A program made the translations under genes and the position numbers. Shown here in pieces: positions 1 through 64,000 of a stretch of 64,000 nt of DNA (position 1 is the stretch's first letter; every line of letters starts with the position of its first letter). Source of the DNA: Isosphaeraceae bacterium EP7 (lineage in GTDB: Bacteria > Planctomycetota > Planctomycetia > Isosphaerales > Isosphaeraceae). Below the pieces are notes generated by a model, which was not told the DNA's origin, made no database searches, and worked only from the letters and a program-made list of their open reading frames with translations. The DNA lies in NCBI GenBank assembly GCA_038400315.1, contig CP151667.1, positions 5,343,174 to 5,407,173 of the forward strand, in the 5' to 3' direction.

Positions 1-2
1 GG

Positions 3-842
3 CTCGTCGAGCGAGAGGACAACGGCGGGTTTGCGGCGGGGGTCAACGACGGGGTGCGGGCCGCGCATGGGGCGCGAATCCTGGTCTTGAACCCCGACGT
101 TGTCACCGCGCCCGACTTCCTGTCCAGGGTCTTCCGCCGGCTCGATGGCGACGAGAAGTCCGGGGCCAGGCCACCGGGCGTGGTCGGCTTTGCGCTGGTC
201 AACTCCGATGGATCGCGACAGGGATCCGTCGGGGCCTTCCCCGACCTGGCCCGGGTCGTCTGGGAGCAGTTCATACCTCGGAGTCGGCGGAAATACCAGG
301 CCGATTGGCGTCCGGAGGGGGGTTCTGTCGATTGGGTTACAGGGGCCTGCATGCTGCTCTCGCGGGACATGCTCGACGAGATTGGCGGGATGGACGAGGA
401 CTTCTTTCTGTATCACGAAGAGGTCGCCCTCTGTCGGGTGGCACGAGACGCCGGCTGGCGCGTGGAATATGACCCCTCGGCCGAGGTCGTCCATCGAGAT
501 CCCTTGCAAAATCGGGCACTTTCCCCCAAGATGCGCCTGATTACCAGGCACAGCAAGCTCCTCTATTTCCGCAAGCACTTACCACGTTGGCAGTTCCTCA
601 TTTTATCCTGGGTCGTCACGCTGGAGTCGGGTTGTGCCCTGCTCTGGCTCAGAGCCCGCGAAGAAACGCAGGAGACGCGATCGTGGGCCCGGATCGGCGA
701 AGTCGCCAGGGCATTGCGGAACGGCGAGACGCCGGGAGGAGGGACGGTCCGACGCCTCGCCGAAGCGGTGGAGGAGACCGGGCCGGATGACGGTGGGGCG
801 TCGAAGCCCACCTCGGGCCTGGGCGCACACCGTCGGAACTGA
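3..842 (+). CDS. Glycosyltransferase family 2 (5' end cut by window)
   Basis: The frame is open from the first bases of the window, so the true start lies upstream; the first internal GTG is at 54. The visible N-terminal part (NGGFAAGVNDG, then ILVLNPDV) is the typical nucleotide-sugar binding stretch of rhamnosyl-type GT2 enzymes, with the NPD acting as the DxD-like region. Around the middle, WVTGACMLLSR and GGMDEDFFLYHEEV match the acceptor-side motif (ED-type general base) of the family. The last ~100 residues are a hydrophobic segment (FLILSWVVTLESGCALLWL) and a polar tail, suggesting peripheral membrane attachment. It transfers a sugar to a lipid-linked or polysaccharide acceptor at the inner face of the membrane; the donor cannot be read from sequence. 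It heads a run of four co-directional glycan-type genes. Confidence 0.85.
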   Translation, partial: LVEREDNGGFAAGVNDGVRAAHGARILVLNPDVVTAPDFLSRVFRRLDGDEKSGARPPGVVGFALVNSDGSRQGSVGAFPDLARVVWEQFIPRSRRKYQADWRPEGGSVDWVTGACMLLSRDMLDEIGGMDEDFFLYHEEVALCRVARDAGWRVEYDPSAEVVHRDPLQNRALSPKMRLITRHSKLLYFRKHLPRWQFLILSWVVTLESGCALLWLRAREETQETRSWARIGEVARALRNGETPGGGTVRRLAEAVEETGPDDGGASKPTSGLGAHRRN

Positions 843-906
843 GCATCGCTCCGGGAAGAAAGTCGATCGGCCGCCGGATGCTGGCCGCGTCTCCCCGAAT
901 CTAAGG

Positions 907-2478
907 ATGGATCTCGTGAGACCGACCCAACACGCCACACGCATGGCCGCCCTGATGATCCTCGCCGCGGGCCTGCTCGGCTGGCTGGCCAGGCACACCG
1001 AGATCCTCTTCGCCGACGGCCTGCGCTACGTCGCCCAGGCGAAGCTCATCGACCAAGGGACCTGGCGGGAGGGTCTCGTCAGATCGGTCGACCACCCGAT
1101 CTACCCCATGGCGATCGCGGCGGTTCACCAAGTCGTCGGCGGTACGAGCCCCGACGACTGGCAGTTTGCGGCCCAACTGGCCTCGATCCTCGCCGGCGTG
1201 CTGCTGGTGATCCCGCTCTACCTGGTCTCGGCCGAACTCTTCGGCGACGAGACGGCCTGGCTCGCCTGTATCCTGGCGTTCCTCGTGCCGATCACCGGCC
1301 ACGTCTTCGCCGACGCCCTGAGTGAGTCGACATTCCTCCTCTTCTGGAGTTGGGGCTTCTGGGCGGGCCTGCGCTTCCTCCGTCAGGGGAAGTTCGGCTG
1401 GCTCCCCCTGAGCGTCGCGTTCGGCGGGCTTGCGTACCTCTGCCGGCCAGAGGGGCTACTTCTACCGGCGGCGCTGGCGTGCACCCTGCTGCTGATGCCG
1501 CTGACCCAATCGACCCGAATGTACTGGCCTCGCTGGTGGGCGGCGATCGCGTTCCTGATTCTGGGCCCAGCCCTGGTTGCCGGCCCGTTCGTGCTTGCAC
1601 GCGGCGGCCTGGCGACCAAGCCGGCGGTCGGGCGACTGCTCGGCCTGACGGCCAAATCGGGAACTCTGGCCGTGGAGCGTGAACGTCCGCTCGAGCCGGA
1701 CCAGAGCGTGGCCAAGACCTACGCCCTGGCCTTTCGCTCGGTCGCCCGAGCGATCCGCGATGCGGTCTCGCTCCCTCTGCTCCCGCTCGTCGCCTTCGGT
1801 CTCTGGATCGCCTGGCCACCCCGCGAGCGCTCGAGGCTCTGGCTCTTCGTCATGGTTGTCGAAGGTGCCGCATTCCTCGGCCTGATGCGACTGCACGCGA
1901 CCGGAGGCTACTGCACGCCGAGGCACGCGATGCTCGCGGTCCTGCCGATGTTTGGAGCGGCGGCGCTCGGCCTTTCGACCCTCATCCGCGCGATCGTCAT
2001 TCCGGGTCGCTGGTTCGGCCAGCCCGAGACGACGTTCCGCCCCGGCCCGATCATCTGGGCCATGGCGTTTGCTGCGATCGTCACCATGCAGACCGATGGC
2101 CTGCTCGCGCCGGTCAATGATCGCTTCGGCAGCTACAAGGATGCCGGCGGCTGGGTCTCTGCCCACGTCCCCGAGGGCGCCAAGATCGTCGACGTCACCG
2201 GCTGGTCGCAGTTCTACTCGGGACGGCCCGGATATACGTTCGCCGACCTGCACGACGCCCGCCCTTCGGGCTCGGCCCGCTGGATTGTGGTGCGTGACGC
2301 CCACCTGAAGGGGCCCTGGATCTACTGCGACTGGCTCCGCGAGATGGTCGCCGGCCGGACCCCGGTCGCTTCCTTCCCCCCCGAGCCCGTCCGCGGCGTG
2401 GCCCAGGTCTACATCTTCGACCGAGAGACCCCTCCCGCGCAAGCCGCCGCGGTTGGTGCCGCCCCCGAGCGTCGTTGA
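907..2478 (+). CDS. GT-C type membrane glycosyltransferase (ArnT/PMT-like, family 39-like)
   Basis: A 523-residue polytopic membrane protein if started at ATG 907; the frame is open further upstream but that part is arginine-rich and overlaps the preceding gene out of frame. An alternative ATG is at 943. The first helix is followed by FADGLRYVAQAKLIDQG, the loop with acidic residue that is usual for GT-C enzymes using polyprenyl-phosphate sugars, then HPIYPMAIAA. About ten hydrophobic segments follow, and a short soluble C-terminal domain (residues ~400-523) ends in a proline/alanine tail. GT-C enzymes add a sugar on the outer side of the cytoplasmic membrane. It sits between a GT2 gene and another large membrane protein, so a joint role in surface glycan or glycolipid assembly is inferred. 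Substrate unknown. Confidence 0.75.
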   Translation: MDLVRPTQHATRMAALMILAAGLLGWLARHTEILFADGLRYVAQAKLIDQGTWREGLVRSVDHPIYPMAIAAVHQVVGGTSPDDWQFAAQLASILAGVLLVIPLYLVSAELFGDETAWLACILAFLVPITGHVFADALSESTFLLFWSWGFWAGLRFLRQGKFGWLPLSVAFGGLAYLCRPEGLLLPAALACTLLLMPLTQSTRMYWPRWWAAIAFLILGPALVAGPFVLARGGLATKPAVGRLLGLTAKSGTLAVERERPLEPDQSVAKTYALAFRSVARAIRDAVSLPLLPLVAFGLWIAWPPRERSRLWLFVMVVEGAAFLGLMRLHATGGYCTPRHAMLAVLPMFGAAALGLSTLIRAIVIPGRWFGQPETTFRPGPIIWAMAFAAIVTMQTDGLLAPVNDRFGSYKDAGGWVSAHVPEGAKIVDVTGWSQFYSGRPGYTFADLHDARPSGSARWIVVRDAHLKGPWIYCDWLREMVAGRTPVASFPPEPVRGVAQVYIFDRETPPAQAAAVGAAPERR

Positions 2479-2518
2479 TCACGGTTCTGTTCCAGGCACA
2501 ACGCTCCGGAGGGTCGGC

Positions 2519-4720
2519 GTGCACGATTCGACGCAGCCCACACCGAGATGGCCCGGCACGCGAAGCTTGTTGATGGCGCTGGCGGGATATTTTGTCGCGC
2601 TCATCGCGGCCACATATCCCGCGCTTCTCAGCCCGACGACCCGCATCCCGGGACATCCCACCGATCCCCTCGTGCATCTCTGGACGATGCGAAACACCCA
2701 GGCCGGCATGGGGGGCGATCGCTCTCCTTACTTCTCCGACGGCCTGAACTACCCGACCGGCCTGCCGCTGGGCTTCAACCCGACGATGCACCTTCAGACC
2801 GTCGGTTTCATGGCCCTTTCGGCCTTCACCGACAACGACATCCTCAGATTCAACATCCTCTGGACCTTCGGCTTTCTCTCGACGGGCATCGGCGCGTTCC
2901 TGCTCGGATTTCGGGTGAGTCGGAGCCGCTGCGCCGCCTGGCTCGCCGGCCTGGCGACGATGCTCAGCGGCCCGATGATGCTGCACGCGCACGGTCACGT
3001 CGAGTTGATTCAGATGGGCGCGGTCTCGCTCTTCCTGATGGCCTGGATCGACTTCATCGAGAGACCTAAGGTCGGGAGGATGCTGGTCGCCGGCGTTTTC
3101 TATCTGGCGATGGTCTTCAGCTGTCCCTATCTCGCGGTCCTCGGCCTCATACCCGCCACCTGGTATCTCGCGTGGGCCACCTGGCAGCAGGTTAGGTCAC
3201 AGAGACTGGGCTGGCTCAGGTTGCGACTCCGCTGGTCGCTGGCGCTTTCCGCCCTCCTCGTTGGGCCGCTTGCATTAGCCTTCGCTGGCCAGGTGTGGGC
3301 GGTCTCGGCCGGCTATTCGATGCAACGCCCTCGCACCGCCTTCGACCGCTTCGGCGCCGCGGCCTGGAGCTATGCCGTCCCCACTCCCGAGCATGGCCTG
3401 GGGAAGATCCTCTTGAATCTGGGCGGGACCTTCTTCGACGATCGGGTCTACGAGTGCGGTTCCTATCTAGGCCTGGTTTCAATCGGACTCCTGCTGGTCG
3501 CAGCCCGAAGTTCGGGCCGCTCGCGCTTGCCGAATGCCGGTTTCTGGTGGTCGGTCCTGGGGCTTATGTTCGTCCTTTCCCTGGGCTCACGGCTCGACGT
3601 GTTCGGGCTGAACGTCCCGCTGCCCGCCGGTTGGTTGTGGACGTTGCTGCCACCGATGCGATTGCTCCGCGTGCCGGCCCGTTTCAACCTTCTTGTGGCC
3701 GTCGCCGCCGCCGCGCCCGTGGCCATCGGTGCCAGAATGCTGCTGGAACACCTGGACCTTCGTCGGCGACTTGCCGCCACCTTGGTCCTCGCAGTCCTCA
3801 TCGTGGTCGATCTCAGCATGGTCTTTTTTCCGACCGCTGCCATCCCGGACGTCCCCGACTACTACCGCACTCTGGCCGGACGAGAGGGCAGCCGCTCCTT
3901 GATCGACGCCCCCTTGTTCGATTCTTCCGAGGGCCTGCCGCAATCCTCGCTCTGGGGCTACTGGCAGTCGAAGCACGGCATCTGCTCCACGGCCGGTTAC
4001 AGCGCCCACCCCAATCGTGCGTTCGACGCCGCCATCATTCACCCCTCGCCATTCTGGTCGGAACGCAATCGGGCCGGGGCCGAACATCCGGAAAGCTCGG
4101 CCGACCTGCGCGACGAGGTCTGGCTCTATCTCACGATCCATAGCTTCGATCACGTCGTGCTGCATCGCGCCGAGCCATTCGAGCTTGCAATACCCATGGA
4201 ATTCGGACCTCTGGAACGGGCCCTCGCGAGTGCCGAGATTCACCGGGACTCCGCCGTCACCATCTGGTCGCGCGAGAAGCTCGCGTCGCCAATCCGGCCG
4301 ATGCTGCTCCGGCTCGACGGCTGGAAGATTCGCCCCGACACCAGGCAGGACGGCGAGTGGGTGGCCGGCCGAACCTCGAAGCTGGCCCTGTTCGTCCCGC
4401 CGGATTCGGGCCCGATTGCGCTTCAGTCGTCCATGAGGGTCGACGGTGAGGATCGCCCGGTCCGATTGTCGGAAGACGATCGGACGCTGGCCGAGTGGAC
4501 AGCCAGCTCGACCCGAGAGGTGCTGTTCACCACGGCCGATCTTAAGATTCGACCGGGCCTGCATCATCTGACCCTGTCCGTCGCCGATGGGAGCTCGAGG
4601 TCTCGACGAGCCGATGATTTTCCCGTCCTCAAGGTTCGCGGACTCACTGTCTCCAACGGCTTGAAGCCCGCTCAACTGGCCAGCCCGGGGCGATCGCCCG
4701 ACCGGGAGGCGACGCGATGA
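2519..4720 (+). CDS. Large polytopic membrane protein, GT-C/YfhO-like
   Basis: A 733-residue protein with roughly eleven hydrophobic segments over the first ~450 residues and a soluble C-terminal region of ~280 residues. I placed the start at GTG 2519 because GGAGGG ends five bases before it; the longer frame from TTG 2453 overlaps the previous gene. The N-terminal loop HPTDPLVHLWTMRN is the acidic, aromatic loop seen in membrane glycosyltransferase-like proteins of the GT-C fold, but I cannot assign a family with certainty. The C-terminal part looks beta-rich (WKIRPDTRQDGEW, SSMRVDGEDRPVRL) and may bind glycan outside the membrane. Its stop overlaps the start of the next gene (ATGA), so the two are translationally coupled and probably serve the same pathway. 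Confidence 0.65.
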   Translation: MHDSTQPTPRWPGTRSLLMALAGYFVALIAATYPALLSPTTRIPGHPTDPLVHLWTMRNTQAGMGGDRSPYFSDGLNYPTGLPLGFNPTMHLQTVGFMALSAFTDNDILRFNILWTFGFLSTGIGAFLLGFRVSRSRCAAWLAGLATMLSGPMMLHAHGHVELIQMGAVSLFLMAWIDFIERPKVGRMLVAGVFYLAMVFSCPYLAVLGLIPATWYLAWATWQQVRSQRLGWLRLRLRWSLALSALLVGPLALAFAGQVWAVSAGYSMQRPRTAFDRFGAAAWSYAVPTPEHGLGKILLNLGGTFFDDRVYECGSYLGLVSIGLLLVAARSSGRSRLPNAGFWWSVLGLMFVLSLGSRLDVFGLNVPLPAGWLWTLLPPMRLLRVPARFNLLVAVAAAAPVAIGARMLLEHLDLRRRLAATLVLAVLIVVDLSMVFFPTAAIPDVPDYYRTLAGREGSRSLIDAPLFDSSEGLPQSSLWGYWQSKHGICSTAGYSAHPNRAFDAAIIHPSPFWSERNRAGAEHPESSADLRDEVWLYLTIHSFDHVVLHRAEPFELAIPMEFGPLERALASAEIHRDSAVTIWSREKLASPIRPMLLRLDGWKIRPDTRQDGEWVAGRTSKLALFVPPDSGPIALQSSMRVDGEDRPVRLSEDDRTLAEWTASSTREVLFTTADLKIRPGLHHLTLSVADGSSRSRRADDFPVLKVRGLTVSNGLKPAQLASPGRSPDREATR

Positions 4721-6024
4721 GAGTCGCCTGGTTCACGCACCGATATGCACCGGTTATCGGCGGATCCGAGAATTACGCCCGCGCGATGGTGCGCCGGATG
4801 GTGGGCGAAGGGCATGAGGTCGATGTCTTCACGACTGATGCCGACGACCTCGCACGCTTCACGAGCCCCGCAGGCCGAGCAATCGAAGCCGATTCTCGAA
4901 CAAACATCGACGGGGCGCGGATCACCAGGTTCCGGCCTCGTCACGTCCCTGGACAGCGCTACGCGGGAAAGCTGCTAGGCTACGCACCACTTCCGTCGAT
5001 CCGCAGTCAATTCGCCTCGTTCTTCCCGATCCTGCCCGGGATTAATCGCGTAAGAGGCGAATACGACCTGGTCTGCTCGATTGCGTTCCCTTACACAAAT
5101 TTCACTTACGCGGCGCTCCGTACGGCAAGGGCCGCCGGTGCCCCGCTCGTGGTCACCCCGTTCCTCCACCTCGCGACCCCCGGCGACCCGGTCCATCGGG
5201 CCTACACACGATCGCATCAACGCTGGCTTCTCTCCCAGGCGGACCTCGTGGTTGCCGCCACGCGGCTGGAGGCCGACACCATTGTCTCGTGGGGCATCAA
5301 TCGGTCTCGACTTCTCACTCTGCCGATGGCCATCGAGCACGCGGATGTTACCGGAGGGGATGGTTTGGATTTTCGAGCCAGACTCGGCCTCGACGCATCC
5401 ACGCCCCTCGTCGGCCAACTCGGCGCGCTTGACCTCGACAAGGGGACCGTCGACTTGGTGAACGCCCTTTCTCGGATCAACGCATCTCGGGTTGGAACGC
5501 CCGTTCAGCTCGCCCTCGCCGGGCGGGCGACACCCAGGTTCGCCGAGTTCCTGGGCACCCTTGAACACTCCCCCTGGCTGCACCACATCGGACCGATCAC
5601 GACGGAGGAGTGTCGCGGGTTCTTCGACGCGATCGACATTTTCGCCATGCCGTCCCGGACCGACTCCTTCGGCATCGTTTTCCTGGAGGCCTGGGCCAAC
5701 GGCAAACCCGTCGTCGCCGCACGCGCGGGTGGGGTCGCCGAGGTGGTTCAGGATGGGGTCAACGGGCTGCTCGTCCCGTTCGGCCAGCCCGGCGACCTTG
5801 CCGCCGCAATCGGCCGTCTGGTCGCAAGCCCCTCGCTCGGGCAAACTCTGGGAGCGACCGGGAAGCAGCAGGTCGAGACGGGCTACACTTGGGATGACCG
5901 CTATCGGACGCTCACCGGCCGGATCGAAACGCTGACCTCGGTCGATCGCCGAACGAGATCGTCCCGAATCGCCTCGGGAAGCCCCCTCGCCACGAATCCG
6001 TCTGGCAGCGTGCTCGGGTCGTAG
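4717..6024 (+). CDS. Glycosyltransferase family 4
   Basis: A 435-residue GT-B fold enzyme. The N-terminal domain opens with RVAWFTHRYAPVIGGSENYA, the glycine-rich GG(S/A)E loop of GT4 enzymes. The C-terminal donor domain contains DKGTVDLVNAL, then SRTDSFGIVFLEAWANGKPV, which holds the E-x7-E-type retaining motif, and GGVAEVVQDGVNGLLV. These are the family's nucleotide-diphosphate-sugar contacts. The start ATG overlaps the stop of the upstream membrane protein by ATGA, so coupled translation is likely. It completes a GT2, GT-C, membrane protein, GT4 series that probably builds a surface glycan. The last ~25 residues are polar and poorly conserved-looking. Donor and acceptor cannot be told from sequence alone. 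Confidence 0.88.
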   Translation: MRVAWFTHRYAPVIGGSENYARAMVRRMVGEGHEVDVFTTDADDLARFTSPAGRAIEADSRTNIDGARITRFRPRHVPGQRYAGKLLGYAPLPSIRSQFASFFPILPGINRVRGEYDLVCSIAFPYTNFTYAALRTARAAGAPLVVTPFLHLATPGDPVHRAYTRSHQRWLLSQADLVVAATRLEADTIVSWGINRSRLLTLPMAIEHADVTGGDGLDFRARLGLDASTPLVGQLGALDLDKGTVDLVNALSRINASRVGTPVQLALAGRATPRFAEFLGTLEHSPWLHHIGPITTEECRGFFDAIDIFAMPSRTDSFGIVFLEAWANGKPVVAARAGGVAEVVQDGVNGLLVPFGQPGDLAAAIGRLVASPSLGQTLGATGKQQVETGYTWDDRYRTLTGRIETLTSVDRRTRSSRIASGSPLATNPSGSVLGS

Positions 6025-6175
6025 AATGCCGGTTCTTTGCAGGGCCGATCGGGTAGAATCAGTGCTTCAAGGCGTGAGTCAGCACCGACCGAACCCCTCG
6101 GCCCGCGATGGCGTATTCTAGAGTGGGGCATTGAGTCGACTTGCTTCCGCACTCGGCCCGCCCCAGGAGTGCATC

Positions 6176-6877
6176 ATGTTCTTCCACTTCGACTATATGT
6201 ACCTCGTCTTCGTCGCGCCGGCCATGTTGCTCGCCATGTGGGCGCAGGCACGGGTCTCATCCGCCTATGCCAGGGGCTCACAGGTCAATTCTTCCTCGGG
6301 GATTACCGGGGCGGAGGCCGCGCGACGGATCATGGAAGGTGACGGAATCTACGACGTCCCCATCGAGCCCGTGGCCGGGCACTTGACGGACCATTACGAC
6401 CCTTCGAACAAGGTACTCAGGCTCTCGCAGGATAATTTCTACGGCACCTCGCTCTCCGCCCTCGGCGTGGCGGCCCATGAAGCGGGGCACGCCATCCAGG
6501 ACGCGCATCGTTATCCGTTGATGGTCGTCCGCGGCCTGATGGTCCCGATCGCCAGCTTCGGATCGAGCGCCGCCTGGATCACGATGATCGCCGGCTTCAT
6601 GCTGTCGATGACCCCGTTGATTCTCGCCGGCGTCATCCTGTTCAGTACGACGGTCGTCTTCCAGCTCGTCAATCTTCCGGTCGAGTTCGACGCCAGCCGC
6701 CGGGCCAGGGCTAATCTCGCCGTGACCGGCCTGATCCGTCCCGAGGAAGACAAGGTCGTCGGGGACGTCCTCAACGCGGCAGCCTGGACCTATGTGGCCG
6801 CCACGTTGTCCAGCGTGCTCACCCTCCTGTACTACCTGTATCGCCTCGGCCTGCTCGGCGGCCGGAGCGACGACTGA
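6176..6877 (+). CDS. YugP-type neutral zinc metallopeptidase
   Basis: A 233-residue membrane protein of the YugP family (Pfam Zn_peptidase_2). ATG 6176 is preceded by AGGAG at suitable spacing; the frame extends to 6131 but that part is not family-like. Residues 101-105 are HEAGH, the zinc-binding HExxH helix, preceded by SLSALGVAA and followed by AIQDAHRYPLM. The third ligand region is probably LPVEFDASRRA, as in the family. One hydrophobic segment lies at the N terminus, two before the E-F-D motif and one at the C terminus, so it is an integral membrane protein with the site facing the cytoplasm. Substrates of this family are not established. The 3' end overlaps the convergent glycosyltransferase gene by 59 bp. 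Confidence 0.88.
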   Translation: MFFHFDYMYLVFVAPAMLLAMWAQARVSSAYARGSQVNSSSGITGAEAARRIMEGDGIYDVPIEPVAGHLTDHYDPSNKVLRLSQDNFYGTSLSALGVAAHEAGHAIQDAHRYPLMVVRGLMVPIASFGSSAAWITMIAGFMLSMTPLILAGVILFSTTVVFQLVNLPVEFDASRRARANLAVTGLIRPEEDKVVGDVLNAAAWTYVAATLSSVLTLLYYLYRLGLLGGRSDD

Positions 6878-8120
6878 CTTCCGCGGCAGCATGCGGCCTG
6901 GAAGCGATGTGATGCGGCGTCGGAACGGCCGAGGGTTGCCGACGCTGGGAGGCGACCTCGGCGAGGAGGTCAAGCAACCGATTTCGGAACTGGGAGAGGC
7001 TGAATCCGTCGGCTCGACGTCGCGCCTCTCCGGCGTCGTGCGGCATTCCGTCGGCTTCCCATGTGTCCAGTGCTGCCTGAAGTGACCCCGTCGTGGGTTC
7101 GGGATAGACCCGGCCCACGCGGTCGTTCACCGTCTCGGCGACGCCGCCTCGCCCAAGTGCGATGACCGGACAACCGCAGGCCAGAGCTTCCATGGGCACG
7201 ATGCCGAAGTCTTCCTCACCGGGGAAGATCAGTGCCCGGCAAGTCTGATATTGCTCGCGGATCACCTCGTCGGGTTGCCACCCCAGGAACCGGACATTGG
7301 GCCCGGCGATCCGCTCCAGGCGTGCCCGCTCGGGACCTTCTCCGATGATCGTCAGGGCTCGTCCCGTCTTGATGCAGGCTTCGATCGCCTGATCGATTCG
7401 CTTGTAAGGCACCAGCGCGGAGACACAGAGATAGCCTTGCGACCGCTGGACGGGCTCGGCCGACGGGCGGTAGAAGTCGGTGTCGACGGGGGGCTGGATG
7501 ACGCGACTTTCGCGATCGTAGCATCGCGCGATCCGGTCGCGGATCGTCTCGGAGATCGAGACGAAGTGGGTCACCCGGGCCGCTGAGCCTCGGTCCCACC
7601 GACGCAAACGGTCGAGCAGAAAGCCCGCCAGTGCTTTGCGTAGCGGCTTACCCTCATAGGAGGCCAGATAAGCTTCGCGTCCATCCCAGACGTAGCGCAT
7701 CGGGGTGAAGCAGTAGCAGACGTGAGGCACGCCGGCCGGCACGCTGACCGATTTAGCCACGCAATGGCTCAGGCTGACGACGAGGTCGACATCGCCCACA
7801 TTCAGGCGGCCAGCTGCCAGGGGCATGATCGGTAGGAGCTTGCGATAGTGCCGGAAGATCCCCGGCAGGCGTTGCAGGGGCGATGTCCTGATCGACATCG
7901 CCTCGATGGCCGGGCTGAGCCGGCCTTCGCGATGAATCAAGGTATGCAACGTGGCGTCGGGAAACGCGCGACAGAGGACTTCGAGGCACTTCTCGCCTCC
8001 GCGCATCCCGGTCAGCCAGTCGTGGACCAGGGCGATCCGCAGACCTTCGAAAGCGGTCGGGCTGTGCGCGGACGGGCGGCGCGTGCGGGGAGATCCCGCC
8101 CTTCGGGTGCTGGCGTCCAT
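6819..8120 (-). CDS. Glycosyltransferase family 4 (mannosyltransferase-like)
   Basis: A 433-residue GT4 enzyme. I chose ATG 8120, which has GGAG upstream; the extra 29 residues of the longer frame are low complexity. After a short Arg/Ser-rich lead comes RIALVHDWLTGMRGGEKCLE, with the GGE loop. HVCYCFTPMRYVWDGREAYL is typical of WbaZ/RfaG-like enzymes acting in O-antigen or capsule synthesis. The donor domain has FPGEEDFGIVPMEALACGCP, which holds the retaining E-x7-E motif, and GRGGVAETVNDRVG. The last ~50 residues are polar and variable. It is convergent with the YugP-like peptidase gene and overlaps it by 59 bp, so its own stop at 6819 may need checking. It is separated by strand from the glycan genes at 1-6 kb but fits the same process. 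Confidence 0.87.
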   Translation of the reverse strand: MDASTRRAGSPRTRRPSAHSPTAFEGLRIALVHDWLTGMRGGEKCLEVLCRAFPDATLHTLIHREGRLSPAIEAMSIRTSPLQRLPGIFRHYRKLLPIMPLAAGRLNVGDVDLVVSLSHCVAKSVSVPAGVPHVCYCFTPMRYVWDGREAYLASYEGKPLRKALAGFLLDRLRRWDRGSAARVTHFVSISETIRDRIARCYDRESRVIQPPVDTDFYRPSAEPVQRSQGYLCVSALVPYKRIDQAIEACIKTGRALTIIGEGPERARLERIAGPNVRFLGWQPDEVIREQYQTCRALIFPGEEDFGIVPMEALACGCPVIALGRGGVAETVNDRVGRVYPEPTTGSLQAALDTWEADGMPHDAGEARRRADGFSLSQFRNRLLDLLAEVASQRRQPSAVPTPHHIASRPHAAAEVSRRSGRRAGRGDTGSTGG

Positions 8121-8229
8121 GCCCGCTCCAATCGTGGTCAAGGGGGCGGCGAGTCCTTGCCGGCTCCCCTCGGATGCGCGGGAATGTACTCCAGACCCGG
8201 AGATCAATCAAGCCGGGCCGGCTCGTCCA

Positions 8230-9009
8230 TCAGGCGCCGCGACAGGCATTCACGGCGTTGCGGAAGATGCGCAAGCCATCCCCCTCGAGTGTCGGGTTGA
8301 TCCGACGAGTCCAGCGGGGGTGATGCAGCGGGTCGATATGTCGCTCGGGGTGCGGCATCAGGCCGAAGATTCGCCCGGTCGGGTCGCAGACGCCCGCGAC
8401 GGCTCCTGGCGATCCGTTCGGATTGGCCGGATGCCCTTCGGTCGGCTCGCCCGACTCGTCGACGTAGCGCAGCACGACCTGGCCGGATCCGAATAACGAA
8501 GTGAGTCCATCGCCGGCCGCGAGGAACTTGCCCTCGCCGTGCGCCACCGGCAGTTCGATCGGCTCGTCATCGGCGAGGAACGGTGTGACGCCTCCCTTGG
8601 GTCGGAGGCGGACCCATCGCGACTCGAAGCGGCCCGAGTCATTGTGTGTCAGCGTGGCAGAAGAGGCTTCGCCTTCGCCTCCTGGCAGTAGGCCAGCACG
8701 TACGAGCACCTGGAATCCGTTGCAGATCCCCAGGATCAGGCCGCCGCGATCGCGAAATCGGCGCAAGGCTTCGCCTAATCCGGCCTGGAGACGCGTGGCC
8801 AGGATCCGCCCCGCGCCCAGGTCGTCGCCGTAGGAGAAGCCACCGGGGATGGTCAGAATCTGGAAGGCGTCGAGGCCGGCAGAATCCTCGACCAGGCGGT
8901 TGATGTGGCAGGTCTCGACCTCGGCCCCCGCCTTCGTCCAGGCCAGGGCGGTCTCTTCGTCGCAGTTGATCCCGGGGGCGCGCAGGACGAGAACTCGGGG
9001 CGTCGGCAT
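8230..9009 (-). CDS. purQ: Phosphoribosylformylglycinamidine synthase subunit PurQ
   Basis: A 259-residue class I glutamine amidotransferase that supplies ammonia to PurL in step four of purine synthesis (FGAR to FGAM). PGGFSYGDDLGAGRILA (about residues 55-71) is the PurQ signature, ILGICNGFQ carries the nucleophile Cys96, and MPHPERHIDP near residue 220 holds the catalytic His and Glu. The length fits the separate small-subunit type rather than the domain of large PurL. The gene lies downstream of purL on the same strand with a NYN-domain gene between them. ATG at 9009 has no strong SD but the N terminus (RVLVLRAPGINCDEET) begins as in the family. Confidence 0.96.
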   Translation of the reverse strand: MPTPRVLVLRAPGINCDEETALAWTKAGAEVETCHINRLVEDSAGLDAFQILTIPGGFSYGDDLGAGRILATRLQAGLGEALRRFRDRGGLILGICNGFQVLVRAGLLPGGEGEASSATLTHNDSGRFESRWVRLRPKGGVTPFLADDEPIELPVAHGEGKFLAAGDGLTSLFGSGQVVLRYVDESGEPTEGHPANPNGSPGAVAGVCDPTGRIFGLMPHPERHIDPLHHPRWTRRINPTLEGDGLRIFRNAVNACRGA

Positions 9010-9080
9010 CGGTCGGGCATCTCCCTCTCGGGCCGGAGTCGAATGGAATTCGGGTCGACCCCGGCCTGATTCCTCTGGAC

Positions 9081-9917
9081 TCAGTATCCGCCGTCGCCCG
9101 GGTTGGAATAGCCGGTCGACTGGTAGTCGGGCTCGGCCCGATAGCCGAGATTCCGACGGATCAGGTCGGCCTCGTAGATCTGCACCACGAAATCGGCCGC
9201 GATTTTCAGGCGGGACGAGGCGCCCTTGGTCGGGAAGTCTGCCGCCGACCCGCGACGGAATTCGACCACGCCGACGTGCTTCGACCGGCTCTTGACGTAG
9301 TTGATACCGGGGATGCCATCGGCATCGCCCGAGATCAGCAGCGCGATGTCATAAGTATCCTGCAACGCCACCATGTCGACGGCCAGGCTGGTATCCAGGC
9401 CCTTCTCGTTCAGGGTGTGGTGCAGCAGGTCGACCTTCCAGTGCCCTTCCTGGCGGATCTCGACGAAGTCGGTTGCCGACTGCACGCCGTGGTAGAACCG
9501 CTTCTTTCGCTCGAGGGCCCGTCGCTTGTTCTCGTACCAGTCGCGAGTCTCGGCGAAGCAGATGCTCCAGGCCTCCTCGCTGCGATGGTCTGGCGACATG
9601 TCTGGCATGCGCCGGGCCAAGTCCTCGATGTAGGAGTCGCGTAGCCTCGGGTTCAGCTCGAACCGGGAACGGAGCCGGGACTCGGCCTTGGGATCATTCA
9701 GGTCCCACTCATCCATCTTGCCGACGACATACCAGTAGATCCTGGAATGCTGCGCCGAGGGCCAGGGGGAGCCTTCCGCGAACGTCCTGCCCCAGTAATG
9801 CACGCTTTGTTCGAAGATATGCCGGTAGAACGAGCCGTAGTCGTCCACTCGCAAATTCAGATGCTTCAGCACGCCATCCAGATTCGAGCCGTCGACGAAT
9901 GTGATGAATCGGAGCAT
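9081..9917 (-). CDS. NYN-domain (PIN-like) putative ribonuclease
   Basis: A 278-residue protein of the NYN/LabA/DUF88 group. The first strand ends in FVDGSN with Asp9, the middle has KGLDTSLAVDMVALQD, and then ALLISGDADGIPGI; together these give the set of acidic residues that bind metal in PIN-like nucleases. Between them (residues ~40-150) is an insert with many aromatic and charged residues (WPSAQHSRIYWYVVGKMDEW) that is longer than in minimal NYN domains. The C-terminal ~40 residues are rich in Tyr, Ser and Gly and look disordered. Family members cleave RNA or are thought to. The gene lies between purL and purQ on the same strand, with about 70 bp on each side, so it may be co-transcribed with them; no functional link is known to me. 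Confidence 0.8.
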   Translation of the reverse strand: MLRFITFVDGSNLDGVLKHLNLRVDDYGSFYRHIFEQSVHYWGRTFAEGSPWPSAQHSRIYWYVVGKMDEWDLNDPKAESRLRSRFELNPRLRDSYIEDLARRMPDMSPDHRSEEAWSICFAETRDWYENKRRALERKKRFYHGVQSATDFVEIRQEGHWKVDLLHHTLNEKGLDTSLAVDMVALQDTYDIALLISGDADGIPGINYVKSRSKHVGVVEFRRGSAADFPTKGASSRLKIAADFVVQIYEADLIRRNLGYRAEPDYQSTGYSNPGDGGY

Positions 9918-9983
9918 CGGACCTTCCTCAACAAGACCATACCGAGAAATCCAAGGTTGAACGGGTCGGACGCCGGGGCGTCT

Positions 9984-12851
9984 TCACCAACGCAATGGGG
10001 CCTGCCAGGCGGACTTCATCGCGGAGACTTCGAGTTCAACGGCCGCCTGACCGTCGAGACCCAGCACACGGAGGGGAAACTCGGACTTAACCACATCGCC
10101 AAGTCGACCGAGCGGCAGCCCTTCGAAGAGCTCGACGACCGCGCTGACATTCTCGGGGGCAACCTCGAGCACGAACCTCGACGGACTCTCGGAGAAGAGG
10201 AGGATGGCATCCTCGGCCGCATCATCATCGCACGGGATGTCGCGCACGGAGACTTCGGCCCCAAGCCCGCCCGCGATGGCCATCTCGGCCAGGGTGACCG
10301 CCAGCCCCCCCTCGCTCAGGTCGTGACAGCTGCGAATGAGACCTCGTCCAATCGCCGCGTGGACCGCGCGGAACAGGGAAAGGCCCAGCTCGGGGGCGAC
10401 CTCGGGGACGCGACCACCTTCCAGGATAGCGACCTCGGACCAGAGCGACCCGCCCAGCTCGTTCCGCGTGTGGCCGGCGATGAAGAGGACGTTACCCGGC
10501 TCCTTCAGGTCCATCGTCACGCAGTGGCGGACGTCCGGCACCTGCCCCATCGCGCTGATGAGCAGCGTGGGCGGAATCGCCAGGCTCTTCCCCTCGTGAG
10601 TGTATTCATTGTAAAGGCTGTCCTTGCCAGAGACGAACGGAGTGCCGTAAGCCAGGGCCAGGTCATGGCATCCCTGGGCGGCCAGGACCAGGGAGCCGAG
10701 CGTCTCGGGACGCTCGGTGTTGCCCCAGCAGAAATTATCCAGCAGCGCGATCCTCGAGGGATCGGCACCCACTGCCACGCAGTTACGGATCGCCTCGTCA
10801 ACCACCAAAGTGGCCATCGCATAAGGGTTCAGACGTCCGTAGCGTGGATTGATCCCGCAGGAGATCGCTAGCCCTCGGTACGAACCGTGAACCGGCAGGA
10901 CCACCGACGCATCTCCGGGGCCGTCGTCCTTGACGCCGACCAGCGGCTTGATGACCGTCCGTGCCTGCACCTCGTGGTCGTACTGGCGGACGATCCATTC
11001 CTTACTGCAAACGTCCCAATGTCCGAGGAGCTTCAGGAGGTCCGTGTTGAATTCCGTTCGATCCGGCAGGTCCAGCTCGACGTACGGAGGCGGGGTGAAC
11101 GTGGCAGCACGGATGACTTTGGGGCGACCCTCGTGGAGGAATTCCATAGACAGGTCGCCGACGACTTCACCGTTGTACCGCAGGGTGAGCCGGCCCGTGG
11201 CTTCGAAGACCCCCAGGTCGGTCGCCTCGACCCCTTCAGCGGCGCAGAGGTCGAGCAGGGCGCCGAGGTTCTCGGGCGGGACGGCCATGACCATCCGTTC
11301 CTGGGCCTCGCTGATCCAGATCTCGGTGTAGGAGAGGCCCGCGTATTTGAGCGGAGCCCGGTCGAGGTCGACGGCCGCCCCCATCTCGGCGCCCATCTCG
11401 CCTACGGCCGAGCTGAAGCCGCCCGCACCGCAGTCGGTAATCGACCGGAAGAGGCCACGTTCGCGTGCCTGCATGATGACATCGAGCACCATCTTCTCGG
11501 TGATCGCGTCGCCGATCTGGACCGCACCGCCGGAGATCGACTCCGAATCCGCGGTCAGCTCGGCAGAGCTGAACGTGGCGCCATGAATGCCATCGCGCCC
11601 GGTCCGGCCGCCGACGGCTACGATCCGGTCGCCGTGCTCGACGTGCTTCTCGGACATCCCGCGCGGGATCACTCCGACGGTTCCGCAGAAGACGAGCGGG
11701 TTGGCCAGATAGCCCGGGTTGACCACCAACGCGCCGTTGACCGTCGGAATGCCCATCCTGTTGCCGTAATCGCGCACCCCGGCGACGACCCCGGTCAGGA
11801 CCCGCTTGGGGTGCAGCACGCCCTGAGGCAGCATATCGGGGGGGAAATCCGGGGGCGCGACGCAGAAGACGTCGGTGTTGCAGATCGGCTTGGCACCCAG
11901 CCCGGTCCCCATCGGGTCGCGGATCACGCCGCCGAGCCCGGTATTGGCCCCTCCGAACGGGTCGATCGCCGAGGGGTGATTATGCGTCTCGACCTTGAAG
12001 CAGACGTCCACCTCGTCATCGAACCGGACGACCCCGGCGTTGTCGGCGAAAACGCTGACGAGCCAGTCGAGGTTTAGCTTCTGGGTGGCTGCGAAGATCG
12101 TCTGCTTGAGCAGGTTCTTGATCGAGACGCCTTCGAAGTCGATGTCCCCCCGCAGCGTCTTGTGCGAGCAGTGCTCGCTCCAGGTCTGGGCCAGGGTCTC
12201 CAGCTCGCAATCGGTGGGGTTGCGCCCCTGACTCTCGAAGTGGTCGCGTATCTGCCGCATCTCGGCCGGACTGAGATAGAGCTGGCCTTCCTTACTCAGC
12301 TTCGCCAGGGCGAGGTCGTCCATGCCACGGATCGGCACCTCGACGCGCCGGAAATCATAGGATTGTCCGCCGCCGAGCTTGGTCAGCGACAGGGCCCCGA
12401 TCACCGACTGCTCGACGGCGTCGTTGGCCAGGACCTTGCGGATGAGTTCGCCGATCTTGCCGTCGGGCCCTTCGACATGATATGTCCGGATCGTCCGGAC
12501 GTTTTCGACGGCATAGCCCAGCTCGCGCAAGATCGCGCGCCCGCTCTCGGCCTCGGGATCGGTCACGCCCGTATGGCGGAAAACGTGCACCAGCGTGGCC
12601 TTGCCTTCCGAGGCATCGGCCGGATCTCCGGACGCGTGAATCTGCGAGATTTCGGCCACCGGATCGACAAGGATCGACCGGGCCGCCTTCTCGACTCCCG
12701 CGCGGTCGATCTCGCCTTCCAGCAGGAATCCGCGAGATGAGCCGATGGACCAAGGCCCTGCCAGGCCGAGTTCTTCGGCCACGGCGGCGAGGCGTTCACC
12801 TTGATGGTCGGCGAGCCCGGGGGCGGGCAAGATCCGCAGATGCCAAAGCAT
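9984..12851 (-). CDS. purL: Phosphoribosylformylglycinamidine synthase PurL with N-terminal PurS-like duplication
   Basis: A 955-residue PurL. Two PurS-like repeats are visible before the synthetase core: residues ~4-70 (LRILPAPGLADHQGERLAAV ... LVDPVAEIS) and ~86-152 (VHVFRHTGVTDPEAESGRAI ... LANDAVEQSVIGAL). The core follows, with LAQTWSEHCSHKTLRG, FKVETHNHPSAIDPFGGANT, GAGGFSSAVGEMGAEMG and SGKDSLYNEY, the ATP and FGAR contacts. Length is between small PurL (~720-750) and the large fused enzyme (~1300) because the PurQ part is a separate gene. I chose ATG 12851; a TTG at 12875 and GTG at 12863 also lie in frame. No free purS is visible in the window. Acts in the cytosol with PurQ. Confidence 0.95.
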   Translation of the reverse strand: MLWHLRILPAPGLADHQGERLAAVAEELGLAGPWSIGSSRGFLLEGEIDRAGVEKAARSILVDPVAEISQIHASGDPADASEGKATLVHVFRHTGVTDPEAESGRAILRELGYAVENVRTIRTYHVEGPDGKIGELIRKVLANDAVEQSVIGALSLTKLGGGQSYDFRRVEVPIRGMDDLALAKLSKEGQLYLSPAEMRQIRDHFESQGRNPTDCELETLAQTWSEHCSHKTLRGDIDFEGVSIKNLLKQTIFAATQKLNLDWLVSVFADNAGVVRFDDEVDVCFKVETHNHPSAIDPFGGANTGLGGVIRDPMGTGLGAKPICNTDVFCVAPPDFPPDMLPQGVLHPKRVLTGVVAGVRDYGNRMGIPTVNGALVVNPGYLANPLVFCGTVGVIPRGMSEKHVEHGDRIVAVGGRTGRDGIHGATFSSAELTADSESISGGAVQIGDAITEKMVLDVIMQARERGLFRSITDCGAGGFSSAVGEMGAEMGAAVDLDRAPLKYAGLSYTEIWISEAQERMVMAVPPENLGALLDLCAAEGVEATDLGVFEATGRLTLRYNGEVVGDLSMEFLHEGRPKVIRAATFTPPPYVELDLPDRTEFNTDLLKLLGHWDVCSKEWIVRQYDHEVQARTVIKPLVGVKDDGPGDASVVLPVHGSYRGLAISCGINPRYGRLNPYAMATLVVDEAIRNCVAVGADPSRIALLDNFCWGNTERPETLGSLVLAAQGCHDLALAYGTPFVSGKDSLYNEYTHEGKSLAIPPTLLISAMGQVPDVRHCVTMDLKEPGNVLFIAGHTRNELGGSLWSEVAILEGGRVPEVAPELGLSLFRAVHAAIGRGLIRSCHDLSEGGLAVTLAEMAIAGGLGAEVSVRDIPCDDDAAEDAILLFSESPSRFVLEVAPENVSAVVELFEGLPLGRLGDVVKSEFPLRVLGLDGQAAVELEVSAMKSAWQAPLRW

Positions 12852-12916
12852 GCTTCTGTCCACTTTCCGATCCAAAGGACGATTTTAAGCGACGATCTTC
12901 CGGCAAATGCCCCGCA

Positions 12917-13789
12917 TCACGAGTCGAGCAGGGCCTGTCCGTCTGCCTCACGGTACTGAACGCGTGACGATCGCCCTTCTTCCCAACAACGTTCTAATCT
13001 TCCCGGCTCGGAGGATTCGAGCGCACGACGAAAAGCCTCGATCCGTTCTTCGAAGCCGTCGAGCGCGGCAAGTAGATGCTCGCGATTTTCGCGGAAAATA
13101 CCCGCCCAGAGCGAGCCGTCGGAGGCCGCCACTCGCGTGCCATCCCGGTAGGCACCGGCGGCCATCGGCAGGCAGCCCGCGGGGATCGCGGCCGCGAGGG
13201 CCGAGGCAACGACGTGCGGAAGGTGGCTCGTCAGGGAGAGGATCCGGTCGTGCTCCTCGGGGCTGGTGCATTCCACCCGACAGCCCAGGGATGACCAGAA
13301 CGCCTTGGCACGGGCGACCCGGTCGTCAGGGGTCGATACGGTTGGTGTCAGGACACAGAGCCGACCTTCAAAAAGGTCGGGCATCGCGTGGGCGACTCCC
13401 TTCCGCTCGGACCCGGCAATCGGGTGGGCGCCGACGAACGCGTCGCGGGCCGCCGGTTCACGCTCGATGCGTCCGACCAGCCCTCGCTTTGTGCTCCCGG
13501 CGTCGGTCAACAGGACGTCACGAGGCGCGGCTTTCGCTGCGGCGATGATGTCCTCGGCGATCCTCGTGACGGGCGTGCAGACAACGACGATCTCGGCGCC
13601 AGCAACCCCGGCGGCCAGGTCAGTCGTCCCCTCATCGAGGGCCCCCAGCGAAATGGCGAGGTCCAGCGAACGGGAGTCGCGGCCAATGCCGACGACATGC
13701 CTGGCCAGCGACCGTTTGCGCAGTGCCAGGCCGATCGACCCGCCAATCAGGCCGACGCCCACGATCGCCACCGTCCCGGGTCGCTCCAA
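12917..13789 (-). CDS. Prephenate dehydrogenase (TyrA-like)
   Basis: About 290 residues if translated from TTG 13789, which has GGGAGG eight to nine bases upstream; the frame is open to TTG 13855 and includes a GTG at 13810, so the start is uncertain. VAIVGVGLIGGSIGLALRKR is the NAD(P)-binding Rossmann loop. GAHPIAGSERKGVAHA is the conserved prephenate-binding stretch with the catalytic His, and LTSHLPHVVASALAAAI is the helical dimer domain signature. The enzyme turns prephenate into 4-hydroxyphenylpyruvate for tyrosine synthesis (or arogenate to tyrosine; the two cannot be separated here). No ACT domain follows. It lies between the kinase gene upstream and purL downstream on the same strand, with short spacers. 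Confidence 0.87.
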   Translation of the reverse strand: MERPGTVAIVGVGLIGGSIGLALRKRSLARHVVGIGRDSRSLDLAISLGALDEGTTDLAAGVAGAEIVVVCTPVTRIAEDIIAAAKAAPRDVLLTDAGSTKRGLVGRIEREPAARDAFVGAHPIAGSERKGVAHAMPDLFEGRLCVLTPTVSTPDDRVARAKAFWSSLGCRVECTSPEEHDRILSLTSHLPHVVASALAAAIPAGCLPMAAGAYRDGTRVAASDGSLWAGIFRENREHLLAALDGFEERIEAFRRALESSEPGRLERCWEEGRSSRVQYREADGQALLDS

Positions 13790-13876
13790 CAGACACGCCT
13801 CCCTACCCACGATCGGATCGACCGAACGCGCAGCAAATAGCCTAACACACCGCAAGCTTCGCGACGAGGGTCAAGC

Positions 13877-15160
13877 TCATCCGGGCTCGTCGACGAACGG
13901 GCGAAGAGCCTCGTACATGGCCGCCGCCGACTTCCAGCGGTCGCGAGGCTGCTTCTCCATTGCCTTCCGCAAAACGCGATCGAACCCCTCGGGCACGTCG
14001 GGCCGATGTGCCCGGATCGGCACCGTCGGATACTCCAGGATCATATTGTAGGCGTCTGCGCGGCTCGGATCGAAATTCAGGTACGGATAGTGCCCGGACA
14101 TCATGTAATAGAGCGTGGTGGCCGCGCTATAGATGTCGGCCGGCTCCTTCACCTGGCGGAAGTCGCGAATGTGGTCGGGCGAGATGAACCCGACCGAGCC
14201 GCCGATGTCGCCCTGATGCGTCAGGCCGACGAAGCCCGCATCGTCGCGGAAACTCTTGGCCAGTCCGAAATCCGAAAGTTTCACCTTGGGCCGCACACCG
14301 CCGCCACCGACCAGCAAATTCGACGGCTTGATGTCGCGGTGAACGTACCCCTTTGCATGCGCATGGTCCAGCGCCGCAAGAAGTTGCAGCCCAACCCGCG
14401 CCGCAGTTCCCGTCGAGATCGGCCTCGATAGGCTCCCGACCCACTCAAGTGCATTCTTGCCGTCGACGTATTCCATGATGATCTGGAATTGGCCGTCGAT
14501 TTCTTCCATGTCGATGAAGGCGACGATGTTCGGATGGCGGAGATCCTTCATCACCTCCTGCTCGCGCCGGAATCGCTCCTTGGCGTGCCGGCTGGCGGCC
14601 ACGGTGGGAATCATCGTCTTGATGGCGAACGGCTGCTGGTCAGACCGGCGCCAGGCTAGGAAGACTTCACCCATCCCCCCGCCGCCAATTCGCCGCTCGA
14701 TCCTGAAGCCCTCGGGCGGCGTGGGATAGCGCCTGCGCTGGTCGACACAACGGTCGCAGTACCATTCGACTTTCTGGTCGACCGCGGTGGTGGCCACCAT
14801 CAGGTCAGACGGGGCTTTCTGGCCGCAGTCGAGACAGCGGATCGACATCGCGTCGACCGACGACTCTTCAGCGACGACTTCGAAGGAGGTCCCGCCCGCC
14901 GAGATGATGTCGCCATTCTTCAGTCGGGCCGAGCCCACGCGAACGCCGTTGAGCTTCGTGCCGTTGGTGCTCCCCAGGTCTTTGAGGTAGCAGGCCGGGG
15001 GATTGAACTCGACGAGAAAGTGATTGCGCGACAGGAAGCCGTCGTCCGGCAGTGGGAACTGGACGTGCGACGATCGCCCCACGACGAACGTGGAATGGCG
15101 GTCAAAGAGATACTCTTTGCCGGTTCTCGGTCCCGAGGTGACTCGGAGGATGACGTGCAT
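13877..15160 (-). CDS. FHA domain, zinc ribbon and Ser/Thr protein kinase fusion
   Basis: A 427-residue cytoplasmic signalling protein with three parts. Residues ~24-97 are an FHA phosphothreonine-binding domain (VVGRSSHVQF, FLSRNHF, LGSTNGTKLNG). Residues ~108-139 hold two Cys pairs (C109/C112 and C135/C138), a zinc-ribbon-like linker. Residues ~152-420 are a Hanks-type kinase: Gly loop IGGGGMGEVF at 158-167, Lys181, HRDIKPSN at 274-281 and DFGLAK at 297-302, then GGSVGFISPDHI as the activation-loop end. All catalytic residues are present, so it should be active. There is no transmembrane helix or extracellular sensor. Planctomycetes have many such kinases. FHA at the N terminus suggests recruitment by, or of, an autophosphorylated partner; no phosphatase gene is nearby. 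Confidence 0.92.
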   Translation of the reverse strand: MHVILRVTSGPRTGKEYLFDRHSTFVVGRSSHVQFPLPDDGFLSRNHFLVEFNPPACYLKDLGSTNGTKLNGVRVGSARLKNGDIISAGGTSFEVVAEESSVDAMSIRCLDCGQKAPSDLMVATTAVDQKVEWYCDRCVDQRRRYPTPPEGFRIERRIGGGGMGEVFLAWRRSDQQPFAIKTMIPTVAASRHAKERFRREQEVMKDLRHPNIVAFIDMEEIDGQFQIIMEYVDGKNALEWVGSLSRPISTGTAARVGLQLLAALDHAHAKGYVHRDIKPSNLLVGGGGVRPKVKLSDFGLAKSFRDDAGFVGLTHQGDIGGSVGFISPDHIRDFRQVKEPADIYSAATTLYYMMSGHYPYLNFDPSRADAYNMILEYPTVPIRAHRPDVPEGFDRVLRKAMEKQPRDRWKSAAAMYEALRPFVDEPG

Positions 15161-15288
15161 CCGCGCCCCCGCGCCGTCGTGAAGTCTCGGAGTTTCGTGA
15201 GTTCGACGACTCTTGAGAGTCTAACACCGAGGGCCTTCTCCTGGTAATACCCGACGCGATTTGGCACGACTTGTGAACCGATTCAAGC

Positions 15289-16947
15289 CTATCCGGCCCC
15301 TTGCAAAGCCAGCTCCTTCATTCTTCGAAGGTCGATCTTGCCCGAGGCCAGCACCGGAATTGCGTCCACCTTTCGAAAATCGGACGCCGACGGAAGCCAG
15401 AGTTTGGGCAGATCGGTTGCCGACATTTTTCGGCAAATCTCCTCGGGCGTCCCGCCTAAATCGGTATACAGCACGACGAGGCGTTCTCCCCTCTTCGGAT
15501 CGGGAATGGACGTCACTGCCACGGTCTGATCGATCCGACCAATCGCCTGGATCAGGGCCGACTCAACCTTCTCGTGAGGCACCATCTCGCCGCCGATCTT
15601 GGAGAACCGGCTCAGGCGACCCGTGATATGGAGAAAGCCGTCGGAGTCCTGGTAGCCCAGGTCTCCGGTCCGATACCACCCGTCGCGCAGGACAACCGCC
15701 GTCTCGGCCGGCTTGTTGAGGTAACCGACCATGACCTGAGGACCCTTGATGTGGACCATCCCCTCGACTCCTGGCGCGAGGTCATCCCCGGTCTCCGGGT
15801 TGGTCGTCTTCACGGACGTGCCGGGCATCAGCAAGCCCACCGTCCCGGGCCGGTTTCCCTCCAAGGTTTTGCCGTGGCAGTTGACCGCGGGATAGGGCTT
15901 GTTCACCGACGCGACCGGCGAGGTCTCCGTGCAGCCGTAGCCTTCCAGAGGCTCGATCTTGATTGACTCGCGGATCTCTCGCGCGAGTTCGGGCTTGAGC
16001 TTCTCCGCGCCAAGGAGAAGGTGGACCAATGTGCTGAACTGGCTCGCCTTGCAGCGCTGGATGTAGGTGCGCATGAAGGTTGGAGTCGCGGTCATCAGCG
16101 TGACCTTGTGTTTCTCACAAAGCTCGCCGACGATCTTGGCGTCCAGTGGGTTGCTGTGAAACGCCACCTTCTTGCCCAGCGTCAGCACCGTCCAGATCGA
16201 GATCGTGTAACCGAACGAGTGGAAGAAGGGCAAGACTCCAAGGACCACTTCGTCGTCGCTCAGATTCAGGTGGGAGTTGACCTGATGCACGTTGGACAGG
16301 ATGTTCTCCTGCGAGAGCACGACACCTTTCGGATCGCCCGTCGAGCCCGACGTGAAGATGACCGTCGCGATATTGCTCAGCCGTTCGTCGTTCATGCCCG
16401 GGAGGAAGCGGCCGAGCATCGAGGTCGGCACGAGTCTCGCAACGAACAGCGCCCAGGCCTTGTCCGCGAGCGTGATCTTCGCCTTCACGTCTTCCAGATA
16501 GATCAGTGTCCCTGGCGGAGTCAGCTGAACCTTATCGACCACCTTGTGCGAGGTCACGACGTGGGTGATGCCGCACTGCCCGATCGCGGAGTCGAGGACT
16601 GGCTGGCCCGAAGCATAGTTCAGGTTGACGGCGATCTTGCCCCAGAGCGCCAGTGCCACGTTGACCACCGCCGCGGGCACGCAGGGGGGCACCATCACGC
16701 CGACGTACTTCGAAGAACCCACCTCGCGGGACAGGTAACGGCCCAGCGCCAGCGAGCGGACCAGAACTTCGCCATAGGTGAGGCTCGCCTTCGTGCTGTC
16801 GACCATGGCCACCTTGCCGCGATGTGCCCGGGCGCTCTGCACGAAGGCGCGTGCCAGCGACGTCCAGCCGGGCGGTAACGGCGGCAACGGGACGGAGCAC
16901 GCAGCCTCGACCTGGGCCGAGGGCTTCTCGATCGGAGCAGTCATCAT
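15289..16947 (-). CDS. AMP-dependent acyl-CoA/acyl-ACP synthetase
   Basis: A 552-residue member of the adenylate-forming ligases. I used ATG 16947 (a second ATG follows at once); the longer frame to 17187 has no family likeness. The P-loop IFTSGSTGDPKGVVLSQ is near residue 190, GYGCTETSPVASVNKP is the A5 motif, RTGDLGYQDSDGFLHITGR the A7-A8 region, and ASGKIDLRRMKEL ends with the catalytic Lys region (A10). The stretch LPFFHSFGYTISIWTVLTLG and the short C-terminal lid resemble the acyl-ACP synthetase half of the bifunctional Aas protein, so activation of a fatty acid for phospholipid acylation is a fair guess. It is divergent from the MDR oxidoreductase gene with a ~390-bp gap between them. 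Confidence 0.88.
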   Translation of the reverse strand: MMTAPIEKPSAQVEAACSVPLPPLPPGWTSLARAFVQSARAHRGKVAMVDSTKASLTYGEVLVRSLALGRYLSREVGSSKYVGVMVPPCVPAAVVNVALALWGKIAVNLNYASGQPVLDSAIGQCGITHVVTSHKVVDKVQLTPPGTLIYLEDVKAKITLADKAWALFVARLVPTSMLGRFLPGMNDERLSNIATVIFTSGSTGDPKGVVLSQENILSNVHQVNSHLNLSDDEVVLGVLPFFHSFGYTISIWTVLTLGKKVAFHSNPLDAKIVGELCEKHKVTLMTATPTFMRTYIQRCKASQFSTLVHLLLGAEKLKPELAREIRESIKIEPLEGYGCTETSPVASVNKPYPAVNCHGKTLEGNRPGTVGLLMPGTSVKTTNPETGDDLAPGVEGMVHIKGPQVMVGYLNKPAETAVVLRDGWYRTGDLGYQDSDGFLHITGRLSRFSKIGGEMVPHEKVESALIQAIGRIDQTVAVTSIPDPKRGERLVVLYTDLGGTPEEICRKMSATDLPKLWLPSASDFRKVDAIPVLASGKIDLRRMKELALQGAG

Positions 16948-17335
16948 CGAGTCAGTTCCGCAGGAGGGGGCCATCCCGCACCCGTCGAGGGCGGCGAGAT
17001 GGTTCGGGGAGCCGACGACCACGGCCCACGACCGCCGTCGGGACGGGGACTGGCGACTTCGCCCATCCGGTCGTCCCGCCGAGATCCGAATGCTTGGATC
17101 GGGCGATCGCAATTCCCAAGGTAAACAAACCCGGCGGTTTTGCAACGAGGCACCCGCCCGAAGCGACGAAGGGTTGTCGACTCTCACGTGGACTAACCTC
17201 CCGAACGATGATGCGCTCCCCCCACTGACGAGGGCCGGATTAACTGCCGTTGGAACGGACTCGATAGAATTGATCTCCCATCGAGCCCGAAGGTTTCTGG
17301 CCTACGTCTCGTCTCTCCTCCCAGGAGGTCCCCCC
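16948..17335. other. Divergent intergenic region, no gene seen
   Basis: This stretch separates the acyl-CoA synthetase (leftward) from the MDR oxidoreductase (rightward) and should hold both promoters. Reading frames that cross it are extensions of the two genes and have an Arg/Pro/Ser-rich composition without family features. I see TAGAAT at 17265-17270 but no convincing -35 at the right distance. AGGAGG at 17323-17328 is the ribosome site of the rightward gene. Confidence 0.6.
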
Positions 17336-18346
17336 ATGCGACGCGTTCTCTTCGTCCCCGAAGGCGAGGCATTCGGCCTGAAGATCATCGATTTCCCTTC
17401 GCCCGAGCTGAAAGCCGGCGAGGTCCGCATCCGAGTCCGTGCCACTTCACTCAATTACCGGGATCTCATCGCCCTGCGGAACATGGCCGGACGAAAAGTC
17501 GCGGGAATCGTCCCTCTGTCCGATGGAGCCGGGGAGGTCGTCGAGATCGGTGAGGGGGTGAGTCGTGTCGGCGTCGGCCAGAAGGTCGCTGGTTGCTTCT
17601 TCCAGGGTTGGGTCGACGGCCCATTCCAGATGGCCTACCACAAGGCCGACCTCGGCGGAACGATCGATGGAATGCTCGCCGAGGAGGTCATCCTCAATGA
17701 GCAGGGGATCGTGAGAATCCCCGACTCCCTCTCCTTCGAGGAGGCCGCCTGTCTCCCGTGCGCGGGCCTTACGGCCTGGACCGCCCTGACATCTCGGGGC
17801 GGCCTGAAGCCCGGAGCGACCGTCTTGGTGCTGGGGACCGGAGGCGTCTCGATGTTCGCCCTCCAATTCGCGACGGCCCTTGGGGCCAGTGTGATCGTCA
17901 CTTCCAGCAGCGACGAGAAGCTGGAACGTGCCCGGTCGTTGGGCGCATCCCATACGATCAACTACAAGACCACCCCCGATTGGGATGCCGAGGTCTGGCG
18001 GCACACGGAGAAGAGTGGTGTCGACCACGTCATCGAGGTCGGCGGCCCCGGTACGCTGGAGAAGTCGATCAATAGCCTGAAGGCAGGCGGTCAGATCGCC
18101 TTGATCGGCGTCCTCACGGGCTTTGGCGCGACGACGGCCAGCCTCTTCCCGCTGATGGCCCGCAACGCACGGATCGACGGGATCTACGTTGGCCCTCGTG
18201 TCGATTTCGAATGGATGGTCGCCCACCTCGTCGAGACGGACGCGAAGCCGATCATCGATCGAGTTTTCGACTTCGAGCAGGCCGCCGAGGCGTTCCAATA
18301 CATGGAGTCTGGCCAGCACTTCGGCAAGGTTGTGATCAGGATCTGA
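17336..18346 (+). CDS. Zinc-independent MDR oxidoreductase (quinone oxidoreductase-like)
   Basis: A 336-residue medium-chain dehydrogenase/reductase. The start at ATG 17336 has a perfect AGGAGG eight bases upstream, so the long upstream extension of the frame is not coding. The N-terminal domain has RATSLNYRDLIALRN and PLSDGAGEVVEIGEGV, and the Rossmann part has TVLVLGTGGVSMFALQFA. The catalytic-zinc Cys of true alcohol dehydrogenases is replaced (SLNYRD), and no structural-zinc Cys cluster is seen, so it belongs with the zinc-free NAD(P)H quinone/enone reductases. Substrate is not predictable. A GC-rich 9-bp hairpin follows the stop and probably ends the transcript, leaving this as a single-gene unit. 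Confidence 0.88.
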   Translation: MRRVLFVPEGEAFGLKIIDFPSPELKAGEVRIRVRATSLNYRDLIALRNMAGRKVAGIVPLSDGAGEVVEIGEGVSRVGVGQKVAGCFFQGWVDGPFQMAYHKADLGGTIDGMLAEEVILNEQGIVRIPDSLSFEEAACLPCAGLTAWTALTSRGGLKPGATVLVLGTGGVSMFALQFATALGASVIVTSSSDEKLERARSLGASHTINYKTTPDWDAEVWRHTEKSGVDHVIEVGGPGTLEKSINSLKAGGQIALIGVLTGFGATTASLFPLMARNARIDGIYVGPRVDFEWMVAHLVETDAKPIIDRVFDFEQAAEAFQYMESGQHFGKVVIRI

Positions 18347-18363
18347 AGTAAGCCCGCTCCGCC

Positions 18364-18394
18364 TGGGCCCGCGATCAAGGCGACTGCGGGCCCA
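18364..18394 (+). terminator. Hairpin after the MDR oxidoreductase gene
   Basis: TGGGCCCGC (18364-18372) pairs perfectly with GCGGGCCCA (18386-18394) across a 13-base loop, 18 bases after the stop. There is no T tract, so it is a terminator-like hairpin rather than a textbook intrinsic terminator. Confidence 0.5.
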
Positions 18395-18426
18395 CGGATA
18401 CCTCGATCAGCCGTGCTGATGACGCC

Positions 18427-18438
18427 GGAAAAGGGGAC
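18427..18438 (+). repeat. 12-bp inverted repeat, left copy
   Basis: GGAAAAGGGGAC; its exact reverse complement is at 19649-19660. The two copies bracket the IS110-type transposase. Identity stops after 12 bases. Confidence 0.6.
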
Positions 18439-18475
18439 AGCGACTGTGTTTCTCATCAAGCGTCACGGACGTTTT

Positions 18476-19433
18476 TCACACCTTGACGCACGTCATCTTA
18501 GGCGTCCAGGGCTTCATGTCGCGGATCATCGCGTTGGCGATCGTCAGGAGTTTTCGCGACACCGCCGTCAGGGCGACTTTGGGCGCTTTGCCGGCCTCCC
18601 TCAGACGCTTGTAGAATGACTGCAAATCGGGGTTGTACCGCGCCGCGGAGACGGAGGCCATATACAACGCCGTGCGGACCTCGGCACGGCCACCGAAGGA
18701 TTGTTCGGGCCCCCTTGACCGAGCCGCTGTCGCGGGCGCGGGGGGCCAGGCCCGCCAGCGCCGAGACCTGTTTGCCTGTCAGTTGGCCCAGCTCGGGCAG
18801 CAGGCCCAGCAACGCTCGCGAGGTTTGCGGCCCGATCCCCGGCACGCTTCGCAGCACCTCGTCGCGGAGCTTCCACTCCGTCTTGGCCTCGATCCGCTCG
18901 CCGATCGATCGATCCATCGGTTCAACCTGATCGGACAGGTAGGTGATGTGGGCTTTCAGGTCGGCTTTCACCGCGACGGTTGACGTCTGTTTGAGCCGAT
19001 TCTGCTCGGAGACCCGCATGGCCACCAGTTGGCGTCGCCGATCCAGCAGGGCCTGCAGGTCGCGTGTTTGCTCGTCGGGCAGTTCGCGGGCCTCGGGGCG
19101 GACGGCCTCGGCGAAGTGGGCCAGGACGCGTGCATCGAGGGCGTCGGTCTTGGAGTGCTGGCCGATGGAGCGGGCGAAGTGGCGGACGCGAGCCGGGTCG
19201 ACGATCCGGGTCGGCAGGCCGGCCTCGGCCAGGGCGACGGCCGCCGCCCGCTCCAGGCCGCCGGTGGCTTCCAGCAAGACCAGAGCGGGTGGTGACGCGC
19301 TGAGCTGGCCGACCAGCGAAGCAATTCCTGCGGGGCTGTTGGGCAGACGCACCTCGAGCCCGTCGGGTCGCGAGGCGACGTCGAGGTGGGCCTTGGAGAC
19401 GTCGATGCCGACGAAGCGGGGTGTGGGTTGCAT
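18476..19433 (-). pseudogene. IS110-family transposase, frameshifted
   Basis: Starts at ATG 19433 (MQPTPRFVGIDVSKAHLDVA), giving the DEDD RuvC-like domain: Asp in VGIDVSK, Glu in LLEATGGLE, and two Asp in DALDARVLAHFAE. The C-terminal Tnp domain follows: VPGIGPQTSRALLGLLPELG and LAGLAPRARDSGS. Near 18698 the reading frame breaks. One extra C (CTTCGG instead of TTCGG on the coding strand) throws translation into a run ending at 18498, whereas the other frame continues with GGRAEVRTALYMAS, the conserved GGR and catalytic Ser region, to a stop at 18476. Removing one base would restore a ~318-residue protein, a normal IS110 length. Programmed frameshifting is not usual in this family, so I call it a pseudogene or a sequencing error. 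Confidence 0.85.
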
Positions 19434-19648
19434 GGCGATTTCCCGATGTCCGGCGGACGACATCCCGGCGTGGCCCAGCCTTGCGAATCCGGTGTGATCC
19501 GGGCGACTGTTCCGGCTCAAGTCCGGGAAGAAACACCGCGACGACCAAGCTGTCCCACGGCCTACAATGGCCAAGGCACAAACGGACTATCGCGGCGAGT
19601 CGCCTTCCGTGGAATCATACAAGGCACCTGCGCTTCGCTGCGGAGCCA

Positions 19649-19660
19649 GTCCCCTTTTCC
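19649..19660 (-). repeat. 12-bp inverted repeat, right copy
   Basis: GTCCCCTTTTCC on the plus strand, the exact complement of 18427-18438. It lies 216 bp upstream of the transposase start. Confidence 0.6.
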
Positions 19661-20041
19661 TCAATCGCGCCGAACTAGCGAGAATCGCACTCAAAGAACT
19701 AAGTGCCGGCAACGAAGTCCGATTTCTCGTCGTTGAGACCGAATATTCGCTTCTCCGCGTTTCATTCTCAAGGTACTGGCGCGCACATCGTCCCGGCTGC
19801 ATCGCTTACCCAGTCGTCGGGATCGATTCGGAATGCAGTCAGCCCGCGAGCCTTCAAACTCGTCAAAATGACCTCGACAGGACTTGCCAAGTCTTTATTG
19901 TTCCGGTCCGTCGAGATGGATTTCGGCAGGATTAGCCCGGTATCCCCCCGCCCGTCGCCGTCTGCTACGCCCTGGCTTGACAAGATCGCACCTGAGACGA
20001 GCGTGAGCGTCGGGACATCTCAACACAGGGAGGTGTTTCGC
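19661..20041. other. Non-coding stretch beside the IS element
   Basis: No supported gene. Short plus-strand frames cross it but show no domain, no plausible ribosome site, and composition unlike the neighbours; GC is somewhat lower than average. It ends in GGGAGG at 20029-20034, the ribosome site of the following small gene. Confidence 0.55.
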
Positions 20042-20299
20042 ATGATCTTCGCCTACTTCGGCCCCGAGACCACCCTTCCGTTGACATCGGCCCTGGCCGC
20101 GATTTTCGGATTCGTGCTCATGTTCGGCCAGCGGGTCCGATTTTTCCTCGTCGACCTGATCAGAAGCAGGCGTGAGGTTAAGGCTCATCGGCCGGTTGCC
20201 ATCGCCCGTAATGCCGGCGATCGAATTCGCCGTCCGGGCAATCGTGCTGATTCGACGTTGGCCGCCCCGTCGGCTAATCAGTCTAGGGTCACCTCCTGA
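20042..20299 (+). CDS. Small single-pass membrane protein
   Basis: An 85-residue protein from ATG 20042, with GGGAGG seven bases upstream. The N-terminal ~45 residues (IFAYFGPETTLPLTSALAAI, then FGFVLMFGQRVRFFLVDLI) form one or two hydrophobic helices containing a Pro/Thr-rich start; a basic tail follows (RSRREVKAHRP). I do not recognise a named family. Its TGA overlaps the ATG of the next gene (TGATG), so the phosphodiesterase-like protein is likely to be translated by re-initiation. That coupling suggests the peptide acts with the following enzymes, perhaps as a membrane anchor, but this is inference only. Confidence 0.7.
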   Translation: MIFAYFGPETTLPLTSALAAIFGFVLMFGQRVRFFLVDLIRSRREVKAHRPVAIARNAGDRIRRPGNRADSTLAAPSANQSRVTS

Positions 20300-22155
20300 T
20301 GGCCCTCCGAGCCGTGGTCGACCGGGTGATCGTGATCGGCCTGGATGGGCTGGAGCCGAAGGTGGCTGCGCCCCTTCTGCATGCCGGCGAGTTGCCCAAC
20401 CTTGCCCGACTGGCCTCGCATGGGAGCGGCCTGGCGCGAGTCGCCACCACCTCCCCGGCGCAGACGCCTGTCGCCTGGTCGACATTCGCCACGGGCCTGA
20501 ACCCCGGCGGCCACGGTATCTTCGACTTCATCCGCCGCGACCCCCTGACCTACCGCCCCGACCTCTCCCTGAACCGCTACGAGCAGGCCGCCGCCTGGCT
20601 CCCACCCAAGGCGGTGAATCTCCGCGGCGGGACGCCGGTCTGGGACCTCCTGGCCAAGGCGGGCATCCCCTCGACCATCCTCCGCTGCCCTTGCACCTAT
20701 CCGCCGGCCATCGGCCGGGGCCGGATGCTCGCCGGGATGGGCGTGCCCGACCTGCGCGGGGGGCTCGGGACACCGACCTGGATGACGAGCGCGAGCGACC
20801 CCGTGACCGAAGAATCGGAGGTCGTCGTTCCTCTAATCGAATCGGGCGACGGGACCTATCGGGGCGAGCTGCTCGGGCCCCGCGGGGGCAAGGATCAAGC
20901 ACCGCTCCGATTCGAGCTGGAACTCAGGCCGGCTCCCGATGGCCAGACTGCCGTCGTCCGTTCGGCTGGCTCCCCCTCGGAAAACGTCCTCACCCTCGGT
21001 GAGTGGAGCGGCTGGCTGAAGGTTCACTTCAAGGCCGGCCTGCTCCAGACCGTCCGTGGAATGATCCGGCTCTACCTCGCCGGCACTTCGCCCGACGTGA
21101 ACCTGTATGCATCGCCGATCAACTTCGACCCCGACCAGCCCCTCTTCCCGATCGCCGCACCGGCCTCCTACGCCCGCGAGCTGGCCGGCGTGCTTGGACC
21201 CTACTACACCACGGGGATGGTCGAGGACCACTCCGGCCTTAACAACGGCCGGATCGACGAGTATGCGTTCCTCGACCAGTGCGCCGACGCCTGGGACGAG
21301 CGAGAGGCGATGCTGCTCCACGAGCTGAACCGGCACGAGGCGGGCCTCCTCTACTGCCTGTTCGACACACCCGACCGCGTCCAGCATATGTTCTGGCGGT
21401 TCCGCGAGCCCGACCACCCCGCGAACAAGGGGCGTGGCTACCCCGCCGAGTTCGGCCGGGTCGTCGAGGACCAGTACCGCAGGGCCGACCGCGTCGTCGG
21501 GCACGCACTGGAATCGGCCGATGACCGAACGCTGGTGATCGCGCTGAGCGACCACGGCTTCACGACGTTCAGGCGCGGATTTCACATCAATAACTGGCTG
21601 CGTGACAACGGCCTGCTGGCGTATCGAGACGATGGCGGAAGCTTCCCCGACCGAGTCGATTGGTCGAAGACCCGCGCCTATGCGCTCGGTTTGGGGGGAC
21701 TCTACCTGAATCTGCAAGGCCGCGAGGGTCAGGGAACCGTGACGCCCGCGGACGCCGTGCGGCTGAAGTCCGAAATCGTCGCGGGCCTCTCGGGCCTGGT
21801 CGACGCCGAGACCGGCACGGTAGCCGTTCGTGAGGTCAAAACGCGCGAGCAACTCTATCGCGGGCCGCTCGCCGAGGGAGCCCCCGACCTGATGGTCCAC
21901 CTGGCCGATCGCTATCGGATCTCGTGGGACTCGTCGCTGGGGGGTGGAGGCGAGGCGACCGGCTTGTTCGAAGACAACACACGAAAGTGGGGGGGCGACC
22001 ACATCATCGACCCCGCGCTGGTGCCCGGCTGCCTGCTGATGAACCGCCCGTTTTTGAGCGAGTCGGCCCGCCTGCTCGACCTCGCGCCGACGATCCTCGA
22101 GGCCCTGGGGCAACACCCAGAGCCGGCCATGGAAGGGAGAAGCCTGCTGCCATGA
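20299..22155 (+). CDS. Alkaline-phosphatase-superfamily phosphodiesterase/phosphatase, copy 1
   Basis: A 618-residue member of the type I phosphodiesterase/nucleotide pyrophosphatase family. RVIVIGLDGLEPKVAAPLL carries the first metal-binding Asp, TPVAWSTFATGLNPGGHGIF contains the nucleophile Thr and the W-S-T-x-x-T-G context, ALSDHGFTTF has the second metal site, and GGDHIIDPALV the last His. All catalytic parts seem present. There is no signal peptide or transmembrane helix, so a cytoplasmic enzyme is expected unless the preceding small membrane protein recruits it. ATG 20299 overlaps the stop of that small gene, and its own TGA overlaps the next start by ATGA. Such enzymes cleave or transfer phospho-groups on nucleotides or lipid headgroups; the substrate here is unknown. 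Confidence 0.88.
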   Translation: MALRAVVDRVIVIGLDGLEPKVAAPLLHAGELPNLARLASHGSGLARVATTSPAQTPVAWSTFATGLNPGGHGIFDFIRRDPLTYRPDLSLNRYEQAAAWLPPKAVNLRGGTPVWDLLAKAGIPSTILRCPCTYPPAIGRGRMLAGMGVPDLRGGLGTPTWMTSASDPVTEESEVVVPLIESGDGTYRGELLGPRGGKDQAPLRFELELRPAPDGQTAVVRSAGSPSENVLTLGEWSGWLKVHFKAGLLQTVRGMIRLYLAGTSPDVNLYASPINFDPDQPLFPIAAPASYARELAGVLGPYYTTGMVEDHSGLNNGRIDEYAFLDQCADAWDEREAMLLHELNRHEAGLLYCLFDTPDRVQHMFWRFREPDHPANKGRGYPAEFGRVVEDQYRRADRVVGHALESADDRTLVIALSDHGFTTFRRGFHINNWLRDNGLLAYRDDGGSFPDRVDWSKTRAYALGLGGLYLNLQGREGQGTVTPADAVRLKSEIVAGLSGLVDAETGTVAVREVKTREQLYRGPLAEGAPDLMVHLADRYRISWDSSLGGGGEATGLFEDNTRKWGGDHIIDPALVPGCLLMNRPFLSESARLLDLAPTILEALGQHPEPAMEGRSLLP

Positions 22156-23624
22156 AGGTACTCGTCGTCGGTCTTGATTGCGCCGCCCCAGAGATCCTCT
22201 TCGGCGACGATCAGCTCGTCAACTTCCGCCGGATGATGGCCGCGGGCCTCCACGGCAAGATGGAGAGCGTCAAGCCCCCCATCACCGTCCCGGCCTGGAT
22301 GTGCATGTCGACCGGCATGGACCCCGGGACCCTGGGTGTTTACGGGTTCCGCAACCGCCGGGATCACTCCTACGACGGCCTCAAGGTCGTCGACTCCCGC
22401 TCCATCACCGACCTGGCCATCTGGGATCAGGTCGCCCGCGAGGGGAATCGGTCGACAGTCATCGCCGTCCCGCCCAACTACCCCCCCCGCAAAGTTAACG
22501 GTACCTCCGTCGGCTGCTTCCTCACGCCCGACTCGTCCAAGGACGTGTTCACCTATCCCGCCTCCGCGAGCGACGAGATTCGGAGCCTGGTGGGCTCCTA
22601 TCCGGTCGACGTCAAAGGCTTCCGCACCGGCAACAAGGCGAAGCTGCTCGACGACATCTACGCGATGAGCCGGGCCCACTTCGAGGTGGTGCGCCACTAC
22701 CTGAAGCGTGGCGACTGGGACTACTTCCAGCTCGTCGAGATCGGACTCGACCGCATCCACCACGGCTTCTGGCGTTACCACGACCCGCTTCACGTCCTGC
22801 ACGAGCCCGACAGTCCGTTCACGCACGCCATCCGCGACTACTACCGTTACCTCGACGAAGAGCTCGGCTCCGTCCTGGAACTGCTCGACGAGGAAACCGT
22901 CATCCTGGTCGTCTCCGACCACGGCGCTACCAGGCTCGACGGCGGCTTCTGCGTCAACGAGTGGCTCGTCCGCGAGGGGCTCCTCAAGCTGAACAGCTAC
23001 CCTGAGAAGGTCACGCCGTTCTCGGGCCTCGACGTCGACTGGGACAACACCGTCGCCTGGAGCGAGGGGGGCTACTATGCCCGCGTCTTCCTGAACGTCC
23101 AGGGACGTGAGCCCCGCGGCCTCATCCCCGCCGGCGACTACGAGCGTGTCCGCGACGACGTCCGCGACCGCCTGCTGGCCACCGCCGGCCCCGATGGCAC
23201 ACCGCTCGGCACGCTCGTCTTCAAGCCGGAAGAGATCTACAAGTCGATCAAGAACGTCGCACCCGACCTGATTGCTCACTTCGGCGCGCTCCAGTGGCGT
23301 TCCGTCGGCGGCGTGGGGTATCCGACGATCCACGTCCAGGAAAACGACACGGGCCCCGACGACTGCAATCACGCCCAGCACGGCGCGTTCATCCTGGCCG
23401 GCCCGGGGGTTCCCTCGATCGGCGAGATCCGCGGCGCCCACCTCCTCGACGTCGCCCCGACACTGCTTGAACTGGGCGGCTATGACGTCCCCCAGAATAT
23501 GAGGCAATCCACCCCCTTCCGCGACATCGCCGGCGCCGTCGCCGAGGTCGGCGCGGCATCGGGCTACTCGCCCGGCGGCGAGGACCTCGTCCGCGAGCGT
23601 CTCAGCGGCCTCGGGTATATCTGA
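22152..23624 (+). CDS. Alkaline-phosphatase-superfamily phosphodiesterase/phosphatase, copy 2
   Basis: A 490-residue paralogue of the preceding protein, starting at ATG 22152 inside the upstream stop (ATGA). KVLVVGLDCAAPEILF supplies the first metal Asp; PPITVPAWMCMSTGMDPGTL holds the Thr nucleophile; LVVSDHGATRLDGGFCVNEW has the S-D-H-G metal site; DDCNHAQHGAFILAGPG the final His. Spacing of motifs follows copy 1, but the insert domain is shorter. No export signal. The tight coupling of the two copies suggests that both products are needed in fixed ratio, either as a heteromer or on two related substrates. About 200 bp separate it from the third superfamily member. Confidence 0.88.
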   Translation: MKVLVVGLDCAAPEILFGDDQLVNFRRMMAAGLHGKMESVKPPITVPAWMCMSTGMDPGTLGVYGFRNRRDHSYDGLKVVDSRSITDLAIWDQVAREGNRSTVIAVPPNYPPRKVNGTSVGCFLTPDSSKDVFTYPASASDEIRSLVGSYPVDVKGFRTGNKAKLLDDIYAMSRAHFEVVRHYLKRGDWDYFQLVEIGLDRIHHGFWRYHDPLHVLHEPDSPFTHAIRDYYRYLDEELGSVLELLDEETVILVVSDHGATRLDGGFCVNEWLVREGLLKLNSYPEKVTPFSGLDVDWDNTVAWSEGGYYARVFLNVQGREPRGLIPAGDYERVRDDVRDRLLATAGPDGTPLGTLVFKPEEIYKSIKNVAPDLIAHFGALQWRSVGGVGYPTIHVQENDTGPDDCNHAQHGAFILAGPGVPSIGEIRGAHLLDVAPTLLELGGYDVPQNMRQSTPFRDIAGAVAEVGAASGYSPGGEDLVRERLSGLGYI

Positions 23625-23830
23625 GCCGGAGAGAGATGCTGTTCTTCCAGGGTGCGAGGCCTACGCTTAAGCCGAAGCCTGGCTCCCGGGAAGCTTCTCC
23701 CGTCCCAGCGTCGTGACCCAACCGGGAAGAGTCCGATGGACTCCGTCGCACCCGGCTTCGAGCCGCGATGCGTCATCCGGCGCGACGTTCCAAGTGCGCC
23801 AACGCCCGGCCCACCGGGATCGAGACGAGC

Positions 23831-25720
23831 ATGACGACCGTGTCCGAGCCGAAGGCCGAGTGCCGAGCCGAGGCCTCACGCATCCTGGCCCGTGCCGCCT
23901 GGTTCGGTCTAGTTGCCGGCCTGGGCGAGGTCACCACGCTGACGATCCAGCACGTCAGCTCGACCTCGTCGACGCTGGGTGCGCTGCAGATGAACCGCCA
24001 TTTCATCTGGATGATCCCGGCCACCCACCTCGCCGTCGCGTTGGTCGTCACCGTCCCTTTCCTCGCGGCCTCGTTCCGCTGGCCCGCCGCGGCAAGAATC
24101 GGTTCGATCCGCACGCTACTCGCGCTCACGTTGGGCTCGCTGCTGCTCCTGGTCGCCGGATTGCACGCAGGCGCGGTTGCGGTGCTGACGCTCGGCATCG
24201 CCTTCCGCGTCGCTCCGATGATCGAACGCCGCGCAGACGGCTTTGCCAGGGTTGTCCGCTACACGCTGCCTGCACTCTTCCTCATCTTCGCCGGCCTTGG
24301 TGCCGTCTCTTATCACCGGACCACGCTGGCCGAAAAGCGTGCGCTGGCCGCCTTGCCCCAGGCCTCGGCCGATGCCCCCAATGTGCTGCTCTTGGTGCTC
24401 GACACCGTACGTGCGGACCGCCTCAGCCTGCACGGGGCCGACCGCGAGACGACTCCCAACCTCGCCAGGTTGGCCGAGCAAGGGGTCACCTTCAACGAGG
24501 CACGCTCCGCCGCACCCTGGACCTACCCCTCGCACGCGAGCCTGTTCACGGGCCGCTGGCCCCGCGAGCTCAGGATCGCCGACGAGCGTCCCCTCGACTC
24601 AACCTTCCCCACGATGGCCGAATATCTCGGCGCGCATGGCTACGCCACGGCCGGCTTCATCGCCAATACCTACTATTGCAACTCCTGGTTCGGCCTGAAT
24701 CGTGGCTTCGCCCATTACGAAGACTACTACGAGGCCAATGTCGTCGTCTCGATCGATGAGTCCCTCCGCTGCTCAGCCATCGGACGCAGGATCATCAAGG
24801 CTGTCTGCACTCTCGACGGCTCCCGCCCGGGCGCGCACTTCGAGACCAAGGACGCCGCCCACATCAATCACTCTTTCCTGAGTTGGCTCGACAAGCCCCG
24901 CCCCAAAGGTGCTCCCTTCTTCGCATTCCTCAATTACATGGATGCGCACGACCCGTATAGCGCGGAGCGCGAGGACGGCAAGCACTTCGGCGCCGTCCCG
25001 GAATCCCCCGAAGAGGAGGAGTTCGTCCGGGCCTGGCACCTTGCCCCCAAGAAAGTCCTCAATCCCCGCCAGGTCGACCTCGTCCGCGATCGCTACGATG
25101 ACTGCATTCACTCACTCGACGAGCAACTCGGCCATCTCTTGGACGACCTGAAAACGCGAGGGCTGATGGAGAAGACCCTCATCGTCGTCACCTCGGACCA
25201 CGGAGAAGGGTTCGGCGAGCATGGGTTATTCCTCCACGGCCATAGCGTCTACAGCCAGGAAACCCACGTTCCCCTGCTCATCGTGGGGCCCGGCGTCCAG
25301 CCCAGGAACCTCGACGTCGACCAACCGGTCAGCACACGCGACGTCGCCGCGACCGTCGTCGATCGCCTCAAGATCGCCGATGGCTCCCCGTTCCCCGGCC
25401 GCAGCCTCGCCCGGTTCTGGGATGCAGGCGCCATCTCACCCGGCCAGCCGGAAGAGCCCATCTTCAGCGAAGGCATGGTCCGGACCAAGATCGCCAAGAA
25501 CCCCAACCGCCCCCCCGCCCAGCGCGGGCCGCTCGCCTCGGTCATCGTCGATCGTCTGCACTACATCCGCGACGCCCACGGTCGTGAGGAGTTGTACGAC
25601 ATCACCGTCGATCCCCACGAGGAGGTCAACCTCGTCGACGACGCGGTCCACCGGACCGCGCTCGAACGAGGCCGAGTTACCCTGGAACAGTTCGGCGGAT
25701 CAGACGTCAATCGTCGCTGA
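23831..25720 (+). CDS. Membrane sulfatase-like protein without formylglycine Cys
   Basis: About 629 residues from ATG 23831 (an in-frame ATG at 23768 is also possible; neither has a strong SD). The first ~180 residues contain four to five hydrophobic helices, followed by a periplasmic sulfatase-fold domain beginning LLLVLDTVRADRLSLHGA. At the place of the sulfatase C-x-P-S-R motif it reads TYPSHASLFTG (about residue 232), so Thr replaces the Cys that would become formylglycine and His replaces Arg. VVTSDHGEGFGEHGLFLHGH is the conserved metal-binding end. Membrane helices plus Thr nucleophile is the layout of phosphoethanolamine or phosphoglycerol transferases rather than true sulfatases, so headgroup transfer or phosphodiester hydrolysis is more likely. 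It overlaps the convergent thioesterase by 14 bp. Confidence 0.8.
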   Translation: MTTVSEPKAECRAEASRILARAAWFGLVAGLGEVTTLTIQHVSSTSSTLGALQMNRHFIWMIPATHLAVALVVTVPFLAASFRWPAAARIGSIRTLLALTLGSLLLLVAGLHAGAVAVLTLGIAFRVAPMIERRADGFARVVRYTLPALFLIFAGLGAVSYHRTTLAEKRALAALPQASADAPNVLLLVLDTVRADRLSLHGADRETTPNLARLAEQGVTFNEARSAAPWTYPSHASLFTGRWPRELRIADERPLDSTFPTMAEYLGAHGYATAGFIANTYYCNSWFGLNRGFAHYEDYYEANVVVSIDESLRCSAIGRRIIKAVCTLDGSRPGAHFETKDAAHINHSFLSWLDKPRPKGAPFFAFLNYMDAHDPYSAEREDGKHFGAVPESPEEEEFVRAWHLAPKKVLNPRQVDLVRDRYDDCIHSLDEQLGHLLDDLKTRGLMEKTLIVVTSDHGEGFGEHGLFLHGHSVYSQETHVPLLIVGPGVQPRNLDVDQPVSTRDVAATVVDRLKIADGSPFPGRSLARFWDAGAISPGQPEEPIFSEGMVRTKIAKNPNRPPAQRGPLASVIVDRLHYIRDAHGREELYDITVDPHEEVNLVDDAVHRTALERGRVTLEQFGGSDVNRR

Positions 25721-26120
25721 CCATCTCGCTCGTCGGCGGCCTGAGCGACTCGGGCACTCGACGTGGTCGGCCGCTGCTCGGGTCGATGGCCACCCAGACG
25801 CTCCGCATCCGGGCAAGGACCTCGCCCCCGACCTTGCCGATCTCGATGAATCGCTCCATCGTCGCCCCACCGGCCTTGCCGATCCAGGTCCGGGCTTCGA
25901 GGTTGTCGCCGGGGTAGGCCGGCTTAAGGTAGTCGATCTCGTGCCGCCTGACGAACCAGGCCACCCCTTCGCGGACCTCGGGCGGCACCGCCGTCATCCA
26001 GTGCGCCACGGCCGCATCCTGCGCATAACGCAAGTAGACCACGTTGTTCACATGTCCCTGGATGTCGATATCCTCGGGCTGCACCTCGATAGGGTGCACG
26101 TACACTTCGGGGTCTGCCAT
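25707..26120 (-). CDS. Acyl-CoA thioesterase (4-hydroxybenzoyl-CoA thioesterase type)
   Basis: A 137-residue hotdog-fold enzyme. ATG 26120 opens a protein of family length; the longer frame runs back through a hairpin and the upstream gene and is not credible. VQPEDIDIQGHVNNVVYLRY is the signature of YbgC/FadM-like thioesterases, with the catalytic Asp/Glu and His-Val-Asn. FVRRHEIDYLKPAYPGDNLE and ARMRSVWVAID complete the beta sheet. It hydrolyses acyl-CoA thioesters in the cytosol; chain length is not predictable. It ends 14 bp inside the 3' end of the sulfatase-like gene. A strong hairpin lies upstream, so it is probably transcribed separately from the dienelactone hydrolase gene. Confidence 0.9.
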   Translation of the reverse strand: MADPEVYVHPIEVQPEDIDIQGHVNNVVYLRYAQDAAVAHWMTAVPPEVREGVAWFVRRHEIDYLKPAYPGDNLEARTWIGKAGGATMERFIEIGKVGGEVLARMRSVWVAIDPSSGRPRRVPESLRPPTSEMVSDD

Positions 26121-26135
26121 CCGTGCCTCGCAGCG

Positions 26136-26168
26136 GGCCGGCCCGCGCGACAGTCGCGCGGGCCGGCC
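26136..26168 (-). terminator. 16-bp perfect hairpin after the dienelactone hydrolase gene
   Basis: GGCCGGCCCGCGCGAC (26136-26151) and its exact complement (26153-26168) are separated by one base, so the real loop opens by a few pairs. It lies 19 bases after the dienelactone hydrolase stop and 15 bases before the thioesterase start, both on the minus strand. No T run follows. Confidence 0.6.
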
Positions 26169-26187
26169 AGGGGTGTCCCGACTGAAC

Positions 26188-27048
26188 TCAGACGCCATTC
26201 TTCTTGAACCAGGCGAGCATCTTCGCCCAGGCGTCGTCGGCCGCTCCCTTGCGGTAGCTCGGCCGATAGTCGGCATAGAAGGCATGAGGCGTGTCGGGGT
26301 AGACGATGATCTCCGACTTCTTCTCGCCCTTCTTAAAGGCCTCTCGCAGCTTCTCCACGGTGGCGACCGGTATGCCCGTGTCGGCTGCGCCATAGAGACC
26401 TAGGACCGGCACGTCGATCTTGTCGGCGACGTCGATGGGGTGCTTCGGCTGAAGTTCCGTCGGTTCGCCCACGATCCGGCCGTACCAGGCGGCGCCCGCC
26501 TTCAGCTTCGGGTTGTGTGCCGAGTAGAGCCAGACGATGCGCCCGCCCCAGCAGAATCCCGTCGCCGCCAGCCGCTCTGTGTCCGCCTTGGCCGTCGACT
26601 TGGCGTAGGCGACCGCCGCGTCCAGGTCTGACATCACCTGGGCATCGGGGACCTTCGAGACGACCTTGGCGAAGATCTCTTTGAAATCCTGGATCTGAGA
26701 GACATCCCCCTGGCGGGCGTACAACTCAGGTGCAATGGCGAAGTAACCAAGTTTGGCAAGGCGTCGGCAGATATCCTTGATGTGCTCGTGGACCCCGAAG
26801 ATCTCCTGAATGACTAGGACCGTGGGGAACGGCCCGGCGCCCTCGGGCAAAGCCCGGTAGGCGGGGATCTCGCCATCGGCGGTGGGCACCTTCACTTCGC
26901 CCGCATCGATCCCGTTGGTATCCGTCGTGATGGTCTGAGCCGAGACGGGCTGCACCGACATGGCGAACCCCGCCGCCAGGCCCGTCATCACGAATCCACG
27001 CCTGGAAACTTCCAGGCCGGGCAGCAAGCTGAGAATCTCGTCGTGCAT
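26188..27048 (-). CDS. Dienelactone hydrolase family protein, Tat-type signal
   Basis: A 286-residue alpha/beta hydrolase. The N terminus [20 protein letters not shown] is a twin-arginine-like signal, with cleavage expected after the Ala of PVSAQ, so export to the periplasm is likely. The mature part has [20 protein letters not shown], the classic dienelactone hydrolase N-terminal block; [11 protein letters not shown] with the nucleophile Cys; an Asp in [12 protein letters not shown]; and [14 protein letters not shown] with the catalytic His. The triad is complete. Despite the name, most family members act on unknown esters. It is followed by a strong hairpin. The sulfatase gene lies upstream on the same strand about 110 bp away. 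Confidence 0.9.
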
Positions 27049-27158
27049 CAGTCGTGCCTCCAGATCCCACCGACAGCCCCGGCCGACGACCCCCCGTCGA
27101 AACCAAGGCCGGAGCCATCCTAACGACCCTCATCGACCCGGGCGAGCCCGCGACGGGT

Positions 27159-28535
27159 TCAACCTCCCGCCGGCCCCCAGAGCGGTTCGGCCAGGGTGTT
27201 GCTCCAGGCCTTCCATTCCGCATCCAGCGACTTGACCAGGTCGGGCCGCTGGGCGCTCAGGTCCAAGGTTTCGCCGATGTCTTCCGACAAGTTGTAGAGC
27301 TTCGCCTCAGTAACGACCGCCCGCGCCCCTTTTGTCACGGGCTCGCCCGCCCTTGCGTCGACGTTCCGGTCATAGCGCACGAGCTTCCAGTCCCCCCGTC
27401 GGATCGCCGTCTGCTCTCCGAGACGCCAGAAAAGAACCTCGTGTGGCGTCCCTTCGCGGTCACCTTTCAGGAACGGGAGAACATCCACGCCGTCCAGCTT
27501 CCAATCGGGCGAGACCTCGACCCCGGCCAGGGCCAGCGCCGTCGGCAAGACATCAAGCTGGACGAGCGGCTTGTCATAGACCTTACCGGCCGGCAGGACA
27601 CCCTTCCAGCTCCAGACGAAGGGCACCCTCACGCCCCCTTCGAGGGTCGTCCGCTTCGAGCCGCGTAACGGCGTATTGATCGACCCGTTGATCGTCGTGC
27701 CACCCATCGTCGGCCCGCCGTTGTCCGAGAAGAAGATGACCAGGGTGTTCTCCTCGAGCCCCTTCTCCCGCAACTTCGCCATCACGCGGCCCACCGCGTC
27801 GTCCATCGCCGAGAGCATCGCCGCGTAGGCACGCCGCCTCGGATTGCTGATCGAGGCGAACTTCGCCTCGCGCTCGGCGGTCGCCTGCATCGGCGTGTGA
27901 ACCGCGTTGAAAGTGATTTCCAGGAAGAACGGCTTCTCGCCGCTCGCCTGGCGGTCGAGGAACGCGGCGGCCTCACGCCCGATCGCGTCGGTCAGGTATT
28001 CCGTCTCTTTCACGACCTCTTCGCCGCGAAAGATCGGGGCCCCTTCGCCAGGCTGGTACGGGTGGGCCCCGCCCAGGAAGCCGTAGAACTCGCCGAAGCC
28101 TCGCTTCAGCGGATGGAACTTGGGCGCACCGCCTAGATGCCACTTGCCGATCAGGGCCGTTGCATAGCCCGCTTTCGTCAGGCGATCGGCGATGGTCACC
28201 TCGGACGTCGGCAGCCCGGAGGTCGGCCCGCTCGGGTTGAACTCATGCCCGAATCGCTGCTGATACCGGCCCGTCAGCAAGCCCGCACGCGTCGGGCTGC
28301 AATAGGGACCGGTCACATAGCCATTCGAGCACCGGACACCCCCCGCGGCCAGCGCGTCGATGTGCGGCGTCGGGATCTCCTGACCCGCCTGGAATCCGAG
28401 GTCGGAGTATCCCAGGTCATCCGCCACGATCAGCACGATGTTAGGCGTCTTCGCCGCATGCACCTCGCCTGACGCGACACCCAGCCCGATGACTAGCCCC
28501 GAAATCAATCGCTTCAGTCCGCCGCCAATCAACAT
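27159..28535 (-). CDS. Secreted formylglycine-type sulfatase
   Basis: A 458-residue sulfatase. ATG 28535 has GGGAGG five bases upstream; the extra 93 residues in the open frame are not family-like. A signal peptide (RLISGLVIGLGVASGEVHA) precedes NIVLIVADDLGYSDLG with the two metal-binding Asp residues. Cys79 in CSPTRAGLLTGRYQ is the residue changed to formylglycine by the anaerobic or aerobic maturation enzyme, and Arg83 fits the consensus. ATALIGKWHLG holds the active-site Lys and His, and VIFFSDNGGPTMGG the last metal site. It desulfates a sulfated glycan or ester in the periplasm or outside. Planctomycetes typically carry many paralogues. No maturase gene is in the window. Confidence 0.94.
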   Translation of the reverse strand: MLIGGGLKRLISGLVIGLGVASGEVHAAKTPNIVLIVADDLGYSDLGFQAGQEIPTPHIDALAAGGVRCSNGYVTGPYCSPTRAGLLTGRYQQRFGHEFNPSGPTSGLPTSEVTIADRLTKAGYATALIGKWHLGGAPKFHPLKRGFGEFYGFLGGAHPYQPGEGAPIFRGEEVVKETEYLTDAIGREAAAFLDRQASGEKPFFLEITFNAVHTPMQATAEREAKFASISNPRRRAYAAMLSAMDDAVGRVMAKLREKGLEENTLVIFFSDNGGPTMGGTTINGSINTPLRGSKRTTLEGGVRVPFVWSWKGVLPAGKVYDKPLVQLDVLPTALALAGVEVSPDWKLDGVDVLPFLKGDREGTPHEVLFWRLGEQTAIRRGDWKLVRYDRNVDARAGEPVTKGARAVVTEAKLYNLSEDIGETLDLSAQRPDLVKSLDAEWKAWSNTLAEPLWGPAGG

Positions 28536-28926
28536 CAAAGCCTCCCAATCGGCCATCCTGAATGAGATGCCCGAAGTTCCGCAGAAGTATGCAAGTCTCG
28601 GGGTGAGGCCGGTCGCACTGTCGAAAGAATGACCGACGGGCCACACCCCGCTCCTCCGTCGAGCTTGCCGCGAACTCCGTCGGACCCCGCCGATCGGCAA
28701 CATCCTGTTGACGGCCGTCGGAACGAGGGGGTCGATCTCGGGACATGGTCTGGACTTCCAGCACATGCCAACCCCCCCGCCGGCGTGGACGCGTCGCACT
28801 CCACGAAGAAACAAGGTGCGGCTCGCTCGAGTTCAAACGCAGATCTCGTGGCAAGCTGCCGCCCGCAAGACGCGAGGCGGGCACAAGCACCCGCGAGAAT
28901 CCGCAATGTTCAGCGGAAGGGGACGA
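28536..28926. other. Intergenic region upstream of the sulfatase
   Basis: I see no supported gene. Frames on both strands are Arg/Pro/Ser-rich shadows. It should contain the sulfatase promoter on the minus strand, but no clear -35/-10 pair stands out. Confidence 0.5.
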
Positions 28927-29241
28927 TCAATTCGCCTGGCTCACGGCAAACGCCGGCCGACAACCTGCGGCGGAGTCCACGGTCTCGCGGGCGACCAGGC
29001 CCGTCAGCCGATCGAGCCGCCGAGTCGGCGAGCCCGCGTCGAGGAATTCGGAGTTGACCCGGAGCCAACGCAAGACCGAGCGGGCCTCGAGGCCCGTCAG
29101 CCTGACCTCGCAACGCGCATCTCCCGCCTGGCCCGAGAACCCGAGCCGGAGCTGGGGACCGTCCGAATCGGTCTCGACGACCGCATAGGCCAGGAGCGAA
29201 GGATTGATCAGCACGTCACCCGCCGCCAGAAAGCTCTTCAT
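28927..29241 (-). CDS. Small hypothetical protein
   Basis: A 104-residue protein if begun at ATG 29241; the open frame extends to 29412 through a Gly/Arg-rich part that is unlikely to be coding. The sequence KSFLAAGDVLINPSLLAYAV, ETDSDGPQLRLGFSGQ and EVRLTGLEARSVLRWLRVNS reads like a compact alpha/beta protein with regular hydrophobic spacing. It has no signal peptide or membrane helix, and I do not recognise the family. It is not clearly linked with the sulfatase downstream, since ~390 bp of non-coding DNA separates them. GC is similar to the neighbouring genes, in contrast to the AT-richer stretch that begins just upstream of it. Confidence 0.5.
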   Translation of the reverse strand: MKSFLAAGDVLINPSLLAYAVVETDSDGPQLRLGFSGQAGDARCEVRLTGLEARSVLRWLRVNSEFLDAGSPTRRLDRLTGLVARETVDSAAGCRPAFAVSQAN

Positions 29242-29755
29242 GGCATCGTCATCCCTATCCGCAAGCCGCAGGATTGGACTACGTCCGCCCGACCGACCAT
29301 CACCACGACCTCGAACCACGAAGTCGTGCAACCCGAAACAAAACCACCCTCGCCATGTCGAGGCCAACGCATCTTTGGCTTCGATTGGCAGAAAATCAAC
29401 CCCTTTATTCACAATCTCGATCGTAATTATCGAGATTTGAATTGTGTCGCCTCTAGATTTGCTTCAGGCATCTCTTTGCGTGCTTGAACCGATACCAGGC
29501 CAACATTACCCGGGGCCATTGTTCCCTTTGACGAAGACGGCGTAGATTTCCCGTGAACCTGGCGATTTCCTTGCGCATGCTCGGTCCAGGTCGCGAGCGG
29601 ACTGGGAGACAATCGATTCACGGTTGCGCGAAATGGCTTTAGGACTTCGATCCAAAGTAGCCGGTTTCGAATCTTCAACTGGAAGGGACGAGTTCACCCG
29701 AACGGTGTTCGGCTCTCGCGTCAGCGTGTAACCCTGGCCTCGCCCTGCGATCGGT
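29242..29755. other. AT-richer non-coding stretch
   Basis: Visibly lower GC than the genes around it, with many short interrupted frames on both strands. I see no gene, RNA gene or repeat. It ends at the ribosome site (GGAGGT, 29756-29761) of the broken zinc-ribbon gene. Confidence 0.5.
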
Positions 29756-29765
29756 GGAGGTAAAG

Positions 29766-30393
29766 ATGGGCCTGGATCCCTGCCCTCACTGCAAATCGAT
29801 TCGAACGACCCTGGGCCATCTCACCGCTCAAGAGCAAACACCGGCCTCGAACTTCATTCCTTCCAAGACCCGATTTTCCTTCCAAAGTTTCCTGCCGGTC
29901 GAGCTCACGGATCCAATGGTCCATGCCTGCATAAATTTGCGGGCTTGTCTGGTCAGAAGTCTCCCCGACATCGCTGTTGAGCGTCATCGAAAAGAATGGG
30001 CGCGAGGTCGCCCGACAGGTCATCGACGACCGACTTCCCGTCATCAAAGACCCTAACTTTGAAGTCGTCCTCGACCCAATCCGAGAGGTTGACTGTCTCA
30101 TTCTGTACAACCAGGCCCCAACCGCCCCCCGACACCTTCGGGAGACGGCACCCATCATCTGGGATCAGGCAATCGAAGCCGTTCGTCACTGGGCCGACAT
30201 GCCGCGTGAGGCGAATACGCCCTCTATGGCTGGGAAACAAAATCGTTCGTCGACGATGAGCTTGCCTGATGGAGGGACCACGGCTCGAAAATTTAGATCA
30301 CCACGTCCTTGCACGCGAAGATCGGCCCTTCCAGGCAGACGCGCCGCAGGTCGGTCGAGCCGTCGGGCTGGCGGATCGGCGTCACGCAACTGA
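29766..30393 (+). pseudogene. Zinc-ribbon protein gene broken by a frameshift
   Basis: ATG 29766 has GGAGGT four bases upstream, a strong ribosome site. The first frame gives MGLDPCPHCKSIRTTLGHLT and runs to DPMVHACIN, where the second Cys pair should come. Reading one base fewer at the T run 29936-29938 continues as CGLVWSEVSPTSLLSVIEKN, so the repaired protein has C-P-H-C and C-I-N-C-G, a normal two-knuckle zinc ribbon, followed by ~130 residues including FEVVLDPIREVDCLILYN. The second frame stays open to 30393, running ~100 bp into the convergent reductase gene, so its true end is uncertain. Neither half alone makes a sensible protein. Function unknown; the AT-richer surroundings suggest relaxed selection or recent arrival. 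Confidence 0.6.
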
Positions 30394-31120
30394 AACAGGC
30401 TCCGAAGCCGCAGGCCATGCTGTTCTCGAGAGATAAGTCGCAGTCCAGATCGTGTCGAATCGCGATTTTCGAGAGCGCCGACAGCATCGGGGCCGGGCCG
30501 CAGCCGATCACCTTGGCCGGCTTCGAGCCCGCCTCCAACCGTTTCGCCAACAAGTCGGTCACGTATCCGCGAGTTCCGGCCGATCCGTCGTCGGTCGCGA
30601 CCTCGACCTCCAGGCCACCGGTGGCAAAGTCAGCGAGGCCAGCGAGCAGGCCGGCATCCCGGGCCCCATAAAGCAGCGTGGCCGACGTCGAGGCGGTATT
30701 GCCTTGGTAAGTACGACCGGCATAGGCCTGCCGGCCCAGCCACCACTTGCCCAGGGCCAGGAACGGCGTCTGACCGATACCGCCCGCGACGAACACCGCA
30801 TGCCCGCCCGCCTTGGGTGGCCCGAACCCATTGCCCAGCGGCCCCCAGACGAGCACTTGGTCGCCGGACCTTCGCATGGCCAGCGCCGAAGTCCCCCGAC
30901 CCACAACGAGATAGACGACGTCGATCGCCCAGGGCTCTCCGCTCGCATCCTCGACCACGTCGTAGAGCGCAAACGGTCTTCCGAGCAACGGATCGGTCGA
31001 TCCGTTCGGCCGGATCATCACGAACTGGCCGGGCTGGATCGCCCGAGCCAGCACCGGAACTTCGAGTCGGATCCGATAGGTATCCCGCGCAACGGCGACA
31101 TTCTCGACGACGGTCGCCAT
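30293..31120 (-). CDS. pyrK: Dihydroorotate dehydrogenase electron transfer subunit (PyrK type)
   Basis: A 275-residue ferredoxin-reductase-like protein from ATG 31120. The FAD domain has GQFVMIRPNGSTDPLLGRPF with the R-P-F flavin contact, the NAD domain has FVAGGIGQTPFLALGKWWLG, and GCGPAPMLSAL. The C-terminal CGFGACFSC plus a later Cys in RRVCLEGPIF forms the [2Fe-2S] site in the spacing usual for PyrK. It passes electrons from the class 1B dihydroorotate dehydrogenase flavin to NAD in pyrimidine synthesis. No pyrD lies in the window, so the partner must be elsewhere. Upstream residues of the open frame are basic and low complexity. No strong SD is seen, which leaves the start slightly uncertain. 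Confidence 0.85.
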   Translation of the reverse strand: MATVVENVAVARDTYRIRLEVPVLARAIQPGQFVMIRPNGSTDPLLGRPFALYDVVEDASGEPWAIDVVYLVVGRGTSALAMRRSGDQVLVWGPLGNGFGPPKAGGHAVFVAGGIGQTPFLALGKWWLGRQAYAGRTYQGNTASTSATLLYGARDAGLLAGLADFATGGLEVEVATDDGSAGTRGYVTDLLAKRLEAGSKPAKVIGCGPAPMLSALSKIAIRHDLDCDLSLENSMACGFGACFSCVTPIRQPDGSTDLRRVCLEGPIFACKDVVI

Positions 31121-31273
31121 GACGCGGGTGGCCTGAGACGCAACGAGTTCTGCCGCCACGTCCTTGATCTCCCGACCTCGACTGAATCCGAATCTCGACG
31201 CCCAGCGACCACTGGCCCGAGGCCCACGGGACTGGCCATTCTGACCAGGCCGTCGCCCCCCGACAATGCGAAA

Positions 31274-31313
31274 CGGGCCGATCGCGGCAGCCTTGGCTGG
31301 CGCGATCGGCCCG
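31274..31313 (-). terminator. Perfect 13-bp hairpin after the desaturase gene
   Basis: CGGGCCGATCGCG (31274-31286) and its exact complement (31301-31313) enclose a 14-base loop. On the minus strand it follows the desaturase stop by about 36 bases and is followed by GTTTCG. It separates the desaturase and PyrK-type units. Confidence 0.7.
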
Positions 31314-31349
31314 TCGTCGGATGATCTCGTCTCGTCCCGCGAGGATCGA

Positions 31350-32324
31350 TCAGTTATTGGTCGCGCCGACAAGTTCGGGCTCGCCGTCCGTATGACTTTT
31401 GCGTAGGCCCTTGGCCTTGGGCTTCGACTCCGCGGCGAGCCTCACGGCGTCGAGCGGGGCGGGCTCATTCAATTCTGATTTGGGGGTCACCTTGGCGTAC
31501 TTGACCGATTTTGCCAGGCCAACCATCTGCATCGCCCGGATGGCGATGTAGGTGGTGTCGATCTCCCACCAGGCCAGGCCGTGGGCGGCCGAGGTCTGGA
31601 AGGCGTGGTGGTTGTTGTGCCAGCCTTCGCCGTAGGTGATCAGGGCGACCCACCAGAGATTCGTCGACTTGTCGCGGGTCTCGTAGCTGCGGTAGCCCCA
31701 GACGTGCGTGGCCGAGTTCACCAGCCAGGTGGCGTGCTGCACCAGGATGGTCCGGACAAAAAAGCCCCAAACCAGGTAGGGCATCCCGCCGATTGCGAAG
31801 AGCGCACCAGCCAGCGCGATCGGGAACAGGATGTTCCACTTCTCGATCCAGCGCAGGACCGGGTCGCGGTACAGGTCGGGAGCCCAGCGGTTGAAGTACT
31901 CGGGCGAATGCGCGGCGTCGGCGTCGGGCAACATGAACCAGATCATGTGGGCCCAGCCGAAACCACGCGGGTTGGGGCTGTGGACGTCGTTCTCTTCATC
32001 GGAAAAGGCGTGGTGCCTGCGGTGGTCGGACACCCAGGCGATCGGGCCGCCTTCCGAGGCGGTCGTGCCGATGATCACCAGCACATATTCGAGCCACTTG
32101 GGCCTGGTGGCGAAGCTCCGGTGCGTCAGCAGCCGGTGGTACGTCATGCAGATCCCGATGCCGCCACTGAGCCAGTGCAGGAAGAGGCAGACGAGCAGGG
32201 CGTTCCAGGAGAAATACGCCGGATTGAACGCGAGCAAGGCGCCAATATGTAACGCCGCGATCCAGATCAGAGGGCCCCAGGCGACTCCGCTCGACTCCGG
32301 CCGGCTAACGGTCTGTGTCGACAT
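31350..32324 (-). CDS. Membrane fatty-acid desaturase (acyl delta-9 type)
   Basis: A 324-residue membrane di-iron desaturase. ATG 32324 is preceded by GAAGGA; upstream residues in the frame are not coding. The three His boxes are present: HRLLTH (63-68), HRRHH in SDHRRHHAFSDEEND, and HNNHH in GEGWHNNHHAFQTSA. Pairs of hydrophobic helices flank them (PLIWIAALHIGALLAF and neighbours). GWAHMIWFM and RWAPDLYRDP are family-typical. It introduces a cis double bond into a lipid- or CoA-bound acyl chain at the membrane with electrons from a ferredoxin or cytochrome. The C-terminal ~40 residues are Lys/Ala/Pro-rich and dispensable-looking. A perfect hairpin ends the transcript. Confidence 0.94.
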   Translation of the reverse strand: MSTQTVSRPESSGVAWGPLIWIAALHIGALLAFNPAYFSWNALLVCLFLHWLSGGIGICMTYHRLLTHRSFATRPKWLEYVLVIIGTTASEGGPIAWVSDHRRHHAFSDEENDVHSPNPRGFGWAHMIWFMLPDADAAHSPEYFNRWAPDLYRDPVLRWIEKWNILFPIALAGALFAIGGMPYLVWGFFVRTILVQHATWLVNSATHVWGYRSYETRDKSTNLWWVALITYGEGWHNNHHAFQTSAAHGLAWWEIDTTYIAIRAMQMVGLAKSVKYAKVTPKSELNEPAPLDAVRLAAESKPKAKGLRKSHTDGEPELVGATNN

Positions 32325-33087
32325 GCTGATCCTTCGATGGTTCGAAAAGGCAGGGGGCGCGATCAGGGCGGTGGACCGACTCTCGGGGGCTACTTCCCCG
32401 AGCCGAGTCGCGCCGCGAAGCGGGCTCACATTCGTCGCCGGGACCAGACCCAACCTCCGGGATGACCCGGACGAGGGGCGATCGACACGCCGCTCCAACC
32501 GTATAAGGACACGACCGACGAACGAAATCGCTTGGCCCCAGCATTTTGGCGGCCCATCCCCGTCCACGCAACCCCGCTCGCCACGTCCTGTTCCGCCATC
32601 AGCGAAATTTTTTCTGCAAATTTGACAAAAGAAAACGGAGGGTTACATCAAATCGTCGATGGCTTTGGCCCACAGAGCCACAGAAGTTCACTGACGTCGG
32701 GAAATGATCCAGCAAGTCCCACTGATCTTTCAGACCAGTCAGAAGTTCCCTGGAACAATTTCTCCCATCGATCATCGAGCCGGGTAAACTTTCAAATCGC
32801 CTCGAACTCAACGATCCAACTCTTCGCGCTGAGCATTTCGATTCATTTCCGCTCAAAAACGAACAAATTAAACCGTCCTCGAGGAATTGACTCGACTCAG
32901 GCGAAAGGACGGGACAAACCCGATCAAACTTGGAACTTCCAAAAATTCCCCTTTATACTTCACGGCGCGACCCGCTCGAGGATCGTCACGCGGTTGCATT
33001 CTTGCCGACATCCCACCGGCTCGCCGAGATTTCCGCGGGTCGCAATTTTGGGGCTCGGCAAATCCCAACTTGCAAGAGATAAAATTC
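32325..33087. other. Long divergent intergenic region, AT-rich half
   Basis: It separates the desaturase (leftward) from the alcohol dehydrogenase (rightward). From about 32,600 the base composition is clearly AT-richer than coding DNA. Open frames here are interrupted and without family features. A possible sigma-70-like promoter for the rightward gene is TTGGAA (32930-32935) with TATACT (32954-32959), 18 bases apart, about 130 bp before the gene. TTGACA at 32622-32627 has no good -10 partner. I see no RNA gene or repeat. Confidence 0.5.
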
Positions 33088-34026
33088 ATGCGTGGATGTT
33101 TCTGTGACGGGAGGTCCATCCGGCTCCGAACCGATCTGCCCGAACCGGTCCCCGCCGCCGGGGAGGTCCGCCTCAAGGTCAGGCGTGTCGGGATCTGCGA
33201 CACGGACATTCAGCTCGCCCGCGGATACATGGGGTTCCGGGGGATCCTCGGCCATGAATTCGTGGCCGAGACCGAGGACGGCCGACGCGTCACGGCCGAG
33301 ATCAACAACGCATGCCACAGTTGTCCCACCTGCCTGGCCGGACGGCCGGGTCACTGCCCCAATCGCACGGTGCTCGGGATTCTCGGGCACGACGGGGCCA
33401 TGGCCGATCTCGTCTGCGTGCCCGGGCGTAATCTGCACCCGATCCCCGACCATGTGTCCGATGACCTGGCCGTCTTCATCGAGCCGCTCGCCGCCGCATT
33501 TCGCATCGCCGAGCAGGTCGACCTGGATCCGTCCGTGAGGGTGGCGATCCTCGGAGACGGCAAGCTCGGCCTGCTCTGCGCCTGGGCCACTCGCCTGACG
33601 GGTGCCCAAGTCGAACTGATCGGCAAGCACCCGGCGAAGCTCGCGCTGGCCGGGCCCGGCATCGCCGTGCACACCCTCGAAGAGGCCGAGACGCTAGCCC
33701 ATACCTTCGACGTCGTGGTCGACTGCACCGGCTCGCCTACGGGCCTGGCGGGTGCCCTTAAGCTGGTCCGGCCATGCGGAACCGTGGTCCTGAAGACGAC
33801 GGTGGCCGGCGAACATTCCTTGAACCTCGCGCCGGCCGTGGTCGACGAGGTCCGGATCGTCGGATCCCGCTGTGGGCCCTTCTCAAGGGCCATCGCCGCA
33901 CTGGCAGCGGGCGAAGTTGACGTTCGCCCGCTGATCGAGGCCGAATATCGTCTGGACGACGTCGAGGAGGCCTTCCGTGTCGCGAGCCGGAACGGGGCCC
34001 GCAAAGTGATCCTCTCCGTTCTCTAG
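33088..34026 (+). CDS. Zinc-dependent alcohol dehydrogenase (MDR family)
   Basis: A 312-residue protein from ATG 33088, which follows AAGAGA. RRVGICDTDIQLARGYMGF holds the catalytic-zinc Cys, ILGHEFVAETEDG the Glu/His pair, and CHSCPTCLAGRPGHC the four structural-zinc Cys residues. The cofactor domain has VAILGDGKLGLLCAWATRL, a Rossmann loop. It is shorter than typical ~350-residue members, mostly in the C-terminal substrate part. The best guess is oxidation of a secondary alcohol or polyol with NAD. It ends seven bases before the stop of the convergent topoisomerase subunit B gene. A candidate promoter lies about 130 bp upstream in the AT-rich gap. Confidence 0.87.
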   Translation: MRGCFCDGRSIRLRTDLPEPVPAAGEVRLKVRRVGICDTDIQLARGYMGFRGILGHEFVAETEDGRRVTAEINNACHSCPTCLAGRPGHCPNRTVLGILGHDGAMADLVCVPGRNLHPIPDHVSDDLAVFIEPLAAAFRIAEQVDLDPSVRVAILGDGKLGLLCAWATRLTGAQVELIGKHPAKLALAGPGIAVHTLEEAETLAHTFDVVVDCTGSPTGLAGALKLVRPCGTVVLKTTVAGEHSLNLAPAVVDEVRIVGSRCGPFSRAIAALAAGEVDVRPLIEAEYRLDDVEEAFRVASRNGARKVILSVL

Positions 34027-34033
34027 CCGGACC

Positions 34034-35956
34034 TCAGATGTCGATGTCCTTGGCGGTGTAGGCCTCGGCCATGATGAACTTGAACCGGGGCTCGGCCTCT
34101 TTACCCATCAGGTCGGAGACCGTCCGGTCGGTGAACGGGCGGTCGGCGTCGGGCACGGTCACTCTCAGCAGCCGCCGCCTGGCCGGGTCGAGCGTGGTTT
34201 CGAACAGAAGCGACGCCGGCATCTCGCCCAGGCCTTTGAACCGAGTGATATTGGGCTTCGCGTTCGCCGGCAGCTTGGCGATCGCACGGTCGCGGCTGGC
34301 ATCGTCGGCCGCCCAGAAGGTCTCCTGTCCCCAGCTGATCTTGTACAGCGGGGGGCAGGCCAGGAAGAGCCGCCCTTCGGCCAGCAGATTCGGCAGATGC
34401 CGGTAGAAGAAGGTCATCAGAAGGGTGGCGATGTGGTGCCCGTCGCTGTCGGCGTCGGTGAGCAGGATCACCTTGCCGTACCGCAGTCGGCTGGCGTCGT
34501 ACTGGTCGTCCATCCCGCAGCCGAGGGCGCTGACGAGGTCGGTCAGCTCCTTGTTGTCCAGCATCTTGGCCCGGCCCGCCTGCTCGACGTTGAGCACCTT
34601 TCCTTTGAGGGGCAAGATCGCCTGCACATCGCGGTCTCGCCCCTGCTTGGCCGAACCGCCGGCCGAGTCACCCTCGACGATGAACAGCTCGGACTCCTCG
34701 GGGTTCGTGCTGTCGCAGTCGTGGAGCTTGCCCGGCAGGTTCAATCGAGTCGAGATCGCCGTCTTGCGGCGGACCTGCGAGGCCGCGGCGCGGCTGGCCT
34801 CGCGGGCCTTGGCCGCCTGGATGACGCGCATCGCCACCGCGTCGCCGACCGACTTGTTCTTCAGCAGGAAGTCTTCCAGCCGAGGTCGGATCAACGACTC
34901 GACCAGTCCTTTAACCTCGGGATTATTCAGCCGCCCCTTGGTCTGACCCTGGAACTGAGGCTCGTGGACGAAGATGGAGAGGATCGCCGTCAGCCCCTCG
35001 CGGATGTCCTCCCCCTTGATCTCGGTCCCCTTCTTCACCAGGTCGTGGGCCGCCATGAACTTCTGGACCGCCGCGCGCACCGCCTGGCCAAGCCCCTGCT
35101 CGTGGGTGCCGCCGTCGACGGTGGGGATCGTGTTGACGAACGACTTGACCGCCTCGTCGGTCGACTCGGTCCAGGCCAGGGCGACGTGGCAGCGGATTCC
35201 ATCGGCCACTTCTTCTCGTTCCAGGACGAACGGCAAGGCCGCGACGCGCTGGTCGGCGCGGCTCTCGTTCATGGCCGCCAAGAAGTCGACCACGCCCCCG
35301 TCGTGCCGGTACTCGGTCGACGTCCCCGCCTTGAGGTCCTGGAACTGGATCACCAGACCCTTGTTCAGGAAGGTTTTGACCTCGAGCCGCTCGGCGATCA
35401 GCGACGCGTCGTAATGGACGTCCCTGAAGATTTCGGGGTCGGGCGTGAACGTGACGGAGGTTCCCGTCCCGCGCGCCGGCTCCCCCTTCTGCACCGGCCC
35501 CTGCACCTTCCCCTTGCGGAAGTGCTGGGTGAACACGAATCCGTCGCGTCGGACCTGGACCTCCAGGTGGCTGCTCAGCGCATTGACCACGCTGGCCCCG
35601 ACCCCGTGCAAGCCGCCGGCCACCTTGTAGGCGTCGTTGTCGAACTTACCGCCGGCGTGCAGGGTGGTGAAGACCGTTTCCAGGGCGCTGATGCCCGTCT
35701 TGGAGTGGGCGTCGACGGGGATCCCTCGGCCATTGTCGACGACCGTCAGAGACTTACCGTCGGCTGCCAGGGTCACCGAGATCCGGGTGGCGTGGCCGTT
35801 CATGACCTCGTCCACGGAGTTGTCGACGATCTCCCAGAGCAGGTGGTGGAGGCCCGTCTTCTCGGTCCCACCGATGTACATGCCGGGGCGGCGTCTGACG
35901 GCCTCGAGGCCCTCCAGTACGGTGATCGAATCGGCGGTATAGGCTCCCGAGGACAT
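34034..35956 (-). CDS. Type IIA DNA topoisomerase subunit B (GyrB/ParE type)
   Basis: A 640-residue ATPase subunit from ATG 35956, with GGAAGAG upstream. The GHKL domain is clear: LEGLEAVRRRPGMYIGGTEK, EIVDNSVDEVMNGHA with the catalytic Glu/Asn, VVDNGRGIPVD and GGLHGVGASVVNALS. The Toprim domain has IVEGDSAGGSAKQGRDRD and LTDADSDGHHIATLL with the Mg-binding acidic residues, and the tail ends PRFKFIMAEAYTAKDIDI. The length matches ParE or short GyrB without the ~170-residue insert of enterobacterial GyrB, so gyrase and topo IV cannot be separated on this subunit. It lies 75 bp downstream of the A subunit gene on the same strand, forming a complete enzyme pair. Confidence 0.93.
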   Translation of the reverse strand: MSSGAYTADSITVLEGLEAVRRRPGMYIGGTEKTGLHHLLWEIVDNSVDEVMNGHATRISVTLAADGKSLTVVDNGRGIPVDAHSKTGISALETVFTTLHAGGKFDNDAYKVAGGLHGVGASVVNALSSHLEVQVRRDGFVFTQHFRKGKVQGPVQKGEPARGTGTSVTFTPDPEIFRDVHYDASLIAERLEVKTFLNKGLVIQFQDLKAGTSTEYRHDGGVVDFLAAMNESRADQRVAALPFVLEREEVADGIRCHVALAWTESTDEAVKSFVNTIPTVDGGTHEQGLGQAVRAAVQKFMAAHDLVKKGTEIKGEDIREGLTAILSIFVHEPQFQGQTKGRLNNPEVKGLVESLIRPRLEDFLLKNKSVGDAVAMRVIQAAKAREASRAAASQVRRKTAISTRLNLPGKLHDCDSTNPEESELFIVEGDSAGGSAKQGRDRDVQAILPLKGKVLNVEQAGRAKMLDNKELTDLVSALGCGMDDQYDASRLRYGKVILLTDADSDGHHIATLLMTFFYRHLPNLLAEGRLFLACPPLYKISWGQETFWAADDASRDRAIAKLPANAKPNITRFKGLGEMPASLLFETTLDPARRRLLRVTVPDADRPFTDRTVSDLMGKEAEPRFKFIMAEAYTAKDIDI

Positions 35957-36031
35957 CGCTCTTCCTTTCAGCCACTTCGGGCCAACCTCATCGAATGGCC
36001 CGATTGGCCAGCAACGGCACGTCAACTTCGA

Positions 36032-38494
36032 TCAAAGATCCATCACGTCCTCGACGGGCGGGATCGGCTTGGCGTCCTCGTGGACGACCGCGTCGAGCGT
36101 GCCGCGCTGGAGGACGCCGTAGCCCTTGCCGCCTCGGGAGGTGACCGGATACTTGGTCGCCCGGACGAACTGGATCGCCCCTCGGCTCGTCCGGACCTGC
36201 AATCCTTCGCGTTTCCGGTCGGCCAGCGTGAAACCGAGCACCTTGTCGTCGGCGTCGAGCTTGATCGCCCCGACCCCTTTGGCGGTGCCCGAGACCACGT
36301 TGACTTCCTGGACGTGGAAGATGAGAACCCGTGCCGACCGGGTCGCCAGGCAAATGTTCTCGGTGCCGTCGGAGCACTCGACGCCCACGACCAGGTCATC
36401 GGGCCTCGTCGCGTCGAGCCGAATGACCGACCTGCCCTTACGGGTCGAGACCGTGGAATGGGCCGCGAGCGAGCATCGCAGGACCTTGCCGCCTGCCGTC
36501 ATCGCCACCGCGTAGGGGGGCGGCGGGACGTCGGGAGCATGGCCGTTTGTCCCCTCGCCGTTGACCTTCGACAGCTCACCGCCGAGGAGCTTCTGCACGG
36601 GGCTGGTCGGGGTGACTGCGGTGCTGGAGACCCTGGGCAGGCACCTGGGATCGTGGCAGGCGACGCCGACAATGTGCTCGTTGTCCTCGAAGGCGAAGAC
36701 GGTCCGGATCGGCTCGCCGTGACCGGTCGTCTGCGGAATGTCGTTGACCCGCATCGTGTAGGCCACGCCCCGATCGGTGAAGAACGTGATCGTCTGGCGG
36801 GCACGGGCGCGATAGACCCAGCCGACCCGGTCTTCCTCGCGGACCCGGATCGACGGCACATCGGCGAACGACTTCTGGCGCTTGAACCAGCCGTCGCGGG
36901 TGACGATGACCCAGGAGTCGTCGTCGACGATGTAATCTTCCTCGCGGAACTCGACCACCGGTGGCGGGCCGGAGAGCGTCGTCCGTCGTTCGTCGCCGTA
37001 GGCCCTGGAGATCTCTCGCAGCTCGACGCGGATGATCTGCCAGCGCGCCGGCTCGTCGGCCAGAAGCCGCTGGATCTCGGCGGCGCGGTCCCGGCGGGCT
37101 TTCAGCTCGTCGCGGATCTCCTGGATCTCGAGCTTTCCCAGGCGGTAGAGCTTCGTCTCCAGGATCGCGTCGGCCTGCAGGTCGCTCAGGCCGAAGCGGT
37201 CGATCAGCTTGGGCGCGGCGTCGGGCTTGCCGTCGCTCGCCCGGATGATCCGGATTGCCTCGTCGAGGTGGTCGAAGACGATCTCGAAGCCTTCGAGAAT
37301 GTGGATCCGTCGGAGCAGGTTGTTCAGCTCGTTCGTCAGCCTGCGGGTGACGATCTCCAGCCTGAAATCGAGGAAATGCAGCAGCATTCCGCGCAAGTCG
37401 AGCCGCTCGGGCACTGCGACCTCGGCCCCGGCCGACGGCAGCAGGCAGGTCATGTTGACGTTGAAGTTCGTCTGGAGCGGCGTGTTCTTGAACAGATACG
37501 CCAGCGCGGCCTCGGCGTTGGCCCCGGGCCGCAGCTCGAGCTGGATCCGGATGTCCTCGGTGCTCAGATCCTTAACGTTTGTGAGCTGCGGAACCTGACC
37601 TTTGCCGATCAGCTCACCGATGCGCAAGACCAAGGCGTCCTTCTCGACGCTGTACGGGATCGACGTGATGATCAGAGTATTCGCGCGATCTCCATCGGGC
37701 TCGTAGGTCCCCCGCAGCTTGATCGAACCCTGGCCAGTCGCGTAGATCGATCGGAGCTCGTCGGCGGAGTTAAGGATGACCCCGCCGGTGGGGAAGTCCG
37801 GGCCTGGGATGTGCTGGGTGAGGATTTCGAGTGGGGTTTCGCGGTCGGTCATCAGGACGTCGAGCGCCTTGCAGAGCTCTTTCAGGTTGTGCGGCGGGAT
37901 GTTCGTCGCCATCCCCACCGCAATGCCCGTCGCCCCGTTGAGCAGAAGGTTGGGGAACTGGGCCGGCAGGACCTCGGGCTCTTCGGTCGTCGACGCGTAG
38001 TTTGGCCTGAGATCGACGGTCCGATCACGCAATTCCTCGAGCAGTTCCTCGGCAATCGGCATCAGGCGGCATTCGGTGTACCGCATCGCCGCGGGCGGGT
38101 CGCCGTCGATCGACCCGAAGTTGCCGTACCCCTCGACCAGGGGGTAGCGCAGGCTGAAGGACTGGGCCATGCGGACGAGGGCGTCGTAGATCGACTGGTC
38201 CCCGTGGGGGTGATAGCTCTTCATCACCTCGCCGACGACCGCGGCCGACTTCATGTAGCGGCCGTCGGAGGTGATCCGCAGGTCGGTGGCCATGGCGTAC
38301 AAGATGCGCCGCTGCACCGGCTTGAGTCCGTCGCGGACGTCGGGCAGGGCTCTCGACGTGATGACGCTCAGCGCGTAATTGAGGTAGCGCGAGCGAGTCG
38401 CCTCGGCGAGCGAAACATCCTCGACGATGGGCTTGGGCTTCGGCTCGCCCACGCCCATCCCGCCACCACCCTGTCGCCTTGTCCGCTTGGCCAT
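36032..38494 (-). CDS. Type IIA DNA topoisomerase subunit A (GyrA/ParC type)
   Basis: An 820-residue DNA-cleaving subunit. [20 protein letters not shown] and [20 protein letters not shown] open the winged-helix domain; Tyr139 in [10 protein letters not shown] is the active-site Tyr. In the quinolone-contact loop [18 protein letters not shown] the position of E. coli GyrA Ser83 is Gln100, and Asp87 is kept as Asp104. The C-terminal half has beta-pinwheel blades. The usual gyrase box QRRGGKG is represented only by TSRGGKG in the last blade. That leaves gyrase versus topo IV open. It is upstream of the B subunit on the same strand. The start ATG is followed by a basic Gly-rich lead ([10 protein letters not shown]) typical of many GyrA annotations. 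Confidence 0.93.
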
Positions 38495-39443
<949 letters not shown>

Positions 39444-39482
39444 CCGAAATCTCGGAAGTTCCGCTGGCCGGCCGAGTGTCGG

Positions 39483-40310
39483 TCAGCGGGCCTCATCCAG
39501 GGCTCGAGTCAGGCATTCGATGCTCTGCTTCGCCGTCTCGACGGCCCCTGGGCTGTAGTCGAAGACCTCGACCGAGACCCAGCGGTCGTAACCCGATTCG
39601 ACCAGGGATTTCATGATCGGGCCGAAGTCAACTCGGCCCATCCCGGGCCCTCTCAGATTGGTGTCCTGAGCGTGGAAGTGGCCGGCGCCCGCGGCATGGC
39701 GGCGGATCAAGTCGGGGACCGTCTGGCCCTCCTCGGCGCTCTGGGCCTTCACGTCCATGTGCAGCTTGAAGTTGGGATGGCCGACCGCGGCGATTATCGC
39801 CTCGGCCTCGTCGCAGGTGTTGAGGAAGTTTGTGTCGTCGGGGGCCAGCGGTTCCAGGCAGAGGTCGACACCGAGGTCGCCGACCGTGGGCATGATCGAT
39901 CGGAAGACGTCGACGGCGTACTTATTCGCCTCTTCGCGGGTCACACCCGGGAGCAAGTCACGCTGTTTGGGCGAACCCAGGACCATGATCGAGCCGCCCA
40001 GGTCGCGGGTCGCCTCGGCCAGCGCGAGGAAGTAATCAGCGGTCTTCTGCCGTGTCTCCTCGTCGGGGCTAGTCAGGTAGAATCCTTCGGTCTTGGCGAG
40101 AAGCCAGTGCAGGCCGATGGTCTGGAGCCCCCAATCCTCGACAATCGACTTGAGGTCACGCCGCCGGCCGGGCTTCAGGTCGGTGATTCGCGGGGCGAGG
40201 GTGAACGGAGCAATCTCGATTCCGTGATAGCCAAGCCGCTTGATCGTCCTGCAGATATCGGGGAAGTTCCAGCCGTCGAACAGCTCGTTGCAGATCCCGA
40301 ACTGGATCAT
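39483..40310 (-). CDS. Sugar phosphate isomerase/epimerase (xylose isomerase-like TIM barrel)
   Basis: A 275-residue AP-endonuclease-2/xylose-isomerase-like barrel. ATG 40310 overlaps the folD stop (ATGA), so the genes are coupled. [65 protein letters not shown] and [16 protein letters not shown] supply the expected metal ligands (Glu, Asp, His, Glu at the ends of the barrel strands). Such proteins isomerise or epimerise keto-sugars such as inosose, hexulose or tagatose derivatives; the substrate cannot be told. The N terminus [15 protein letters not shown] is typical. The coupling with folD is probably only transcriptional convenience. Confidence 0.88.
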
Positions 40311-41212
40311 CGAGGGGCCTCTTTGTCTCGTGTAGAAGCGGGCACGCTGAGCCTGGCGGCATCGAGCGTGTTTCGAAGCAGCATGGCCACCGTCATCGGT
40401 CCGACGCCGCCGGGGACGGGGCTGATCCAGGAGGCGACTTCTGAGGCCTCTTTGAAGTCCACGTCGCCGCAAAGCTTACCGTCGGCCTTCTTATGAATTC
40501 CGACGTCGATGACGACCGCCCCCGGCTTGATCCAGTCCCCTTTGACCTGCTCCGGCCGTCCCACTGCGGCAACGAGAATGTCGGCCCGTCGGGTGAACTC
40601 GGGGACATCCCTGGTCGCCGTATGGCAAACGGTCACCGTGGCATCGCCCCCGGGTCCTTTCTGCAAGAGCAGCAGGGCCATCGACTTACCGACGATCTGC
40701 GACCGGCCGAGAACCACGGCGTGGGCACCTCGGGTCTCGATGCCCAGCTCGATGAGCAGTTCGCGGACGCCCAGGGGGGTGCACGGGACGAATCGAGGGG
40801 TGCCAATGGCGAGCAGGCCGGCGTTAACCGGATGGAAGCCGTCGACATCCTTCAACGGGTCGATTCGCTCGATGACCCGTCGGTCGTCGATGTGCTTCGG
40901 CAGCGGAAGCTGGACCAGAATTCCGTGGACCGACGGATCGGCGTTGAGTCGGTCGATGGTGTCGAGGACGAGGGACTCGGGGGAGTCGGCGGCAAGACGG
41001 ATGATCTCGCCACTCATCCCGGCGGCAGCACATGCGGAATGCTTGCTCTTGACGTAGACCTTGCTCGCCGGATCCTCGCCGACCAGGACCACGGTGAGCC
41101 CCGGCACAATCCCGGAGTCGGCCTTGAGCTGGGCGACACCGCGAGCGACCTCGTCGCGGACGCGCTGCGCGACCGCCTTTCCGTCGATGATGCGGGCCGG
41201 CACGTAAAGCAT
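40307..41212 (-). CDS. folD: Bifunctional methylenetetrahydrofolate dehydrogenase / cyclohydrolase
   Basis: A 301-residue FolD. It converts 5,10-methylene-THF to 5,10-methenyl-THF with NADP and then to 10-formyl-THF, feeding purine synthesis. [20 protein letters not shown] carries the catalytic Lys and the folate-binding Tyr, [20 protein letters not shown] the folate signature, and [19 protein letters not shown] the C-terminal signature. [15 protein letters not shown] is the nucleotide-binding stretch. The start ATG 41212 is in family position; no strong SD. It is coupled to the isomerase gene downstream by ATGA. Cytosolic. Confidence 0.96.
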
Positions 41213-41297
41213 CTCCGCGAGGCATTGGACAGGGTGAGTCGCGGCCGGGGATTCGACGACCGCGTGCGACCGCCTATGATAATCGGCGTCGAGGCCA

Positions 41298-42770
41298 ATG
41301 TCTCGCGGTGATCAGTCCGTTGACCTCGAACCGGTTCGGGAGTTGAGTGACGTGCCGACACCCGCCCCGAGCAATTCAGAGGCAAAGTCCGCCCGAAATC
41401 ACGAGCCCATGCCTTTGAAGGAACAACCGATCGGCTGGCGGATTTTCCGGCTCGCCGGTCCTGTGCTCGTCGAGCAAGTCTCCCTCTACTTTGTGGGGCT
41501 TTCGGACACGGTGCTCACCGGGCGAATGTTCTCGGAGAGCCACCTAGCCGCGGTGACCGTATCGAGTTACCTGATCTGGGTCGTGAGCGCCGTGATGTCG
41601 ATCGTCTCCGTCGGCGCCACGGCGTTGGTGGCCCGGATGGTCGGCGGGGGTGACTGGTCGGGGGCCAATTCGATTGCGAGGCAGGCGGTGGGGATGTCGC
41701 TCATCGTCGGTCTGATGGTCTTGATCGTCGGCATCGGCGGCTCGACGACGGTCATCGACGCGATGAATCTAGAGGGCGAGACGGCCGAGCGGGCCGCCCT
41801 GTTCCTACGGATCGTGCTCCTGTCGGCCCCTCTCATCGCCTGCACGTCGGCGGGCCTGGCCTGCCTGCGAGGCGCGGGCGACACGCGGACCGGAATGTGG
41901 GTGATGGTCCTGGTCGACGTGCTGAACATCGGCCTGAGCTGGGGCCTGATCGGTGGGTTCGGCCCCCTGCCGGCGCTCGGATTCGCCGGGATCGCTGCGG
42001 GCACAGCGATCAGCGAGTCGATCGGGGGCCTGATCATCCTGGCTGTCCTGGCCGCGGGCCGTTCGGGCCTCAGCCTGACGACATCCGGAATGATCCCACG
42101 CCTCGAATCCACGCGTCGTCTGCTGCGGATCAGCCTACCCGCGGCCGGCGAGAGCCTGACGAGCGTGGGCTGTCAGCTCTGGTTCGTCGGCCTGATCAAC
42201 CGACTGGGTCCGACCGCCACGGCGGCCCACGGGGTGGCGATCCGCTGCGAGGCGATGGCCTTCCTCACCATCTCCGCGTTCGCCGTCGCAGCCAGCACCC
42301 TCACGGGACAGTCGCTCGGGGCGGGCCGTCCCGATCTCGCGGCACGAGCCGTGCGTTTGTCATGGTTCGCGGGCGTCACGACCCTCTCGGCGATGGGGGT
42401 CTTCCTCTACTGGCAGGCGCCCAATTTGTTCGACCTCTTCCTTGGGGGTCGGCAGTCGGAGGTGACGCGTGAGGGGGTGACCGTGCTGCGGATCGTGGTC
42501 TTCGCCATGCCCGCGCTCGCGACTCTGAATGTGCTGAACGGGGCCTTACGAGGGGCGGGCGACACGCGCTGGCCCTGGCTCGTCGTCATCCTCGGCTGCC
42601 TATTCGTCAGAATCCCGCTGACTTATCTGTTCACCCTGCCCGAGAGCTCGGGCGGAATGGGCCTGGGCCTGGCGGGAGCCTGGTACGCGATGTTACTCGA
42701 CCTCTGGGTCCGGAGCGCCATCGTGACGGCCCGATTCCTCCAGGGGGGGTGGAAGCGGGTGCGCGTCTGA
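41298..42770 (+). CDS. MATE-family multidrug/solute efflux protein
   Basis: A 490-residue exporter with twelve predicted helices in two homologous halves. ATG 41298 has GAGG close upstream; an alternative ATG at 41409 begins just before the conserved [20 protein letters not shown] and lacks an [21 protein letters not shown] and [20 protein letters not shown] are the equivalent cytoplasmic loops of the two halves; [13 protein letters not shown] and [12 protein letters not shown] are the matching pairs of the MATE signature (R-G-x-G-D-T). It exports cationic compounds or drugs in exchange for H+ or Na+. It starts ~85 bp from the divergent folD gene. No regulator is adjacent. Confidence 0.93.
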
Positions 42771-42814
42771 CCGGATTCATCCGGAGAAGGCGGGGCGGGC
42801 TGGGTCTTGCGTGT

Positions 42815-43216
42815 TCAGACGTGTTCCATTGCCTCGCGGAGGTCGCGGTCGACCCCGAAGAGGCGGTCGAGATTGGACGTGCGGAAGACACCCTGCACCG
42901 TCGGGGTCATCTCGCAGAGGCGGAACTTTCCGCCTGCCCCCTCGACCCGACGTTGGAGCAGCACGAGCTTGCCCAGGAATGAGCTGCTGATCAGCTCGAC
43001 GCCTGAGAAGTCGAGGACCAGACGCACGGGCGGCCCTTCGGCGGGAATCGCCGCGTGAATCTGCTCGCCGACCTCGCGGACGATGCGCTCGTCGAAGAGC
43101 CGCGGCTCCAGGAAGCGGATGACCGTCACACCATCGAAGTCGAGGGCCGTGACTCGGGTTGTCGTCGGCATGTCGCTCAGGCTCCGGAATGGCTCGAGAA
43201 GGGGGACTTCATCCAT
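42815..43216 (-). CDS. STAS-domain protein (anti-anti-sigma factor-like), second of pair
   Basis: A 133-residue STAS domain. The start is taken as ATG 43216 because the upstream gene ends TGA directly before it (TGAATG), giving coupled translation; an internal ATG at 43171 would give a 118-residue protein that starts closer to the fold. VRLVLDFSGVELISSSFLGK contains the D-F-S and S-S-F-L-G motifs, in which a Ser is normally phosphorylated by a partner kinase. VIRFLEPRLFD and CEMTPTVQGVFRTSNLDRLF match the fold ends. Such proteins switch sigma factors or other targets. No kinase, phosphatase or sigma gene is next to it. The paired STAS genes probably act together. Confidence 0.85.
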   Translation of the reverse strand: MDEVPLLEPFRSLSDMPTTTRVTALDFDGVTVIRFLEPRLFDERIVREVGEQIHAAIPAEGPPVRLVLDFSGVELISSSFLGKLVLLQRRVEGAGGKFRLCEMTPTVQGVFRTSNLDRLFGVDRDLREAMEHV

Positions 43217-43708
43217 TCAGTCTAAAGGTTTACGGCGACCCCGACGCAGGGAGGCATTGGCGTCGCCTGCGGGTGGCTTCCGATCCGCCTGGCCCGCCGC
43301 ATCATTCAGACTGGACATAGGCGTTTGCTCCGAGTGCCCGGCCGGCTTCCCCGCCGCCTCGGCGATGGCCCGGGCCGCGGCCACGTCGGGCACGAAGGTG
43401 AAGAAGGGGTCGAGCTTGCTCACCCGGAACACTTCGAAGACGTTGGCGTCGACGTTGCAGAAGATGAGCCGGCCCCCGGCCCCTTTCGCCACTTTATGAA
43501 GTGCGAGGAACCCACCCAGCGACGAGGATCCGGCGAAGGTGATGCCGTTGAGGTCGACGACAAGAACGGGAAGGCCGCCCGACTTCAGATGCGCCTCGTA
43601 TTTGGCCCGAAGGTCTTTGACGGGGGCCGGATCGAGCCTGAGGCAATCCCAGAACTCGGCGACCATGACCCCGTGTTCGGTCGCGACCTCGACTCTCGGT
43701 TTCAGCAT
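43217..43708 (-). CDS. STAS-domain protein, first of pair
   Basis: A 163-residue protein from ATG 43708 (the frame is open back to 43930, including an ATG at 43810, so the start is not certain). The STAS core is EVATEHGVMVAEFWDCLRLD, then VLVVDLNGITFAGSSSLGGF with Ser residues at the phosphorylation position, and CNVDANVFEVFRVSKLDPFF. A ~40-residue polar tail rich in Gly, Ala, Pro and Lys follows. Only part of the motif (D-L-N rather than D-F-S) is kept, so it may respond differently from its neighbour. Its TGA touches the ATG of the second STAS gene, so both are made together. Role: probably a partner-switching regulator; target unknown. Confidence 0.82.
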   Translation of the reverse strand: MLKPRVEVATEHGVMVAEFWDCLRLDPAPVKDLRAKYEAHLKSGGLPVLVVDLNGITFAGSSSLGGFLALHKVAKGAGGRLIFCNVDANVFEVFRVSKLDPFFTFVPDVAAARAIAEAAGKPAGHSEQTPMSSLNDAAGQADRKPPAGDANASLRRGRRKPLD

Positions 43709-44177
43709 GATGGCGGTGGCGACCTCACCTGGATCGGACGTTTCAAACCGGCGTGGCCCAGCAGTCGTTCCTCGTCGCTCGACAACCGACACGTCCGCCG
43801 AACAGAACATCCTAACATCCATCGGGTGTCCAAGGAAGACAGACTCCTGCCAGGGTACGGGCACGGGCCGACGCCTCAACGCACCCGACGTCCCTCGCAT
43901 CTGACTTGCCGCATCACGGAACCGGCGCATGCCCCGGCCGCGGATGTGGTATGATCCTTCAATGGACGACTCGGGCGCGGCCCGGTCCGCCCCGCCCTCC
44001 GGCGCATCCCGAGGGCGGTTTGACGCGACACCTTGGCCCGATCAGCGGCGACCGGCAGACGCACTCGTCGGACTCCCGGAGACATCCCGAGTCCCGGGGC
44101 GTGCTCGCGGAGGCTCACACAAGCCGGGACGATCGTAGGGACGCCGATCGGCGGACCCACGGCCAGGGGAGATTCCC
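43709..44177. other. Intergenic region with an extended -10 promoter candidate
   Basis: No gene is supported over the ~470 bp between the STAS pair and the DUF1573 gene. TGGTATGAT at 43947-43955 is an extended -10 element (TATGAT with upstream TG), facing right, 220 bp before the DUF1573 gene. A very short Ser/Arg/Pro-rich frame after it looks non-coding. Confidence 0.45.
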
Positions 44178-45191
44178 ATGCGTCGCTTCACCTTCGGGCT
44201 GATCGCTTGCGGCTTGCTCGGGCTCGCCCCGGCTCCGGCCTCGGCACAGGCCCCGGACTGGGCCAGCACGATCATCGCCCAGCGTTCGTTCGACTTCGGC
44301 ACGGTGGCCCGCGGCTCGAAGGTGCGCCACACCTTCAAGCTGGTCAACACGACTCCCCAATCGATCCACATCGCCACCTGGCAGACCAAATGCGGCTGCA
44401 CCGAGGTCCGCGTTGGCTCGCAGGACGTGCCCCCCGGCACGCAGACCACCGTCGAGGCGGTCATCGACACCACCAAATTCGAAGGCTACAAGGCCTCGGG
44501 TTTGACCCTCGTCATTGACAAGCCGACGTTTGCGAATATCGACCTGAACTTGACCTGCTTCATCCGGGGCGACCTGACTTTGAACCCCGGCCTGGTCGAC
44601 TTCGGCGTCGTCACGCGGACGTCCAAGCCGATGGTCGCCCTGAACCTGACTTATGCCGGCGGCCAGCCCGATTGGGCGATCACCAAGATGGAGACGATCG
44701 ACTCACACGTCACGGCCAAGCTTCAGGAAGTGGGGCGTTCGCCGGGCGGGCAGGTGCAGTATGTGCTCTCGGCCACGCTTAACCCGAGCGTCCCGGGCGG
44801 GTTCTTCAAGGATGCGATCACCCTGCATACTAATGACCCGAAGAGCCCGACTATCCCGGTCTCGGTGGTCGCCAACGTCCAGTCGAGCGTGGTCGTCTCG
44901 CCCTCGGTGATCAACCTGGGCCAGGTCAAGCCGGGCACCGAGGTGAAGAAGACGCTGATCGTCCGGTCGTCGCAGCCATTCAAGCTGACCGACCTGAAGT
45001 CGACCCGCCCCGAGCTGACCACGGTCACGGCCGCAATCGCCGACGACAAGCCCAAGACGCTGCACACCGTGGTCGTCAGCTTCAAGGCCCCCGCCGAGCT
45101 CGGCCCGTTCTCCGCCTGGTTCGAGATTGGCACCGACCTGAAGGATGAGACGCCGACGAAGTTGACCGCCTACGCCGTCGTCACCCCCTGA
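44178..45191 (+). CDS. Exported DUF1573-domain protein
   Basis: A 337-residue exported protein. A signal peptide (RRFTFGLIACGLLGLAPAPA) ends with ASA before QAPDW. SFDFGTVARGSKVRHTFKLV, then KCGCTEVRVGSQDVPPG is the DUF1573 (Ig-like) motif with the C-G-C-T pair. The DUF1573 unit seems to be followed by two further beta-sandwich-like repeats (LTLNPGLVDFGVV, VVVSPSVINLGQVKPGTEVK), each opening with the same pattern, so three Ig-like modules are likely. The role of DUF1573 is not known, though it is common in Planctomycetes and Bacteroidetes. GGGGAGA precedes the ATG. A strong terminator follows the stop. Confidence 0.88.
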   Translation: MRRFTFGLIACGLLGLAPAPASAQAPDWASTIIAQRSFDFGTVARGSKVRHTFKLVNTTPQSIHIATWQTKCGCTEVRVGSQDVPPGTQTTVEAVIDTTKFEGYKASGLTLVIDKPTFANIDLNLTCFIRGDLTLNPGLVDFGVVTRTSKPMVALNLTYAGGQPDWAITKMETIDSHVTAKLQEVGRSPGGQVQYVLSATLNPSVPGGFFKDAITLHTNDPKSPTIPVSVVANVQSSVVVSPSVINLGQVKPGTEVKKTLIVRSSQPFKLTDLKSTRPELTTVTAAIADDKPKTLHTVVVSFKAPAELGPFSAWFEIGTDLKDETPTKLTAYAVVTP

Positions 45192-45226
45192 CGCCCCGGG
45201 CCAAGCCCGCTTCGTCGATGCAATGA

Positions 45227-45266
45227 AACGAGCCCCGCGCCGATCGAGATCGGCGCGGGGCTCGTT
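45227..45266. terminator. Bidirectional intrinsic terminator, 18-bp stem
   Basis: AACGAGCCCCGCGCCGAT (45227-45244) is perfectly complementary to 45249-45266 with the four-base loop CGAG. It is flanked by AA and TTCGTTT. It lies between the stops of the DUF1573 gene (rightward) and the Lys/Pro-rich gene (leftward), so it can serve both. Confidence 0.85.
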
Positions 45267-45314
45267 CGTTTCAAAGTCCGGCCCGTCATCGGCAAGCCGA
45301 TGGCGGGCGACGGA

Positions 45315-45635
45315 TCAGAAGCCCTGCTTGCTCGGGGCAACCGGGGTGGCGTAGACGGGGGCGGACTGGGACGTGGGGTACACGGCCGGGGTGTCGCAAG
45401 CGACCGGCGCGGCGGCGTAAACAACCGGCTCGCACTTGGCCTTGCGGTGCTTGACCTTGGCGACCTTCACCTTGTGGTGCTTGACCTTGACCGGCTTGGG
45501 GCAAGGGGCCGAAACCACAACCGGGGCCGGGGCGGCGCAAACCACCGGGGCCGGGGCGGGGGCACAGGCGGCCTTCTTATGGCCGTGGAGGCCGCCGGTG
45601 ACTGCCATCGCGGTCAGCAAGATCAGGTGCTGCAT
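45315..45635 (-). CDS. Small exported Lys/Pro/Ala-rich protein
   Basis: A 106-residue protein with an N-terminal hydrophobic segment (QHLILLTAMAVTGGLHG) that could be a signal peptide, followed by low-complexity sequence: APAPAPVV, APAPVVVSAP, KPVKVKHHKVKVAKVKHRKA. The middle is strongly basic; the C terminus has short Tyr/Ala/Thr repeats and three to four Cys residues scattered through it. I do not know a named family. The composition suggests a cell-envelope protein that binds an anionic polymer. Starts at ATG 45635 after GAAAGG. Codon usage is in keeping with neighbours, and a strong terminator follows. Confidence 0.68.
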   Translation of the reverse strand: MQHLILLTAMAVTGGLHGHKKAACAPAPAPVVCAAPAPVVVSAPCPKPVKVKHHKVKVAKVKHRKAKCEPVVYAAAPVACDTPAVYPTSQSAPVYATPVAPSKQGF

Positions 45636-46276
45636 GGAATCGAACCTTTCTCAAGATGCGGGCGTCGGATTCAAACCGCCTGCGGACGCCCGCGGCGGTT
45701 GGTGCGTCCCTGCAACTGGCAAGGACGAGCATGATCCCGATCGGTCCCTTCGCGGCCGCGGTTTCCCGGCGGCTCTGAGGGGCCCATCGCCCTGAAGCTC
45801 GTTGTTTCCGGGCACCCCTCCCGCCATGAATCCACGGCAGTCGGGGCACACACGAGCACGGATTGTAGGGGCCAACCCGCCGAGCGCCAACCGGCACGCC
45901 CGTGGTTTGCGGGATTTTTCCCGATTTCGTCGATTGCAAGCCCTTCGCATTCCTGGGCATCTGGAGACTCTTTGACGTGACGATCGCCGCCTTTCATTCC
46001 GCGAGAAATTACCAATTTTATTGGATCTAAATCAATACAATAAAACGACTTGAGTCATTAATTCCGGAATCCTTGCCGTCTCGCTTGCATCCATTCCATC
46101 AAGACACCCGTGTTTCACCTCCCATTTGTCCAGGTGCCCAAGAACCCGCGAGGAAATTCTGCCCGAGTCCCACCCTGGAATCCGGGTGCGCCGGGCGTGC
46201 GTCTCGTGCCGCTGAAAAAGGCACGGCCCAGGCAGGTCTTCCAGGCGCGAATCCGCAGGGCCAAGCCCTCAGCACT
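45636..46276. other. Intergenic region before the Y-family polymerase
   Basis: About 640 bp without a supported gene, ending at a LexA-like box. Between about 45,980 and 46,060 it is AT-rich. A small hairpin CGGGA (45910-45914) / TCCCG (45919-45923) with loop TTTT is too short to be convincing as a terminator. A long frame that enters the polymerase gene from 46073 is not coding before 46325. Confidence 0.5.
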
Positions 46277-46317
46277 GAACGCACGTTCTTGACGTGTTCC
46301 TTCGTTCAGAATAGACT
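46277..46317 (+). promoter_or_regulatory. LexA-like box abutting a sigma-70-type promoter
   Basis: GAACGCACGTTC (46277-46288) is the palindrome GAAC-N4-GTTC known for Gram-positive-type LexA/DinR operators. TTGACG (46289-46294) and TAGACT (46312-46317) are 17 bases apart, a good -35/-10 pair. The palindrome ends where the -35 begins, so a bound repressor would block polymerase. The expected start is at or next to the ATG at 46325, so the mRNA would have almost no leader. About one GAAC-N4-GTTC is expected by chance in 64 kb, so its location is the main evidence. Confidence 0.6.
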
Positions 46318-46324
46318 CCCGTCC

Positions 46325-47554
46325 ATGAGCGCAAACCCGCAAGCCGTTGGACACCTGGATGCCGACTGCTTCTACGTGTCGGCAGAGCGGGTTCGCGACG
46401 GCTTCCTGAAGGAGAAGGCGGTGGGGGTGCTGGGCAACCAGGGTGCGTGCGTCATCGCCAAGAGCTACGAGATGAAGGCGGCGGGGGTGAAAACTGGCGA
46501 GCCGATCTGGGAGGCGCTGGTGAAGTGCCCCGAGGGGATTTACGTCAAGCGCGACTTCCGCTGGTACGAGGTGCTCAGCCGCCTGATGCTCGACGTCATG
46601 CGCGAGTTCTCGCCCCGGGTCGAGTACTACTCGATTGACGAGTTCTTCTTCCAGGCGGTCCCCCTGCCTGGCAAGACGCTGCAGGAGACGGCCGTCGTGA
46701 TCCGCGACCGGATTAACGAGCAGATCGGCGTGCCGGTGTCGGTGGGCATCGCGCGATCGAGGACGCTGGCCAAGCTGATCTCCGACACAGTCAAGCCGTT
46801 CGGCGCCATCGCGACCCTGGAGCGCGAGGCGGAGGAGGAGCTGCTGGCGGAGAACCCGGTCACCGAGATCACCGGCATCGCGGGTCGCCGCGCCGCACGG
46901 CTGGGGCACTGGGGCATCCGCACCTGCCTGGACCTGGCGCGGGCCGACCGGACTTTGATCCGCGAACTGCTGACGGCCTCGGGCGAGGCGCTCTGGTGGG
47001 AGCTGAACGGCGACCCGGTACGGCCGATCCTGCCGCAACGCCCCCGCCACAAGGCGCTGTCGCGTGGGGGAAGCTTCGGCGAGGCGACCGATGACCCGGT
47101 GGTGCTCTATGCCTGGCTGGTGCGTAACACTGAGCGGCTGATCGAGGAGCTGCATTACCACGGAGTCATCGCCGGCCGCCTGTCGGTCTGGGTGTCGTAC
47201 AAGGACGGGACGTCCGGGCTGGGCCAGGCGAATCTGGCGCTGCCGACGGACCGCTTCGACCTGCTGCTGGACGCCGCGCGCCCCTGCCTGCGCAAGGCCT
47301 GGCGGCCCCGGGCCCGCGCCGAGCGGATGCAGCTGATCGCCGAGCGGCTGGGCCCCCGCGACGGCGCCCCGCTGGGGCTGTTCGATCCCCCTTCGGTGCA
47401 GGCCGAGGTACTGGCCCGCGTGAAGCGCGAGATCAACAGTCACCATGGCCGATTCCTCGTCCGCAGCGCCGCCACGCTACCGCTGGCCCCGATCTACGGA
47501 GACTCGGCCAACGGCTATGACATCTGCGACATTCGCGGCAAGAGTTGCTTCTGA
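46325..47554 (+). CDS. Y-family DNA polymerase (UmuC/DinB-like)
   Basis: A 409-residue translesion polymerase. ATG 46325 is the start because it follows the promoter at once and AVGHLDADCFYVSAERVRDG is the conserved first strand, with catalytic Asp12. YSIDEFFF near residue 104 provides the second S-x-D-E acidic pair. SVGIARSRTLAKLISDTVKP is the palm/fingers motif, ITGIAGRRAARLGHWGIRTC the helix-hairpin-helix part. The little-finger domain follows, with APLGLFDPP near residue 350 as a possible clamp-binding motif like UmuC QLNLF. There is no SD before the ATG, as fits a leaderless transcript. It copies damaged DNA with low fidelity. The next gene encodes an SRAP-like protein. Confidence 0.9.
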   Translation: MSANPQAVGHLDADCFYVSAERVRDGFLKEKAVGVLGNQGACVIAKSYEMKAAGVKTGEPIWEALVKCPEGIYVKRDFRWYEVLSRLMLDVMREFSPRVEYYSIDEFFFQAVPLPGKTLQETAVVIRDRINEQIGVPVSVGIARSRTLAKLISDTVKPFGAIATLEREAEEELLAENPVTEITGIAGRRAARLGHWGIRTCLDLARADRTLIRELLTASGEALWWELNGDPVRPILPQRPRHKALSRGGSFGEATDDPVVLYAWLVRNTERLIEELHYHGVIAGRLSVWVSYKDGTSGLGQANLALPTDRFDLLLDAARPCLRKAWRPRARAERMQLIAERLGPRDGAPLGLFDPPSVQAEVLARVKREINSHHGRFLVRSAATLPLAPIYGDSANGYDICDIRGKSCF

Positions 47555-47632
47555 ATCCGACTCGGTCTCGCGTGCTCAGGTTCTCGGTTGCAGCAAGGGG
47601 ACGGCCGGAGGGCTTGGGCCAGACTCAAACCG

Positions 47633-48100
47633 ATGTGCGTAGGCGTGTCTCTAGCATGGAGCGAATTGCCCAGGGATCTGATCGGGCGACACGGCCTAGA
47701 GCGCCGCGTCCACGACCGCGGAGGCGAGCCGGAGATCCGCTTTCATTATCGCGACCGGATCCCCCGCATCCCGGTCTGGCGAGACGGCCGGCTGCAAGTG
47801 GTGCGCTGGGGCAACGGCCGGGGCCAGAGCCGGGCTCTGCCGCGGACGGGCTGGACCTGGCTGTCGACGATCGAGGAGGGGGGCTGGCGCAACTCAGGCG
47901 CGGTGCCGGTCGACATCCCGGCGTCGCTGGCCATGGAGCGCGGGGTCTGGTATCGCGTCCGCCAGGGGGTGCGCGGGCTGCTGGTGCCGGATGAGCGCGG
48001 CTTCGCGGTGGCCTATGTCATCTGCGAGCCGGCGAGCCACTACTACCAGGTGATGACCCGATCCGACCGCATGCCCGTCCTGATCCAGGAGCAGATCTGA
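47633..48100 (+). CDS. Diverged SRAP-like (SOS response-associated) protein
   Basis: A 155-residue protein from ATG 47633, which makes the second residue Cys (MCVGVSLAWSELP); SRAP proteins (YedK/HMCES) use Cys2 after Met removal to cross-link abasic sites. Later blocks run in the same order as in SRAP: RDRIPRIPVWRDGRLQVVRW for the R-W-G strand, RGLLVPDERG, and YYQVMTRSDRMPVLI for the H-x-R-M-P-V end. However, the His is Ser here, and the Asn of NAR and Glu of GFYEW are not visible. It is therefore a distant relative, with the family called on Cys2, order and ending. It lies 78 bp after the Y-polymerase on the same strand. A 7-bp hairpin (48105-48130) follows its stop. Confidence 0.6.
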   Translation: MCVGVSLAWSELPRDLIGRHGLERRVHDRGGEPEIRFHYRDRIPRIPVWRDGRLQVVRWGNGRGQSRALPRTGWTWLSTIEEGGWRNSGAVPVDIPASLAMERGVWYRVRQGVRGLLVPDERGFAVAYVICEPASHYYQVMTRSDRMPVLIQEQI

Positions 48101-48204
48101 AGCGGGGCGGCGCCGTTCCGAAGGCCGCCCGCGGATGCTACAGTCCTCACCTGGTCTTGCGGTCGAGGATCGAGCCAGCCCAAGAACGTCCGGAGCGCCC
48201 TGAC

Positions 48205-48960
48205 ATGCCGCCGGGACAGCCCCCCACCAAGAAGCCCGACCCCTCACGCCAGGGTCCGCCGCAGCAACCGCAGGGGCGGCCCGCGCAGGCGCCCCAGAAG
48301 CGCCCGCCCATTCTGACCCCCACGCCGCCGGTCATCGCCGCGCCCGGCGGCTCGGGAGAGCTAGGACTCGGCATCGCCGTCGCGCCCGACGCCGGCACCG
48401 GCACGGTCACCGCCCGCAAGGCGGGGGGTCTGCGCGACATGGGCCTCGTGGTCGACCCCGCCAAGGTTGGCCTCCGCGCGGCCTTGCAGCACCTGGCCAA
48501 GGCGGTGAACATCGCCTTCCAGGTCGACTACGGCGAGAACGACCTGGAGGCCGTCTATCAGGCCGCGATCGTCCGCAACGGCGAGATCCGCATCATCCAC
48601 CGCGAGTATTTCGGCTTCGGAGACACCTGGTTCAGCCAGTTCGGCCGCCTGCTCCGCTCGCTCTCGCTGTCGTTTGAAGGGCCCGACCCCGCCTCGCCCG
48701 AGGGGCAGCGGCGCTTTGCCGAGAAGGGCGCCTCGAGCATCCGCGGGCTACTCAGCGTGGTGGGCCGCAAGCTCGACCTGGTCACCGAGTACGAAGATCG
48801 CGTCCCCGCGTCGGTCGAGCAGATGTTCGACCGCCTGGAAGCCTCGGGGATCATCGTCGGCTGGAGCCGAGACGACTGGGAGATCCGGACCACCTCCATC
48901 GGACTGGATGTCCTGATCACGCCAAAGCTGACCCTAGCAGACCGCGCCGCGTCGCGCTGA
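48205..48960 (+). CDS. Hypothetical protein with Pro/Gln-rich N terminus
   Basis: A 251-residue protein from ATG 48205, with CGGAGCG nine bases upstream. The first ~55 residues are a Pro/Gln/Lys-rich, disordered-looking lead. The rest (residues ~60-250) is a mixed alpha/beta region: GLRAALQHLAKAVNIAFQVD, EIRIIHREYFGFGDTWFSQF, SIRGLLSVVGRKLDLVTEYE and RVPASVEQMFDRLEASGIIV. I do not recognise a domain. No signal peptide or membrane helix is seen. It lies 104 bp downstream of the SRAP-like gene, with a hairpin between, so it may or may not share its promoter. Spacing to cstA is 71 bp. A link to DNA repair is only inferred from place. Confidence 0.6.
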   Translation: MPPGQPPTKKPDPSRQGPPQQPQGRPAQAPQKRPPILTPTPPVIAAPGGSGELGLGIAVAPDAGTGTVTARKAGGLRDMGLVVDPAKVGLRAALQHLAKAVNIAFQVDYGENDLEAVYQAAIVRNGEIRIIHREYFGFGDTWFSQFGRLLRSLSLSFEGPDPASPEGQRRFAEKGASSIRGLLSVVGRKLDLVTEYEDRVPASVEQMFDRLEASGIIVGWSRDDWEIRTTSIGLDVLITPKLTLADRAASR

Positions 48961-49031
48961 AACCGGCGCCAAGGTTCCACGCTTCTCCAACCCCTCCCAC
49001 CCCGAATCGCCAACGTCCGAGGTCCCCGCAT

Positions 49032-51146
49032 ATGACCGTCCACGCGATGCCGGTGATGCTCGGCGTTCTAGCCGTGCTTGCCGTCGCCTATCGATACTAC
49101 AGCGCATTCCTGGCTGCCCGGGTGGCGGTGCTCGACGGCACGCGAGTGACGCCGGCGCACGAGTTCAACGACGGCCAGAACTTCCACCCGACGAACCGTT
49201 GGGTCCTCTTTGGCCACCATTTCGCGGCGATCTCGGGGGCGGGGCCACTCATCGGGCCGGTCCTGGCAATCCAGTTCGGCTACATGCCGGGCCTCATCTG
49301 GCTGATCGTGGGCGTCTGCCTGGCCGGCGCGGTTCAGGACATGATGGTTCTGGCCGCCTCGACCCGCCTGAAGGGGATGAGCCTGGCGGGGATCGCCCGC
49401 GCGGAGGTCGGTAAGGCCGCCGGCACCGCGACGACGGTCGCCATTCTCTACGTCATCGTCATCGCCCTGGCAGGCCTGGGCATCGTCGTGGTCAAGGCGC
49501 TCGGCGGTGAGGAAGTCGCGATGAAGGCGGGAACCTCGCTCTTCTTCCCGGCCGATGCCGCCATCACCAAGCGCATCGACCGCGACGGAACCCGGATCTA
49601 CGACGTCCCCCCGGGCACCGACTACGAGTACGCCCCGGGCGAACACATGAAGTTCAACGAGGGATTCAAGCTGGCGGTGGGTCGGGAGGAGCCCAAGGCG
49701 GACGACGCCAAGAAGGCTCCCGGGTTCGTCCTGCCGGCGAAGTCTCGTCGGCTGGTGCCGGGGAGTTCGTGGGGAACATTCACGATCGCCTGCACCATCC
49801 CCATCGCGCTGCTGGTGGGGCTTTATATGTACAAGATCCGCAAGGGGCGGGTCGTCGAGGCCTCGATCCTGGGCGCCATCGGGGTGCTGGGGGCGACGGT
49901 GGCGGGTGCCTGGATCCCGGGCTCCGACCTGGAGTCGACCTTCTCGCTGACGAGGGAACAGACAATCTACGCCATCGCGGGCTACGGCTTCGTCGCGTCG
50001 ATCCTGCCGGTCTGGCTGCTGCTCTGCCCGCGAGACTACCTGTCGAGCTTCCTCAAGATCGGCACGATCGCACTGCTGGTGGGGGGCGTGATCGTCGCCA
50101 ACCCCGAGTTGAAGGCGCCCGCCGTCAACGTCCACTTCCAGAATGGCGGCGGGCCCTACTTCGACGGCCCCATCTTCCCTTACGTCTTCATCTGCATCAT
50201 GTGCGGGGCGATCTCGGGCTTCCACGCGCTCGTCGCCTCGGGCACCACGCCGAAGATGATCGGCAACGAACGCGAGATCCGCATGATCGGCTACGGCGCG
50301 ATGCTCACCGAGGGGCTCGTCGGTATCGTCGCCCTGATCGCCGCGGCCAGCCTGCCGAACAAGATGTACTATGACATCAACATCGACCTGGCCAACAGGC
50401 CCAAATACGTGAACGTCCTCAAGCTCATGGATGCCGACATCCACGGGCATATCGAGGCGCCGGGGTCCAGCCTGGTCGAGGTCGAGAAGGAGGTCGGCGA
50501 GTCGTTGCACGGCCGGACCGGTGGGGCCGTGACCCTGGCCGTGGGCATGGCACGAATCTTCACCGAGGCCATGCCGCGCATCGAAGGCGTGGTCAAATAC
50601 TGGTATCACTTCGCCATCATGTTCGAGGCCCTCTTCATCCTGACAACGATCGACACCGGCACGCGGATCGGCCGGTTCATGGTGCAGGAAAGCCTCGGCA
50701 AGATCTGGAAACCGTTGGGCGACCTGGACTGGCTGCCAGCGTCGGTCCTGGCGACGGCCCTGATCGTCTTCGGCTGGGGCTACTTCATCTGGACCGGGTC
50801 GATCGAGACGATCTGGCCGATGTTCGGCATGGCCAACCAGTTACTCGCGGTGATCGCGCTGGCGGTGGTGACGGCCTACCTGTTCAACCGGGGCCGTTGG
50901 CGATATGCCTGGGTGACCGTGCTGCCGCTCCTGTTCGTAACCGCGACGACGGGGACGGCCGCCTACGACCAAGTCACAGGGCGGTTCTACCGGATGACGC
51001 AAGTCCCCGAGACCTACGTCAAAGGGGCACTGAATATCGGCCTCACGCTGATGCTGCTGACCTGCGTGCTCGTCGTCCTGGTTTCCGTGGCCGTCCGCTG
51101 CGTCCGGAGCACGAGGGCCGAGCACTCCACTCCCCAGGCTGTCTGA
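49032..51146 (+). CDS. cstA: Carbon starvation protein CstA family transporter
   Basis: A 704-residue CstA-type membrane protein, about sixteen hydrophobic segments. RVTPAHEFNDGQNFHPTNRW and LFGHHFAAISGAGPLIGPVL are the family's N-terminal blocks; CGAISGFHALVASGTTPKMI, IRMIGYGAMLTEGLVGIVAL and TIDTGTRIGRFMVQE match the core; WPMFGMANQLLAVIAL the C-terminal signature. Members transport pyruvate or peptides. An insert at ~residues 165-245 (acidic, Lys-rich, soluble) is longer than in E. coli CstA. ATG 49032 follows GAGGT. A strong 17-bp terminator hairpin follows the stop. Regulation by carbon starvation is known in enterobacteria, not shown here. Confidence 0.94.
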   Translation: MTVHAMPVMLGVLAVLAVAYRYYSAFLAARVAVLDGTRVTPAHEFNDGQNFHPTNRWVLFGHHFAAISGAGPLIGPVLAIQFGYMPGLIWLIVGVCLAGAVQDMMVLAASTRLKGMSLAGIARAEVGKAAGTATTVAILYVIVIALAGLGIVVVKALGGEEVAMKAGTSLFFPADAAITKRIDRDGTRIYDVPPGTDYEYAPGEHMKFNEGFKLAVGREEPKADDAKKAPGFVLPAKSRRLVPGSSWGTFTIACTIPIALLVGLYMYKIRKGRVVEASILGAIGVLGATVAGAWIPGSDLESTFSLTREQTIYAIAGYGFVASILPVWLLLCPRDYLSSFLKIGTIALLVGGVIVANPELKAPAVNVHFQNGGGPYFDGPIFPYVFICIMCGAISGFHALVASGTTPKMIGNEREIRMIGYGAMLTEGLVGIVALIAAASLPNKMYYDINIDLANRPKYVNVLKLMDADIHGHIEAPGSSLVEVEKEVGESLHGRTGGAVTLAVGMARIFTEAMPRIEGVVKYWYHFAIMFEALFILTTIDTGTRIGRFMVQESLGKIWKPLGDLDWLPASVLATALIVFGWGYFIWTGSIETIWPMFGMANQLLAVIALAVVTAYLFNRGRWRYAWVTVLPLLFVTATTGTAAYDQVTGRFYRMTQVPETYVKGALNIGLTLMLLTCVLVVLVSVAVRCVRSTRAEHSTPQAV

Positions 51147-51185
51147 AGTTCACGCCCAGGTTCTCCCCGAGCGACGGATCCATAA

Positions 51186-51225
51186 AAACGAACAACGCCC
51201 CCGAGGGAGGGGGCGTTGTTCGTTT
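51186..51225. terminator. Bidirectional intrinsic terminator between cstA and the permease gene
   Basis: Positions 51186-51202 pair perfectly with 51209-51225 (17 bp) around the six-base loop GAGGGA. The stem ends in AAAA/TTTG, so a U run is produced on both strands. It lies between convergent stops at 51146 and 51263. Confidence 0.9.
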
Positions 51226-51262
51226 GTTATTCGGGAGCAAGTCATCAAGGCTCGATCAGGGA

Positions 51263-52837
51263 TCAGACCAACTCGCCGGTTGGCTGCTCGGTCTTGATCT
51301 TGCCGAGGTGGCTGTGATGCGCACCGTAAAGGAAGTAGATCACCAGGCCGATGCCCAGCCAGATGATCAGGCGGATCCAGGACTCCCAGGGGAGGCTGAG
51401 CATCAGGCCGACCGAGGTCAGGACGCCCATCGGGGCGGTGAACCAGACGAACGGGACGCGGAAGGGGCGATGGATCTCGGGCCTGCGGATGCGCAGGGCC
51501 AGCACGCCGGCCGAGACGACGGCGAAAGCGAACAAGGTGCCAATCGAGGTCATCTCATTGACGAGCGTGCGCGGCAGGAACCCGCCGCCGAACATCACAA
51601 TGACGCCGGTGATGATCGTGGTGATGTAGGGGGTGCGGAACCGCGGGTGGATCTTCGAGGCCGACTCGGGGAGCAGCCCGTCCTTGGACATGGCGAAGAA
51701 GATCCGGGGCTGGCTCATCAGCATGACCAGGATGACCGACGTCAGGCCGGCGATGGCACCCAGCTTGATGAACTTCGACAGCCAGGGCATGTGGATCGCC
51801 TCGATAGCGACGGCGACGGGGTCGGGCACGTTGAGCTGCTTGTAGCTGACGATCCCGGTCAGGACCACGGCCGCCAGCACATAGAGCAGCGTGCAGATGG
51901 CAAGTGACCCGAGGATGCCGATGGGCATGTCGCGCTGGGGATTCCTGGCCTCCTGAGCGGTCGTGGACACGGCGTCGAAGCCGATATAAGCGAAGAAGGT
52001 CAGGCCGGCCGCGCGGAAGATCCCGCTATAGCCGAACTCGCCGAACTTACCGGTATTCGGCGGGATGAACTGTCCGCCCCAGTTGTCCATCGACACGTAG
52101 CTGATGCCGAAGCCGATGAAGAGCAGGATCACGACGATCTTGATCGCGACGATGACATTATTGAACCTGGCCGACTCCTGGATGCCCACCACCAGCAGGG
52201 CTGTGATCAGCACGACGATGATCATGGCGGGAAGGTTGAACATCGCGGTCGCGGTGGAGAACGAGGAGAAGTCGACGTTGGCGTCCTTGAACAATTTCTC
52301 GACCGACTCGAGCGCCTGCCAGCCCCCGCGCATGTTGAGCTTATGGGCAATGGCGTCGGGCACGTCGACGATCTTCAACCCCGGCGAGGCGGTGAGCCTG
52401 GGCGGGACGGTGATGCCCATGTCGTGCAGGATGCTGACCATGTAGCCGGACCATCCGATCGAGACGGTGATGGCCCCGCACATATATTCGAGGATGAGGT
52501 CCCAGCCGATGATCCAGGCGACGAGTTCGCCCATTGTGGCATACGCATAGGTATAGGCCGAACCCGCGACCGGCACGGTCGAGGCCATCTCGGCGTAGCA
52601 GAGCCCCGCGAAGGCGCAGACAATGCCGCCGACGACGAAGGCCAGCGCGACGGCCGGCCCCGCATGCTTGGCGGCGGCCTCGCCGGTGAGGACGAAGAAG
52701 CCGGCCCCGATGACCGCGCCGATACCCAGGGTCGTCAGGTTCAGGGCCGAGAGCGATCGTTTGAAGCCGGCGTCATCGTGTGCTTCGGCCTCCGCTTTGA
52801 GCGACTCGATCGATTTGCGTGCGTACATATTCGGCAT
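51263..52837 (-). CDS. APC-superfamily amino acid permease (CAT type)
   Basis: A 524-residue permease with twelve to fourteen helices. The start at ATG 52837 has GAGGTGA upstream; the open frame continues 131 residues further but in a non-membrane, Arg/Pro-rich composition. SALNLTTLGIGAVIGAGFFV is the first helix with the G-x-G substrate loop, GIVCAFAGLCYAEMASTVPV and AGSAYTYAYATMGELVAWII the next two, all typical of the cationic amino acid transporter group. FFAYIGFDAVSTTAQEARNP is the family's helix-6 signature. It takes up amino acids driven by ion gradients; the exact substrate is unknown. The C terminus is basic. Monocistronic, with terminator after it. Confidence 0.93.
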   Translation of the reverse strand: MPNMYARKSIESLKAEAEAHDDAGFKRSLSALNLTTLGIGAVIGAGFFVLTGEAAAKHAGPAVALAFVVGGIVCAFAGLCYAEMASTVPVAGSAYTYAYATMGELVAWIIGWDLILEYMCGAITVSIGWSGYMVSILHDMGITVPPRLTASPGLKIVDVPDAIAHKLNMRGGWQALESVEKLFKDANVDFSSFSTATAMFNLPAMIIVVLITALLVVGIQESARFNNVIVAIKIVVILLFIGFGISYVSMDNWGGQFIPPNTGKFGEFGYSGIFRAAGLTFFAYIGFDAVSTTAQEARNPQRDMPIGILGSLAICTLLYVLAAVVLTGIVSYKQLNVPDPVAVAIEAIHMPWLSKFIKLGAIAGLTSVILVMLMSQPRIFFAMSKDGLLPESASKIHPRFRTPYITTIITGVIVMFGGGFLPRTLVNEMTSIGTLFAFAVVSAGVLALRIRRPEIHRPFRVPFVWFTAPMGVLTSVGLMLSLPWESWIRLIIWLGIGLVIYFLYGAHHSHLGKIKTEQPTGELV

Positions 52838-53181
52838 GGTCACGTCACCTCGGGTCCGACGGGCTGGCTGTTCGTCGTGGGTGGGAGGGGGAGACGGGAG
52901 AAGACTCGGCCCGATCGCGGGGAGAGGGGGCGGCCGGGAAGCCGCTGGCATGACCGGGCTTACGCCCGTTCCGCTGAGTCCAACAGTCTGCCCTCTGCCG
53001 CGACTCGAATCCAGACCCGGCCGCGAGGTGGGCCTGATTTTCGTCCGAACCTCCCCAGACCGACGAAGGCTCGAATCGTCGGGCTGGGACGACCCGCCTC
53101 CGGCGAGTACGATCGACGGCCCCGCACCTTGAACGCTGGCAACCCAGCCGGCGGCGAGGCACGAAGCCCAGGTAGCCCGAG
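52838..53181. other. Divergent intergenic region, permease/MutS-like
   Basis: About 340 bp between the two start codons. Long frames crossing it are upstream extensions with Pro/Arg/Ser-rich composition. I see no small gene, repeat or convincing promoter pair. Confidence 0.5.
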
Positions 53182-55071
53182 ATGAACGCAACGACCGACG
53201 CTGAAACCGCTTCCGGGAACATCGAGACAACCACGCTCGCCGATCCCGCGGGCGAATACTCCCGGAGGCTGGCCGACCGTCGGGCCGTCGTCGACCGCCT
53301 GGATCGGGGCCAGAAGCGACTGGGAGATGTCCGCCTCGTCACCTTTGGCCTGGCACTCCTGATCGGCTGGCTGGCCTATTCCGGGTCGATCCACCCAGGC
53401 TGGCTCGTCTTACCGCTTGCGGCCTTTGTCCCCCTGACGCTGGGGATTGCGCGTTATGGGCGATCTCTGCTGGGGGCCCGCCGCGCCGTGGTCTATTACG
53501 AGGCGGGAATGGCGCGGCTGGAAGATCGCTGGGCGGGAACCGGCGATGCCGGCGAGCGTTATCGCGACCCTCTGCACCCGTATGCCGACGACCTGGATCT
53601 CTTCGGTCTCGGATCGCTGTTCGAGCGCCTCTGCGGGGCCAGGACGCGATCGGGCCAGGACCGCCTGGCGGGCTGGCTACTCGCGCCGGCGACGCCGGCG
53701 ACCCTGGAAGACCGGAGATCGGCGGTCGTCGAGCTTCGTTCCAGGCTCGACCTGCGCGAAGACCTGGCGGGGCTCGGCTTCGAGATCCCGGCGTCGCTCG
53801 ACCTGCAAGCCCTGGCGGCGTGGGGGAAATCGCCGAGGCTTTTGCGCGGTCAGATCCCCCGAGTCTTGGCGTTGCTGCTGGTCGCCGGGACGGTCGTATC
53901 GATGATCGCGGTCTTCGGCTTCGATGCCAAGCCGGGGCCGATGTACGCGTTCTGGCTGGGCGAAGCCCTGTTCTCGGCCTGGTATCGACGACGTGTCCGG
54001 ACCGTCGTCGGGCCGGTGGAAGGAATGGCCGGCGGGCTCGGATTTCTGTCCGAGATCGCCGGAAGGCTGGAGCGCGAGACGTTCGACTCGCGCATCCTGG
54101 CCGGTGTGGGAGCCACGTTGACCGCGGACGGCGAGCCGGCATCGCGGAGCATCGAGAAGTTGCGCGGGATGGCCGATCGCCTGGCGGCGAATCACAATGT
54201 CTACTTCGCGCTCCTCGCCCCGTTCTTGCTCTGGAAAACCCGCATTGCCTTCGAGGTCGAGGCCTGGCGAGCGGTCAGGGGTGCCCGGATCGAATCATGG
54301 ATCGACGTGATCGCCGAGGTCGAAGCGCTCGCGTCGGTGGCTTCTTACGCGTATGAATGTCCGGCCGACCCCTTCGCGGAGATCGACACCGAGGGGACGA
54401 GCGTCGAGGCGATCGGGCTGGGCCATCCGCTGCTACCCGTCTCGAAATCGGTGCGTAATGACCTGTCGCTCGGCGGACCGGTCTCGACCAGGGTCCTGGT
54501 CGTCAGCGGCTCCAACATGTCGGGCAAGAGCACCTGGCTGCGGACGGTGGGGGTGAACGTGGTGCTGGCCCAGGCCGGGGTGCCGGTGCGGGCCGTTCGC
54601 ATGCGTGTCTCGCCGCTGTCCATCGGAGCGACCTTACGCGTGCAAGACTCGCTACAGTCGGGGGCCTCGCGGTTCTACGCCGAGATCAAGCGGATCAAGC
54701 AGGTGGTCGACCTGGCCTCGGGGTCGCGTCCGCTCCTGTTCCTGCTCGACGAGATTCTCCACGGGACGAATTCGCATGACCGCCGTCAGGGGGCCGAGGC
54801 GATTGTGCGTGGGCTGCTCGACCGAGGTGCAATCGGCCTGATCACGACGCACGATCTGGCACTGGCGGACATCGCCGAGGGGCTCTCCCCGGTCGCGACG
54901 AATGTCCATTTCGCCGACGCCTTCGACGGCGGCACCTTGCACTTCGACTACACCATGCGGCCCGGCGTGGTCCGCGAGAGCAACGCCCTGGCTCTCATGA
55001 GGTCGGTCGGCCTGGCCGTGGGCGATACGGGGCCGACCCCCGGGAAATCATGGGACGCCGACCGAAAATAA
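53182..55071 (+). CDS. Membrane-anchored MutS-like ATPase
   Basis: A 629-residue member of the MutS-related family. After a polar lead come two hydrophobic helices (LVTFGLALLIGWLAYSG and WLVLPLAAFVPLTLGIA, residues ~50-90), and another hydrophobic pair near 230-255. The C-terminal third has the MutS ABC-type ATPase: VVSGSNMSGKSTWLRTVGVN (Walker A near residue 445), SRFYAEIKRIKQVVDLA, LFLLDEILHGTNSHDRRQGA (Walker B with D-loop) and IGLITTHDLALADIA (His switch). The mismatch-recognition domain of MutS is absent. Such membrane-linked MutS relatives have no settled function. ATG 53182 lacks a strong SD. A terminator hairpin follows the stop. Confidence 0.85.
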   Translation: MNATTDAETASGNIETTTLADPAGEYSRRLADRRAVVDRLDRGQKRLGDVRLVTFGLALLIGWLAYSGSIHPGWLVLPLAAFVPLTLGIARYGRSLLGARRAVVYYEAGMARLEDRWAGTGDAGERYRDPLHPYADDLDLFGLGSLFERLCGARTRSGQDRLAGWLLAPATPATLEDRRSAVVELRSRLDLREDLAGLGFEIPASLDLQALAAWGKSPRLLRGQIPRVLALLLVAGTVVSMIAVFGFDAKPGPMYAFWLGEALFSAWYRRRVRTVVGPVEGMAGGLGFLSEIAGRLERETFDSRILAGVGATLTADGEPASRSIEKLRGMADRLAANHNVYFALLAPFLLWKTRIAFEVEAWRAVRGARIESWIDVIAEVEALASVASYAYECPADPFAEIDTEGTSVEAIGLGHPLLPVSKSVRNDLSLGGPVSTRVLVVSGSNMSGKSTWLRTVGVNVVLAQAGVPVRAVRMRVSPLSIGATLRVQDSLQSGASRFYAEIKRIKQVVDLASGSRPLLFLLDEILHGTNSHDRRQGAEAIVRGLLDRGAIGLITTHDLALADIAEGLSPVATNVHFADAFDGGTLHFDYTMRPGVVRESNALALMRSVGLAVGDTGPTPGKSWDADRK

Positions 55072-55076
55072 CGAAA

Positions 55077-55102
55077 AGGGGGCGGGATTTCTCCCGCCCC
55101 CT
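55077..55102. terminator. Bidirectional intrinsic terminator, 11-bp stem
   Basis: AGGGGGCGGGA (55077-55087) pairs perfectly with TCCCGCCCCCT (55092-55102) across the loop TTTC. AAAA lies before it, giving Us on the minus strand. It sits between the MutS-like stop (55071) and the stop of the leftward exported protein (55131). Confidence 0.85.
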
Positions 55103-55130
55103 CGCCGTCGCTGCGTGACCTGGCGCCTGC

Positions 55131-56114
55131 TCAGCTCGCCTTCCGCCGATCGCGGAGGCTCTTGCGAGTTGGCTTCGTAGTTGGGGCAGCCTTCTTGGTG
55201 GCGTCGCCGGCCGCTGCCGGATCCGCGGGCTTAGTCTCGGCCTTTGCCTTGTCCGCGGAATCTTTCTGGGCCTCGTTCTTGTCATAAGGCTTGCGGAGGC
55301 GGGACATGTCGAACGGCGCGCCGAGCAAGGCGTCGAAGGACTGACGCTGGTTCTTGCGGAGAATCTGCCCGGCGGCCTGCATCTGGGCGGCTGCGGACTG
55401 ATCGTCCCAGGTCCTGGCCTGGGCAATCGCCTGGGCCGGGGTCCGTTGGACTCCGACTGGCCCCGGGATCGCTGTCGCCTCGATCGAGCCGTCTTCGTTG
55501 ACGAAGACCGGGGTCTCGTTCTGCACTTGCTGTTGGAGGAATTCCTGCTGCTCGTTGTTGAGGCGCTGTTCCCCGGTCTCGCCGAAGACCTCGTGGATCT
55601 GCATGACCTGCTCCTCGGTCATCTTCAGTCGATTGATGACGTCGGGGCGGAGCAAGGCTCGGGCCCCTGCGTTGCGCAGGACGAGTTGATTCAATCGCTG
55701 CTTCTGCTTGGCGTCGAGCGACTTGGTGAGGCTGGCCTCGGCCTCCTCGTCGGTTGTCACGTTCGATTCGCCTTCATTCTGGGCGCTACGCCCCTCCGAC
55801 CCTCGGCGACGGCGGCGAGAAAGGTCGGAGATGGCCCGGTCGATGGACTGCTTCTGGGCATCCTTGAGGTCCAGCTCGTCACGCACCTCGGGTCGCGTGA
55901 GCAGCGCCCCTGCACCGGCACCCAGAGGGATCCCTTGAAGCGTGCGGGCCTGTTCCTCGCCCTCATTCCGTCCACGCCCAGTGCGGCCCCGATCGCGGGC
56001 TTCGACCTTGGGTGCCGGTGAGGGACGCGACTGAGCCTGTGCCGTCGATGAGTCGAAGGCATCGAGCGTGAGCATCAAGCCCAGGGCAAGAGGCAGCTTG
56101 CGTGGGATCTTCAT
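55131..56114 (-). CDS. Exported protein with repeated R-P-(E/D)-V helix motif
   Basis: A 327-residue exported protein from ATG 56114, with GGAGGT eight bases upstream. A signal peptide (KIPRKLPLALGLMLTLDAFD) ends near STAQAQ. Two similar helical motifs are visible: LTRPEVRDELDLKDAQKQSI and LLRPDVINRLKMTEEQVMQI. Each has a leucine-rich start followed by a D/T-E-x-Q helix, like the (L)T-x-x-Q motif of Spy/CpxP-type or planctomycete stress proteins, but the likeness is only partial. Rich in charged residues (Arg/Glu/Lys), with a C-terminal Lys/Pro/Ala-rich region. Periplasmic by signal; function unknown. It is the last gene before a terminator shared with the MutS-like gene. Confidence 0.7.
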   Translation of the reverse strand: MKIPRKLPLALGLMLTLDAFDSSTAQAQSRPSPAPKVEARDRGRTGRGRNEGEEQARTLQGIPLGAGAGALLTRPEVRDELDLKDAQKQSIDRAISDLSRRRRRGSEGRSAQNEGESNVTTDEEAEASLTKSLDAKQKQRLNQLVLRNAGARALLRPDVINRLKMTEEQVMQIHEVFGETGEQRLNNEQQEFLQQQVQNETPVFVNEDGSIEATAIPGPVGVQRTPAQAIAQARTWDDQSAAAQMQAAGQILRKNQRQSFDALLGAPFDMSRLRKPYDKNEAQKDSADKAKAETKPADPAAAGDATKKAAPTTKPTRKSLRDRRKAS

Positions 56115-56329
56115 CGGGGCGACCTCCGGACATATCGGGGCTTGGACCGCCCCTGGAAGTGACGGCTGAAAGGGAGCTGAAGGGAGCAGAATGCCCCGGC
56201 TCTCGATCGGTTGAATTGACGGCCGATCAATTCTACGCCGTTCTTTGGACGCTCTGGCGCGAATTCGGTTCCGAATCGCGGATCGACGGCCAACCGATGA
56301 CCCCGGATCGTCGAGCGGCGACCGCCTCG

Positions 56330-56683
56330 TCAGGCACGCTTCGTTTTGTAGCCCAGAGCACGAAGACACGCTTCTGCGGCGTCGAAATGTGCCCCTTGCA
56401 GTTCAATCTGGCCGTCCTTCAACGTCCCGCCCGTGCCGCACTTCCCCTTGAGGGTGGCCGCGAGCGCGGTCAGGTCATTTCCGGCAGGGTCGAGGCCGTG
56501 GACGACGGTGACGACCTTCCCCTTAGGCCTCTTCTCGACGCGAAGGCGTGCCGTCTGCTGCTCAGGAGGAGTGCGCGGGACCTCGATGACCTCGGGGGGG
56601 CAGGTACATTCGGCATCCAGCTTGTCGCAGCGGTCGCATCGAGGTGGGCGATCCCAGGCGGTCCCGGCGAAGAGGCGTCCCAT
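56330..56683 (-). CDS. SUI1/eIF1-like translation factor (YciH type)
   Basis: A 117-residue protein. The C-terminal half KRPKGKVVTVVHGLDPAGND, then LKGKCGTGGTLKDGQIELQG is the SUI1/YciH signature, the fold that binds the small ribosomal subunit near the P site in eIF1. Before it is a short Cys-rich part, PPRCDRCDKLDAECTCPP, which could bind zinc (two C-x-x-C-type pairs). Bacterial YciH is thought to affect start-codon choice but its role is not settled. The end LRALGYKTKRA is the usual last helix. It lies 20 bp downstream of the DinB-like gene stop on the same strand. Confidence 0.92.
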   Translation of the reverse strand: MGRLFAGTAWDRPPRCDRCDKLDAECTCPPEVIEVPRTPPEQQTARLRVEKRPKGKVVTVVHGLDPAGNDLTALAATLKGKCGTGGTLKDGQIELQGAHFDAAEACLRALGYKTKRA

Positions 56684-56702
56684 CGTTCGTGGTCCCTATC
56701 GC

Positions 56703-57197
56703 TCAGTGGAACGAGTAACGGGGCTGGATCGCCACGCCGATGCTGGCACGCTTGGCGTAGAGAAATCTCAGGTGATGGTCCAGGTGGCTGACGTAGCCGG
56801 CGACCAGCTCGGCCAGTGTGAGTGGGCCTCGCTCGGTGTGGAGGCCCGACCTCGAATAGTCCGTGTCGGGGAGTCCCCGCAGGATCCGGGCCATCCACCG
56901 CCGATTGTCGACGAACATCCGAACGGCTTCGTCGACGGGCATCGCGTGAGAGTCGAGACGGGCAATCCAGGCGTCCTGGTCGAACGCCAGGAGGGTCGGG
57001 TTCTCTTCGGCGATGACCCGCTTCATCCGGTCGGAACCGACGAGATCGGCGTCGAGAAGGTGCGCCACCAGCTCGGCGATGCTCCAGGCCCCCGGCCCCG
57101 ATCGGGCGATGGCGTGGGACAGCTCCAATCCGGTGACGGCATAGGCGAGCAGCGGGCCGCCGACTTCGTATCGATCGATCAGGTCTTGCACGCTCAT
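56703..57197 (-). CDS. DinB-superfamily protein
   Basis: A 164-residue four-helix bundle protein of the DinB/YfiT-like group. AWSIAELVAHLLDADLVGSD provides the first His, and AGYVSHLDHHLRFLYAKR the H-x-x-H-H pair that completes a metal site. Such proteins are often annotated as damage-inducible, but many are thiol-dependent transferases or metal hydrolases without known substrate. It starts at ATG 57197 overlapping the stop of the upstream gene (ATGA) and is followed 20 bp later by the SUI1 gene, so the three probably form one operon. No LexA-like box was seen near it. Confidence 0.82.
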   Translation of the reverse strand: MSVQDLIDRYEVGGPLLAYAVTGLELSHAIARSGPGAWSIAELVAHLLDADLVGSDRMKRVIAEENPTLLAFDQDAWIARLDSHAMPVDEAVRMFVDNRRWMARILRGLPDTDYSRSGLHTERGPLTLAELVAGYVSHLDHHLRFLYAKRASIGVAIQPRYSFH

Positions 57198-57763
57198 GAC
57201 GTCCGGTTACCCTCGGCCAGATCACCCTTACGCCAGATTGCCAGGCGGGTATTGGCGTATTCGACGAACCAGATTTCTTCCTCGATCCCCAGCTCCTCGG
57301 CGAACCGATGAGCGACGAGGTAGTTGATCACCTCGAGCGAGGCGCCGAGGAAGTCGGGCTGATTCTCGCGTACAGGGCCGGGGTTGTGGAAGATGAAACG
57401 GATGGCAAGCACGCGCTCGTCGACGGCCCCGGTGGGAGAGAGGTATCGCCCATCCATCTCGTAGATAGAATATCCACGCGAGGCCTGGCAGAGCGTCTTG
57501 ACCCATCCCTGGTCATCAAAGGCGGGGTCGACCTTGCGGCTCTGCGCGATTGAGTCTCGGATGAAGGGCACGTCGCGGATCGCCTTCTCGTCGAAGAGGT
57601 CTTCCAGCACTTCCTGGATCTTGCCGAAGTAGCCGAGCTTCTTGGGCAGGATCACCTCATACATCCGGGCCTCTTTGGGCCCTTCCAGGTTGTATCCAGG
57701 CTTGACCTCGGCGGCGGCCCGAGGGCGGGCACGAGGCGTTTCACGCTTGCTCCGCTTCTTCAC
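57194..57763 (-). CDS. Conserved-looking hypothetical protein
   Basis: A 189-residue protein. I chose GTG 57763, with GAGG six bases upstream; the frame extends to TTG 57796 but that codon lies inside a terminator hairpin. After a basic lead (KKRSKRETPRARPRAAAE) the body is regular: MYEVILPKKLGYFGKIQEVL, VPFIRDSIAQSRKVDPAFDD, YEMDGRYLSPTGAVDERVLA and EEEIWFVEYANTRLAIWRKG. No membrane helix or signal. I do not recognise the family. It overlaps the DinB-like gene by ATGA and is the first gene of the hypothetical/DinB-like/SUI1 run. The overlap suggests balanced production. Confidence 0.72.
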   Translation of the reverse strand: MKKRSKRETPRARPRAAAEVKPGYNLEGPKEARMYEVILPKKLGYFGKIQEVLEDLFDEKAIRDVPFIRDSIAQSRKVDPAFDDQGWVKTLCQASRGYSIYEMDGRYLSPTGAVDERVLAIRFIFHNPGPVRENQPDFLGASLEVINYLVAHRFAEELGIEEEIWFVEYANTRLAIWRKGDLAEGNRTS

Positions 57764-57787
57764 GTTCGACCTCGGAAGAAGGTTCGC

Positions 57788-57813
57788 GCCGACCAATCGA
57801 GGGATTGGTCGGC
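57788..57813 (-). terminator. Terminator after the DUF1080 gene
   Basis: GCCGACCAATC (57788-57798) pairs perfectly with 57803-57813 (11 bp, loop GAGG). On the minus strand it follows the DUF1080 stop by 13 bases and lies before the GTG start of the next gene. Confidence 0.75.
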
Positions 57814-57826
57814 GGCGGTCGAATCG

Positions 57827-58456
57827 TCAAGGAAGCTCGATCACCTCGACCTTGCGGATCGTCACCTTGCTGCCCGGGTCGTGCTGCTGGAAGGCGAAGT
57901 GGCCCGAGGCAAACAGACGGTCGTGGTCGAGATACTCATAAAGGATCTCGCCGTTGATCTTCACCACAATCCGTGTGACGGTCTTCCCGCGGTAGGGGAT
58001 GTCCGACGCCTCGATCTCCTGGGTGAAGTAGGTGTCGGCGGGCGCCGGAGTCTTGTAGATGTGGACCAAGGTGTAGAGCGACCCCGTCCGGATCGGGTCG
58101 GTATGGGTGGCGTTCACCTGGACCTCGTAGCCCTGGGTGAACGTCGCCTTCTTGGGCGCCCGGATGTACATGCCGGAATTGCCCTTGTCGCTGATCTTCA
58201 GCTCGGCACGATAGCGGAAGTTCTTATAATCCCCGCGCGGGCTGAACAGCATCGAGGCGTCGCCTGTGCCCACGATGGTACCGTCCTTAACCTCCCAGTT
58301 CGTCTTGGCACCGGCCTGCAGCGGCAGGAAGGTCCAGCCGCTGAGCGTCTTGCCGTCGAACAGCGGCGTCCACTTCTCCTGGGCCTGAGCCCCAAGCGGG
58401 GCGGCGAGGCCGAGGGCAATCCAGGCGTAGGCGGCGAGTCGCGTCGTTCGAAGCAT
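57827..58456 (-). CDS. Exported DUF1080 / 3-keto-disaccharide hydrolase-like protein
   Basis: A 209-residue exported protein. The signal peptide RTTRLAAYAWIALGLAAPLG ends at GAQAQ, followed by WTPLFDGKTLSGWTFLPL, the standard DUF1080 opening (F-D-G-K-x-L-x-G-W). YKNFRYRAELKISDKGNSGM and FTQGYEVQVNATH are the concanavalin-like strands, and EYLDHDRLFASGHFAFQQHD is the end of the family pattern with the conserved His. DUF1080 proteins have a lectin-like beta-sandwich and some hydrolyse 3-keto-glycosides; planctomycetes have dozens. Periplasmic or surface. It has its own terminator and no obvious partner gene. Confidence 0.92.
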   Translation of the reverse strand: MLRTTRLAAYAWIALGLAAPLGAQAQEKWTPLFDGKTLSGWTFLPLQAGAKTNWEVKDGTIVGTGDASMLFSPRGDYKNFRYRAELKISDKGNSGMYIRAPKKATFTQGYEVQVNATHTDPIRTGSLYTLVHIYKTPAPADTYFTQEIEASDIPYRGKTVTRIVVKINGEILYEYLDHDRLFASGHFAFQQHDPGSKVTIRKVEVIELP

Positions 58457-58615
58457 CGTCTAGGATCCTTGGGTTCGTTCCGCGCGTCGCGTGCGGAGAG
58501 TCGGTTATCTCGGCGTCGGTCCGTTCGAGGGAGGATACCCCCCTCGTCGGCCGAAATCCTAAACCAAGCCGGGGCTCGTTGCCAGGATCCCGGGGCGACC
58601 GACGGAGTCTGACCG

Positions 58616-59320
58616 ATGGCCCACCACAAGCCCACGGAGAACGAGCCGGAAATCCGGCGATCGGCCGTCGACCGGCGTACCGCCCTGCGATTCGATCTCA
58701 AACGCGATGTCGACGACTCAACGCTCCGGGTCGTTCTGGACGCGGCGACCCGTGCCCCGTCCCCTTATAATCTTCAGCCCTGGCGATTCGTCCTGATCCG
58801 GGCCGCCAGAAATCGACGGCGGCTTCGCGACTGTGCCTACGGGCAGACCTGGCTGGCCGAGGCCCCGGCGGTGGTGCTCGTTCTGGGATACCTGCATCCC
58901 GAGACGGTCCGGCTCGATCGCGTCATCGAGGAGCAGCGGTCCGGAGGCTTGCTGGACGAACAGGCCGCTGGGGCGGCGAGGTCCAGGGCGTTGCGCAGCT
59001 TCGCCCAGAGGGATGACGCCGGGCGGGCGCTCTGGGCAACGCGTTCGGCCATGCTTGCGGCAGCCTCTTTGATGCACGCCGCGCAGGAACTGGGCCTCGC
59101 ACCCATTCCCTCGGAGGAATTCGACATGGTGCGGCTGCGGACGACGTTCGGGATCCCGGACGACCACCTTCCTTGCCTGATGATCGGCCTGGGATACGCC
59201 GCCGAGCGTTCGCCGGCCGCCGGTCGCCTGGCGCTGGACGAGGTCTGCGATCTCGAACATTTCGGCGCCCCCTGGCCTCAGGCCGGCGGCCCGCTGGATT
59301 CGGCCGGCCCACCCCATTAG
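58616..59320 (+). CDS. Nitroreductase-family protein
   Basis: A 234-residue flavin reductase. RRTALRFDLKRDVDDSTL and AATRAPSPYNLQPWRFVLI are the FMN-binding start (R-x-S/T and S-x-x-N-x-Q-P). FGIPDDHLPCLMIGLGYAAE is the C-terminal flavin loop (D-E-x-x-x-x-x-x-G). The middle is a helical dimer region. Reduces nitro compounds or quinones with NAD(P)H in the cytosol, though natural substrates vary (some act on dihydropteridine or iodotyrosine). ATG 58616 is the first codon of the family-like frame; no strong SD. It is followed by the SGNH gene 62 bp later. Confidence 0.87.
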   Translation: MAHHKPTENEPEIRRSAVDRRTALRFDLKRDVDDSTLRVVLDAATRAPSPYNLQPWRFVLIRAARNRRRLRDCAYGQTWLAEAPAVVLVLGYLHPETVRLDRVIEEQRSGGLLDEQAAGAARSRALRSFAQRDDAGRALWATRSAMLAAASLMHAAQELGLAPIPSEEFDMVRLRTTFGIPDDHLPCLMIGLGYAAERSPAAGRLALDEVCDLEHFGAPWPQAGGPLDSAGPPH

Positions 59321-59382
59321 GATGCGTCCGATTCAGTCCGACTCCAAAGTCGTGACGACGCTCTCCCGACGAGGTACAGACG

Positions 59383-60117
59383 ATGATCCGCTTCCGCAGC
59401 GTTCTCACCGCCACCCTGCTGGCAACCCTGTCGCCGATGCTCGCCGGTGCGCAAGAGGTCCCCAAGAACAACGCGATCGAGCCCGCCTCGCGCGAGGGCT
59501 GGTGGATGAAGATGCACGAGGCCTTCCTCGAACGCGCCAAGAAGCCCGTCGACGTGCTCTTCCTGGGAGACTCGATCACCCAGGGCTGGGCCGGCGAGGA
59601 CAAGGATGGTCACGGCCCGATCGAGGTCTGGAACCGCTATTACACCCCCCGCAACGCCGCCAACTTCGGCATCGGCGGCGACCAGACTCAGCACGTCCTC
59701 TGGAGGCTGGACCACGGCGAGGTCGACAGCATCAAACCCAAGCTCGCCGTCCTCATGATCGGCACCAACAACGCCGGATCGAACTCCGCCGAGCAGATCA
59801 GCGAGGGGATCACCGCCATCGTCAAGAAGCTCAAAGAGAAGCTCCCCGAGACCAAGATCCTCCTGCTCGGCGTCTTCCCACGCAGCGAGAAGCCCGACCA
59901 ATTCCGCGCCAAGCTCAGCGCCGTGAATGAGACCATCAAGTCGCTCGATGACGGCAAGACGGTCCATTATCTGGACATCAGCAAGTCGTTCCTGAAGGAT
60001 GACGGTTCGATCTCCCAGGACATCATGCCCGACTACCTCCACCTCAGCCGCGCCGGCTACCGCATCTGGGCCGATGCCATCGAGCCGAAGGTCTGGAGCC
60101 TCGTCGAGGGCAACTGA
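59383..60117 (+). CDS. Exported SGNH/GDSL hydrolase (PAF-acetylhydrolase-like)
   Basis: A 244-residue esterase from ATG 59383, with GAGGT seven bases upstream. The signal peptide RFRSVLTATLLATLSPMLAG precedes AQEVP. VDVLFLGDSITQGWAGE is block I with the nucleophile Ser; NFGIGGDQTQHVLWRLDHGE block II with the oxyanion Gly; LMIGTNNAGSN block III with Asn; PDYLHLSRAGYRIWADAI block V with Asp and His. All four catalytic positions are present. It is likely to deacetylate or de-esterify a polysaccharide or lipid in the periplasm. The next gene is convergent. Confidence 0.93.
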   Translation: MIRFRSVLTATLLATLSPMLAGAQEVPKNNAIEPASREGWWMKMHEAFLERAKKPVDVLFLGDSITQGWAGEDKDGHGPIEVWNRYYTPRNAANFGIGGDQTQHVLWRLDHGEVDSIKPKLAVLMIGTNNAGSNSAEQISEGITAIVKKLKEKLPETKILLLGVFPRSEKPDQFRAKLSAVNETIKSLDDGKTVHYLDISKSFLKDDGSISQDIMPDYLHLSRAGYRIWADAIEPKVWSLVEGN

Positions 60118-60145
60118 CCTGTCCCTCTCCGAGCAGACGTGGCAA

Positions 60146-61342
60146 TCAAGGCGCCCCGACGCGTCTGGCCATGACCGCACGCCTGCCCCGAGGGGCCTCG
60201 ATCAAGAACATCGAGATCTTGCCGGGACCGTGCGGTTTGAGCTCTTGCCTGAGGGTCGCCGGCACGATCGCGACGCCCCTCGGCTTGATCTCCACTTCGC
60301 CGATTTCCCGCTCCGCAAGCCAGGCACGCACCAGCTTGCGGTCGAAGGGCAAGACCTCGATCACCTCGAATGCGGCGAGGAACGGGGAGTCGACTCGATC
60401 TGCCGAGGTCAGCGCATCCCGCCTCGTCCCGATCCGACTCAGCCCATGAAAACCCGCGAACCCGTCGAGCAAGCTCGAGCGGTCGAGCGTCGGGTCGGGG
60501 TCATAGAACCACGCCAGAGGGGCCTCAGCCGACCTCGGCCGCAAGCCGGCAGGCGTGTCTCGATCGGTCCAGGTGGCCCCGGCCGGCAGGCAGCTCGCCC
60601 GCTTGCGGCAGCCGGCCAGCGAACCGAACCAGACCGTCGCCTCCTTGCATTCCCCCTTCAGGCTGATCAGCTCCACCTCGAAGCCCGCACCGCTGAAATG
60701 CTCGTCGAAGTCACTGATCGGGCTGACCTTGAACGCCCCTCCCTCCACGGTCCTGGAGAGTTCCAGCAACTGTTCCAGGCCCGGCGAATAGTTTTCGACG
60801 GAGCGAACCCGGGTTGAGCCGACGGGACGACGGTCGGGGTCGACATGCACCAGGGTCGTCTCCCCGATCGGCGAGTGCTCGACCCGGCCCAAGATCGGGA
60901 TGAGTCGTTCCTGTACCCCGTAAACTTCGGCATTCCACTTCAACCGACGGGTCATCCCGGGGTCGGCATCGAGGGCCACGACCCGGCTTGCGACCTCGGC
61001 GAACGCGATCGCGTCACCCCCCAGGCCGCTGCAAAAATCGGTGACCTCCTGGCCGGCGAAGCGACGGGCTTTCCAGCGGGCGACGACTTCGGAGGTCGAT
61101 TGTTCCAGGCCGACCGGGTCCATCCACATCGAGCCGGCTCGGGTGAATTTGGCCAGGCCCCGACGCCTCCCCTCGGCCAGCCGGATCGCGGCCGAGACAC
61201 GCTCCGGGGAGTGCGTCCGCCTCCAGCGGACGAGGTCGGCGGGCAGCGGCGTGGGATGCTCGCCCGCCTCAGCCAGCAGGGCCAGCCCCTCGGGCTCGGT
61301 GAGTGCCCAGAATTCGCTCTCCCAATCAACCTTGGACTGCAA
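60146..61342 (-). CDS. SAM-dependent methyltransferase with THUMP-like domain
   Basis: A 398-residue protein. I used TTG 61342, with a perfect GGAGG seven bases upstream; the longer frame to 61462 crosses the divergent dihydrouridine synthase start. VTDFCSGLGGDAIAFAEVAS is motif I (SAM-binding D-x-C-x-G-x-G-G-D), VVALDADPGMTRRLKWNAEV motif II, and LVHVDPDRRPVGSTRV the D-P-D-R motif IV of the Trm/Tgs1-like group. The C-terminal ~100 residues are THUMP-like (FEVIEVLPFDRKLVRAWLAE). An RNA methyltransferase is likely; substrate unknown. It shares an 89-bp divergent spacer with a Dus-type gene, which also acts on RNA. Confidence 0.85.
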   Translation of the reverse strand: MQSKVDWESEFWALTEPEGLALLAEAGEHPTPLPADLVRWRRTHSPERVSAAIRLAEGRRRGLAKFTRAGSMWMDPVGLEQSTSEVVARWKARRFAGQEVTDFCSGLGGDAIAFAEVASRVVALDADPGMTRRLKWNAEVYGVQERLIPILGRVEHSPIGETTLVHVDPDRRPVGSTRVRSVENYSPGLEQLLELSRTVEGGAFKVSPISDFDEHFSGAGFEVELISLKGECKEATVWFGSLAGCRKRASCLPAGATWTDRDTPAGLRPRSAEAPLAWFYDPDPTLDRSSLLDGFAGFHGLSRIGTRRDALTSADRVDSPFLAAFEVIEVLPFDRKLVRAWLAEREIGEVEIKPRGVAIVPATLRQELKPHGPGKISMFLIEAPRGRRAVMARRVGAP

Positions 61343-61431
61343 TGCGTCGCCTCCTGGGCTCGGCTCGTCGGGGAACTTGCAAGCGGCTAGACTGGACGGG
61401 ACGCACAACGACGAGCGCCCGGAGCCAGACC

Positions 61432-62526
61432 TTGGACGAACGCCACGATCGGGACACGCCAACCCCGCCCTCCATCACGCGCGAGCCGCTCTGCATCGGC
61501 AACGTGCCCATCCCGTCGCGCTTCTTTCTCGCGCCGCTCGCCGGATATACCGGCCTGGCTTACCGTTCTACCATCCGCGGGCTGGGCGGCCTGGGACTGG
61601 CGACCACCGACCTGGTGAATGCCCGCTCTTTGCTCGAGAACCGCCAGAGATCGCAGGAACTGACCGAGACCGACGACCTCGACCGGCCGGTCTCGATGCA
61701 GATCTATGGCGCCGCGACCGACGAGATGCGGGCCGCGGCCCGCCGGGTCGTCGAGCTGGGCGCGACGATCGTCGACATCAACATGGGCTGTCCCGTCAAC
61801 AAGGTCGTCAAGTCGGGCGGCGGGTCGGCCCTGATGTGCCAGGTTGATGCCGCCGTCTCGCTGGTGGCCGGGGTCGTCGACTCGGTGGACGTCCCCGTCA
61901 CGGTGAAGATGCGCCTGGGCTGGGATGACAACGACCTGAGCGCCCCGGGGCTGGCCGCCGCCTTCGAGCAGGTAGGCGTCGCGGCCGTCATCATTCATGG
62001 ACGGAGCCGCGAGCAGGCGTTTCGAGGCGTCGTGAATCGAGACGGAATTCGCGCCGTGGTCGAGGCGGTGAAGTCGATGCCCATCATCGGCAACGGCGAC
62101 GTGCGGACGATTGCCGACGCCGATCGGATGTTCCGCGAGACCGGGTGCGCCGCAGTATCCATCGGCCGAGGGTCGCTGGGCAATCCGTTCATCTTCCGCC
62201 AGCTCGCCCACTGGACCGAGCACGGCGAGCCGGGCCCGAGCCCCTCCTTCGAAGAGCGTCTTGACGTCATGCACGGCCACTTTCACGGGCTGCGACACTA
62301 CCGGGGCGAGCGCCTGGCGTGCCTCCAGTTCCGCAAGGTGTTGAAGTGGTACAGCCATTTCATCAAGCCGCCGAAGGAGTTGTATCACCGCCTGATCAAT
62401 CTCCCGAGCGCCGCCCGCTTCGACGAAGTCGTCGCGGCCATTCGCCTGGCCGGCCCATCGGCCCCCCTGCCCGGCCACTTCGACCCCAAGATTCCCGTCC
62501 CCACCGGGCCGATCGAGCATTGGTGA
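61432..62526 (+). CDS. tRNA-dihydrouridine synthase (Dus family)
   Basis: A 364-residue flavoenzyme. I used TTG 61432, with GGAG seven bases upstream; the longer frame is not family-like. RFFLAPLAGYTGLAYRSTIR opens the TIM barrel, IVDINMGCPVNKVVKSGGGS holds the catalytic Cys, VAAVIIHGRSREQAFRG the FMN-phosphate loop, MPIIGNGDVRTIADADRM and AVSIGRGSLGNPFIFRQL the last barrel strands. The C-terminal helical domain follows (MHGHFHGLRHYRGERLACLQ). It reduces specific uridines in the D-loop of tRNAs. Diverges from the methyltransferase gene; the stop is 12 bp from the convergent beta-helix gene. Confidence 0.95.
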   Translation: MDERHDRDTPTPPSITREPLCIGNVPIPSRFFLAPLAGYTGLAYRSTIRGLGGLGLATTDLVNARSLLENRQRSQELTETDDLDRPVSMQIYGAATDEMRAAARRVVELGATIVDINMGCPVNKVVKSGGGSALMCQVDAAVSLVAGVVDSVDVPVTVKMRLGWDDNDLSAPGLAAAFEQVGVAAVIIHGRSREQAFRGVVNRDGIRAVVEAVKSMPIIGNGDVRTIADADRMFRETGCAAVSIGRGSLGNPFIFRQLAHWTEHGEPGPSPSFEERLDVMHGHFHGLRHYRGERLACLQFRKVLKWYSHFIKPPKELYHRLINLPSAARFDEVVAAIRLAGPSAPLPGHFDPKIPVPTGPIEHW

Positions 62527-62538
62527 GGAACCATTCGG

Positions 62539-63864
62539 CTAGCCCTGGGCCATGATCGGTTGGCCCACGTTGCCGCTCTCGATGATCTCGGCCTCGGGGC
62601 TGGGGCGGACGACGACCTTGGGCTCGGGACCGGGGCCGAAGACGTTGCCGGTGATGGCGCACTGACGGACGAACGGGCCAATCTCGACGCCGATCCGCAT
62701 ATTCGGCTCGCGGGCGCGGGCGAACTGACAGCCGACGATGCTCGCCCGATGAACCCAGTTCGGCCCGCCGCCAAATCGGATGTAGGGGACCGGCTTATTG
62801 CCCACGCCGCCCAGTTCGCAGGCCGAGATGATGATGCCCTCGGCCTCGTCGCAGTGAATCGCGGGCGCCGAGTTACTCTGCATCCGCGCCCCGATCAGCC
62901 GCAAGCTGCTGGACCGGCCCCGCACGAGGATCCCCTCGTGCTCATTGAGGAAGTCACCGCCAAGCACGTTCAGCCGGGTGTCTCCGGTGATCTGCCAGCC
63001 CCGGACACAATTGTCGGTGGCGCAGTCGACATACGTTCCATACGTCCCCTTGCCGTGGCGGGGCGAGTCGCCGAACGCGAAGCCCAGCGTGCATCCATAC
63101 GTAAAGAGCCTCTGTCCGTGCACCTCGTCGTTGTAGCCGAAACGGAAGCCCGCGCCCCGGCTGGGGCCCAGGTTGCACCAGACCTCGATGTTGCGCAACG
63201 TCGCCAGGTCGGCCGTGTTGGTGATCGTCAGGCCGTCACGGCCGGGCGAGATGACGAAGACGTTCTCGATATTCGTCCGGCCGTTGGACGTGGCGTCGTC
63301 CATCACGATGCCGTCATAGGGCAGCATGATCTTGACGTTGGTGATCGTCGCCTGCCCCTGAACCAAGATGGCCGGCGGCCTGGGCGTGAACCGCCTCTCC
63401 GCGTCCTGGACCAGCCCTCCCCGCGCATCGTGGCTGACGCAATCCTGGATGGCGATCCCATGCACCGTCGCGCCATGGCCGACGGAGATCGCGGGCCCTT
63501 CGGTGTGCATCACGACCAGCGTGGGCAGGACCATCTCGTCGGGATTCCAGCCGCCGGCAACGTGGCCGATGAGGTGCTGACGGGCGAGATCCAGGGGCCG
63601 TCGAAGGATGTAGGTGCCCATCGGCACACGAACGACGGCCCCGTTGATCCGCGAGGCCTTCAGGGCGGCCAGGAACGCCTCGGTATCTCGATCCGCGCTC
63701 TCGGGCCGTCCGTCCCCGATCGCGCCGAAGTCGCGGACGTTGAAGACCAGGGGCTCCGACTCGCCCACCGGCCCTGGGGCCGCCAGGGCCTCGCGGGGCA
63801 AGGCTCCAAGCCCGAGGGCCGTCGCCGAGCTCGCCAACCAACGCCTGCGCGGGAATGTGGACAC
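62539..63864 (-). CDS. Tat-exported right-handed beta-helix protein (pectate lyase-like)
   Basis: A 441-residue protein. The Tat-type signal STFPRRRWLASSATALGLGA has three consecutive arginines, then LPREALAAPG as cleavage area. FNVRDFGAIGDGRPESADRD, followed by TEAFLAALKA, is the standard N-terminal motif of pectate-lyase superfamily and GH28-related beta-helix proteins. INGAVVRVPMGTYILRRPLD is the first coil with the P-x-G-x-Y pattern; later coils repeat N-x-x-V/I motifs. Catalytic Asp pairs of GH28 are not evident, so it could be a structural or binding protein, or a lyase with an unknown site. Exported folded to the periplasm. The start has no strong SD. Confidence 0.85.
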   Translation of the reverse strand: MSTFPRRRWLASSATALGLGALPREALAAPGPVGESEPLVFNVRDFGAIGDGRPESADRDTEAFLAALKASRINGAVVRVPMGTYILRRPLDLARQHLIGHVAGGWNPDEMVLPTLVVMHTEGPAISVGHGATVHGIAIQDCVSHDARGGLVQDAERRFTPRPPAILVQGQATITNVKIMLPYDGIVMDDATSNGRTNIENVFVISPGRDGLTITNTADLATLRNIEVWCNLGPSRGAGFRFGYNDEVHGQRLFTYGCTLGFAFGDSPRHGKGTYGTYVDCATDNCVRGWQITGDTRLNVLGGDFLNEHEGILVRGRSSSLRLIGARMQSNSAPAIHCDEAEGIIISACELGGVGNKPVPYIRFGGGPNWVHRASIVGCQFARAREPNMRIGVEIGPFVRQCAITGNVFGPGPEPKVVVRPSPEAEIIESGNVGQPIMAQG

Positions 63865-63986
63865 GAAACGACTCCGGGGGCGGAAGGCTCGGTGTCGAGG
63901 GCTAACGACGCGTCCATCCGGCCGAGGCCCGCCAGGGAGATGATAGCGTCACGGACGTCGGAGATGCCATGCGAGGAGAGTGATCA

Positions 63987-64000
63987 ATGGCCGCCTCTCT
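63987..64000 (+). CDS. Possible start of a gene cut by the window end
   Basis: ATG 63987 follows GAGGAGAG with a spacing of about six bases, a good ribosome site. Only four codons remain (MAAS), so nothing can be said about the product. This is a guess from the ribosome site alone. Confidence 0.35.

Follow-up and report, generated by a model that had tools for sequence, protein, structure and literature searches.

The SRAP genes of many bacteria have dinB, umuC and imuB genes as neighbours, and the Cys2 of the family has been called absolutely conserved (PMC3765255). The link between UmuC-like polymerases and SRAP-related proteins was already noted by a 2026 survey (PMC12926913, NAR 2026) which gives the PolY/UmuC-like plus SRAP-related module one main-text sentence, without lineage, promoter, operator or active-site analysis. 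The planctomycete cassette described here is probably of the kind outlined in that survey, with which it shares a UmuC-like polymerase, RecA-NT-type and clamp motifs and an SRAP-related neighbour. With the SRAP family (YedK, HMCES; PF02586), the product of the neighbouring gene shares the predicted fold, a Met-Cys start, PA-x4-E spacing of an acidic residue, a DRMP-like C-terminal block and the genetic link to damage polymerases (PMC3765255). Unlike that family, it has 155 residues as opposed to about 220, the C-terminal third is missing and it receives no Pfam or profile score. The cassette also resembles Pol V (UmuD'2C-RecA) and the YqjW-YqjX-RecA mutasomes, which likewise combine an SOS-controlled Y-family polymerase with a small accessory gene, but here the accessory has a predicted SRAP fold, unrelated to that of UmuD or YqjX. 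Comparison with the PDB identified an SRAP-fold partner, not the UmuD-like S24 partner of Pol V-type (UmuDC) mutasomes.

LexA boxes take the form CGAAC-N4-GTTCG in B. subtilis, RGTAC-N4-GTWC in cyanobacteria and TGTTC-N4-GAACA in Verrucomicrobia. The motif found here resembles them in having half-sites 4 nt apart, with a Gram-positive/cyanobacterial right half (GTTC/GTAC) and a verrucomicrobial left half (TGTTC), and differs from them in the combination, TGTTC-N4-GTNCA. The E. coli motif is stated not to be the one used by LexA in planctomycetes (PMC3108266), and no LexA operator for this planctomycete family was described in the literature we found. Judged by that literature, what appears to be new is a planctomycete LexA-type operator, the map of kept and lost SRAP residues and the constant leaderless arrangement of an SOS gene.

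The locus and its polymerase

The window, a stretch of 64,000 nucleotides (G000:C1:5343174-5407173), was taken from a 7.2-Mb genome and compared with same-family relatives including Singulisphaera, Aquisphaera, Paludisphaera and Tautonia (45 genomes in the family set), names which point to an Isosphaeraceae-type planctomycete. By sequence comparison, the cassette is real and conserved in Isosphaeraceae relatives. Positions 46289-46327 read TTGACG-N17-TAGACT-N7-ATG and lead into a 409-aa Y-family polymerase, with a 155-aa Met-Cys ORF following 78 nt on. The coordinates assigned by a sequence-only reading of the window to an upstream box, the -35, spacer and -10, the ATG and both ORFs were all confirmed (Table 1).

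Table 1. Features of the polymerase/SRAP-like cassette (window coordinates)
Feature	Position	Strand	Remarks
GAAC-N4-GTTC box GAACGCACGTTC	46277..46288	.	Box of the sequence-only reading; unconserved; at best a weak second LexA site limited to this genome
-35 element TTGACG	46289..46294	+	TTGA[CA] kept in relatives
Predicted LexA-type operator TGTTC-CTTC-GTTCA (TGTTCCTTCGTTCA)	46295..46308	+	In promoter spacer; motif also before recA, ruvB and dnaE
-10 element TAGACT	46312..46317	+	17-nt spacer from -35
7-nt gap, -10 to ATG	46318..46324	+	Length invariant in relatives, sequence variable
Y-family (UmuC/DinB-like) DNA polymerase, 409 aa	46325..47554	+	Pfam IMS, IMS_C
SRAP-fold protein (predicted), 155 aa	47633..48100	+	Cys2; Glu102 (= YedK Glu105 by spacing); Ser144 (= YedK His160)

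The polymerase matches Pfam IMS (7e-35) and IMS_C (3e-11), and its UmuC/DinB-like label is based on several NCBIfam models, none of which scored above cut-off. Judged by its motifs, the enzyme is catalytically intact, with the Y-family motifs DAD (residue 12) and SIDE (residue 103) both unaltered. It further contains a clamp-type motif LGLF (residue 350), a RecA-NT-like motif VKREINSHHGRFLVRS (residue 366) and a conserved tail YDICDIRGKSCF (residue 398) of the pattern YDICDxRGKxCF. A longer polymerase ORF beginning at an upstream TTG (46073) was rejected, as homology begins near 46325 and the relatives start 7 nt past the -10.

The next gene downstream of the cassette (window 48205-48960) has no Pfam match, and a relative of it also lies 3' of the SRAP-like gene in two other loci (L039, L040). 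Two neighbouring minus-strand ORFs at 42815-43930 of the window resemble, by eye, STAS-type (anti-sigma antagonist) proteins.

Operator, promoter and translation start

The sequence-only reading had taken the GAAC-N4-GTTC box for a LexA site, with its placement as the main support. This motif occurs twice in the window where 1.3 occurrences are expected, which is chance level, as 39 of 100 shuffles reach two. It is absent within 300 nt upstream of the related polymerases (0/34 loci), so its placement is not kept in any of them, and it was not found upstream of recA, lexA, ruvB or dnaE in this genome. Family-wide, it precedes lexA in none of 30 genomes and recA in one of 30. Its lack of conservation across the 34 loci, together with the recA and lexA promoters, led us to reject it as the operator. 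Scored with a matrix derived from lexA and recA sites, the box reaches 10.6 bits compared with 12.7 bits for the site within the promoter, the genome's own lexA and recA sites scoring 15-19. It is spaced 19 nt from the promoter site, close to the 18 nt between the two lexA sites, and may at most be a weak second LexA site private to this genome.

Alignment of the regions upstream of the related polymerases instead revealed a strongly conserved TTGACC-TGTYC-N4-GTNCA-NAC-TATNNT within the promoter, placing a putative operator between the -35 and the -10. In the family's recA promoters, TGWYC-N4-GTACA occurs just 3' of the -10, and the lexA promoters have two sites, TGTTC-N4-GTGCG and NNNAC-N4-GTACA, at a spacing of 18 nt, which are asymmetric variants (right half GTGCG in one, left half NNNAC in the other). 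The polymerase shares its putative operator with the lexA and recA genes of its own genome, the lexA sites being variants of the motif. A matrix trained on the lexA and recA sites only placed 28 of the 35 polymerase promoters beyond the 95% level of their shuffles, 12 of these beyond 99%, with seven below the 95% threshold; among regions upstream of tandem SRAP-like genes, one of 23 did so.

In the genome itself, a regulon scan with the single pattern TGWTC-N4-GTDCA found 20 sites, against three for the reversed control. One of the 20 is that of this polymerase and three more stand right before recA (39 nt), ruvB (39 nt) and dnaE (53 nt); several of the remaining sites, which fall inside genes, are probably due to chance. 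The search for boxes before recA and lexA, by which the earlier claim of SOS control could be judged, therefore speaks against GAAC-N4-GTTC and in favour of TGTTC-N4-GTTCA: the idea of a damage-inducible, LexA-type cassette of polymerase and SRAP relative holds up, with a different operator from the one first named.

As the motif is common to lexA, recA and ruvB, LexA is the likely repressor of the polymerase promoter. Another repressor with a similar GTNC half-site motif seems very improbable to us: the lexA sites are admittedly variants and LexA binding at this promoter is a prediction, but the motif stands before the genome's own recA, ruvB and dnaE and in recA and lexA promoters throughout the family, and a lexA gene is present in 45 of 45 family genomes. 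We infer that LexA binds this promoter and that DNA damage induces it; LexA control of an error-prone polymerase in a planctomycete family is, on these grounds, very probable. The dnaE site (G000:C1 653292, L233) and the ruvB site (6320909, L249) suggest that the DNA polymerase III alpha subunit belongs to the SOS regulon.

The distance between this promoter and the start codon is also constrained. A scan found -35/-10 pairs at 29 of 35 polymerase starts in the family, and in all 29 the ATG follows exactly 7 nt past the -10; five of the six remaining starts match the same layout by eye, with a weaker -10. Only the length of the 7-nt stretch is kept, its sequence varying between CCCGTCC, TTTGTCC, GGATCGT, TGCGGCC and others. 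The layout TTGAC-N18-TANNNT-N7-ATG occurs once in the 7.2-Mb genome, at this polymerase, and is therefore not a habit of the genome. Given the usual distances from -10 to transcript start, the transcript is predicted to begin on the ATG or one base before it. The invariant spacing and unique layout strongly support the leaderless polymerase mRNA proposed by the sequence-only reading, although where the transcript actually begins is deduced from the promoter. A leader or a different layout is seen in relatives further away, which confines the predicted leaderless start to the Isosphaeraceae-type family. The locus would offer a planctomycete LexA operator open to testing and a clear example of a leaderless gene under SOS control.

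Pairing of the polymerase and SRAP-like genes

The SRAP-like gene is present in 41 of the 45 family genomes and the polymerase (E<=1e-80) in 38. Four genomes (G008, G009, G010 and G026) have neither gene, and the other three without a polymerase match are fragmented assemblies; in two of them a contig end cuts the polymerase. The usual order is polymerase followed by SRAP-like gene. In eight family genomes, some with multiple copies, the pair is divergent with 51-77 nt between the starts, a layout in which one operator region could act on both genes. All 12 full-length SRAP-like copies of a second planctomycete family likewise adjoin a polymerase. Single SRAP-like members were found in Gemmataceae and in Pirellulales, and one more, with no polymerase nearby, in a Peregrinibacteria bin. 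The two genes are far apart in three family genomes (G025, G039 and G041) and 2.7 kb apart in G017.

This distribution bears on whether the SRAP relative works with the polymerase or as an independent abasic-site shield, a small substitute for HMCES/YedK that is co-regulated with the polymerase, stays outside its complex and, through a Cys2 cross-link, guards AP sites from cleavage until repair. Consistent with such a shield, the genes are separate in three genomes and canonical SRAP was not found in 36 of the 45 family genomes, the present one having a fragment only. Against it, the polymerase and SRAP-like genes either occur together or are both missing, and lineages with a canonical SRAP retain the SRAP-like protein too. 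We regard the shield as unlikely, and the active-site residues discussed below weigh on both sides of it.

Canonical SRAP has left a single trace in this genome, a fragment with about 50 matched residues at G000:C1:2699078-2699224 (L001). In G040, several cassette copies occur on contigs C1-C4 (L052-L056, L069), on the chromosome as well as on smaller contigs and in some cases by broken canonical SRAP genes, and the cassette looks mobile there.

Fold, active site and proposed role of the 155-residue protein

Pfam and NCBIfam searches with the 155-aa protein returned no families at E<=10 or at E<=1, a profile search of the PDB with its family profile found no SRAP, and hhalign to canonical SRAPs failed globally and aligned only 10 columns locally. 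The relationship is visible by structure only. An AlphaFold2 model built from 39 natural sequences has a pLDDT of 93 and a pTM of 0.88, and Foldseek ranked SRAPs at positions 1-7, the best E being 1.8e-3 and none reaching 0.001. In a second structural alignment, all PDB matches above Z 3 were SRAPs (Z 8.8-10.5 over 128-141 residues), with 10.5 for 2f20, 9.5 for HMCES (5ko9) and 9.3 for YedK (6kbu), the first unrelated chain scoring 2.5. Going by this model, the protein has an SRAP fold, far diverged and about one third shorter than its canonical relatives. The proposal that this ORF is an SRAP relative is thereby upheld by structure, the same proposal gaining nothing from Pfam or profile scores.

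In contrast to canonical SRAPs, nearly all members replace His160 by Ser, Tyr or Asn; PRTGW apparently stands for the NAR block, and Cys2 has been lost in several lineages. Cys2 is found in the protein of the window and in 40 of 51 relatives, and is elsewhere S, A, L, F or Y or lost; residue 3 is free to vary. Mapped on a tree, Cys2 has undergone seven or more changes (well-supported branches force four of them) and His144 two. Ser144 aligns with YedK His160 in the 10-column local profile alignment, and position 144 is His in only three outlying members of the 51, which agrees with the earlier view that the catalytic His is absent. A NAR-like (Asn75/Arg77) block was not visible in the equivalent segment by sequence alignment; the equivalents of Asn75 and Arg77 are thus probably lost, as had been suspected for Asn. 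The suspicion that Glu is missing too is not supported. Glu102 lies as far from the PA motif as Glu105 does in YedK, position 102 is acidic in 49 of 51 relatives (E in 37, D in 12), and, matched by motif spacing and by strand order and secondary structure, Glu102 is most likely the catalytic acidic residue. In YedK, only Cys2 matters more than Glu105; E105D has a modest effect, H160A costs about 10-fold and N75A is mild (PMC9436759), so the residues apparently kept in the 155-aa protein are the more important ones. Loss of Cys2 was also considered as tracking the presence of canonical SRAP, which fits clade g18, but in the second family canonical SRAP also accompanies members that bear Cys2, and the explanation was dropped.

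The retention of Cys2 in 40 of 51 relatives and of E/D102 in 49 of 51 is what an abasic-site shield would call for, whereas the loss of the His160 and probably of the Asn75/Arg77 equivalents, and of Cys2 itself (a minimum of 4-7 changes by the tree) from a gene that remains next to the polymerase, argues against it. These same losses, along with the near-obligate pairing, point towards a non-covalent, purely structural UmuD'-like subunit in which all DNA chemistry has been lost and Cys2 and Glu are relics or structural; the modelling of PolY modules as RecA complexes in PMC12926913 points the same way. This subunit is possible but doubtful, as Cys2 is kept in most members despite a variable residue 3 and the acidic residue is almost invariant. 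An AlphaFold2 model of polymerase and SRAP-fold protein joined in a readthrough construct, in which the TGA was read as Trp and served only as a linker, had a pTM of 0.56 and did not support a direct binary interface (shallow, mostly unpaired alignment; RecA and DNA not included). The missing interface counts against the structural subunit and favours the independent shield.

Our preferred reading, which we hold to be moderately probable, is a LexA-controlled translesion-synthesis module made from a leaderless mRNA, with the SRAP-fold protein as a dedicated accessory factor. The fold, pairing, operator sharing, invariant 7-nt spacing and residue conservation were computed; the accessory role, DNA binding and residual chemistry we infer. 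Weighing against this reading are the seven polymerase promoters below the 95% threshold, the asymmetric lexA sites, the unsupported binary interface and the genomes in which the two genes lie apart. LexA on TGTTC-N4-GTTCA, between the -35 and the -10, would block the polymerase promoter, and DNA damage would give rise to a RecA filament, LexA self-cleavage and release of the promoter. The transcript would then start on the ATG or one base before it and the polymerase would be translated without a leader, the SRAP relative being made from the same transcript or, where the genes diverge, from the same 51-77-bp control region. As the polymerase's dedicated accessory, the protein would stand in the place held elsewhere by UmuD' or YqjX/YolD. 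Its cleft would most likely bind single-stranded or abasic template. Cys2 and the acidic residue could probably still bring about covalent capture, at a slower rate than in YedK, but this would not be what maintains the pairing, which has outlasted several losses of Cys2.

With low confidence, we extend this accessory reading to an SRAP domain serving as a UmuD-like subunit of an SOS polymerase: equipped with Cys2 and the acid and lacking His, it might reversibly tether an abasic template lesion before its own polymerase, so that one LexA-controlled complex, made from a leaderless mRNA, would both capture and bypass the lesion. The protein would be a natural SRAP variant, tied to one polymerase, in which the acid (Glu) part of the SRAP reaction is uncoupled from the His part, offering a way to ask whether SRAP proteins work with or against translesion polymerases.

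Bins named Candidatus Kuenenia stuttgartiensis (L159-L161) contain an Isosphaeraceae-like cassette with Ser2 for Cys2, and these names may be wrong. The member from the Peregrinibacteria bin (L173:5001-5450; polymerase not nearby) has 150 aa, keeps Cys2, Glu and His, and may be near the ancestral state.
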